Position numbers and translations under genes: made by a program. The notes under the pieces are model-generated. The model was not told the DNA's origin. It saw only the letters and a program-made list of their open reading frames with translations, and searched no databases. From assembly GCF_027214005.1 (NCBI RefSeq), contig NZ_JAPWGY010000015.1, positions 1 to 35,628 of the forward strand: DNA of 35,628 nt. The letters run 5' to 3'. This DNA comes from Kiloniella laminariae. Its GTDB lineage: Bacteria; Pseudomonadota; Alphaproteobacteria; Kiloniellales; Kiloniellaceae. Of the stretch, positions 1 through 35,628 are shown in pieces; the first letter of the stretch is position 1, and the number at the start of each line of letters is the position of its first letter.

Positions 1-5
1 CCCAT
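1..5 (-). CDS. Start of an unknown gene running off the left edge
   Basis: A minus-strand ATG (complement of positions 3-5) is preceded by a very good Shine-Dalgarno sequence, GGAGGAGG, six bases upstream (complement of about 12-19). Only two codons or fewer are visible, so nothing can be said about the product. The position, about 80 bases downstream of the MarR gene on the same strand, suggests it could be the next gene of a marR operon. Confidence 0.4.
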
Positions 6-86
6 GAAACACCTCCTCCCGAAAGTGAATCATAGAATACCGCTTTTGGGAATCCCGAAACCGATTCAGATCAAAAGCAAAACGCT

Positions 87-431
87 TTAGCCTGAAACCT
101 CAGCTGCATAGATCTCCACCATATCCCCAAACTCTCTCAGAAAAACAGAACCTTTAACCGTGCGCTGCACCAGAATGGAGCGACGATCCTTGTCATCGGT
201 TTTACGGCGGACAAAATCCAGCCCGCCCAAGCGATCCAGCGCCCGGGTAACGGCAGGTTTGGACATGTTCAGCTCTTCGGCCAGCCCCCGAACCGTATGG
301 GCCTGATCCTTCAGATAGACATGCAGCAACAAGGTAAACTGGCGTGAGGTGAGGTCTGGCAAGTCCTTCTGAAGCGCCAGAACCATCACACCCCGCCACA
401 ATTCAAGGGCCTGCTTAGCTGCAATATCCAT
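87..431 (-). CDS. MarR-family transcriptional regulator, short form
   Basis: This 114-residue protein is a small MarR-type DNA-binding regulator. A winged-helix core is visible at about residues 25-95: the TSRQFTLLLHVYL helix, the recognition region LAEELNMSKPAVTRALDRL, and the wing with the family signature DDKDRRSILV. It is shorter than the usual 140-150 residues, ending soon after the wing (EVSG), so the C-terminal dimerisation helix is reduced. The start is supported by GGAG six bases before the ATG. A 6-bp inverted repeat (441-457) overlaps that ribosome-binding region, which fits autoregulation. The ligand and target genes cannot be read from sequence; the gene beginning at the left edge is a candidate target. 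Confidence 0.85.
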   Translation of the reverse strand: MDIAAKQALELWRGVMVLALQKDLPDLTSRQFTLLLHVYLKDQAHTVRGLAEELNMSKPAVTRALDRLGGLDFVRRKTDDKDRRSILVQRTVKGSVFLREFGDMVEIYAAEVSG

Positions 432-440
432 TGTTCGCTC

Positions 441-457
441 CGAATGTTTCGCATTCG
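441..457. promoter_or_regulatory. Candidate MarR operator
   Basis: CGAATG and CATTCG form a perfect inverted repeat with a 5-base spacer, about 10 bases upstream of the marR start codon and touching its Shine-Dalgarno sequence. MarR proteins usually bind such dyads over their own promoters. The assignment as an operator is inference. Confidence 0.4.
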
Positions 458-505
458 TAATGATTCTAGAACGAAAACAGAGAACAGCTCAAGCCAAACC
501 TTGGT

Positions 506-952
506 CTATCGAACAGTAATACAGGTTACCTTGCTCAAACTCGCGACTTTGTGAGAAACAGAACCAAGCAACAAAGCTTCCAGATCCCCATGGCCACGAC
601 TTCCCATGACGATGGCATCAACCTTGTTACCCTCTGCATATTCAACAATGGAGCGGGCAGGCTGGCCGATTTTCACTTCGGTTTTGATTTTCTTGACCCC
701 TGCTTTCTTCGCGATACCCTTGGCTTCTGCCAGCACTTCCTGGCTAAAAGAATCAAGAACATACTGGGCATCCTGGCCGGAGATGTGCTCAACTTCCATG
801 AACCGACGCAGGCCCTCGTTCATTTTCACGGCCTTGGCGACTGTCAGGAAAATGATTTCGCCCTCGAACTTGACGGCAAGAGCCGCTGCTTTTTCGACAG
901 CGCGCATGCTATGGGCGGAACCGTCAACGGCACACAGGATCTTTTCAAACAT
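506..952 (-). CDS. Universal stress protein, UspA family
   Basis: This is a 148-residue single-domain Usp protein with the alpha/beta nucleotide-binding fold. The N-terminal strand FEKILCAVDGS and the C-terminal signature GSRGHGDLEALLLGSVSHKV are seen; the latter matches the G-2x-G-9x-G(S/T) ATP-binding motif of the ATP-binding Usp subclass. A start two codons upstream (958) is possible, but GGAG is only one base from that ATG and seven bases from the ATG at 952, so 952 is preferred. Such proteins act in the cytoplasm in stress survival; the exact role is unknown. It is probably transcribed alone: 74 bases separate it from marR and about 120 from the upstream aminopeptidase gene. Confidence 0.92.
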   Translation of the reverse strand: MFEKILCAVDGSAHSMRAVEKAAALAVKFEGEIIFLTVAKAVKMNEGLRRFMEVEHISGQDAQYVLDSFSQEVLAEAKGIAKKAGVKKIKTEVKIGQPARSIVEYAEGNKVDAIVMGSRGHGDLEALLLGSVSHKVASLSKVTCITVR

Positions 953-1071
953 TGCCATACTCCATTTTTAATTTTGGCATTTAATAACCACATCCAGAAT
1001 AAGACTATCACAAGATAAGAGAATTTTCCCAATCTCTGTCGACAATCCAGAGCTGCAGAAATATCAGGGGT

Positions 1072-2448
1072 CTAGCTTACCATCTCTTTGACCATCGCAT
1101 AAACAGCCCTCAGGCCAATGGCTTCCCCTCCTTCAGGTCGGCCGGGACGGGCTGACATGTTATAGGCCATGATATCAAAATGCGCCCAAGGGGTTTCTTT
1201 CTCAACAAATTCTGCGAGATAGAGCGCCGCTGTGATCGCCCCGGCATAGGGGCCACCTGAAACATTGTTCAGATCAGCAATTTTGCTGTCGAGCAATTTG
1301 CGATAGGGCTTATGCAAAGGCAGACGCCATATTTCATCGCCCTGCTCGACAGAATGCCTGCGGAGCCTGTCCGCCAGTTCATCGTCGTTACAGAACATCG
1401 CCCCAAGATCAGTTCCAAGCGCCACCCTGGCCGCTCCGGTCAAGGTGGCAAAATCCAGAATAAGATCAGGTTTGGTACGATCCGCCTCGGCCAGCGCGTC
1501 ACACAAGACCAGACGACCTTCAGCATCGGTATTGCCGACTTCCACCGTCAGCCCCTTGCGTGTTTTGATCACATCTGAAGGGCGGAAAGCATTTCCTGAC
1601 ACGGCATTCTCCACGGCAGGGATCAGGACCCGCAACTGGCAAGTCAGATTGCTCTGCATGATTGCCGCTGCCAGTCCCAGAACATGGGCTGCCCCCCCCA
1701 TATCCTTTTTCATCAACAGCATACCCGCTGCAGATTTCAGATCCAGTCCGCCCGTATCAAAACAGACACCCTTGCCGACCAGAGTAATCTTGGGTCCCTT
1801 GTCGCCCCATCTGAGATCAATCAGCCTCGGCGCCCGATCAGAGGCCATGCCAACGGTATAGATCGCAGGGTAATTTGCAGTAAGAAGATCTTCGCCGACA
1901 ATGACGTTGCACTCGGCTTCGTATTCACCCGCCAGTTGGGAGGCTGCCGTCGCAAGCTCTTCAGGTCCCATGTCGTTACTCGGTGTATTGATCAGATCCC
2001 GGGTGAGCTGTGCGCCAGATGCAAGGGACAACACCACTGTACGATCCGCCTTTTCTGGCCAGACCAGTGTGGCCTGTTCTCGTGTATCTTCCTTGTAGCG
2101 GGTGAAACGGTAACTGCCCAATGCCCAGCCCAAAGCAACAGCGCTGGCCTGTTCTTCAGCAAGCGAATCTGCAATTTGGTATGAACCCGCTGGCAGGCTT
2201 TCACTCAGCCCCGCCAAAGTCCAGATACCGGGATCTTCCTCATTCCCAAGACCGATAAAAACACACTCGATCTGTCCTGTAGCATTTGGCACAAGGCAGA
2301 AAGATCCTTCTTCTGCCAAAAATTTGCTCGCGCCAAGCCAGGACCCCACGAGTCCTTTTTCCGCTAGTTTACCTTCAAGAGCAGTCTTGTTGATAAAATG
2401 AAGAGATACAGTCTGCTTGTCAGAACTATCGATCAGCTGGAAACTCAT
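1072..2448 (-). CDS. Leucyl aminopeptidase, M17 family
   Basis: This 458-residue cytosolic metallopeptidase removes N-terminal residues from peptides using two divalent metal ions. All seven catalytic positions of E. coli PepA (numbering from memory) have counterparts with the right spacing: K226, D231 and K238 in GKGVCFDTGGLDLK, D249, and D308, E310 and R312 in NTDAEGRL. The N-terminal domain is divergent, as usual in this family. An upstream in-frame start at 2505 exists, but GAGAAGG lies seven bases before the ATG at 2448 and the residues added upstream look non-coding. It is not PepA proper by length (PepA is about 500 residues), so I give no symbol. No obvious operon partner. Confidence 0.95.
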   Translation of the reverse strand: MSFQLIDSSDKQTVSLHFINKTALEGKLAEKGLVGSWLGASKFLAEEGSFCLVPNATGQIECVFIGLGNEEDPGIWTLAGLSESLPAGSYQIADSLAEEQASAVALGWALGSYRFTRYKEDTREQATLVWPEKADRTVVLSLASGAQLTRDLINTPSNDMGPEELATAASQLAGEYEAECNVIVGEDLLTANYPAIYTVGMASDRAPRLIDLRWGDKGPKITLVGKGVCFDTGGLDLKSAAGMLLMKKDMGGAAHVLGLAAAIMQSNLTCQLRVLIPAVENAVSGNAFRPSDVIKTRKGLTVEVGNTDAEGRLVLCDALAEADRTKPDLILDFATLTGAARVALGTDLGAMFCNDDELADRLRRHSVEQGDEIWRLPLHKPYRKLLDSKIADLNNVSGGPYAGAITAALYLAEFVEKETPWAHFDIMAYNMSARPGRPEGGEAIGLRAVYAMVKEMVS

Positions 2449-2591
2449 TACGAACCTTCTCGGTATTGTCAGGTGAGGGGTAAATATACGGATAGATAAA
2501 AACAATCTTTTGAAAACAACGCCAGTCTATGCCAACTGCCTCCCGGTGAATAGGAAAATACACCCGGATATACGCGGCAAAAGGTCATCTC

Positions 2592-2655
2592 ATCCTGGTG
2601 AACACCAGGATTGCATCACACAGACTAACAGCTGTGTGGTCAAAAGAAAGACCAC
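2592..2655. other. Cluster of three small hairpins
   Basis: The 250-base gap between the aminopeptidase start and the TAXI gene end holds three tandem inverted repeats: ATCCTGGTG/CACCAGGAT (2592-2611, 2-base loop), CACACAG/CTGTGTG (about 2616-2638) and GTGGTC/GACCAC (about 2636-2655). The last two share bases and could be alternatives. The position downstream of the TAXI gene fits transcript 3'-end structure, but there is no clear run of U, so a standard terminator is not shown. Confidence 0.4.
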
Positions 2656-2698
2656 CGCAGGTCAACAAACGTGATGATAGTATATAAAGGAATGTTGT

Positions 2699-3853
2699 TT
2701 ACTCGGCAGCAGGGACGTCCGTTGCGGGAACATTATCCTCCCCTTTTAGCACCTCTGCTTCATTTTCCTCTGCTGCGACTTCGCCTTCCAGTGCTTCTGT
2801 CGCCTCTTCCACAGCACTATCATCCGCAATCATTCCGATCTCGCGATAGAAACGTTCCGCACCAGGATGCAAAGGCATTATCAGGCCATCAAGGGCTTTT
2901 TCGATCACGATCATATGCCCCAGTTCATGACCATCTCTAAGCTTTTTCTGCGTGCTCTCATGCCAGAGTGCTTTGGTAATACCGTAGACGAGCTCATCGT
3001 CCAGATCTTCACGCACCAGAAATTGTGCAGGGACCAACAAAGCAGGCGTGTTGGGAACATTACGATAGGTCCCCACCTCAATGACTCCTGCAGAAAAGAA
3101 GGGATAAATTTCCTGCAGCACATCAAGATCCACCTCGCTCAAGGACAGAAGAGTAATTCGACTTTGATCGGCCAACGCCTTGACCAGCCGGGCAGGGATT
3201 CCGGCAATGGTAAAGAAGCCATCAATATCACCCTTGAGCATTGCTTCGTAAGCTTCACTATCGTTCAGATACGAAAGATTCTCTTCTGCTATCCGCACCC
3301 CTCTGGTTTCAAGCAACAGCTGGGCTCCGGCATTTGACCCCGAGCCGACTGGGCCAAGGGAAACCTTCCGGTCATGAAGATCTTCGATCGAACGGATACC
3401 ACTGGTATTGCTGATAACCAGATGCATGGCTTCAGGATAAAGATTGGCAATACTGCGGATATTCCCAACAGCCCCCCGGGTTCGAAAGATATGCTCGCCC
3501 TTCAGAGCCCAGTAAACGACGTCAGCCTGAGCAAACCCGCCCTCAAGCAGCCCATCGGCTATCCCGTTTATATTGGCGACCGACCCTTCAGTTGCCACGC
3601 TGTTGGACAGCAGGCCACGAACACCGCAGTTGCCGCCTTTGTCGCAGTCCCTCGATCCGATAGGCTTACTGATGGAGTTGGCAATTATACCGCCAATGGG
3701 AAAGTAGTTCCCCACCGTCGCCCCGGTACCAATTCGGAAAATTGGTGTGTCCTGAGCCATGGACAGACTCGAAAACAACGACAATATCAGAATGGAAACA
3801 AATGCTTGTGGAACGTTTAACAGGGTACGAATAATTGAGGACGCCGCAGACAA
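2699..3853 (-). CDS. TAXI-family TRAP transporter solute-binding protein
   Basis: This 384-residue protein is a periplasmic binding protein of the TAXI branch of TRAP transporters. A signal peptide covers about residues 1-33 (hydrophobic FVSILILSLFSSLS then MAQ). The mature N-terminus IFRIGTGATVGNYFPIGG is the TAXI signature, and GPVGSGSNAGAQLLL matches the ligand loop of the family. The start is TTG, with AAAGG seven bases upstream; no ATG is available before residue 32. TAXI proteins normally work with a fused membrane subunit, but none is encoded nearby, so this is an orphan. The C-terminal tail of about 36 residues is highly acidic (rich in E, D, A and P) and probably disordered. The substrate is unknown; known TAXI ligands include glutamate-like acids and small organic acids. 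Confidence 0.88.
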   Translation of the reverse strand: MSAASSIIRTLLNVPQAFVSILILSLFSSLSMAQDTPIFRIGTGATVGNYFPIGGIIANSISKPIGSRDCDKGGNCGVRGLLSNSVATEGSVANINGIADGLLEGGFAQADVVYWALKGEHIFRTRGAVGNIRSIANLYPEAMHLVISNTSGIRSIEDLHDRKVSLGPVGSGSNAGAQLLLETRGVRIAEENLSYLNDSEAYEAMLKGDIDGFFTIAGIPARLVKALADQSRITLLSLSEVDLDVLQEIYPFFSAGVIEVGTYRNVPNTPALLVPAQFLVREDLDDELVYGITKALWHESTQKKLRDGHELGHMIVIEKALDGLIMPLHPGAERFYREIGMIADDSAVEEATEALEGEVAAEENEAEVLKGEDNVPATDVPAAE

Positions 3854-4083
3854 CGGACTGCCTTTCTCTACTTACAGGTAGGTCTCCGGGAAGCTTTCTT
3901 TATCCTAGGCCATAATAAGTTAAAAGTTAATTAGAACATTGAGCCCATTGAATATTTTTATCTGGAACTATTAACCCAGATCAAACTTCTGCTGCTCTTG
4001 TGTTTTAAATGACGCCTTAACTTTCAGACCTTCAACAAACGAAGGCATAATTCCCGACCTTTCACCCAGAAAGATCGCAAGAC

Positions 4084-4102
4084 AAAAAGGCGCCTCAAAG
4101 GC
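4084..4102 (-). terminator. Possible weak terminator after cbiO
   Basis: On the minus strand GCCT-TTG-AGGC forms a short 4-bp hairpin, followed a few bases later by five T. It lies just downstream of the last gene of the cobalt uptake operon. The stem is short, so this is tentative. I saw nothing else in the 280-base gap 3854-4133 apart from the AT-rich upstream region of the TAXI gene. Confidence 0.3.
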
Positions 4103-4133
4103 AAAAAAAAGGCAGGTACGACACTGGCAAAAC

Positions 4134-4820
4134 TCAAATTTCCAGAACAGTCGCCTTTTCTTCCGCAGCCTCGAAGAGACGGCCCTCGGAAAGTTCCACC
4201 TGTCGGGTTGCCACCCTGTTCAGGAAATGATGATTGTGCGACACGATAACCATTGCCAGGGGCAATTCTGTCAAAATCGCAATCAGCCGTTGCTTGGTTT
4301 CCCGGTCAAGATCATTGGTTGGCTCATCAAGTAAAAGAACATCCGGTTCCAAAGCCATCACGGTTGCCAGAGCAACCAGGCGCTTCTGTCCGCCAGAGAG
4401 CTTGTGGGTAATCCGGTGAGCCAGATCTTCCAGATGGAGTAGCGAAAGGGTCCGACCGACAATGTCCATCACTTCCTGATGCGATTTGCCGAGGTTCAGG
4501 GGGCCAAAGGCAAGATCTTCCGCCACAGTCGGGCAGAACAGCTGATCATCAGGATCCTGGAACACCAACCCGGCCCTGACGCGCACCTCGCGAAAGTCTT
4601 TCTCCTGCTGCCGCAGGGATCCAAAAGCTTCTATCTGTCCCTGATCCGGTTTTTCCAGTCCATTGATCAGCCGAAGCAACGTGCTTTTCCCTGCCCCGTT
4701 GCTGCCTGTCAGTGCGACTCTTTCCCCCGGGTGCAAATCAAAGCTCACCCCTTTGAGAACTTCCAGCCCCCCCGCATAGGAAAAATGCAAATCCCGTAAC
4801 GTGATCAGAGGTAGCGACAT
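4134..4820 (-). CDS. cbiO: ECF transporter ATPase CbiO (cobalt/nickel uptake)
   Basis: This is the ATP-hydrolysing subunit of an energy-coupling-factor transporter, at the inner face of the cytoplasmic membrane. The 228-residue ABC domain shows Walker A GSNGAGKST (39-47), the Q-loop FQDPDDQLF typical of CbiO/EcfA proteins, the signature LSGGQKR, Walker B VLLLDEP and the switch histidine in VSHNHHF. It is shorter than many CbiO proteins (270-280 residues), lacking a long C-terminal extension. Its ATG overlaps the cbiQ stop (TAATG), which implies translational coupling. It is the last gene of the riboswitch-led operon. The metal is inferred to be cobalt because a cobalamin riboswitch heads the operon; nickel cannot be excluded from this protein. 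Confidence 0.93.
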   Translation of the reverse strand: MSLPLITLRDLHFSYAGGLEVLKGVSFDLHPGERVALTGSNGAGKSTLLRLINGLEKPDQGQIEAFGSLRQQEKDFREVRVRAGLVFQDPDDQLFCPTVAEDLAFGPLNLGKSHQEVMDIVGRTLSLLHLEDLAHRITHKLSGGQKRLVALATVMALEPDVLLLDEPTNDLDRETKQRLIAILTELPLAMVIVSHNHHFLNRVATRQVELSEGRLFEAAEEKATVLEI

Positions 4821-5605
4821 TAAAGATATCCCACGGCCAGAAGCCCTAATAGTGTAACAGCCGAAACAACCGCAAATATCCGGTCACGAGGACCTGATTT
4901 CATCGTATCCAGGATATAGAAACGACCGTCAAATCCCCGGCATTTCATCGCCTCCATGATCCTGTCGGAACGTTCCAGGCTTCGCACCAGCATCATCCCG
5001 ACAAGATACCCGATGGAACGCAGCGTATGCAGATCCGTACGCGGGACGAACCCTCTGGCTTTCATCGCCATGCGCATGGTTTTGTATTCCTTATAGAACA
5101 CATCAATGTAGCGCACCGTGAAAAGGAAAAGATGAACCAGCTTGATCGGAATTTTTAGACGATAGAGCGCATGCCCCAGTACTGAAGGCTCCATGATCCC
5201 GATCAGAGCCATCAGGGAAAAGAGAATCGCATTGGCTTTTAAGCCGACTTCTGCTGCCCTGAACAACCCTTCCCTGCTCGCTTCCCAGCCCCAGAAAGAA
5301 AAGATCACTTCGCCTGGCATGGTGAAAGGCAGCGTCAGAACCAGCACCAGGATAAAGGAATCAACCACCACGACTTTACGCACCGTTGTCCAGATAGGCA
5401 GCCGGGCAAAGAGCGACAGGCCCAAACCGATTCCAAGGGCAAGGGTCAGGGCCATCATATCGTGCAAGGCAGAAACCACACAGGAAAAGAGAACGCAGAC
5501 AAGCAGCCGTACCCGGGGATCAAGACTCTGAAGGAATGCTTCCTGTGTCTGCTGGTGTTTGTCCAGTGTCCAGGACCTGGAAACTTCCCCGAGTACCTGT
5601 GTCAT
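4820..5605 (-). CDS. cbiQ: ECF transporter transmembrane subunit CbiQ
   Basis: This 261-residue membrane protein is the coupling (T) subunit that links the metal-binding CbiM to the ATPase. Four to six hydrophobic helices are visible, for example VCVLFSCVVSALHDMMALTLAL and the terminal segment IFAVVSAVTLLGLLAVGYL. The two coupling motifs of the family are recognisable: AMKARGF at about residue 180 and AMKCRGF at about 222 (the A-x-x-x-R-G type). It begins one base after the stop of the NikL-like gene and overlaps cbiO by one base, so all three are co-translated. Specificity follows the S component, CbiM. Confidence 0.93.
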   Translation of the reverse strand: MTQVLGEVSRSWTLDKHQQTQEAFLQSLDPRVRLLVCVLFSCVVSALHDMMALTLALGIGLGLSLFARLPIWTTVRKVVVVDSFILVLVLTLPFTMPGEVIFSFWGWEASREGLFRAAEVGLKANAILFSLMALIGIMEPSVLGHALYRLKIPIKLVHLFLFTVRYIDVFYKEYKTMRMAMKARGFVPRTDLHTLRSIGYLVGMMLVRSLERSDRIMEAMKCRGFDGRFYILDTMKSGPRDRIFAVVSAVTLLGLLAVGYL

Positions 5606-5606
5606 T

Positions 5607-6242
5607 CTATTGATCCTTCACAGGCTTGCGTCGACCGAGCAGGAAAGATGCAATACCAAAGATGCCGAGGATATACCCGATCCCCCCCAGGATGTCCTGA
5701 AAGCGGCGTTCTTCTTTAAAAAGGGCGAGTTCTTTACGCAATTTACTCACTTCCTTGCCAACAATACTTTTGAACAGCTCTTCATCCATCATCGTGCCTG
5801 CTGTAACAGAAGCAGACGCTGCAACCGGAGCCATCCCTGTATTCACAGTATCACCTGGCCCCTCGGTAACGATTTCATTTTCGAGGCTCTTTTCACCTTC
5901 CAGCGTCTCTGGAAGCTCATCGGCCGTGACAACAAAACTGGCAATATGACCAGCGCTGAGATCAGCACGGAAATGATGATCTACTCTTGTCGTGGTAACA
6001 AAGGTAAAAAAACCTTCTTCGTCCGTCGTGACCTCTCCCAGTTTGTTTCCCTCAACATCACTGACAATCACCAGAACATTTGCCGCCATATCCCCATTTG
6101 AAAAGCCGATTTCTCCCTCGATCTTGTTACCGTCGGGATAGGCCGCAGAAATTATCTTGTGGGCCCAGGCGGAACTGACTGTGGTTACCCCAAGGAAAAG
6201 GGCAAGACACAAACCAGACAATCTTGTTTTATCGAACGGCAT
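5607..6242 (-). CDS. CbiL/NikL-like periplasmic subunit of the metal ECF transporter
   Basis: This 211-residue protein has an N-terminal signal peptide ending SSAWA, so that the mature chain would begin with H28 (HKIISAAYPDG). A beta-sandwich of the carboxypeptidase regulatory-like type follows (residues 30-110; EGEIGFSNGDMAANVLVIV and a G-x-F-x-F strand). A C-terminal transmembrane helix, GIGYILGIFGIASFLLG, precedes a basic end (RRKPVKDQ). This is the layout of NikL/CbiL, which replaces CbiN in one class of nickel/cobalt importers. No separate CbiN is encoded. It overlaps cbiM by 14 bp. Mature N-terminal histidine is shared with both DUF4198 proteins here and may bind metal (inference). Confidence 0.8.
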   Translation of the reverse strand: MPFDKTRLSGLCLALFLGVTTVSSAWAHKIISAAYPDGNKIEGEIGFSNGDMAANVLVIVSDVEGNKLGEVTTDEEGFFTFVTTTRVDHHFRADLSAGHIASFVVTADELPETLEGEKSLENEIVTEGPGDTVNTGMAPVAASASVTAGTMMDEELFKSIVGKEVSKLRKELALFKEERRFQDILGGIGYILGIFGIASFLLGRRKPVKDQ

Positions 6243-7026
6243 GTAACAGCTCCGGTTTGACTTTGGTGATCAGTTGAATTGTTGCCGCCGTCAAAAGTCC
6301 TTCAACGGCCATGACAGGGAAGTGGGCGACAATGACAAATTCCGCAGCCTTGCCAAACTCTTCGCCAGACAGGGCAAGAGAGATCGCCACCATGACTGCA
6401 GTCAGGAAAATCGATAAAGATCCCCCAAGAAATCCCCAAAAACCGGCCACAGACAAGATCCCGCGCCGATAGAGAAAATAGCCATAGGCCATCACCCCAG
6501 AAAACAGGATCAGAGAAACGCTGTTAACGGTTACGCTCCAGCTGCCTCCCTCAACCTGATACAGTTGATAAAGGGCAAAGCCTGCCCAGATCGTAATCAG
6601 GAAAAACACAAGAAAAAGGCCATCCGCAACACGTTTGGCAAGCAGGTGTTTTTCTGCTGAAAGCCCCCAGCGGCAGAGGAAATACACCAGAAGGGCTGGC
6701 ACAGCGATGTTCACCGCATTCACCCCAAGGACAGTAAGCCCGCCAAAACCAAAAAAGACTGCCTGCAACAAAAGAGCCACAGCCAGAGCCGGGAAAGCGG
6801 CCCAGCCCAGAATGATCCCCAGCAAACCGTTCAGTATCAGATGAACCGACGAAAACCCGAGGGGAACGTGAATCAGCGACGCCACAAAAAACACCGCAGA
6901 GAGAACCCCGACGCGGGGCAGGTCTTCGGGTTCAAGTTTTTTAAGGCTATAGGCAACGCCGGAGGCGGCCAAAAGGCCGCCTCCGATCAGCACAGGGTTC
7001 GAAAGGGCACCATCAACAATATGCAT
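6229..7026 (-). CDS. cbiM: Cobalt/nickel ECF transporter S component CbiM
   Basis: This 265-residue integral membrane protein is the metal-binding component. It begins MHIVDGALSNPVLIGGG; the conserved N-terminal Met-His, left exposed without a signal peptide, provides metal ligands in known CbiM/NikM structures. About seven or eight hydrophobic helices follow. Conserved histidines of the family are seen in LIHVPLGFSSVHLILNGLLG and in the C-terminal AHFPVMAVEGLLTA. It lies 14 bases after the DUF4198 gene and overlaps the NikL-like gene. Cobalt is favoured over nickel because a cobalamin riboswitch leads the operon; the protein alone does not settle this. Confidence 0.93.
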   Translation of the reverse strand: MHIVDGALSNPVLIGGGLLAASGVAYSLKKLEPEDLPRVGVLSAVFFVASLIHVPLGFSSVHLILNGLLGIILGWAAFPALAVALLLQAVFFGFGGLTVLGVNAVNIAVPALLVYFLCRWGLSAEKHLLAKRVADGLFLVFFLITIWAGFALYQLYQVEGGSWSVTVNSVSLILFSGVMAYGYFLYRRGILSVAGFWGFLGGSLSIFLTAVMVAISLALSGEEFGKAAEFVIVAHFPVMAVEGLLTAATIQLITKVKPELLHAVR

Positions 7027-7040
7027 AGCGCGCTCTCTTT

Positions 7041-7829
7041 CTAGTCAATATCCCGGGCCTGGATCCAGATCACTGCATCCTGCGACAAAGTCTTGCCTTC
7101 ATATTCGCTGTCCGGGCCGGTACCCAGAGCAGCAATGCCCCAGAATCCGGCTTTGGGCACGCCAAAGGTAAACGTTCCGGAAGCATCAGCCCGAAGGGCA
7201 TGTGCCGGAGACGAAATCAGAGCCGTTTCCGAAAAGCGGTTTTTTTCCGGCTCTGCTGGAAAATTCATATATTCAATTTCGATTTCTGCAAAAGGTACCG
7301 GTTTGCCCTCGGACAGAACCACTCCGGAAAAAGTCCCCCCCGCAATAACGTTGTAGGGTTTACCAAGCGGGCGGATTTCAGTTTTCAGTCCCTGTTCACT
7401 GTCCCAGTCGGTAGGAAGATCCCCGACATTGATATAGGACTTGGTCAGCTGCTGGATATAGACATCTTCGCTGGCTTCGTAATAGGGAGTCGGCACCAGC
7501 ACAAACACACTGTCCCCGAGACCACGAAGTTTGAGTTCAGCCTCAAAGGCCTTGCCGGTGTTTTCGCTGCTGGTCCAGTTGATTTCCTTCAACTGTCCAA
7601 GCAGATCAGTCTTTTTACCCTTGTGAATGGAATAGAATTCCAGCGGCGCACCCATTTCCATCACATGGCCGGAATCCGCCGGATGGGTAAATGGCATTTT
7701 CAAAGTAACCACGCCGCCCTTTTCCAGCATGGTCTCCGGCGTAAAAAGCAGTTGAAAATGTGCCTGCGCTGCAGACGTTAAGACAGCCGTTCCGGCAACA
7801 AGCAGCCCGGCAAAGAAAACCTTGTTCAT
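7041..7829 (-). CDS. DUF4198 periplasmic protein (NikK-like), paralogue A
   Basis: This 262-residue protein is the first gene of the metal uptake operon. It has a clear signal peptide ending at AQA, so the mature protein starts with H24 (HFQLLF). Family hallmarks of DUF4198 are visible: FTHP (47-50), DLLGQL, P-x-PYYEA, IRPLGKPY, a FSG-containing strand followed by a beta-sandwich region (IEIEYMNFP), and the C-terminal GVPKAGFWGIAALG. Such proteins accompany nickel/cobalt ECF importers (NikK) and probably hold the metal in the periplasm, though the mechanism is not established. Start: ATG at 7829 with AAAGGG upstream. A divergent paralogue (about one-third identical by eye) is encoded at 9348-10139 under its own cobalamin riboswitch. 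Confidence 0.85.
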   Translation of the reverse strand: MNKVFFAGLLVAGTAVLTSAAQAHFQLLFTPETMLEKGGVVTLKMPFTHPADSGHVMEMGAPLEFYSIHKGKKTDLLGQLKEINWTSSENTGKAFEAELKLRGLGDSVFVLVPTPYYEASEDVYIQQLTKSYINVGDLPTDWDSEQGLKTEIRPLGKPYNVIAGGTFSGVVLSEGKPVPFAEIEIEYMNFPAEPEKNRFSETALISSPAHALRADASGTFTFGVPKAGFWGIAALGTGPDSEYEGKTLSQDAVIWIQARDID

Positions 7830-7849
7830 CTCGTTTCATACCCTTTAGT

Positions 7850-7876
7850 CCCCAGCAGCTCTGTAATCGGCTGGGG
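7850..7876 (-). promoter_or_regulatory. Hairpin before the DUF4198-A ribosome-binding site
   Basis: CCCCAGC and GCTGGGG pair across a 13-base loop, ending about 20 bases before the start codon and just ahead of the AAAGGG Shine-Dalgarno sequence. It may be part of the riboswitch expression platform; that role is inferred from position only. Confidence 0.4.
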
Positions 7877-7937
7877 ATAACGTTCCTGATTGAGTTGCTG
7901 GATGAAGGCTGACTTTGCAAGACATCCCGCCATCCAC

Positions 7938-7959
7938 AAAATGCCGGATCTTTCCGGCA
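7938..7959 (-). terminator. Candidate riboswitch-controlled terminator
   Basis: On the minus strand TGCCGGA-AAGA-TCCGGCA is a perfect 7-bp, GC-rich hairpin followed by TTTTG, within the leader between the cobalamin aptamer and the DUF4198-A gene. The U-tract is short (4), so termination would be modest. It could be the off-state terminator of the riboswitch. Confidence 0.4.
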
Positions 7960-8044
7960 ACTCTGCTTCGGCAACTCGGCTCAAAGGCACGCCACAAACG
8001 GATGTCCGCCCCGATGGTGCTCCCCGCCCTTCGGTTTCGTGACG

Positions 8045-8240
8045 TTATGCTGGCAGGTCTCCTGGCTCACGGGTCAACGCTCAATCATCAAACCTTCCCG
8101 GCCTATGGCCAGTGGTCATCGCTGACGAGAGCTCACCGTTTACAGTTGCGGGGGCAGCCACAGCTAAGAGTCCCCTGATGGGCAGACTCCTTCCGTGTTC
8201 CCTTTTAATCCCCAGGCGGCTTCACCCTTGGGGAACCAAA
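8045..8240 (-). ncRNA. Cobalamin riboswitch 1, upstream of the cobalt uptake operon
   Basis: The minus strand carries the classic cobalamin aptamer pieces in order: GATTAAAAGGGAACACGG, the core GGCTGCCCCCGCAACTGT, and the 3' B12 box AGCCAGGAGACCTGCC (8052-8067). The aptamer lies about 215 bases upstream of the DUF4198-A start. In this class binding of adenosylcobalamin lowers expression, so the cobalt uptake operon would be shut when B12 is plentiful. The leader after the aptamer has a candidate terminator (7938-7959) and a hairpin near the ribosome-binding site. The segment 8169-8190 is identical to riboswitch 2 at 9080-9101. Confidence 0.93.
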
Positions 8241-8250
8241 CATGCGGCGC

Positions 8251-8279
8251 AGTCTATGCGGGCAAGAAAAAAGTGGCAA
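8251..8279 (-). promoter_or_regulatory. Promoter of the cobalt uptake operon
   Basis: On the minus strand TTGCCA (5 of 6 to the sigma-70 -35 box) and TAGACT (4 of 6 to the -10 box) are separated by exactly 17 bases. Transcription would start near 8244, immediately before the cobalamin aptamer. Confidence 0.55.
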
Positions 8280-8318
8280 GCTTCAACAAGGAGTTCTTGG
8301 AAAATTATCAAAAATAAC

Positions 8319-8334
8319 CATACTACCCGGTATG
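8319..8334. promoter_or_regulatory. Candidate TetR operator
   Basis: CATAC and GTATG form an inverted repeat with a 6-base spacer, with a second nested dyad TACC/GGTA. It lies 30 bases upstream of the tetR start, over a possible -10 region (TTGGAA at 8297-8302 about 17 bases before ATACTA), and about 40 bases upstream of the divergent cobalt operon promoter. Binding by the adjacent TetR protein is inference. Confidence 0.4.
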
Positions 8335-8363
8335 CCTCTTTTCCAGAATAGTGACCTCGACAA

Positions 8364-8939
8364 ATGACTCCGTCCCTCCCAACCGCCAGCAGCCTGAGTT
8401 GGCTTGCAACAGCATTGGCCCTTCTCGCACAGGAAGGCCCCTGGTCTTTGACCATTGCCCGCCTTTGCAAGGAAATGAACCTGACAAAAGGCAGTTTTTA
8501 TCACCACTTCAAAGATCTGGAAGCATTCAAATTGGCCCTGCTCGCCTTCTGGGAAAAAGATTACACCAAGGATCTCTTTGAAGCCGTGAAAGATGTGGAA
8601 GATCCGGAAGCACAGTATGAGATGCTCTTCACCCTGGCTTTCGAGAAGGATTTTGCTGCTGATATCGCTATGCGAACATGGGCTCAATCTGATGCAGCCG
8701 TGCGTAGCTCGGTCGAGAAAATCGACAACATCCGTCTGGATCTTCTCTCGGGCATGTACGAGCGTGCTTCCAGTCTGACACCCGAAGCAGCCAGAAATTA
8801 TGCAGTTATTGACTATGCTGGTTATATCGGTTTCTACAGCCTCTTTCCCAAAGCCAACGATTCCTGGGCAAGAGACCTCGCCTCCATTCAGACCCGTGCC
8901 CTGCTCGCCGACAGCAAAAACACACGCGGCATCCTGTAA
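8364..8939 (+). CDS. TetR-family transcriptional regulator
   Basis: This 191-residue regulator has an N-terminal TetR helix-turn-helix at about residues 10-55: LAQEGPWSLTIARLCKEMNLTKGSFYHHFKDLEAF, with the diagnostic YHHF recognition-helix end. The rest is the helical ligand-binding and dimerisation domain, whose effector cannot be read. It is divergent from the riboswitch-controlled cobalt uptake operon and is followed by the second riboswitch-DUF4198 unit, so it may sense a metal or corrinoid-related condition, or simply share the intergenic space. The Shine-Dalgarno sequence is weak. A dyad at 8319-8334 is a candidate self-operator. Confidence 0.88.
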   Translation: MTPSLPTASSLSWLATALALLAQEGPWSLTIARLCKEMNLTKGSFYHHFKDLEAFKLALLAFWEKDYTKDLFEAVKDVEDPEAQYEMLFTLAFEKDFAADIAMRTWAQSDAAVRSSVEKIDNIRLDLLSGMYERASSLTPEAARNYAVIDYAGYIGFYSLFPKANDSWARDLASIQTRALLADSKNTRGIL

Positions 8940-8992
8940 ACCTATAATAAATCTTCTTGCCGCTCTGGCGCGATCGGCCTGGAAAATCCCGC

Positions 8993-9021
8993 TTGACCCC
9001 CACCCCTTATCTCAGCAAACT
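8993..9021 (+). promoter_or_regulatory. Possible promoter for riboswitch 2
   Basis: TTGACC (5 of 6) is followed 17 bases later by CAAACT (3 of 6). This would start transcription near 9028, just before the second cobalamin aptamer. The -10 box is weak, and read-through from tetR is an alternative. Confidence 0.35.
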
Positions 9022-9029
9022 GCGCCCGT

Positions 9030-9222
9030 GTCGGTTAACCGGGCATAAATTCAGTCCGGTGATTAAAAGGGAATACGGAGGAGTCTGCCCATCAGGGGAC
9101 TTTTAGCCGGAACTGCCCCCGCAACTGTGTTCAGTCGGGTAACCTCAGGATATCAGAACATCTGCTGTCCAGTGTGCTTTCTCGAACTGTCAGTCAGGAA
9201 ACCTGCCGTCATAACGTCACCA
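9030..9222 (+). ncRNA. Cobalamin riboswitch 2, upstream of DUF4198 paralogue B
   Basis: The plus strand repeats the cobalamin aptamer pieces: CCGGTGATTAAAAGGGAAT, the core CTGCCCCCGCAACTGT, and the B12 box AGTCAGGAAACCTGCC (9192-9207). It controls a single gene, starting 140 bases after the B12 box. Its segment 9080-9101 is identical to 8169-8190 of riboswitch 1, the flank CATAACGTCAC after the B12 box is also shared, and GGGGCGGAC lies 40 bases after the box in both leaders. These point to a common, fairly recent origin of the two leaders. Confidence 0.92.
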
Positions 9223-9224
9223 GT

Positions 9225-9295
9225 CCAATGAACGGGGTCTTTCATTGGGGCGGACCTTCCGTCGTGTGGCGTGCCTGTCGTTTGGCAGGGACGCC
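9225..9295 (+). promoter_or_regulatory. Leader hairpins after riboswitch 2
   Basis: Two hairpins follow the aptamer: CCAATGAA/TTCATTGG (9225-9248, 8-base loop, perfect) and a longer imperfect one between GGCGT at 9268 and ACGCC at 9291 with an inner TGCC/GGCA. There is no U-tract after them, so control is more likely at translation than by termination. The exact switch structure was not folded. Confidence 0.4.
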
Positions 9296-9347
9296 GGTAA
9301 AGTGCGTTTCTGTCGTTCTAGTAAACCTTTTTGACAGAGCGCGAACC

Positions 9348-10139
9348 ATGTTTTTTTCACGACACCTCCTCCTGCTCCTTGCCGGATTTTCGGGAATTAT
9401 TTCCCCAGCCAGTGCCCATTTCCTGGAACTTGTACCTTCAACCGCCCTCGTCACCAAAAGCGGGGAAAGTCGTCTATCCTTTGACATTCGCTTTACCCAC
9501 CCTATGGAAGGCGGGCCTTTGATGAACATCGAGCGCCTCGACCGCTTTGGTGTACAAACTGTAGACGGGAAACATGATCTGACCGGGCAGCTCATCGTAG
9601 AGACCCTGCCAATGGCCTTAAATCCTGCCAGAGTGCAAAGCTACACCGCCGACTACAGCATTCGTCGAGCCGGAGACTATACCTTTTACGCCAGTCCCTC
9701 TCCCTACTGGGAAGCAGAAGAAAAAACCATGATCATCCATCACACCAAGGTGGTTGTGAATGCCTATGGTTTGGAAAATGGCTGGGAAACACCCGTCGGG
9801 CTTCCTGTAGAGATCATGCCTCTCAGCCGTCCCTACGGGTTATGGACAGGCAACATCTTCTCGGGACAAGTCATGAATAACGGAACTCCCGAAGGGGATG
9901 CGATTATCGAAATCGAATACCGTGGAGAAGGAAAAATCACTCCCCTTGCGACGCCGTACATTACCCAGACGATCCGAACGGATGAGAATGGCGTTTTTCA
10001 TTACGCCATGCCCAAAGCCGGCTGGTGGGTTTTTGCGGCTCTGCTCGACACAGGAAAAACCCTTCCTGCTCCTGACGGAACTGAAGCGCCTGTTGAAGAA
10101 GGCGGTCTGATCTGGGTTCACACCCAGAACATGCCCTGA
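9348..10139 (+). CDS. DUF4198 periplasmic protein (NikK-like), paralogue B
   Basis: This 263-residue secreted protein resembles paralogue A: signal peptide ending ASA, mature N-terminus H24 (HFLELV), FTHP (49-52), DLTGQL, P-x-PYWEAEE, VEIMPLSRPYG, IFSGQV, IIEIEY and MPKAGWWVFAAL. The reading frame is open back to 9174, but that extension crosses the riboswitch and its leader; the ATG at 9348, directly followed by the signal peptide, is the true start. It has its own cobalamin riboswitch and no transporter gene beside it, so it is a monocistronic cobalamin-repressed protein. A periplasmic cobalt- or corrinoid-handling role is inferred from regulation and family. Confidence 0.85.
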   Translation: MFFSRHLLLLLAGFSGIISPASAHFLELVPSTALVTKSGESRLSFDIRFTHPMEGGPLMNIERLDRFGVQTVDGKHDLTGQLIVETLPMALNPARVQSYTADYSIRRAGDYTFYASPSPYWEAEEKTMIIHHTKVVVNAYGLENGWETPVGLPVEIMPLSRPYGLWTGNIFSGQVMNNGTPEGDAIIEIEYRGEGKITPLATPYITQTIRTDENGVFHYAMPKAGWWVFAALLDTGKTLPAPDGTEAPVEEGGLIWVHTQNMP

Positions 10140-10142
10140 AAT

Positions 10143-10203
10143 TTACCTGGATCAATCAGGTAATACATTTCGCAACACTGTGCTGGGATCAAAAGATCCC
10201 GGC
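10143..10203. terminator. Two hairpins between convergent genes
   Basis: TTACCTG/CAGGTAA (10143-10163, 7-base loop, then TACATTT) follows the DUF4198-B stop. GCTGGGATC-AAAA-GATCCCGGC (10182-10203) is a stable 9-bp stem with one G-U pair. They sit between convergent genes and probably form the 3' ends of both transcripts, but neither has a strong U-tract. Confidence 0.5.
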
Positions 10204-10228
10204 GCAGTCGCGATGGAGGAGAACCAGG

Positions 10229-10750
10229 TCAACCAGCCATAAAAGCCATCATTTGCTGGTTCTCGTACTCAAGTTCCTGCAAACGTTTACGGACAACATC
10301 CCCGATTGAAATCATGCCACAAAGTTTGCCATCTACGACAACAGGCATATGGCGAAAGCGCCCGTCTGTCATTTTTTGCATAACCTCGTGGATCCGTGCA
10401 TCAGGGCTGCAACAGCTTGGATCGGCAGTCATTATTGTGCTGACTTTTTTCTGGAACAACGCCACTCCTTCATTGCCAATTCCCTTGACCACATCGCGTT
10501 CTGACACGATGCCAATTGGGCGTTTTTCCGCGTCGGCCACGACCAGTGCGCCGATTTTGAAAGAATTGAGCATATCCACCACTTCCTGGACAGTATGGTC
10601 CGGGCTTATGGTGTGAATATCCCCCCCTTTATCAGCCAGAACATCCTTGACAGCCCCACCAGCTGTTCCCAGAAAATTGCCTGTTGTTTCAGTCCCTGAA
10701 CCGCTATCACTCTGAAAAAGAGCGGCATTGAAATCACAGGAAAATACCAT
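10229..10750 (-). CDS. CBS-domain pair protein
   Basis: This 173-residue cytoplasmic protein consists mainly of two CBS domains (about residues 35-90 and 100-160): VKDVLADKGGDIHTISPDHTV with the strand GALVVAD and PIGIVSERDVVKG, then VSTIMTADPSCCSPDARIHEV with RHMPVVVDGKLCGMISIGDVV. CBS pairs bind adenosine nucleotides or similar ligands and serve as energy or redox sensors; the partner here is unknown. The start at 10750 is chosen because GAGGAGG lies seven bases upstream; an in-frame start at 10795 has no such support. Overlapping palindromes (10811-10833) lie about 60 bases upstream. Confidence 0.9.
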   Translation of the reverse strand: MVFSCDFNAALFQSDSGSGTETTGNFLGTAGGAVKDVLADKGGDIHTISPDHTVQEVVDMLNSFKIGALVVADAEKRPIGIVSERDVVKGIGNEGVALFQKKVSTIMTADPSCCSPDARIHEVMQKMTDGRFRHMPVVVDGKLCGMISIGDVVRKRLQELEYENQQMMAFMAG

Positions 10751-10810
10751 TACTGACCCTCCTCGTTCTTCCTTGTTCAGAAAACTATAACACAAGATTT
10801 TGCGGTTTAT

Positions 10811-10833
10811 TAATCATGATTATCAAAATAATC
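10811..10833. promoter_or_regulatory. Overlapping palindromes upstream of the CBS gene
   Basis: TAATCATGATTA (10811-10822) is a perfect 12-bp palindrome, and GATTAT-CAAA-ATAATC (10818-10833) is a second perfect inverted repeat sharing its end. The position, 60-80 bases before the CBS gene start, suits an operator. The regulator is not identified. Confidence 0.4.
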
Positions 10834-10835
10834 CT

Positions 10836-10881
10836 GTTGCAGGAAAATTGAAAATCGGCATCAGTTTGCCGATCCTGCAAC
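10836..10881 (-). terminator. Nested hairpin after the hydrolase gene
   Basis: An outer 8-bp stem GTTGCAGG/CCTGCAAC (10836-10843 with 10874-10881) encloses an inner 7-bp stem ATCGGCA/TGCCGAT (10854-10860 with 10867-10873). It lies about 75 bases downstream of the last gene of the ABC-hydrolase cluster and is followed on the minus strand by AGGATTATTTT. It probably ends or protects that transcript. Confidence 0.5.
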
Positions 10882-10955
10882 AATTATCAAAACACCCCGG
10901 TCACCCCCGGCTTTCTCAAAGGACAAATGAGGAAACAAAAGCCGGATCACACCCG

Positions 10956-12794
10956 TTATAAAAAGTGAAAGAGGGGCACTCCTTCTTGTGTCTGAATCTT
11001 TAGCCCAATATCTCTGATCTTGACCGATATCTCGGGTTTCCAGCTGCCTGTTTCTGTCGGCACACTCCGTCCGGTACCGGTATTCACATCGAACCGCGGA
11101 AAATTTCCGCCCGTCATCAGTACCAGCAGTTGCCCTCCCTTCTTCAGACGATAAGCTGTCGTCATTAATCTGACCTCAATCTTGACTTCTTCCCCCGGAG
11201 ACAAAGCAAGACCGTTTCTCTCAGGATCAGCAAACCGTGCGCGTTGGATGCCATCGGTGATATTCAGCGCCGAAAAATCATCAGGCCCCTGTCTTTTTTC
11301 AAACAGGAAAACAGCCAGATCAAAATCCTCCGCGTCAGAACAAGCCTGACAGTTCAACAGAGGTGTACCGCATATCAGCATGTCTTCTGAAAGGGGAGCT
11401 GTTTCAAAAACAAGAATATCCGGGCGGTTGAAAGGGGATTCAGGGTTTCCCGTACCCGGGTAAAGAAACATCCCTCCCTCCATGATCGGGGCACCAGAAG
11501 TAATGGCCCCCCCGATGGTACGAAAAGGGTCATCTGGTGTCATGGTCAGAGAATGTACCTGGGGTGTTCCCCCTGTAGAGGAAACCCGGGTTTGGGCTTG
11601 TAAAACATCATTTTCGTCTAGGCGGAACACCTGCTCTTCCGGTGAGGCTTGTGTCGTAACCTTCGACAACCAGCGCCCGGAGACATCCAGATGTCCTCTT
11701 TCGTTCCAGGACCAGTCCCCTCCCCCCATTTCAAAATATACGTTTTCGTCTTGCCAGGGGGTCTCTGTTTTACCCAGAGCAAAGTCAAACCAGGCAAGCC
11801 GCAACTCTGGAAAGCTTCTACCTGTCAGTTTATTTAACGTTGCCGCTGCCCCGAAATCTGCGGTTCCAGCATAGCTTTGATTCCGGCGACCATGGAGCCA
11901 CGGCCCCATAAGCAACTGAACCGGGCTGGTAAACCTCCGTTTCATTTCCTCGTAGAGGATGTTCATTGACTGGGCATAGGGATCATTCCAGCTACCCAAC
12001 AAAAATACGGGAACATCGGGCATCCGGTCAAACCAGCGTTCGGCACAAGTCGCCGCTCCCAACCATTCGACTGGTGCTGTTTCCTGTTCCCAGAGATCCA
12101 GAAGATAAGCTTCATATTCCGGCACAACAGCCAAAGGGGATTTGCCTCTTTTCCAATCCGCTTTCAGCACTTCCTGAGTCAAATCAAGAGACTCAAAATG
12201 AGTTACTGCAACCATATCCCCTTGATCAATAGCATACTGACGAGCGTGCTTGAACGCCCATGTAAGCTGTTTTAATTCAAAGGCTCCTCCGTAACGGACT
12301 GAGTGCTCATAGGCATTCAGTAATCCACCGGTATCAAGGAACATTCCCGAAAGTCCTGGTGCCGTTGCACAGGCGGCTGCCAACTGGGTGTGTCCCCCAT
12401 AAGACAAACCCATCGAACAGATTCGACCATCACACCAGGGTTGCTCTACAATCCACGCATAACTGTCAAAGCCATCCTCGGCTTCGTTGATATATTTTGA
12501 AAAGATACCTTCGGAACCGTGGCGTCCCCGAACATCCTGCATCACAACGCCATATCCACGGGCACAAAACCATCGTGCCAGCTCGACACGTGTCAGAGCA
12601 ACTCCACTCGCCAGACACATTTCTGAACCGGAAACTCCTTTGCGATTATATGGAGTTCGTTCAATCAGAACCGGTCCGCAATGTCCGGACTCAGGCAGAT
12701 AGATATCTGTTGCCAGACTGGTACCGTCACGCATTTTCACCATTTCAGTGAATTCGCAGGGCATGTCATGCGGGATAGAAATATCACGGGCCAT
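10956..12794 (-). CDS. CocE/NonD-family serine hydrolase (S15 peptidase-like)
   Basis: This 612-residue enzyme is an alpha/beta hydrolase of the CocE/NonD family, which includes cocaine esterase, X-Pro dipeptidyl-peptidases and cephalosporin acylases; they cleave esters, amides or peptides. The catalytic serine is S131 in GLSYGG, the acid is probably D271 in GSWNDPY, and the histidine is H301 in GPWLHGRRN. The C-terminal third is a jelly-roll domain (ending in IQTQEGVPLFHFL). No signal peptide is seen, so it is cytoplasmic. It lies 169 bases after the peptide ABC binding-protein gene on the same strand, suggesting it hydrolyses the imported substrate. The substrate is not deducible. Confidence 0.9.
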   Translation of the reverse strand: MARDISIPHDMPCEFTEMVKMRDGTSLATDIYLPESGHCGPVLIERTPYNRKGVSGSEMCLASGVALTRVELARWFCARGYGVVMQDVRGRHGSEGIFSKYINEAEDGFDSYAWIVEQPWCDGRICSMGLSYGGHTQLAAACATAPGLSGMFLDTGGLLNAYEHSVRYGGAFELKQLTWAFKHARQYAIDQGDMVAVTHFESLDLTQEVLKADWKRGKSPLAVVPEYEAYLLDLWEQETAPVEWLGAATCAERWFDRMPDVPVFLLGSWNDPYAQSMNILYEEMKRRFTSPVQLLMGPWLHGRRNQSYAGTADFGAAATLNKLTGRSFPELRLAWFDFALGKTETPWQDENVYFEMGGGDWSWNERGHLDVSGRWLSKVTTQASPEEQVFRLDENDVLQAQTRVSSTGGTPQVHSLTMTPDDPFRTIGGAITSGAPIMEGGMFLYPGTGNPESPFNRPDILVFETAPLSEDMLICGTPLLNCQACSDAEDFDLAVFLFEKRQGPDDFSALNITDGIQRARFADPERNGLALSPGEEVKIEVRLMTTAYRLKKGGQLLVLMTGGNFPRFDVNTGTGRSVPTETGSWKPEISVKIRDIGLKIQTQEGVPLFHFL

Positions 12795-12963
12795 TGCTCA
12801 CAGCACCCCAGCAGTAAGGATTTTCAAAACGTAGCCTTATGCAAATTAATCAGTCAAAGGATCACCTGTTCCGCGATCAGTGCTCTTCTCGGGAAAGACG
12901 GTGTCAAAAACGACCCCGTCTTCCACGCTGTAGCCAATCAGGCCACTCGAGCACTCCACCAAA

Positions 12964-14541
12964 TCAATCAACAGGTCTGAAATCAGCAGCCAGAGTCCGC
13001 TCTACGGGTCCGATTTTATAAGCGACCTTGTTCGAATGAGCCCAGATCAGCTCTTCGAAATAGAGCGGTAAAATTCCCTGTTCCTCAACAAATCCGATCG
13101 TGGCTGCCTCTTTAAGAAGTTGCTCTTTCTCATCATCGTCAAATGTTGCTGTCGCCCTGGTCATCACATCATCAAAAGCGGGGTTGGAGAAACGCCCGCG
13201 ATTGAACGTTCCAATGCCTGCTTCCTTGTTATAACTGGAGAGTACCTGTTCCAGTCCCCGGCTTGAATTCCCCGAAGTCGTTCCAAAACCAACCAGAAAC
13301 ACACTGAACTCTCTTTTCGAGGCGGATTTGAAATAGATACTTTTGGGCATGGCTTCGACAGAGCTTTTCAACCCGCCACGCGCAAACAGCTGTGAAAGCG
13401 CCTGGATTACTTTGGCATCATTTACATAACGGTCATTTGGTCCATGGATCGTCAGGGAAAAACCGTCTGGATAGCCAGCCTCAGTCAACAGGGCCTTTGC
13501 GCCTTCCAGATCATAAGCAGGTGTCTTGATCTCCGGGTTGAATCCGATAAAACCCTCGGGAACCATTTGGCCCGCCGGTACAGCCCGGCCATCCATGATA
13601 TGTTCAACAATCCTGTTGCGATCAATCAACAGGGACAAAGCCTTGCGGACGCGTTTATCCCGTAGCGGGTTGTTGATTTCTCCCCCTTCGCTCCCTTTGA
13701 TAAAGGGTGTCTGTTCCCGATCAGAATCCAGGTGCAGATAAATCAACCGCCCAGAAATCGAGCTGCTGACTTCCAGTCCGTCACGGGCCTTAACCACAGC
13801 AACATCAGAAGGTGGCACCTGATCGATTGCATCAACATCACCTGCCATCAATGTCGCGACGCGGGATGCCGCATTTGGAATATACCGTATTATCACATCC
13901 GAATAGCCGGGAACTTCACCCCAATATTGCTCATTCGCTTTCAGCACCAGACTTTCATTCGGCGTCCAGGATACAAACTTGTAGGGACCAGTACCGATAG
14001 TCGCCTGCCCCGAATCAAAATCAGCACTCTTGATTGTCACGCCCAGCTCGGAAGGAATGATGTAAACGCCACCGATCTGCTCCATAAAATCCGGAGCCGG
14101 CTCTTTTGTTGTGACTTTCAGTTTATGTGCATCCAGCGCTTCAATTGAGGCAATGCTTGATACCAGGCTGATAAAGGAAGACGGCGAGTCCTCGACATTT
14201 GGAATACGTTCTACTGACGAAATAACATCCGCAGCGTCAAAGGTACTGCCATCATGGAAAGTGACCCCCTGCTTCAACTCGATTTCCCATGTCGTCGGAT
14301 TGATGTTTTGCCAAGACGTCGCAAGCATGGGCCCCATCTGCATCTTTTCGTCCACACTTACCAGTGTTTCAAAGATATTCGATGCTGTGTTTTGATTCGG
14401 CGATGTTCTCGAAAAATGTGGATCAACCGACTGATGTTCGCCCGCCAGGGCAAGTCGAAGCGTGTCTGCTGAAGCTGATGACACCAGGCCAGATGTCGCC
14501 AGGAATGCCATTGCCAACATACAATTTTTTGTCGTTATCAT
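12964..14541 (-). CDS. Peptide/nickel-type ABC transporter substrate-binding protein (SBP family 5)
   Basis: This 525-residue periplasmic protein captures the substrate of the adjacent ABC importer. The signal peptide is MITTKNCMLAMAFLATSGLV up to SASA, and the mature chain begins DTLRLALAGE. Family 5 features include the N-terminal LRLAL...DPHFSRT segment, WEIELKQGVTFHDGSTFDAADV and NNPLRDKRVRKALSLLIDR. The start at 14541 is supported by GAAGGGAG about eight bases upstream; the open frame extends to 14691 but lacks protein character and overlaps the preceding ATPase gene. Unusually, it follows rather than precedes the permease and ATPase genes. Ligands of this family include peptides, opines and glycosides; this one is unknown. 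Confidence 0.93.
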   Translation of the reverse strand: MITTKNCMLAMAFLATSGLVSSASADTLRLALAGEHQSVDPHFSRTSPNQNTASNIFETLVSVDEKMQMGPMLATSWQNINPTTWEIELKQGVTFHDGSTFDAADVISSVERIPNVEDSPSSFISLVSSIASIEALDAHKLKVTTKEPAPDFMEQIGGVYIIPSELGVTIKSADFDSGQATIGTGPYKFVSWTPNESLVLKANEQYWGEVPGYSDVIIRYIPNAASRVATLMAGDVDAIDQVPPSDVAVVKARDGLEVSSSISGRLIYLHLDSDREQTPFIKGSEGGEINNPLRDKRVRKALSLLIDRNRIVEHIMDGRAVPAGQMVPEGFIGFNPEIKTPAYDLEGAKALLTEAGYPDGFSLTIHGPNDRYVNDAKVIQALSQLFARGGLKSSVEAMPKSIYFKSASKREFSVFLVGFGTTSGNSSRGLEQVLSSYNKEAGIGTFNRGRFSNPAFDDVMTRATATFDDDEKEQLLKEAATIGFVEEQGILPLYFEELIWAHSNKVAYKIGPVERTLAADFRPVD

Positions 14542-14615
14542 AGTCTTGCTCCCTTCAGATGCATACGTATCCCGACTTGGTGGCGGGCTTGTTATTAGGG
14601 TTTTCATCACACAGG

Positions 14616-15665
14616 CTATGCCTGCACTACTTTCCTCTTCCCGGCCTCCTCTATCCGACCTTCTTCCCCTTGCCCCACCTCCAGATGACAAGCCGAAAAA
14701 TGCCTGTCTCCCAATTGACGAAGCATCGGCTGATCAGTTTTGCAACGAGGCATGGCATGGGGGCATCGGGGATGGAATTGGCACCCGGATGGCGGGGATA
14801 ACGGAGAAGGCAGCTCCCCGACAATCGGTGTGAAAGTTTTCTTTTGCGCTTTCAATTGCGGCGCTTCAGCCATCAATGCCCGGGAATAGGGATGGTGCGG
14901 GTTATCAAACAAGGTGGCGGTTGAAGCTGTTTCAACGACCCGGCCAAGATAGAGAATCACAACCCGGTCAGCGATATAGCGTACAACATTGAGATCGTGA
15001 CTGATAAATACAGATGCAAAAGAAGAATTTTGCCGCAATTCGACCAGCAGTTCCAGGATCTGAGCCTGGATAGAGACATCCAGCGCAGCAACCGCCTCGT
15101 CAAATACGACACAGGCCGGGTCGACAGCCAGTGCCCGGGCAATACCGACGCGCTGCCGTTGGCCACCTGACAAGGCATGCGGGAAACGATCAATAAAATC
15201 CGGTTTCAGTCCCACACGTCCCATTGCCTCGATCGCCGCATCACGGGCATCAGCTTTGGCGACAAGCCCATGCGCAACAGCAGCTTCAATGACGGTTTCG
15301 CCCACTCGCCTGCGCGGATTCAGACTGGTGTAGGGATTCTGGAATACCATCTGCAACTTGAACCTGGCGCGGCGGGCTTCTTCTGCTGGCAAGGTTGCAA
15401 TATCTTTACCTTCAAAGCATACCTTCCCAGAAGTCGGGGCCAATAGCTGTACAGCAACCCGTCCAAGTGTCGACTTGCCACAACCGGACTCGCCGACAAT
15501 ACCAACCGTTTCTCCCCGGTTCACAACCATGGACACATTGTCTACTGCGACCAGATTTTCCAGTGGTCGTCCAATAGCTAATCGACGGGCCAGCTTGTCA
15601 AAAACACCATCATTCCGGGTGAATATCCGCGATATATTGCAAAGCTCAAGTAGAGGCATACTCAT
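14616..15665 (-). CDS. Peptide-type ABC transporter ATPase, DppF/OppF-like
   Basis: This 349-residue ATPase is the second of the paired ATP-binding subunits. Walker A is GESGCGKST, the Q-loop VFQNPYTSLNPR, the signature LSGGQRQR and Walker B VVFDEAVAALD, where the usual DEP is DEA. The C-terminal oligopeptide-transport domain has PSPLSPPSGCQFHPRCP; its cysteines can bind an iron-sulfur cluster in Dpp/Opp ATPases. The ATG at 15665 overlaps the preceding gene in an ATGA junction; starts two codons later or eleven earlier are less likely. It is part of the dppBCDF-like operon. Confidence 0.93.
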   Translation of the reverse strand: MSMPLLELCNISRIFTRNDGVFDKLARRLAIGRPLENLVAVDNVSMVVNRGETVGIVGESGCGKSTLGRVAVQLLAPTSGKVCFEGKDIATLPAEEARRARFKLQMVFQNPYTSLNPRRRVGETVIEAAVAHGLVAKADARDAAIEAMGRVGLKPDFIDRFPHALSGGQRQRVGIARALAVDPACVVFDEAVAALDVSIQAQILELLVELRQNSSFASVFISHDLNVVRYIADRVVILYLGRVVETASTATLFDNPHHPYSRALMAEAPQLKAQKKTFTPIVGELPSPLSPPSGCQFHPRCPHAMPRCKTDQPMLRQLGDRHFSACHLEVGQGEEGRIEEAGKRKVVQA

Positions 15666-16636
15666 GAACGCGCCCCCTCTTGCAACGGATAGTGACACCG
15701 GGCATGACTCAGCTCAGTTCCGCGTAACTCAGGTCGTTCAACTTCACAATGATCCCTTGCCACAGGACAACGGGGTGCGAATGCGCAACCAGTGAATTCA
15801 CCGAGAAGATTAGGAGGGAAGCCCCGCAGTATTTCGAGTTTTTTTCGTCCGGGGACGGGAATAGCCCCCATAAGTGCCCGGGTATAGGGGTGATTTGGCT
15901 GCTCGATAATTGAGGCGGTCGACCCGGATTCAACAATCTGTCCCGCATACATCACCATCACCCGGTCTGCCAGACCAGAGAGCAAAGACATATCATGACT
16001 TATCCAAATCACAGCAGTACCGTTCTGAGCCGCCATTTTCTGTACCTCTGCCAGAATTTGTGCCTGGATTGTTACATCAAGGGCTGTCGTCGGTTCATCG
16101 GCGATGATAATGTCAGGCTGGTTTAGAAAGGCGGTCGCAATCACTACTCGCTGGCGCATGCCACCAGAAAATTCATGCGGATAGGCTTTCAGACGTTCAG
16201 CCGGTTTCGGGATACCAACCATCTCCAGGACTTCAACTGTTCTCGCCTTTGCCTCTTCTCTGGATACATTTTGATGGGCAAGGACGGCTTCCATCATCTG
16301 TTCCCCGATTGTCAGCACCGGATTCAGGGATACCATGGGATCCTGGAAGATCATCGCGATCCGGTTTCCCCTTATCCCACGTAAATCTTCATGAGGCAGC
16401 TTGGTGATATCTTGCCCTGCATAAGAGACAGAGCCACTGGCAACCCGTGCTGGCGGATCAAGCAGATTTAGCAAAGCAAAACCCATCATCGATTTACCGC
16501 AGCCTGATTCCCCGACAACGCCCAGAATTTCTCCGGGGTAGAGATCAAAGCTTACATCCCGGACAATACGCGCAACCCTTTCGTCAGAAACCACCTCGGT
16601 GCAAAGCCCGGAAACAGATAGAATCGGTTCAGCCAT
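15662..16636 (-). CDS. Peptide-type ABC transporter ATPase, DppD/OppD-like
   Basis: This 324-residue ATPase has Walker [10 protein letters not shown] (threonine or serine replaced by SM at the end, as in many DppD proteins), the Q-loop [18 protein letters not shown], the signature FSGGMRQR, Walker [12 protein letters not shown] and the switch WISHDMSLL. The C-terminal segment GCAFAPRCP with following cysteines is the oligopeptide-transporter domain. It starts four bases after the DppC-like stop, with AGGA and GGGG upstream, and shares an ATGA overlap with the DppF-like gene. Confidence 0.94.
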
Positions 16637-16640
16637 GTTC

Positions 16641-17567
16641 CTAGCCCCTTTCTTTCGGATTAAGGATACGGCGGAGACGATCCCCGACGATATTGACTGT
16701 AAAAATCAGCAAAACCAGAGCCAGACCCGGATAGATCAGCTGCCAGGAATGACCGGATAGAATCTCCTTTGATCCATTCGCGATCAGTAATCCAAGGGAC
16801 GGCGCTTCGATAGAAACTCCCAGCCCAAGAAAGGACAGAGATGCCTCAATAGCAGCCGCATGTGCGAGCTGAAGTGTAAACACGACAAGCAATGGCGGCA
16901 GGCTGTTCGGAAGAAGATGGACAAGGATAAGCCGATGTACGGGCAGTTCCAGGCATCTGGCTGCTTCAATATACTCCTGTCCTATCTGGACGAGAGCAAC
17001 AGACCGAGCCGTTCGCGCATAATAGGGCCATTGGGCAAGAACCAGAGCAATAACAAGATTGAAATAGCCGGCTCCAAAGATTGACATGATGACCATTGCC
17101 ACCAGAATCGTCGGGAAACCCAGCTTTATATCAACCGCCCGCATGATCAGCATATCAGTGGCGCCTTTGAAATATGCCGCAGCCAACCCGGCAAGCGTCC
17201 CTATAGCAAGAGCGAGAAGAGCGGCGGTACCGCTGATCGACAAGGACGTACGAAGCCCGTAAAGGATTGCTGAATAAAGATCACGCCCCAGCGCATCACT
17301 TCCCAGCAGATAAACAAAACGCCCATCCCCTGAAACTGTGCCTGGTGCGAGGTTCGCGTCAAAAAAATCGACCTGCGCATTATCATAGGGGTTCTGTGGC
17401 GTAATCCAGGGCGCGCTTATTGCCGCCAGAATCAAGAACAGGAAAATGGCAAGGCACAACAAGGAAAAAATACTCTGCCTCCTGAGGAAATCAAACAGGC
17501 TCCGCAACGAAGACATTTTTGTTCCCTTTCCTGCAGCAGAATTGTTTGCGGTTTGGGAAGAGCTCAT
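16641..17567 (-). CDS. Peptide-type ABC transporter permease, DppC-like
   Basis: This 308-residue inner-membrane protein is the second permease. A first transmembrane helix (IFSLLCLAIFLFLILAAISA) is followed by the periplasmic segment with the DppC-type motif GSDALGRDLYSAILYGLRTSL, then five helices including the EAA coupling loop (EAARCLELPVHRLILVHLLPNSLPP). Its ATG overlaps the DppB-like stop (ATGA), so translation is coupled. The N-terminal 20 residues are polar and a start at the internal methionine 18 cannot be excluded. Confidence 0.93.
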   Translation of the reverse strand: MSSSQTANNSAAGKGTKMSSLRSLFDFLRRQSIFSLLCLAIFLFLILAAISAPWITPQNPYDNAQVDFFDANLAPGTVSGDGRFVYLLGSDALGRDLYSAILYGLRTSLSISGTAALLALAIGTLAGLAAAYFKGATDMLIMRAVDIKLGFPTILVAMVIMSIFGAGYFNLVIALVLAQWPYYARTARSVALVQIGQEYIEAARCLELPVHRLILVHLLPNSLPPLLVVFTLQLAHAAAIEASLSFLGLGVSIEAPSLGLLIANGSKEILSGHSWQLIYPGLALVLLIFTVNIVGDRLRRILNPKERG

Positions 17568-18541
17568 GACTTGCTCCCGCTGATTTTGATCCTGGGGTCC
17601 AGCAAGGTGTAGAGCACATCCACAACTACATTGATCAGAATGAACATGGCCACCACGACCAGTAGATAACCAACAATTACCGGGCGATCATTCAAACGGA
17701 TCGAATTGATCAGCAATTGTCCCATGCCAGGCCAGTCAAAAACCGTTTCTGTGATGATGCCATAGGCCAGAAGGTTCCCCAGTTCGAGGCCCAAAACCGT
17801 GACCAGGGGAATCTGGATATTGCGAAAGGCATGCCGTAGCAGGATTCGGCGATTGCTTATCCCTTTGGCCCGGGCGTAGCGAATATATTCGCTCGACATT
17901 ACTTCCTGAATTGACGATCGGGTTAAGCGGACAATTAGGGCCGCGTTGAACAGAGCAAGATTGAAAGCAGGCAGAAAAATGTGACGCCAACCATCCGCTG
18001 TTGCCAGGCTGCTGCTTACGCCAAGGAACTGGTCAACTTCCCCCCTGTCTCCGGCAGGGAGCCAGTTTAACCAGACTGAAAAAAGCAAGATGAATAAAAG
18101 CCCTTGCCAGAAATTCGGCAGGGAAAAGGCAAAGATAGAACCATTCATAATGGCATGATCGGCCCACTTGTCAGCATAATATCCTGCGACCAATCCAAGG
18201 GGGATACCCATCAAAAGGGCAAACAGGAATGCAACCAGTCCCAGTTCAACAGTTGCTGGCAAGCGTTGAAGGATCAGCTGGATTGTGGGCTGGTTATAGA
18301 CAAAAGAATCTCCAAGGTCCCCCTGGAGTAAACCCACGAGATATATCCGATATTGTGTCCAGATGGGTTGATCAAGCCCCAGAGCAGCACGGGCACGCTC
18401 GATATCCTCTACTGTAGAATCAGGTGACACCAGCAACTCAATAGGATCGCCAATCGCATAAACCCCCATAAAAATGAGTAACGATACCAAGAGCAGAACA
18501 AATATCGCCTGAATCAGTCTTTGAAATAGATATGCGGCCAT
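17564..18541 (-). CDS. Peptide-type ABC transporter permease, DppB-like
   Basis: This 325-residue permease opens the operon. It has the DppB N-terminal helix (AAYLFQRLIQAIFVLLLVSLL), a periplasmic domain with ALGLDQPIWTQYRIYLVGLL and GDLGDSFVYNQP, then further helices with the coupling loop YIRYARAKGISNRRILLRHAFRN. The start at 18541 has GGGAGG six to seven bases upstream and is preferred to an in-frame start at 18583. The gene is divergent from a LysR gene; the 100-base gap contains a strong palindrome (18603-18643), so the operon is likely LysR-controlled. Confidence 0.93.
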   Translation of the reverse strand: MAAYLFQRLIQAIFVLLLVSLLIFMGVYAIGDPIELLVSPDSTVEDIERARAALGLDQPIWTQYRIYLVGLLQGDLGDSFVYNQPTIQLILQRLPATVELGLVAFLFALLMGIPLGLVAGYYADKWADHAIMNGSIFAFSLPNFWQGLLFILLFSVWLNWLPAGDRGEVDQFLGVSSSLATADGWRHIFLPAFNLALFNAALIVRLTRSSIQEVMSSEYIRYARAKGISNRRILLRHAFRNIQIPLVTVLGLELGNLLAYGIITETVFDWPGMGQLLINSIRLNDRPVIVGYLLVVVAMFILINVVVDVLYTLLDPRIKISGSKS

Positions 18542-18602
18542 CAGAACCTCCCTGTATTCAAGAGGTACGACGAACAATATCAATCGTCAATCTTACTAGA
18601 AT

Positions 18603-18643
18603 ATGTCATAACTCTATCGTATTTTATAATAGAGTTATGACAT
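18603..18643. promoter_or_regulatory. 15-bp perfect inverted repeat at the LysR start
   Basis: ATGTCATAACTCTAT (18603-18617) and its exact reverse complement (18629-18643) flank an 11-base AT-rich spacer. The right arm includes the first two bases of the LysR start codon, so it covers any ribosome-binding site. It sits between the divergent LysR gene and the dppB-like gene. It is probably the operator of the adjacent LysR protein; in RNA it could also hide the translation start. Confidence 0.65.
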
Positions 18644-19544
18644 GACCCAGCCTTCTATTGCTCAGGTAAGCGCTTTTTTTGCAGTTTATACACACGGCTC
18701 TACCGTCAAGGCGGCCAAGGCGCTCGGCAAATCACAGTCCATCGTGTCCGCGAACATTTCCAGGCTGGAGGATTCTCTTGGTGGAGTCCTGTTTGAAAGA
18801 GCCAATGGCCGTCTTCGCCCTACTGAACGTGCAAACACTCTGGCTTCGCACGCCAGAAGCCTGCTTGAGGCGTATCAGACTTTTTCCGCACAAGGGAATA
18901 GCGGTGGGTATAAACGCTTCGTCATTGCAGCACCCCGTTCTCTCAGCATGACCTTCCTGCCGGGTATCGCGAAAAACCTTCAGCAAAAAAATCACGGACT
19001 GATCCTTGCCCTACAGTTTCTCCCCTACCAGCAAATTATCAATGATGTTGCAGAAGGCATTGTCGATGTGGGAATAACCAAACTTCCGGTACTTGATGAC
19101 AGGGTTCTCGTTCACCCTGTCTGTGATGCCCCTTCGGTCGTTGTAATGCCGAAGGACCACCCTTTGGCGGCAAAAAAACTTCTAAAACCGGCTGATATCG
19201 GACAGACCCCCATGATTAGGCTGGGGAGCGGGCTGGAGTATTGGGAGAAAATCGAACTGGCTTTTAATGATGTTGGAATCCGTGCAAACTTTACAATCGA
19301 AGTAGGTGGGGTCGGACCTGCCTGCCGGATGGTCAGGGAAGGAATGGGCATCGCCATTGTCAACCAGCTTATGGCCGCTGAATACCTCGAGATTCTCGAC
19401 CTGACATACCGCCGTTTCAGCCCTGATGTAATACATCAGTTCGCTTGGGTCAGCTCTCCCTTTTCTGAAAGCACCAAGCTTATCAGCCAATTCGGGGCAG
19501 CGCTCAAACAGGGGATGGCATCCCTTGGGCTTGAAAATACCTGA
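18642..19544 (+). CDS. LysR-family regulator of the ABC-hydrolase cluster
   Basis: This 300-residue regulator has an N-terminal winged helix-turn-helix (residues 5-65): FFAVYTHGSTVKAAKALGKSQ followed by SANISRLEDSLGGVLFER. The effector-binding domain follows (from about residue 90; GIVDVGITKLPVLDDRVLVHPV). It is divergent from the peptide-type ABC operon and hydrolase, which it probably activates in response to their substrate. The start is set by the position of the DNA-binding domain; the start codon lies inside a palindrome and no good Shine-Dalgarno sequence is seen, which may mean poor or regulated translation. Confidence 0.9.
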   Translation: MTQPSIAQVSAFFAVYTHGSTVKAAKALGKSQSIVSANISRLEDSLGGVLFERANGRLRPTERANTLASHARSLLEAYQTFSAQGNSGGYKRFVIAAPRSLSMTFLPGIAKNLQQKNHGLILALQFLPYQQIINDVAEGIVDVGITKLPVLDDRVLVHPVCDAPSVVVMPKDHPLAAKKLLKPADIGQTPMIRLGSGLEYWEKIELAFNDVGIRANFTIEVGGVGPACRMVREGMGIAIVNQLMAAEYLEILDLTYRRFSPDVIHQFAWVSSPFSESTKLISQFGAALKQGMASLGLENT

Positions 19545-19646
19545 TACAGGTAAACCCTCTAAAACGAAGATCAAAAAAAAAGAATTACCCAGGCTAACTT
19601 CGAAGCCGGTCATTTTATCAGATAGATTACGAAAGCTTTAGAGTCT

Positions 19647-20168
19647 TCAAACAGAAACCAGATTTGAACTTGCCAGCCCGGCAACCTGGAACAAACGCTG
19701 GACTCCCCGGGTGGTCAGATCTTCCCAATTCGGCTGCAGGACCTGTCGGATAATGCCCTCAAGTTTCAGGAAAGCGGCTTCAGTTTCCAAACTCTCTGGT
19801 TCTCCACATCTTTGTCCCGATGCTTTCTGAAGCCCAAAGGAAAAATCCCAATGAACCCGCAAGGCACCTACTGGTCCCAAAACCGGTAACCTGTCGCTTG
19901 CACAGGTCAAGTTGACCACCAGATCAACGTGTGGAGCCCCCTCTTCCATGAAAAGCTGCAGGGACTTTGGGAAAAGCTCCCCACCTTCATATCCCCGATC
20001 TCTGAGTAGTTTTAGAGCCGTCGATTTGACGACATCAGCAGGACGCCTCCCCGCACTGAAAGCTCTCACCCTCTTCCCGCCGAGGTCTTTCAACAAGGCT
20101 TCGGCCATCGGGCTCATAATTGCATTATCATCACAGAGAAACAGCACGTGCAGCGGAAAGGATTTCAT
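19647..20168 (-). CDS. Low-molecular-weight phosphatase/arsenate reductase-like protein with altered active site
   Basis: This 173-residue protein has the fold signature of LMW tyrosine phosphatases and thioredoxin-type arsenate reductases: HVLFLCDDNAIMSPMAEALL at the N-terminus, FSAGRRPADVVKSTALKLLRDRGY, VDLVVNLTCASDR, and VHWDFSFG where active members have HWGLPDP. The P-loop should read C-x5-R; here C12 is kept but position 18 is methionine, and the DP acid motif is not recognisable. The protein is therefore probably not an active phosphatase or reductase, or uses different chemistry. The C-terminal extension of about 35 residues is unlike the short family form. No ars genes are adjacent. 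Confidence 0.75.
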   Translation of the reverse strand: MKSFPLHVLFLCDDNAIMSPMAEALLKDLGGKRVRAFSAGRRPADVVKSTALKLLRDRGYEGGELFPKSLQLFMEEGAPHVDLVVNLTCASDRLPVLGPVGALRVHWDFSFGLQKASGQRCGEPESLETEAAFLKLEGIIRQVLQPNWEDLTTRGVQRLFQVAGLASSNLVSV

Positions 20169-20275
20169 GAGGGTGACCTCTCAAAAGAATCACGACAGCC
20201 ACCAGTATCCCCGCTACCCGTCTCAAGCCTGTGAAAGGAGCGTGATGCTTTTATGAAAAATTTCTGTCTCCTGGA

Positions 20276-21175
20276 TCAGGCCATCACCGCGCGCAGTTGT
20301 TCCATGACTGAGCGGATAGCCGGGACAAAGCGCAAGTCACCGTGAACGATAAGATACAGCGTCGCTTCTAGTCCGGGAATATCCGGCGTCAGACGTTTAA
20401 GCTGTGGGTCCTGATCTCCCGCGACCGAGGGAAGAAGCCCAATCCCCAGATTTTGCCGCAACAGGGTTTGCATCATCATCGCATGATTAATGCGAATCAC
20501 CGGTGTTCTCTCCCCAAGATTACTCTTCATCCAACTGGCGTCGGGTTGATAGGAATGCTCATCATCCCAGCCGATCCATGGCAAGTGCGCCTGTCTAGAC
20601 CACGCCACCAGATCTTCTGCCCGATCAATTCCGGATTGGAGACTATCGGCAGAAGTAAACACCGCAAAAGGCATTGATGCCAGTTTCTGGCTGTAGAGAT
20701 TTCCTCGTTTCGGTTTACAGAAACGAATCAGAAGATCAGCTTCCCGCCGCGACAGGCTGGCTTCAATGTGTGTGATCACCAGCTCAAGCTCGATACCCGG
20801 CAAAGCCTTTCTGATATTCCCAATCTGTCCGGCCAGCAGCATTGCCGCCTGCTCGTTCATGGAAATACGCACACTCCCGACAGACTCATCACTTAACAAA
20901 GCGCTATGGCGAGTCAGTGATTCCGCCGCTTCTGCCATCGGAAAAGCCTTGCTCGCAAGAGAAACGGCTGCCTCTGTGGGCGACAGTCCATCAGCCAGAC
21001 GTTCAAACAGGCGATTGTTCAGGCGTTGTTCCAGCGATTTGATCCGTCGGCCAATGGTTGGCTGGCTCGCCCCCAGATTTCTTGCCGCGGCAGAAAAAGA
21101 ACGCGCTTCATAAACCGCGAGAAAAACCCGGATATCGTCCCAGTCATAGCCTGTTTTCAACACGGCACACCCCAT
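20276..21175 (-). CDS. LysR-family regulator, divergent from the DMT transporter
   Basis: This protein of up to 299 residues has a LysR DNA-binding domain at residues 10-70 (WDDIRVFLAVYEARSFSAAA, then SQPTIGRRIKSLEQRLNNRLFERL) and a periplasmic-binding-protein-like effector domain. The Q-P-T-I-G-R-R-I helix is typical of the group of LysR proteins often next to exporters or metabolic enzymes. The ATG at 21175 has no Shine-Dalgarno sequence and abuts an operator-like palindrome; GTG at 21163 with GGGG six bases upstream is an alternative start. It probably controls the divergent EamA transporter gene. Confidence 0.9.
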   Translation of the reverse strand: MGCAVLKTGYDWDDIRVFLAVYEARSFSAAARNLGASQPTIGRRIKSLEQRLNNRLFERLADGLSPTEAAVSLASKAFPMAEAAESLTRHSALLSDESVGSVRISMNEQAAMLLAGQIGNIRKALPGIELELVITHIEASLSRREADLLIRFCKPKRGNLYSQKLASMPFAVFTSADSLQSGIDRAEDLVAWSRQAHLPWIGWDDEHSYQPDASWMKSNLGERTPVIRINHAMMMQTLLRQNLGIGLLPSVAGDQDPQLKRLTPDIPGLEATLYLIVHGDLRFVPAIRSVMEQLRAVMA

Positions 21176-21178
21176 GCA

Positions 21179-21227
21179 AATATGAATGCCATATATTCAT
21201 ATTAGTTTATTTAATTCATATTTGAAT
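21179..21227. promoter_or_regulatory. LysR operator candidates between lysR and the DMT gene
   Basis: AATATGAAT and ATTCATATT (21179-21203) form a perfect 9-bp inverted repeat with a 7-base spacer. A second dyad, ATTCA-TATT-TGAAT (21214-21227), repeats the same half-site. Two related dyads in a divergent intergenic region match the double-site layout of LysR regulators. Confidence 0.55.
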
Positions 21228-21330
21228 AATCATATCTTAAATATACAAACCAGCCAGCGGAAATCCCCTGCTTACTCCTCCAAGCTCAGGACAGAAAGCC
21301 GAGGATAAAAAAAGCCCCGGATAAAAAGTA

Positions 21331-22233
21331 ATGCACCTCTTCCTCGCCAAAAACGCCCAGACCGTCCAGGCCATGTCTGCTGTGCTGCTCGCAGCATTGC
21401 TTTTCTCCTGCATGTTTGCATTTCCCAAAAGCGCCGAAATATCCCTGCCATGGTATCAAATCGTATTCATCCGCTATTGTGGGGGGCTGCTCTTTTTGCT
21501 CCCGGCCGCGCTCACCTGGAAATCCAGAGGCAACAGCCTGAAAAGCAATTACACTCTGATTCACTTTGGTCGCATGCTTGCCGGGATCGGCTCCGTTGCC
21601 TGCGTTGTCATTGCCGCAACACAGATAGCCCTAGTTGATGTTATCACCATCAGTTTTTCCAAGGGCGCCATCGTCTTGCTTCTGGCCGGTGTCCTGCTCG
21701 GCGAGAGGGTTTTTCCGCGCCACTGGTTCGCCGTCATCACCTCCATTTCCGGGGCCGCCCTCGTTGCTTACGGCAGCAGGAACGGCGAAAGCCAGAACCT
21801 ACTCCACCCTGCATCGCTCCTAGCCCTGCTTGGAACCTTTTGTATGGCCGCAGAGGTTATCATCATCAAATTCGTCAGCAGACGCGAAGCTATCCCGGTG
21901 ACCCTGTTGTATGTCAATGGCATGGCAACGGCCTTGTTATTGTTTCCGGCACTTTTCTGGGGTCACTGGACTGACCTTGCTGCTTGGTGGCCCATTCTGC
22001 TGATGGGGCCTGTTGCGATACTCGGCCAAAGCCTCAACCTCTTTGCCTATCGAAAAGTTGATGTGATCCTGCTTACTCCTCTAAGCTATAGCTCAATCGC
22101 TTTTTCAGCCATTATTGGCATTCTTGCCTTTGGCGAACCCCTGCGTTGGACCACAGTCGTGGGAGCAACTGTGATTATCGTGGGTAGTCTGCTGGGAATG
22201 GGATGGTGGAAAAAGCAACTTGCCGCATCCTGA
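21331..22233 (+). CDS. EamA/DMT-superfamily transporter
   Basis: This 300-residue membrane protein has about ten hydrophobic helices in two repeats, the EamA (RhaT/YdcZ-like) pattern: AMSAVLLAALLFSCMFAF, FIRYCGGLLFLLPAALTW, then KGAIVLLLAGVLLGERVFPRHWFAVITSISGA in the first half and LLTPLSYSSIAFSAIIGILAFGEPLRWTTVVGATVIIVGSLLG in the second. These proteins usually export or exchange amino acids, nucleobases or other metabolites; the substrate is unknown. It is divergent from a LysR gene that probably regulates it. The Shine-Dalgarno sequence is poor. Confidence 0.9.
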   Translation: MHLFLAKNAQTVQAMSAVLLAALLFSCMFAFPKSAEISLPWYQIVFIRYCGGLLFLLPAALTWKSRGNSLKSNYTLIHFGRMLAGIGSVACVVIAATQIALVDVITISFSKGAIVLLLAGVLLGERVFPRHWFAVITSISGAALVAYGSRNGESQNLLHPASLLALLGTFCMAAEVIIIKFVSRREAIPVTLLYVNGMATALLLFPALFWGHWTDLAAWWPILLMGPVAILGQSLNLFAYRKVDVILLTPLSYSSIAFSAIIGILAFGEPLRWTTVVGATVIIVGSLLGMGWWKKQLAAS

Positions 22234-22412
22234 AAAAGTTTGGCACCGAGTTCCCTTACTCCCGACAGCTTTTCCTCGACAGCGGTTTGACTTAAACTTG
22301 CAGAGTTGCCATATGGAACAGCTCAGTCTGTTTCCTCAGCAAGACATCTGTTTTTGAGGTGGCTTCGCATTTTTGTACACTGCCCCAACCTCTATGGAGA
22401 CTGGACCGATCT

Positions 22413-23108
22413 ATGAGTTTTGACACTCAGGCACTCAAACAACTGGCGCAACAGTTTCGCAACGACGCCGTCTCAACTCCTGTCTTTGTCTCTGATGTCC
22501 TGCGTGAAGCAATTATTTCCGGTGTTCTCTCGGCGCACAGCTTGATCCGCCAGGACAGTGTTGCTGATGTCCTCGTCGTTAGTAAAATCCCGGTTCGCGA
22601 GGCCCTCCGGACCCTTGAGGGAGAGAACCTCGTCCAGTTTGAACGAAATCGCGGGGCCCGGGTACTGCCAGGATCAATCGAGGAAATGACCGAGATATTC
22701 GAACTGAGAAAAGTGCTTGAACCGCATCTCCTCCGCCAGTCGATCCCAAATCTGACACCCCAAAACACCGCGGAGGCTCTTGCCCTTGTCGAGCAGGAAG
22801 CTGCCAGTACCAACCCTGAAGAACTTGGTCAGCTAAATCGACGGTTCCACGAGATTCTTCTCTCCGGTGCCAACGATACACTTGGGTATCGTTTCCTCTC
22901 GATCCTCTACAATGCTTCGGAACGTTATCTCCGTCTACACCGCCGGGAATCAGAATCGCGTTCCCGCAGTAATGTTGAGCATCGCAAACTGACTGAAGCC
23001 TGCCTTGCCCGGGACGGAAGCCTCGCTTCAGAGCTATTGCTGCAACATCTTGAGGCCGCAAGACAGGTCATTCACGGCAAGCTAGTCGCTGATCAGCCCC
23101 GCTTGTGA
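22413..23108 (+). CDS. GntR-family regulator, FCD subfamily
   Basis: This 231-residue regulator has an N-terminal GntR winged helix (residues 20-75: VLREAIISGVLSAHSLIRQDSVADVLVVSKIPVREALRTLEGENLV) and a helical FCD domain starting near residue 90 (EIFELRKVLEPHLL), with the metal-ligand pattern seen as RRFHEILL and later histidines (VEHRKLTEA). FCD regulators typically repress catabolic genes and respond to carboxylic acids. An in-frame GTG start at 22359 exists but the ATG at 22413 matches the usual N-terminus. It converges on the demethylase gene and may control it or the methyltransferase; this is inference. Confidence 0.9.
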   Translation: MSFDTQALKQLAQQFRNDAVSTPVFVSDVLREAIISGVLSAHSLIRQDSVADVLVVSKIPVREALRTLEGENLVQFERNRGARVLPGSIEEMTEIFELRKVLEPHLLRQSIPNLTPQNTAEALALVEQEAASTNPEELGQLNRRFHEILLSGANDTLGYRFLSILYNASERYLRLHRRESESRSRSNVEHRKLTEACLARDGSLASELLLQHLEAARQVIHGKLVADQPRL

Positions 23109-23182
23109 ACCCGGAAAGCGACCCTGTCTGTTTCGTTGCACAATTACAAAAGAATCAGGCAGGGCCAAAACCAGTTCCACTC

Positions 23183-25222
23183 TCAGATGTCCTTGACCAG
23201 ACGCAAGGCATCATAGATTGCAGCATGGGTGTTTCGGGCTGATACCGCATCTCCGATACGAAAGAGCTGGTAAGCACCTGATGGATTTTTATTCAGAGCC
23301 TGGGGTTTTCCGGCAAGCAGCGCCGCCTGATCCACCGCCCCAAGATTGGAAGATCCCGGTTTGAGATCAAAATAGAGATCGTCCAGTGGAATTGTCCCAT
23401 GGTTGACCACGATCTGATCGAAACTGCGTTCCTTGCGAAGATCACTGTAATCACTGCCCACAACGGCCAGCAATTCATTCCCCTTGCGACGGACAGCAAG
23501 CAAACGGTAAGTCACGGTAAAGGTGACATTTTTGTCTTGCATGGCCCGCATATAGGGCACCAGATTCATTGCCATAACTTCCGGTGCAAAGCTTCGATCC
23601 GGCGTCATGATTTCCAGTCGGGCTCCACTTTCCAGAATCTTTTCCGCCGCCTGTAACCCGGCGTGGTCGCCAGCGTCATCATAAACCAGAACATTCTGCC
23701 CCGGCTTTACATCGCCCGAGAGAATATCCCAGCTTGAAACCACCAGCTCATTGCCCTGCTCCAGAACCTCGGTATGAGGCAAGCCCCCCGTAGCTATAAT
23801 CACCACATCCGGATTTTCAGCAACAATATCTCCGGCCTCAGCCCAGCTGTTAAATCGGAACTCCACATCCCTTGCCGCACATTGCGCCATACGCCAGTCG
23901 ATAATCGAGATCATTTCGCTACGGCGCGGTGTTTGTGCAGTTAGCCTGATTTGCCCTCCCGGCTGCGAAGCCGCTTCAAAAACAGTGACCGCATGGCCGC
24001 GCTCAGCCGCAACTCTGGCCGCTTCCAGCCCCGCGGCCCCGGCCCCGACAACAACTACCTTTTTGTGGTCACGCGCCCGGGGGATCACATGCGGCATGGT
24101 CAGTTCCCGACCTGTCGCTGCATTATGGATGCAAAGCGCATCGCCCCCCTGATAGATCCGGTCCAGGCAATAGGTTGCCCCGACACAGGGCCGGATGTCG
24201 TGTTCTCTCCCCTCCAGGATTTTCTGAACAATATGGGGATCTGCCATATGGGCACGGGTCATGCCGACCATATCAATCAAACCGGCCGATACCGCGTGCC
24301 GCGCCGTGGCAACATCAGGAATACGTGCAGCATGGAATGTCGGCATACCTGTGGCTTCACGAACCCGGCCAGCAAAATCGAGATGCGGTGCACTGCGCAT
24401 GCCCTGTACCGGAATGACATCGGTCAACCCCGCGTCTGTATCAATCCGCCCCCGGATCACATTGAGAAAATCCACCAGTCCGGAATTTTTCAGGCGTCGG
24501 GAAATCTCGATACCCTCTTCGGCTGAAATTCCGTCCTTGTCCACTTCATCAGCGGTATAGCGAATTCCCACGATGAATTCGTCACCGACACGGCGGCGGA
24601 TCGCCCCCAGAACCTCCATCGAAAACCGCATCCGGTTTTCAAGATTTCCGCCATATTCCCCCTCAAGGGTATTGGTCCGGGGTGACCAGAACTGATCCAT
24701 CAGATGTCCATAGGCCTCAAGCTCGATCCCGTCCAGTCCCGCCGCCTGCATCCGCTCTGCCGCATCCGCATAGTCAGAAATAATCCGCTCAATGTCCCAG
24801 TCTTCCATTTTTTTGGGAAAGGCCCGATGCGACGCCTCGCGGTGGTGCGACGGTGATACCGCTGGCAACCAGTCTCCTTTGTTCCACCCGGTCCGACGTC
24901 CCAGATGTGTCAACTGGATCATCACGGCACAACCATGCTCATGACAGGCGTCTACGACCCGCCTCATATGAGGAACCACCTCGTCCTTATAGGCGAGGAT
25001 ATTGTTAAAAACCGGTGGACTGTCCCGGGATACCGCTGCAGACCCGGCAGTCATGGTCATGGCAATCCCGGCTTTGGCCCGCTCTTCATGATAGGCCCGA
25101 TAGCGTTCCTTGGGCATGCCATCCTCAGGATAGGCCGGCTCATGACTGGTGGTCATGATACGGTTCTTAAGGGTGAGGTGTTTCAGTTTGTAGGGCTGCA
25201 ACAGGGGATCGTTACTGGCCAA
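23183..25222 (-). CDS. DgcA/StcD-type N-demethylase flavoprotein (old yellow enzyme plus FAD/NAD domain)
   Basis: This 679-residue enzyme matches the layout of N-methylproline demethylase (StcD) and dimethylglycine demethylase (DgcA): an FMN-binding TIM barrel of the old yellow enzyme type (about 1-370), an iron-sulfur segment, then a Rossmann domain with VVVGAGAAGLEAA at about 390. They oxidise N-methyl groups of betaine-derived amines. The start is TTG, with AGGAG eight bases upstream, giving MASNDPLLQPYKL, which fits the family. The cluster segment reads C346-V-G-A-T-Y-C352, then C364: the second cysteine of the C-x2-C-x2-C pattern of trimethylamine dehydrogenase is alanine. It lies about 100 bases after the MttB-like gene. 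The substrate is uncertain. Confidence 0.85.
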   Translation of the reverse strand: MASNDPLLQPYKLKHLTLKNRIMTTSHEPAYPEDGMPKERYRAYHEERAKAGIAMTMTAGSAAVSRDSPPVFNNILAYKDEVVPHMRRVVDACHEHGCAVMIQLTHLGRRTGWNKGDWLPAVSPSHHREASHRAFPKKMEDWDIERIISDYADAAERMQAAGLDGIELEAYGHLMDQFWSPRTNTLEGEYGGNLENRMRFSMEVLGAIRRRVGDEFIVGIRYTADEVDKDGISAEEGIEISRRLKNSGLVDFLNVIRGRIDTDAGLTDVIPVQGMRSAPHLDFAGRVREATGMPTFHAARIPDVATARHAVSAGLIDMVGMTRAHMADPHIVQKILEGREHDIRPCVGATYCLDRIYQGGDALCIHNAATGRELTMPHVIPRARDHKKVVVVGAGAAGLEAARVAAERGHAVTVFEAASQPGGQIRLTAQTPRRSEMISIIDWRMAQCAARDVEFRFNSWAEAGDIVAENPDVVIIATGGLPHTEVLEQGNELVVSSWDILSGDVKPGQNVLVYDDAGDHAGLQAAEKILESGARLEIMTPDRSFAPEVMAMNLVPYMRAMQDKNVTFTVTYRLLAVRRKGNELLAVVGSDYSDLRKERSFDQIVVNHGTIPLDDLYFDLKPGSSNLGAVDQAALLAGKPQALNKNPSGAYQLFRIGDAVSARNTHAAIYDALRLVKDI

Positions 25223-25325
25223 TTTATATTCTCCTGCTTTTCTCGGGTGACCAGTGCGCAATTTTCTCGGCCTGAGTCTCTATCAATAACAATACAATAC
25301 CTGCCATCAGGCTTGCCTCGGAAAA

Positions 25326-26918
25326 TCAATACCAGGCATCAGTCATCTCGCTCTTTCTTCGCGCGACAAAATCCAGCAACGCTTCTTCGGTATCGGGATC
25401 CATATGAGGGGCCTGATAGTCCGCCAGAATCTGTTTCCACTTTCGATTGGCCCGGACCGCCGCATCCTCTCCCCCCTGCTCACTCCAGCTTTCAAACGGC
25501 TGATCGTCATTGAGATCGGTGTCCCAATAGGCTGTTTGATAATGTGCCAGGGTATGGGCTGTTCCAAACATATGCTGACCGGGTCCCCCTTCGCGTAAAG
25601 AGTCAATCCCAAGGGTATCATCGTTCACCTTGAAGCCTTCGAGATAGGCATGGAGCGCCCCGCAGATATCGGTATCCATGACAAATTTCTCGTAGGACAT
25701 TGATAACAGGCCATCAAGAAACCCTGCCGAATGGAGAATGTAGTTCGCCCCCCCCTGGATGGCGGACATCATCGACATCATTCCCTGTGTCGTTGCCTGG
25801 CTATCGGGCAGCTTAGAGGTGGCAAAATTCCCCGCACAACGCAGAGGCAATTTCAAACGCCGGGCAAGCTGTCCCATAACAAGACTGCCAAGGGCAGGTT
25901 CTGGTGTCCCAAAAGTCGGACTGCCGGATCGCAGGGACAAAGACGAGAGGAACGAAGCCAGAATCGCTGGGGCTCCTGGCCGCACCAGTTGGGTCAGGGC
26001 ACAGCCAACCATGGATTCCGCCAGCCCCTGCGCAACAGCCCCCGGCATTGTGACTGGGGAAACCGCCCCGCCAAGCAGAAACGGCAGGTGGATCGAGCCT
26101 TGCCCCGCTTCGGCATAGGCGCGGATTCCCTTTGTTGACACCCCATCCCAGACCAAGGGCGAAGTCGAATTGAAATTACCCATGATCACGCAATTCTGAT
26201 CGACAAACCCGGCCCCGAAGAGAACCCGGCACATTTCAATACTATCCTCGGCGCGCTCAGGCGCCGTAATCGAACCAAGAAAGGCACGGTCAGAATAGCG
26301 CATATGGGCCAGGACCATATCCAGATGACGCTTGTTCACAGGAACATCGGTTGGCTCGCAGATCGTTCCACCGGAATGGTGTAACCAGGGACTGGACTGG
26401 GCCAGCTTCACAAAATTTTCGAAGTCCTCAATCGTTCCATAGCGCCGCCCCCGGTCCAGATCCATGACAAAGGGCGACCCATAGGCCGGGGCAAAGACCA
26501 TGGCATCACCGCCAATATCGACGGAGTTGGCAGGGTTGCGCGCATGCTGGGTGAAACGTTCCGGAGCCGTCTTCAGAATTTCCCGAATCATGCCTGGTTC
26601 AAATTTTATGTTCCAGATATCTTCTGAGACCGACGTGACCTGCCCGCCCGCTTTCTTGAACAGAGAAACCGTTTCAGGATCGTCCCTGAACTCAATCCCC
26701 AGCTCTGCAAGAATAGTATCTGCAGCCTGTTCGATCCTGATCAGGCTCTCTTCGCCAAGCAGATCATAGGTTGGAATTTTCCGTGTGATAAAAGGCGCCT
26801 TCAGGTGACTATTCTGCTCGGCACCTCCAGCCCGACTGGCACGCCGTGCCGCACGGCCGCGTTGTTTTACAGGAGCCAGCTGTTTTATTTCTTTTATGCA
26901 CCCAAGTTCCCTGCCCAT
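25326..26918 (-). CDS. MttB-family (trimethylamine methyltransferase-like) protein, non-pyrrolysine
   Basis: This 530-residue protein belongs to the MttB superfamily, whose members move a methyl group from a quaternary or tertiary amine to a corrinoid protein. The basic N-terminus (RGRAARRASRAGG) is followed by the typical segments ESLIRIEQAADTILAELGIEF, GSPFVMDLDRGRR, LGSITAPERAEDSIEMC and a C-terminal RKWKQILADYQAPHMDPDTEEALLDFV. The reading frame has no internal TAG, so it is a non-pyrrolysine member like the glycine betaine methyltransferase MtgB. The start at 26918 has AAGGTG about eight bases upstream; 26927 and 26969 are alternatives. No corrinoid protein or reactivase gene is present in the window. 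Divergent from a LysR gene. Confidence 0.88.
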   Translation of the reverse strand: MGRELGCIKEIKQLAPVKQRGRAARRASRAGGAEQNSHLKAPFITRKIPTYDLLGEESLIRIEQAADTILAELGIEFRDDPETVSLFKKAGGQVTSVSEDIWNIKFEPGMIREILKTAPERFTQHARNPANSVDIGGDAMVFAPAYGSPFVMDLDRGRRYGTIEDFENFVKLAQSSPWLHHSGGTICEPTDVPVNKRHLDMVLAHMRYSDRAFLGSITAPERAEDSIEMCRVLFGAGFVDQNCVIMGNFNSTSPLVWDGVSTKGIRAYAEAGQGSIHLPFLLGGAVSPVTMPGAVAQGLAESMVGCALTQLVRPGAPAILASFLSSLSLRSGSPTFGTPEPALGSLVMGQLARRLKLPLRCAGNFATSKLPDSQATTQGMMSMMSAIQGGANYILHSAGFLDGLLSMSYEKFVMDTDICGALHAYLEGFKVNDDTLGIDSLREGGPGQHMFGTAHTLAHYQTAYWDTDLNDDQPFESWSEQGGEDAAVRANRKWKQILADYQAPHMDPDTEEALLDFVARRKSEMTDAWY

Positions 26919-26944
26919 AACCTGCATCACCTTTTTTAATAGCG

Positions 26945-27021
26945 GTATACACACGTTATACTTATGCAATATACTTGTGACGCCTCATAATTCTTACTCT
27001 TTGGGCAAGTTATATTTATGC
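26945..27021. promoter_or_regulatory. LysR operator and direct repeats in the MttB-LysR gap
   Basis: GTATA-N7-TATAC (26945-26961) is a LysR-type inverted repeat. GTTATACTTATGC (26955-26967) and GTTATATTTATGC (27009-27021) are direct repeats differing at one base, 54 bases apart; the second includes the LysR start codon. The arrangement suggests that the LysR protein regulates both divergent genes. Confidence 0.5.
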
Positions 27022-27941
27022 GAAAGCTCAAAAATCTAATTCAGTCTCCTACGGCCCTCTTTTCGTTTGAGGCCGCAGGTCGGCACCTGTCTTTTGCCAG
27101 AGCCGCAGAAGAACTGAATGTCAGCCAGGCGGCTGTTAGCTATGCCATCAAGCAGCTCGAAAGTGCTCTGAACACCCAGCTGTTCTATCGGGGACATCGA
27201 TCTGTACAGCTGACCGAAGCCGGACAGCGCTTTCACAGTGATGTCACCATGGGCCTCGGGCACATACATAGATCTGCCCAGGAACTCTCGAGATCAGAGA
27301 GCGACCGTAACGTCACGCTTTCCTGCTCAACAGCCTTTGCCAACTACTGGCTAGTCCCCCGTCTGGCTTCCTTCAGCCAGCACCATCCTGATATCGACAT
27401 CAGAATGCAGACAACGGACAAGGATGTTGACCCCGCAGCAGAAGAAATTCCACTCGGGATCCGGCGTGGCAATGGGGTTTGGCCCGGTCATGATGCAATC
27501 CAGATTGCCAAAGAAGTTGTCTATCCCATCGCCAGTCCCAAATATCTATCTGTATACGGCAGACCCAAAAGCCCGCAGGATCTGGCAAAACATCGTCTGC
27601 TTCATCTGGAAGAGCCTTATCGTGACCGCCCAAACTGGGACACCTGGTTCAAGGCTAAAGGCATGGACTGGGAAGACAATCGGGACGGGTTACGGTTCAA
27701 CGACTATGCACTTGTTATCCAGACCACTCTTGCCGGAGGGGGAATTGCCCTGGGGTGGTGGCATCTTGTCGATCACCTCGTCCACCATGGCCTGCTCAAG
27801 CTTGTCGATGACCAACCGGTTCATTTCGGCGGGAATTTCTGGGTGCTTTGGCCAAATCACAAACCTTTGAGCCCTCAGGCGGAAAAAGTGCGGGACTGGC
27901 TCATATCAAACCAAGAATCCTTGGACAGCGGGCAATATTGA
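27018..27941 (+). CDS. LysR-family regulator, GcvA-like
   Basis: This 307-residue protein has a LysR DNA-binding domain at residues 9-70: TALFSFEAAGRHLSFARAAEELNVSQAAVSYAIKQLE. That wording (F-E-A-A-G-R-x-x-S-F-x-x-A-A-x-E-L) is typical of the GcvA/AmpR subgroup, as is the effector-domain segment LSCSTAFANYWLVPRLASF. GcvA in enterobacteria controls glycine cleavage; here it is divergent from an MttB-family methyltransferase and a demethylase, so regulation of methylated glycine or proline-betaine use is plausible but inferred. No clear Shine-Dalgarno sequence is seen. Confidence 0.92.
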   Translation: MRKLKNLIQSPTALFSFEAAGRHLSFARAAEELNVSQAAVSYAIKQLESALNTQLFYRGHRSVQLTEAGQRFHSDVTMGLGHIHRSAQELSRSESDRNVTLSCSTAFANYWLVPRLASFSQHHPDIDIRMQTTDKDVDPAAEEIPLGIRRGNGVWPGHDAIQIAKEVVYPIASPKYLSVYGRPKSPQDLAKHRLLHLEEPYRDRPNWDTWFKAKGMDWEDNRDGLRFNDYALVIQTTLAGGGIALGWWHLVDHLVHHGLLKLVDDQPVHFGGNFWVLWPNHKPLSPQAEKVRDWLISNQESLDSGQY

Positions 27942-27977
27942 CGCGATATTATATCTGAAAGAACAAGGAGATACCGG

Positions 27978-28436
27978 ATGCCCTCGAACCAAGACAACAG
28001 TTCCAAACGTACAATCGCCATGGTCGCCCATGACAAGATGAAACCCGTTTTGCTTGAATGGGCCATGGATAATCAGGATCTGTTACGGAACTTCAGGATC
28101 GTCGCAACAGGCACAACCGGGCGCGTACTCTCGGAGAATCTCAAGGACGTTGATATTCAATGCTTTAAAAGCGGGCCTCTCGGGGGCGATCTTCAGATCG
28201 GCGCTATGATATCTACTGGCGATCTGGAAGCACTGTTTTTCCTGGTAGACCCGATGACACCGCAACCACATGATGTTGATGTCAAAGCCCTGATCCGGAT
28301 TTCGACGCTTTATGAGACCCCTGTCGCCTGTAACCGGACCACTGCCGACTTTGTCCTGCGAGGAATCACCGACCCCGCTTATGTCAGACGTCCGGCCCAT
28401 CCGATGATTGAGGAATACGTGCAGCGTTCCGTGTGA
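27978..28436 (+). CDS. mgsA: Methylglyoxal synthase
   Basis: This 152-residue cytosolic enzyme converts dihydroxyacetone phosphate to methylglyoxal and phosphate, an overflow branch of glycolysis. The key residues match E. coli MgsA (numbering from memory): AHDK at 17-20, the phosphate loop TGTTGR, SGPLGGD with catalytic D71, D91 and H98 with D101 in DPMTPQPHDVD. The length is as expected. AAGGAG lies seven bases before the ATG. It follows the LysR gene by 36 bases on the same strand and could be co-transcribed, although a functional link is not evident. No U-tract terminator was seen after it. Confidence 0.96.
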   Translation: MPSNQDNSSKRTIAMVAHDKMKPVLLEWAMDNQDLLRNFRIVATGTTGRVLSENLKDVDIQCFKSGPLGGDLQIGAMISTGDLEALFFLVDPMTPQPHDVDVKALIRISTLYETPVACNRTTADFVLRGITDPAYVRRPAHPMIEEYVQRSV

Positions 28437-28503
28437 TCATTTTTTCCAAGCGACATCTCAAGAGTGATCTATAATAAAGAGGAAACCAGCCCAAAAGGAT
28501 CGC

Positions 28504-30003
28504 TCAATCAGAGGGGATGGGGTGAACAACTTTGGTGATGACCTCTTCCTCACCTTCCACATGCCAGTTCGCCCATAAACGGCACTGGTCATCGGGTTCC
28601 AGACTCAGGAAATTCCGGGCCAACATGTATTTGGCACGCTTTGTCGGCAGCTCCATCATTCGCGCAGTTATTCCCTGCACCACTGTTTCGACTTCATCGC
28701 TCAGCCTGTTCAGAAGCCACCCCATCAGTTTCGGTGGGGCGGGATGCACAATGCCCGAAGCGGTCAACTGATTAATGACCTTCTCTCTTCCCTGACCAGA
28801 AGCGCCCCTTTCGTTTTCAATCACTCCAAGGCAAGCCACATGAACATCCCCTGACAGGATCGTCACCCGGCAGCTCTTTTTCTCCATAAGGTCAAACATT
28901 CTGTGGATCGTCCGCAAACGCTCTTTGCGATGCGGTGGGCTTTGCCAGTGATCTCTCAGATCATCTTCCAGCTCCTGCTCCCCCGGGAACCAGCCGAAAA
29001 GGCTTTCCAAACGACCAAAATCGGCATGTACAATTGGTACTGGTGCAACAAAGAGCAGATGCTTCGGGCCACCTTGTTGCGCCGGATCACAGCCATCCAG
29101 CCAGCGCCAGATTCGATCCCAGCTTTCACGAGAAAGTACCTGCTTCTGACTCCGTTCACTCCGGGCATCAAGCGAGAGGACCAGATAGTTTCCGACCCGT
29201 AACACAGTGGTGTAACCGTCGGTTCCCAGGCTACCGGGGTGGTGCTCACCTCTGATATCAGGCAACTGCTGCTGGAACACCGCAAAATGCCTTCGGGCTT
29301 CTTCAAAAATTCCCTGATAAACAGAACAGTTCTGGTCTTCAGGCGCGTAGGATCCCCAGCCATCAAAGATGTCGTGATCATCCCACATCATCACTGTCGG
29401 GATAGAGGCCAGAGCCTCGCTGACTTCTGACTGCTTCCAGCGCTGACAATAAAGTTCAAAGTAAAACCGCTCGATCTGGGAACGCATAACCGCTGTGAAC
29501 TTGCGGGCCCGCCGTTCAAGACGGGGCAGTTCAACCCATTTTTTAATGTCGGGACATTTTTCCCAGATTTCATCTGCATAGATCTGGTCTCCCCCCATGA
29601 TCATCAGATTGTAGGGAGCATCACCATGCTGGTTCAGCAAGACTTTCCACATTCCGTTTTTGTCATCAACCTTCTTGATCTCACTCGGTGCCGAGAAACC
29701 ATTACAGGAAACAAAAACCATCTGCGGATCTGCTCCAGCCGCAGGTACGCTAAAGCTCCAGCTTTTCCCGTCAAAGCCATAAGAAACCTGTCCAAGCTCA
29801 GCACCCAGATCAACCCTCAGATCAAAGCGGTAAACGACCTGCTCTTTAAACCTCAGAAGCTCCTGAACATTCACGCGTTCAGCCTTCCCGGAGATGATCT
29901 CCAGACCAGGCACACCACCACTGGCAACAAGAAGAACCGACACGCTCCAATGAGTTCGCGAAGAGGTACGCAGACTTAATACTGGCCCCAGAATCAGTTT
30001 CAT
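28504..30003 (-). CDS. PhoD-like metallophosphatase
   Basis: This 499-residue protein has the metal-binding motifs of the PhoD-like branch of calcineurin-type phosphatases: FVSCNGF, MGGDQIYADE, MMWDDHDIFDGWGSYAPED and LSGDVHVACLG. PhoD hydrolyses phosphodiesters and monoesters using iron and calcium. There is no clear signal peptide or twin-arginine motif at the N-terminus (MKLILGPVLSLRTSSR), so it may be intracellular, unlike secreted PhoD; this resembles the uncharacterised bacterial and fungal PhoD-like group. GGGGAG lies seven bases before the ATG. It converges with mgsA and no phosphate-regulon partners are nearby. The 146-base gap after its start (30004-30149) shows nothing notable. Confidence 0.88.
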   Translation of the reverse strand: MKLILGPVLSLRTSSRTHWSVSVLLVASGGVPGLEIISGKAERVNVQELLRFKEQVVYRFDLRVDLGAELGQVSYGFDGKSWSFSVPAAGADPQMVFVSCNGFSAPSEIKKVDDKNGMWKVLLNQHGDAPYNLMIMGGDQIYADEIWEKCPDIKKWVELPRLERRARKFTAVMRSQIERFYFELYCQRWKQSEVSEALASIPTVMMWDDHDIFDGWGSYAPEDQNCSVYQGIFEEARRHFAVFQQQLPDIRGEHHPGSLGTDGYTTVLRVGNYLVLSLDARSERSQKQVLSRESWDRIWRWLDGCDPAQQGGPKHLLFVAPVPIVHADFGRLESLFGWFPGEQELEDDLRDHWQSPPHRKERLRTIHRMFDLMEKKSCRVTILSGDVHVACLGVIENERGASGQGREKVINQLTASGIVHPAPPKLMGWLLNRLSDEVETVVQGITARMMELPTKRAKYMLARNFLSLEPDDQCRLWANWHVEGEEEVITKVVHPIPSD

Positions 30004-30149
30004 GACAACACTCCCCTTGATTGTATTGTTCGGGAAATATTACATACAAAAGCAATCTATGACGACTATTAAGCTTTTACGCACCTTTACTGTCGTTATC
30101 CCTGCACCGCATAAATATAACCTGTGAATTACCCAGAAATTTAAGGGGC

Positions 30150-31946
30150 TCAGATAGGCGACGAAGCCGCACGCATGATATTCATCAGGTCATCCCGCAT
30201 ATGGGACAGGGCATTTTTAATATGCGTCGAGGCTTCATAAAGCTGTTTCGTCGCATTTCCTGTCGTGTGAGACGCCTCCTGCATCGCTGTACTGCTGCCT
30301 GAAACCCGGTTGGCATTCTCCAGGCTATCTTCCACATAGCGGGCGATGGTGTTCGCCGCATTACTCTGGACATCGAACAGCTGGACAACGCCGTGCATTG
30401 ACTGCTCGACTTCTTCTATACGCCCTTCGACTTGCCGGATGTTTGTTGCCGTTTCCTGTGAAACCTCACAAATCGCTCTGACTCTTTGCGCGATGGCTTC
30501 CGTGGCCCGGGATGTTTCAGCCGAGAGTTTTTTCACCTCTCCGGCAACCACGGCAAACCCCGCCCCTGCCGCACCAGCCCGGGAAGCTTCAATCGTGGCA
30601 TTCAGCGCCAGCAGGTTTGTCTGGGCTGCAATTTTCTGGATAATATCGACGATACCTTCTACCTGAACGGCGGTTTCATGCAGACGATGAACCGTTGCAT
30701 TCGCATTCCGGGTCTCCCCTGTCGCCAACAGCGTCAGGTCTCGCTGATGCTGCACAGCGCTGGTCATTTCCTCGCTGCAGGACAGCAGGTTCCGGGAAAG
30801 TTCCATTACTTCCCCGGCCATCCGGGCATTCACGCCAGCCAGATCCGTAGCTTCTCCCGCCCTCAGGCTCGCGCTAGAGGCAAAATTCTGTAACTGGTCA
30901 GACATGGTCATCAATGTATCCGCATGCACACTCACATCCCTCACGCTGGAATTCATGCCGCTCTCGAGCTGGGAGGCAACCAGGGTCAGACGCTCTTCCA
31001 TCGCAAGCTGTATCCGCAAACGTTGGGCTTCGTTTTCATCGCGAAGAACTCGGGCTTCGTCACGGGCCTCCTGGAAACGGACCAGCCCCCGTGCCAATGA
31101 TCCGATTTCATCCAGTCGTGTCACTTCGGCAAGAGTAACGCTTTCCCCTTCGGCGATCGCCCGGGATGCCGCCTGCAGACGGACCAGTGATCCAGTGACC
31201 AGTTTTCGTCCCACAGCATAAATGACACCGAGCACCAGAAGGATTGCAGCCAGCCCAAGAATGGCAACAACCAGAATTGCCTGCTCAGCAAAGAGCTCCA
31301 CATCTCTATCCATTTGCTTGATTTCATCGACATCGGCGAGAAAAGCCACGCGCTTGAGCTCTGCCTCCAGGCTCTTGTTCGCCAGTTGCCCCTTGAGCTG
31401 TGAAACCTTGAGTATCAAGGCATCCGCCCCCGTATTCTCTGCCGTAATCCGGTTGATCTTTTGGGTCAGTTCATCAAGTGTCAGAGTAGAAAACCTTAGC
31501 TCCCTCACCCTGTTCTGGAATTCCCCCGCCAAAAACACACCATACGAGACGGCAGAAACACCATCGATCTGATCAACCAGAAGAACACCTCTTTTACCAA
31601 GATCCCGTCTCTGGTTACGTTTTTTGTACCGGAGCAACAGCGCGTCCCGCCCCTTGTGCTCCAGCGGCATTACCCCTTCTTGTGCGGCCCAGCTCTCCAC
31701 AGCCCTTAGAGCATCAAGCTCCAGAAATCCCGAGATAGAAAGATACTCATTCTGAAGATCAATGATCTCCATCCGAAGCGACTGATTAACCGAGCGTAAA
31801 AGCTCGGCCCGGTCATCTTCTTTTTCCATAATTTGCTTGATCAGTTGATCATAGGCCCCCACCAGAAGCACCATGAGAGGAACAAGAACCGATATCAGGG
31901 TTAACAACAGCTTGATATCAATCCGGGCACGGATCATTGCGAACAT
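30150..31946 (-). CDS. Transmembrane methyl-accepting chemotaxis protein
   Basis: This chemoreceptor of about 598 residues has an N-terminal membrane helix ([26 protein letters not shown]), a periplasmic helical sensor domain of about 180 residues, a second membrane helix ([23 protein letters not shown]), a HAMP domain, and a cytoplasmic signalling domain with the conserved hairpin tip [20 protein letters not shown] followed by [22 protein letters not shown]. It signals through CheW/CheA. Start: 31946 has GAGGAC five bases upstream; 31976 is the longest possible start but lacks support. The ligand is unknown. It is alone, divergent from the YHS-domain gene, with 190-220 bases of regulatory space between them. 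Confidence 0.93.
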
Positions 31947-32165
31947 ATAGTCCTCGTCTTCAACAGTCCTGAACATCGCGTCGAAATCGGTCTTTCAGGC
32001 TTTCTGTCCCTGAAGAAACTTCGCCGGATGACATTGCTACGCGAAGCTCATTACAGTTTTAAGGAATTTCAATGACCCTTTCTCATACAGCTCAATTGAA
32101 TGTGATATGCAGTTGAAGCGCAAAAACCCTATCTTGTAGAAAGATCATTCAGGAAGGCTTCCAGC

Positions 32166-32630
32166 ATGTCTCGGCTCACCAAATATTTTCTTTCTATCGT
32201 TGCGATTCTGACGTTATCAAACTCCCTCTCCGTACTGTCTGAGGCAGCAGAAAATCCTGTTTACACTGGCATTTTTTCTTCGGTCGCCATCAACGGTTAC
32301 GACCCCGTTGCCTATTTCACACAAGGCAAACCGATTAAGGGAACAGAGGAACTGAATTATGAGTGGATGGGGGCAGAGTGGCACTTCTCAACAGAAGACA
32401 ACCTGATTGCCTTCAAAAATATGCCCGAGAAATTTGCACCGCAATATGGCGGCTATTGTGCCTGGGCTGTTGCGCATGGAGATACGGCTTCCACAGATCC
32501 CTACGCATGGAAAATTGTTGGTGACAAGCTTTACCTTAATTACAGTCAGGACATTCAAAAACGCTGGGAAAAAGATATTCCGGGCTATATCCAGTCCGGG
32601 GATCACAATTGGCCAAAAGTGCTGGAGTAG
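32166..32630 (+). CDS. Secreted YHS-domain protein
   Basis: This 154-residue protein has an N-terminal signal peptide (about residues 1-27: YFLSIVAILTLSNSLSVLSEA) and one YHS domain: SSVAINGYDPVAYFTQGKPIKG, YEWMGAEWHFST, FAPQYGGYCAWAVA, and KIVGDKLYLNYSQDIQKRW. YHS domains are small metal-binding modules with a conserved cysteine (here in YGGYCAW) found in ATPases, oxygenases and stand-alone periplasmic proteins; the specific function of this stand-alone form is not established. AGGAAGG lies eight bases before the ATG. No operon partner is visible; the next gene begins 459 bases downstream. Confidence 0.9.
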   Translation: MSRLTKYFLSIVAILTLSNSLSVLSEAAENPVYTGIFSSVAINGYDPVAYFTQGKPIKGTEELNYEWMGAEWHFSTEDNLIAFKNMPEKFAPQYGGYCAWAVAHGDTASTDPYAWKIVGDKLYLNYSQDIQKRWEKDIPGYIQSGDHNWPKVLE

Positions 32631-32789
32631 GGATAAGCAACCCTTTTTGGCAGGCATTATCACGTAAAAATAGCGAGAGGAACCGAGGGAAAAGTTATCA
32701 GAAATTTTTGAAATATTTATCACGAATTACAATTAGCGACTATATCAAACACTTTTATTACAGCAAAATCATGTTAATATATCATAGGT

Positions 32790-32885
32790 AGTAAAAAATT
32801 TCATTGCTCATGTACCACAACATGCGTACATGCTCCTTGAAATCTTTCTGCCTCAATCGGTTATTATTTTGGCAGAAAGTTTTTT
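32790..32885 (+). ncRNA. Candidate small RNA with intrinsic terminator
   Basis: The 459-base gap 32631-33089 has no convincing gene. It is very AT-rich up to about 32800. Then come two stem-loops: CATGTAC/GTACATG (32809-32832, 10-base loop) and the terminator stem at 32844-32879. The terminator lies more than 210 bases after the YHS stop, which is long for a 3' end, so a short independent transcript starting near 32790 (after TAATAT at about 32775-32780) is possible. A long YHS 3' region or a leader attenuator of the PAS gene are alternatives. Confidence 0.35.
32844..32885 (+). terminator. Strong rho-independent terminator
   Basis: CTTTCTGCC and GGCAGAAAG form a perfect 9-bp stem with an 18-base loop, followed at once by six T (32880-32885). 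This is the clearest intrinsic terminator in the window. Confidence 0.8.
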
Positions 32886-32912
32886 AAGGAAAAACAGTTC
32901 ACCTAATCTACG

Positions 32913-32933
32913 ATCAGAAAATTGACTTCTGAT
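32913..32933. repeat. Inverted repeat upstream of the PAS gene
   Basis: ATCAGAA and TTCTGAT form a perfect 7-bp inverted repeat with a 7-base spacer, 28 bases after the terminator T-run and about 155 bases before the PAS start. It could be an operator or leader hairpin of the chemotaxis pair. Confidence 0.4.
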
Positions 32934-33089
32934 TGTACCATTTTACAGCAAGATCGCTGGTCATTCACCCTGGCATCCATTGCCCTAACAGTAAGAATTT
33001 TGGGTCAAGTCAGAGTACATCATTGTCCAAGAAAGAGACCTCCTCACTTTCCGGACAGCCAGCTACATCCAGGCAAGAGGGGATTAATC

Positions 33090-33632
33090 ATGCACAGCCA
33101 GGTACTTACAGGCAAAGAACGATTTTTCAAAGACGATGAAATCATCGTCAGCAAGACGGATCTTAAAGGCCACATTACTTATGCCAACAAGATTTTCCTG
33201 AAAATTGCAGACTATAAAGAAACCGAAGTCCTCGGCCAGCCTCACCGTATTATCCGCCACCCTTCCATGCCACGGGCTATTTTTCGGCTTCTTTGGGAAA
33301 CGCTTGAAAAGAAGCAGGAGATATTCGCCTATGTCATCAACCGGACCAAGGGCGGGGACCACTATTGGGTTATTGCACATGTCACTCCAAGCCTGGACAG
33401 CAATAACCGCATCATTGGATACCACTCCAATCGACGGGTTCCTGAACGGAAGGTGCTGGATCAGACCATAATCCCGCTCTACAAAAATCTCTGGAACATC
33501 GAGCAACAGGACAACCGGAAAACCGGACTCCAGCAATCCTATAAAACGCTCACAGACCTCCTTCATCACAAGGGCCAGGAATACGACGAGTATATTTCCA
33601 GAATCATAAACAATCGGGGAGAAGCCGCATGA
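33090..33632 (+). CDS. Aer-like PAS-domain protein
   Basis: This 180-residue soluble protein has one PAS domain (about residues 12-125) of the aerotaxis-receptor type: [50 protein letters not shown] and [15 protein letters not shown]. In Aer such a PAS domain binds FAD and reports redox or oxygen state. The rest is a short helical tail (about 130-180) without a signalling domain. AGAGGGG precedes the ATG at 33090; the open frame back to 32922 runs through the leader and is not protein-like. It overlaps the next gene, a soluble chemoreceptor, by ATGA, so the two look like a split Aer system. Confidence 0.88.
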
Positions 33633-34780
33633 TCTCGATCGGAAACAACAAAGATCTGCAAAAAATTCTCGATGTTTGCACAGCCGTTTCCAACGGTGAT
33701 TTTGAAGCAAGAATCACAGGCATTAAAGAAACCGGTCAAATGTCAGAGGTGATGAACGTCATCAACCTGCTCATTGACAGAACTGATGCCTTTATGCGCG
33801 AAGCAACGGCCTCGTTGGAATATGTTAGTGATGACAAATACTTCCGGCGTATTTCCGAAAAAGGGATGGTTGGATCTTTTGCCACCGCCAGCAAAACAAT
33901 CAATCGCGCCATGGATTCCATGGAAAGCCGGGTTACCTCCTTCTCTGGCATTATTGACGGTTTTCAGTCTTCCATGACCAACGTGATAAGTACCGTCGCC
34001 TCTGCCTCTACCGAACTGAACGCCTCTTCAGAGACCATGGGTCACACCGCAACCCAGACCAGTGAGCAGGCAACTTCCGTCGCTGCTGCTGCTGAGGAAG
34101 CCGCAACCAACGTCCAGACGGTTGCCTCTGCAGCTGAAGAACTTTCCAGCTCCATTCATGAAATCACCCGGCAGGTTTCTCAATCTTCGAGCATTACCGT
34201 CGAAGCGGTAAACGAGGCAGAAAACACCGTCCGGATGATCGGTAATCTTGAACAGTCTTCCGAAAAAATCGGCGAGGTAATGAAACTCATCAAGGATATT
34301 GCTGATCAGACAAACCTTTTGGCCCTGAACGCAACCATTGAAGCTGCCAGGGCTGGTGAAGCCGGCAAAGGGTTTGCCGTCGTCGCCTCCGAAGTCAAGA
34401 GCCTTGCAAACCAATCCGCCAAAGCCACTGAAGAGATTGTCCTTCAGATCACAGCCGTTCAGGATGCGACAAACAGTGCTGTGACCGCTGTCACCCGTAT
34501 CCAGAAAGTAATCGAGCAGGTGAATATCAGCTTTTCGACGATAGCATCGGCCATTGAACAACAAGGCGCTGCCACACGGGAAATTGCCCGCAATGTCGAA
34601 CAGGCTTCTGCCGGAACAATGGAAGTCACCAGCAACATCCAGCGCGTGACGCAGGGCTCGGTCGAGACAGGAAATGCGGCCAGGGATGTATTCTCAGCCT
34701 CAAAAGAATTGTCCGTACAGGGCGAAATCCTGCGTAATGAGGTCGACAGCTTCATCACATCCGTGCGCGCGATCTTATAG
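33629..34780 (+). CDS. Soluble methyl-accepting chemotaxis protein, partner of the PAS protein
   Basis: This 383-residue receptor has no membrane helix. The N-terminal 110 residues are HAMP-like helical ([20 protein letters not shown] and a second similar segment with [15 protein letters not shown]), followed by the signalling domain with the tip [21 protein letters not shown] and [22 protein letters not shown] at about residues 220-268. It starts within the stop codon of the upstream PAS gene (ATGA), so equal production is likely. It probably passes the PAS redox signal to CheA/CheW in the cytoplasm. Confidence 0.93.
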
Positions 34781-34864
34781 CCTCCTCAGAGTAGCTTAGG
34801 CAGACAGAATTTTCGCAATTTCATTTCTGACATTGCAACCCTGGGGGCAATCCCCAAAGAAATT

Positions 34865-34903
34865 CCCGGACAACCCTATGGAAGCACCCTTGGGTTGTTC
34901 GGG
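34865..34903 (+). other. Strong hairpin upstream of yajQ
   Basis: CCCGGACAACCC and GGGTTGTTCGGG pair over 12 positions (one G-U) around a 15-base loop. It is followed by ACTAAACCC rather than by U, so it is not a standard terminator; a small GGGG/CCCC hairpin lies just before it. It may end the chemoreceptor transcript with help from Rho, or sit in the yajQ leader. Confidence 0.45.
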
Positions 34904-35068
34904 ACTAAACCCACCCCTTTGATGAATTTTTGTTTTTCAGACCGCGGGGATCCGCTATTCTTCAGCTTTACTGTATCGGATTGAAAGCACCATCAGCCTG
35001 AAAAAAAGGCCGAAACATTTCATTCCTTCAAAATACAACAGGCACACGACCAGATAAGGACTACATCC

Positions 35069-35554
35069 ATGCCGTCATTCGACATCGTATCAAAAACGGA
35101 CATGCCAGAAGTAAACAACGCGCTTGACGGCGTACGTCGGGAAGTTGGCACACGTTACGACTTTAAAGGCTCAAGCTGTGAAATTACCTTGCAGGACGAA
35201 GTCATTACCATTCTGGCTGATGACGATCTCAAGCTTCAGCAGATGCACGAACTGTTGAAAGGGCACCTGACCCGCCGCAGCGTCGATGCCGCAGCATTGG
35301 ATTATGGCAAAGCCCAGCCAGCTTCAGGTAACAAGGTTCGCCAGACAATCACCATCAAGCAAGGCATTGACCGTGAACTGGCAAAAACGATCACTACAGC
35401 GATCAAACAGGGAAAGCTCAAGGTCCAGGCCTCGATCCAGGGCGATGAAGTCCGGGTTAACGGCAAGAAACGCGATGACCTTCAGGAAGCCATCGCCATG
35501 CTCAAGGGCATGGATATCGAACAACCCCTGCAGTTTGTGAACTTCAGAGACTAA
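35069..35554 (+). CDS. YajQ-family nucleotide-binding protein
   Basis: This 161-residue protein belongs to the YajQ (UPF0234) family: it begins MPSFDIVSKTDMPEVNNALDGVRREVGTRYDFKGS and continues with ITLQDEVITILADDDLKL, the basic segment VRQTITIKQGIDRELAKTI and the C-terminal VRVNGKKRDDLQEAIAMLKG. The length is the family norm. YajQ proteins bind nucleotides, and a Xanthomonas member binds cyclic di-GMP and acts on transcription; whether this one does is unknown. AAGGA lies eight bases before the ATG. No operon partner is visible before the window ends. Confidence 0.95.
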   Translation: MPSFDIVSKTDMPEVNNALDGVRREVGTRYDFKGSSCEITLQDEVITILADDDLKLQQMHELLKGHLTRRSVDAAALDYGKAQPASGNKVRQTITIKQGIDRELAKTITTAIKQGKLKVQASIQGDEVRVNGKKRDDLQEAIAMLKGMDIEQPLQFVNFRD

Positions 35555-35628
35555 AGCCTTTTGCTTTTAATCTGAGACATATCCAGCAGCCTTGAAGAAA
35601 TTCCAGCATTCGGAAGGATCGTAGAGAT
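35555..35628. other. Right-edge sequence without a recognised feature
   Basis: The last 74 bases after yajQ contain no complete gene, terminator or repeat that I can support. Confidence 0.5.

Follow-up and report, generated by a model that had tools for sequence, protein, structure and literature searches.

DUF4198, or NikK, proteins are a known periplasmic metal-binding family. NikK1-M-L1-Q-O cobalt operons occur in five proteobacteria, beside B12 genes or led by a B12 riboswitch, and two distantly related NikK proteins have been described within one organism (PMC2667541). The Kiloniella operon studied here likewise encodes a DUF4198 (NikK) protein with M, L, Q and O subunits. Kiloniella adds a second, separately riboswitched NikK and leaders with a shared core, neither of which is mentioned for NikK1-M-L1-Q-O in the accessible part of that study. 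The same text records an orphan NikK which, like the Kiloniella solo gene, is a NikK-type gene outside an operon; the orphan's hosts are without NikMQO, whereas the Kiloniella gene adjoins an importer.

The window is the whole 35,628-nt stretch of Kiloniella DNA that was analysed (Table 1). One operon in it encodes the M, L, Q and O subunits together with K, which identifies a NikKMLQO ECF importer. The solo DUF4198 gene has its own leader and its own strand and is not part of this operon. As previously described, a TetR gene lies between the two riboswitch-DUF4198 units. The accompanying claim that the solo gene stands without a transporter holds for the transcript but not for the locus, as only about 2 kb separates it from the ECF operon, which follows the same class of riboswitch. 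We take the solo gene to start at the ATG at 9348, which, judged by eye, gives a signal peptide; the mechanically called GTG at 9174 falls within the riboswitch. Compared with K. laminariae, the solo gene has a dN of 0.047 and a dS of 0.89, and tetR 0.047 and 0.82. DUF4198 was found in nine of 61 genomes of the order, eight of them Kiloniella. Besides the window, all seven relatives' loci keep both riboswitches and the surrounding operon genes, the L013 locus being cut after DUF4198.

Table 1. Features of the locus, with positions in the window.
Feature	Position	Strand	Evidence
cbiO-like ATPase	4134..4820	-	PF00005; TIGR01166 185.7 bits, under cut-off 211.8
cbiQ (T component)	4820..5605	-	TIGR02454 126.4 bits against 111.8
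nikL-family subunit	5607..6242	-	NF058648 171.3 bits against 100
cbiM (S component)	6229..7026	-	PF01891 1.2e-51
DUF4198, NikK-type head gene of cobalt ECF operon	7041..7829	-	PF10670 1.8e-48; protein tree
Predicted post-box three-way junction, leader A (outer stem ACGTCAC/GTGGCGT enclosing two hairpins)	7989..8045	-	Predicted folds, pair counts
Riboswitch A, cobalamin aptamer with P8-P12 arm, leads DUF4198/ECF cobalt operon	8035..8256	-	RF00174 105.7 bits; arm motif
Core of leader A (J3/4 GGGAA, P4/L5 hairpin, J6/3)	8136..8206	-	Permutation and simulation tests
L5-hairpin segment of 22 nt shared by both leaders, copy A	8169..8190	-	Read directly
Palindrome CATACtacccgGTATG, possible operator of TetR-type regulator	8319..8334	.	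Comparison of 8 loci
TetR-type regulator	8364..8939	+	PF00440 33.4 bits
Riboswitch B, cobalamin aptamer without P8-P12 arm (CCACTG...GGGAAGG), leads solo DUF4198	9015..9224	+	RF00174 57.2 bits; alignment, folds
Core of leader B, counterpart of leader A core	9065..9134	+	Permutation and simulation tests
L5-hairpin segment of 22 nt shared by both leaders, copy B	9080..9101	+	Read directly
Predicted post-box three-way junction, leader B (same architecture as A)	9214..9272	+	Predicted folds, pair counts
Solo DUF4198 (NikK-type)	9348..10139	+	PF10670 5.9e-50; signal peptide, mature His1, His28 in FTHP

The covariance-model search proposed in the preliminary description identified both leaders as cobalamin riboswitches. 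Each scored above the RF00174 gathering threshold of 31.5 bits, and the window gave no third match above it. Rfam was run on 14 of the 80 loci and the remaining 66 were covered by motif scan alone. The P8-P12 arm motif, a trait of class I cobalamin riboswitches, is present in all eight operon (A) leaders. Five of the eight solo (B) leaders also have the arm, and it is missing in the window, L011 and L015. The solo leader of the window's lineage has lost this class-I arm. Described B12 riboswitch classes share the B12 box, GGAA at J3/4 and L5 with the Kiloniella leaders, and in the accessible text the ppe2 switch is, like leader B of the window, without P8-P12 (PMC11260477). Unlike ppe2, most leader B orthologues retain the arm.

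The shared motifs reported earlier were recovered by direct reading. The 22 bases identical between the leaders lie on opposite strands and extend by one further base to 23 nt. They correspond to the L5-hairpin segment, of which two other riboswitches of the same genome (L003 and L004) have related but different versions. Directly 3' of the B12 box both leaders carry CATAACGTCAC; GGGGCGGAC begins 40 nt past each box (8012-8004 on the minus strand, 9247-9255 on the plus strand) and is followed in both by GGCGTGCC. Across the eight genomes, exact CATAACGTCAC is found in two operon-type and three solo-type leaders, exact GGGGCGGAC in one and two, and exact GGCGTGCC in eight and four. Much of the exact likeness between A and B is therefore peculiar to the window's species and K. 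laminariae, and GGGGCGGAC was ruled out as an ancient common motif.

We extracted 125 DUF4198 proteins, of which the tree omits two (L062 and L161). PF10670 matched the two proteins of the window with 170.7 and 165.9 bits against a cut-off of 34. The earlier estimate by eye of one-third identity agrees with BLASTP, which gave 31% across 263 columns. In the tree the operon-head protein clusters with NikK-type proteins that head operons in other alphaproteobacteria, the majority of these operons having B12 riboswitches; the solo protein forms a separate lineage. Duplication had been suggested for the two modules, and a local copying of leader plus gene, followed by divergence of the proteins and conservation of the leaders, would fit the head-to-head arrangement and the kinship of the leaders. 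The Kiloniella operon proteins fall, however, inside a 99-supported group of 16 alphaproteobacterial rows that excludes the solo lineage. The solo protein also has higher identity with 33 rows from outside Kiloniella (L018 to L153; 40-53%) than with operon-type rows, Kiloniella's included (31-34%). Copying of the whole module is contradicted by this tree and is very unlikely.

The part of the duplication claim that concerns the leaders fared better. With the post-box part of the window's leader A as query, solo leaders scored z 5.2-13.0 and other riboswitches at most 3.1. With the A leaders of L012 and L015, solo leaders took the top three places, and L003-type leaders (z 4.9-6.7) overlapped the remaining ones. 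Judged by this likeness, leaders A and B are evidently copies of one ancestral leader. It had been proposed that a leader tree placing the two riboswitches no closer to each other than to those of other species would refute their joint history. The tree is a mosaic. In the flanks, A leaders are apart from B leaders (96/99), each nearer its orthologues, and uniting the A and B leaders of the window and L011 is rejected (p 0.003). The core tree unites these same leaders (82/77, unstarred); tests on the core alone rejected neither an all-A nor an all-B clade (p 0.20 and 0.23; AU).

The homogenisation proposed for the leaders stands for a core of about 70 nt and not for most of the flanks. Own-species mismatches between A and B cores total 52, the minimum of all 40,320 permutations of species labels (P 9.9e-5; 8 species). 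Outside the core, the same test showed no such matching in the 5' part (P 0.84) or in the box plus platform (0.89). For the P6 arm, P was 0.015 over all species and 0.23 inside a five-species clade; pooling all post-core columns gave 0.0097, a result driven by P6-arm lengths. The core signal was retained with the window and L011 omitted (6 species; P 0.0056) and in the closest five species (P 0.033). When the cores were instead compared with a riboswitch family that is unlinked and occurs in all eight genomes, P was 0.92 for the operon leaders and a borderline 0.054 for the solo leaders. Exact A/B identity reaches 66 nt in L012, 65 nt in L016 and 53 nt in L014. By longest exact match, a leader's own B was best for four of eight A leaders, one of them a tie, and by core mismatches a leader's own A was nearest for five of eight B leaders.

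These patterns suggest concerted evolution of the core, caused most simply by gene conversion between the inverted repeats. The L5 hairpin and the ligand core might instead, under a structural constraint common to A and B, have undergone parallel changes independently in the two, with no conversion. No part of the leader is more constrained than the core, the AU tests on it are not significant, and by core mismatches own B is nearest for only three of the eight A leaders. When A and B were simulated as evolving independently along a species tree set by hand, however, the observed statistic was reached in 0 of 14,000 runs, and with linked base pairs in 1 of 6,000, site rates being common to A and B in both sets. 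Moreover, within the same genome the L004 leader retains the other variant. We regard parallel change as rather unlikely. Far less probable still is a trans-acting RNA or protein that reads the L5 hairpin in A and B alike and drives the two to change jointly; the species-matched changes do centre on this hairpin, yet the L003 and L004 leaders have related hairpins and still fail to track the same variants. Gene conversion probably remains the cause of the likeness.

Beyond the box, changes in the outer stem of the predicted junction are one-sided only, so covariation gives no proof of this stem. By eye, the GGGG loop of its first hairpin would be the more usual-looking L13. An 8-bp complementarity between L5 and GGGGCGGAC exceeded shuffled expectation in window A, window B and L011 B (P 0.006, 0.012 and 0.01), while P was 0.06 for L011 A and 0.38-0.96 for the 12 leaders from the six other species. 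A conserved kissing helix was dropped, as the pairing is not kept across species.

In the alignment used with the structures, for which 47 of the 125 proteins were chosen, the mature N-terminal His1 and His28 are present in every row; conservation of His1 is partly by construction, because rows were trimmed to begin at the His following a signal-like stretch. The model of the solo protein has a pLDDT of 93.4. Its best fold match was Zcp (PDB 9mhi-9mho), with structures holding zinc, cobalt or copper (2.1e-14 with zinc, 2.6e-14 with cobalt), followed by a Ni-bound DUF4198 (PDB 9gcb; 3.6e-7). The likeness to Zcp is one of fold (16-17% identity), and His1 and His28 are not mapped to the histidines of the Zcp triple mutant named in the entry title (H29, H31 and H142). 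The 9gcb protein, from Ideonella sakaiensis, shares the DUF4198 fold and a mature His1 (PMC12537917), with 14% identity in the fold alignment. Its second His, before a Pro, is His18 in GHP and is equated with His28 in THP of the solo protein by motif and place only. Comparison of NikK-type and 9gcb-like profiles aligned just 50 columns of the C-terminal half, with the His sites outside. When only the solo protein was searched by sequence against solved structures, nothing was found, the single match having an E of 0.84.

All nine Kiloniella genomes encode CobN, and none of the nine has a NiFe hydrogenase above cut-off. Matches to urease alpha occur in four of the nine, three over the cut-off, the best with 26.9 bits against 23 over about 50 of 121 positions; they are read here as probable other amidohydrolases. 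Nickel seems the less likely metal for the solo protein, though it keeps some probability because relatives of this protein from other phyla are located in nik-type operons; cobalt would be the metal bound by both DUF4198 proteins.

The separate periplasmic task put forward for the solo protein lacks specific support; family, fold and regulation indicate cobalt or nickel binding. With a task of its own, the solo protein could handle corrinoids, bind zinc or nickel, or deliver to CbtAB or a receptor in the outer membrane and not to the ECF importer. The separate leader and different lineage are consistent with this, as are the CbtA of this genome, likewise behind a cobalamin riboswitch, and the precedent of an orphan NikK without NikMQO in the accessible text of PMC2667541. 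However, the solo gene shares locus and riboswitch class with the importer in all eight genomes that have it. Among non-Kiloniella relatives, 63 of 73 carry one or more of CbiM, NikL, CbiQ and CbiO nearby. An independent task is unlikely, if still a serious contender. Because the solo protein retains both candidate ligands, it is more likely to serve the importer as a second partner that binds cobalt than to have an unrelated task, and it would deliver cobalt to this importer.

Taken together, we favor as probable a history in which the Kiloniella lineage came to hold a cobalt ECF importer (DUF4198-cbiM-nikL-cbiQ-cbiO) beside a second NikK-type DUF4198 of different descent. Their leaders would derive from one ancestor and form inverted repeats flanking the TetR gene, with about 860 bp separating the cores. 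Gene conversion would copy the ligand-binding core and L5 hairpin between them, both at the level of the clade and, probably once more, inside species, as P1-P2, the P6 arm and the expression platform drift apart. Leader B in the window's lineage would have dropped its P8-P12 arm. B12 probably represses both genes; at low B12 both leaders would permit expression of the importer and two periplasmic proteins, each holding Co(II) via the His at the mature N-terminus and the one in FTHP, and handing it to CbiM/NikL.

More tentatively, the inverted riboswitches may act as one shared sensor domain, with a corrinoid-binding core kept common by conversion and free arms and platforms, and in the window's lineage B, having dropped P8-P12, may have changed corrinoid in going from class I to class II-like. 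If so, a copied riboswitch could front an unrelated gene yet remain tied to the ligand response of its parent, and a class-I to class-II-like transition would be caught inside one genus. Homogenisation limited to a riboswitch core and a riboswitched NikK standing alone appear to be new: in the open-access literature (titles and abstract starts, with subscription papers mostly outside), we found neither such a case of riboswitch conversion, concerted evolution or duplication nor a cobalamin riboswitch together with DUF4198. The spread of riboswitches to new genes and the upkeep of their tuning are little documented. Core sharing, arm loss and corrinoid selectivity can be tested directly in the eight genomes of the Kiloniella group, whose orthologous pairs include some that have and some that lack the P8-P12 arm or an intact tetR, and the riboswitched solo NikK connects a structurally known metal-binding family with cobalt supply for B12.

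The palindrome CATACtacccgGTATG is not significant in the window alone, as 36 of 100 shuffles also contain one. It is found in seven of the eight loci and is absent from L012, whose tetR is broken. At up to one mismatch it has a sole match in this genome, while a reversed control pattern gives three. Joint regulation of both genes by TetR was rejected: the palindrome was seen nowhere but in the interval from tetR to the operon, and despite its broken tetR, L012 retains both riboswitched genes. The TetR-type protein probably regulates its own gene.

The window takes in the entire contig C6 of a genome of 4.38 Mb and 61 contigs, and it contains two cobalamin riboswitches detected by Rfam. Leader A heads the minus-strand cobalt importer operon DUF4198-cbiM-nikL-cbiQ-cbiO, leader B precedes one single DUF4198 gene (the solo gene), and a TetR-type gene lies between them. 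Reading the sequence directly, we found the motifs that the preliminary description had noticed in both leaders at the positions it gave, and the DUF4198 proteins it judged about one-third identical share 31% by computation. Among named relatives, the solo protein is closest to one from Kiloniella laminariae (89%).

Features of the locus, of related loci and of the genome
Feature	Location	Position	Strand	Remark
Operon DUF4198	window	7041-7829	-	heads importer operon
Cobalamin riboswitch A	window	8035-8256	-	Rfam, 105.7 bits
Cobalamin riboswitch B	window	9015-9224	+	Rfam, 57.2 bits
GGGGCGGAC, leader A	window	8004-8012	-	complementary over 8 bp to GTCTGCCC in own L5 segment
GGGGCGGAC, leader B	window	9247-9255	+	complementary over 8 bp to GTCTGCCC in own L5 segment
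Putative TetR palindrome CATACtacccgGTATG	window	8319-8334		place conserved in 7/8 loci
Solo DUF4198	window	9348-10139	+	stand-alone
Truncated tetR	L012 (Kiloniella sp. EL199)	4264-4568		internal stops
Two intervening ORFs	L013 (K. spongiae)	1987-4528		between tetR and leader B
Permease (by eye)	L013	2053-3015	-	intervening ORF
GntR/aminotransferase-type regulator (by eye)	L013	3097-4491	+	intervening ORF
L001 riboswitch	window's genome			precedes ORF without Pfam match, then MatE protein
L003 riboswitch	window's genome			precedes ABC ATPase, then likely periplasmic binding protein (second gene by eye)
L004 riboswitch	window's genome			precedes CbtA (PF09490)
L005 riboswitch	window's genome, C33			precedes Rieske-type ring hydroxylase
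L006 riboswitch	window's genome			precedes nitroreductase-family protein
Third DUF4198	L010, C54	1414-2130	-
CobW-family GTPase	L010, C54	2226-3443	-	adjoins third DUF4198
Riboswitches L117, L168	G047, C55	19138-19367, 20818-21036		same family, one strand

From 122 relatives found with the solo protein, 80 loci were kept. Seven are from Kiloniella or a Rhodospirillales MAG (L011-L017), and in all of them the two riboswitches and the two DUF4198 genes (operon and solo) are retained, as is a CBS-domain neighbor. The importer genes are visible in six, the contig of L013 being cut. Rfam was run on 14 of the 80 loci (L011-L024), with two cobalamin riboswitches per locus in L011-L017 and none in L018-L024. 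In a motif scan of all 80, a clear B12 box and core (the ~70-nt part spanning J3/4, the L5 hairpin and J6/3) was limited to the same seven; beyond these, L050 and L063 gave two weak pairs that look like chance. Among 73 non-Kiloniella loci, 63 encode at least one of CbiM, NikL, CbiQ and CbiO by tblastn; all four were absent by tblastn from the other 10, some of whose contigs are cut. Nine of 61 genomes from the order carry DUF4198, namely G035 and eight of nine Kiloniella (the ninth is 77% complete), as do 56 of 385 sampled genomes of the class. Against K. laminariae, dN and dS are 0.047 and 0.89 for the solo gene, 0.032 and 0.90 for the operon DUF4198, and 0.047 and 0.82 for tetR.

To judge from a 123-protein DUF4198 tree, built by a short search and with SH-aLRT as its only support measure, the two genes did not arise by local duplication, as they fall in separate lineages. 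The duplication proposed earlier thus fails for the genes. Kiloniella operon copies group with six alphaproteobacterial proteins (support 99), and a motif scan finds a riboswitch for five of these (L150, L155, L157, L159 and L160, not L154); next outside, again at 99, are L156, with no riboswitch seen, and L153, with one. The solo copies form their own lineage (support 100) outside the 16-member operon-type group.

For the leaders duplication stands, with post-box scores outside the core tying A to B; the two evidently have one origin. Queried with the A leaders of the window, L012 and L015, the post-box sequence always ranked the B leaders of the window, L011 and L015 as the top three. With the window's A leader these scored z 13.0, 12.7 and 12.4, the remaining five B leaders 5.2-6.7 and other riboswitches at most 3.1; in the L012 and L015 queries, leaders of the L003 type (z 4.9-6.7) overlap the B leaders below the top three. 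Both leaders have a predicted three-way junction 3' of the box, an outer stem around two hairpins, of which CATAACGTCAC, GGGGCGGAC and GGCGTGCC are pieces. All seven pairs of the outer stem (ACGTCAC/GTGRCGT) are possible in 16 of 16 leaders, with one-sided changes only, and the minimum-energy fold has at least five of them in 15, the exception, L011_B, folding otherwise. The 8-bp complementarity of GGGGCGGAC and GTCTGCCC is also seen in L011_B and is not clear in the six other species.

The class I P8-P12 arm, CCACTGG...GGGAAGG, is missing from the B leaders of the window, L011 and L015 and kept in those of the other five genomes. The three armless leaders score 57.2, 60.0 and 72.0 Rfam bits, compared with 88.9-97.6 for arm-bearing B leaders. 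A passage of PMC11260477 sets the ppe2 switch outside class I, one reason being that it has no P8-P12.

Own-species A/B mismatches in the eight genomes (window and L011-L017) were compared with all 40,320 species reassignments. The 71-column core has 52, the permutation minimum (mean 78.6, P 9.9e-5); with the window and L011 left out it has 32, again the minimum (mean 40.5, P 0.0056), and P is 0.033 in the five closest species. Over eight genomes no species matching was found in the 5' part (P 0.84) or in the box plus expression platform (P 0.89), so the leader homogenization suggested earlier is supported for the core but not for these parts. The P6 arm gave P 0.015 over eight genomes and 0.23 within the clade. 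Against an unlinked riboswitch family present in all eight, the core gave P 0.92 for A and 0.054 for B. By core mismatches the own partner is the nearest leader for only 3 of 8 A and 5 of 8 B, so the signal partly reflects clade-level change and not new copying in each species. Flank trees set A apart from B (96/99; bootstrap rough, with two long outgroup branches) and reject grouping A and B of the window and L011 (p 0.003). The core tree groups these four (82/77), and monophyly of all A (p 0.20) or all B (p 0.23) was not rejected for the core.

Own-species A and B are exactly identical over 66 nt in L012, 65 in L016, 53 in L014, 34 in L017, 27 in L011, 26 in L013, 23 in the window and 17 in L015, the row's best in four of eight. 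Both copies in the window and L011 carry AGTCTGCCC...GGGGACT, with GAT types elsewhere; in the window's genome, leader L004 retains the GATC type. ATTTACC in L016 and the T and A of L015 are likewise alike in A and B. Simulations of independent evolution, run with shared site rates along a hand-set tree, reached the observed core statistic in 0 of 14,000 runs, and in 1 of 6,000 with linked base pairs; four columns with identical variable patterns arose in 0 to 0.9% of runs. Parallel change of the two cores under constraint is possible. Gene conversion between the inverted repeats would be the simplest cause of the concerted core.

The best reading of the solo protein is as a second periplasmic cobalt-binding partner that would be produced under the importer's B12 signal. 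All 47 aligned sequences, trimmed to start at His1 of the mature form, have this His and the one in FTHP (His28). Its AlphaFold model (pLDDT 93.4) matches Zcp (9mhl and 9mhn, zinc or cobalt; E 2.1e-14 and 2.6e-14). It also matches 9gcb (E 3.6e-7), an Ideonella DUF4198 with Ni bound that carries the name NikK in the PDB and whose His18 in GHP resembles, by motif, the THP of the solo protein. As described in part of PMC12537917, a DUF4198 protein holds Ni by His1 and His18 (Kd 18 nM). According to passages of PMC2667541, five proteobacteria have NikK1ML1QO operons close to B12 genes or riboswitches, NikK also occurs as an orphan where NikMQO is lacking, and one organism has two distant NikK.

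Seven of eight loci have a palindrome, CATAC(T)N4-6(A)GTATG, between tetR and the operon, which suggests that TetR may regulate itself and influence the operon promoter. With at most one mismatch it has a single match in the window's genome and the reversed control pattern has three; its conserved place therefore counts as the evidence, not its rarity. The palindrome is lost in L012, where tetR is broken; both riboswitches and both DUF4198 genes are retained there.

The window's genome has seven cobalamin riboswitches, A and B included. The protein following L006 is presumably BluB. L005-like leaders are present in six of nine Kiloniella genomes, the ring hydroxylase gene being established in the window's genome alone. 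CobN is present in all nine, urease-alpha gave partial matches in four (three exceeding the cut-off), and NiFe hydrogenase at or above the cut-off was found in none. The third of the genome's three DUF4198 proteins is of the His1, His18 type, with profile matches to 9gcb and Zcp. In G047, L117 and L168 are ~1.5 kb apart with two ORFs between them, one of 125 aa on the minus strand and one of 227 aa on the plus strand, and the second riboswitch leads an ABC-ATPase-like ORF (by eye).
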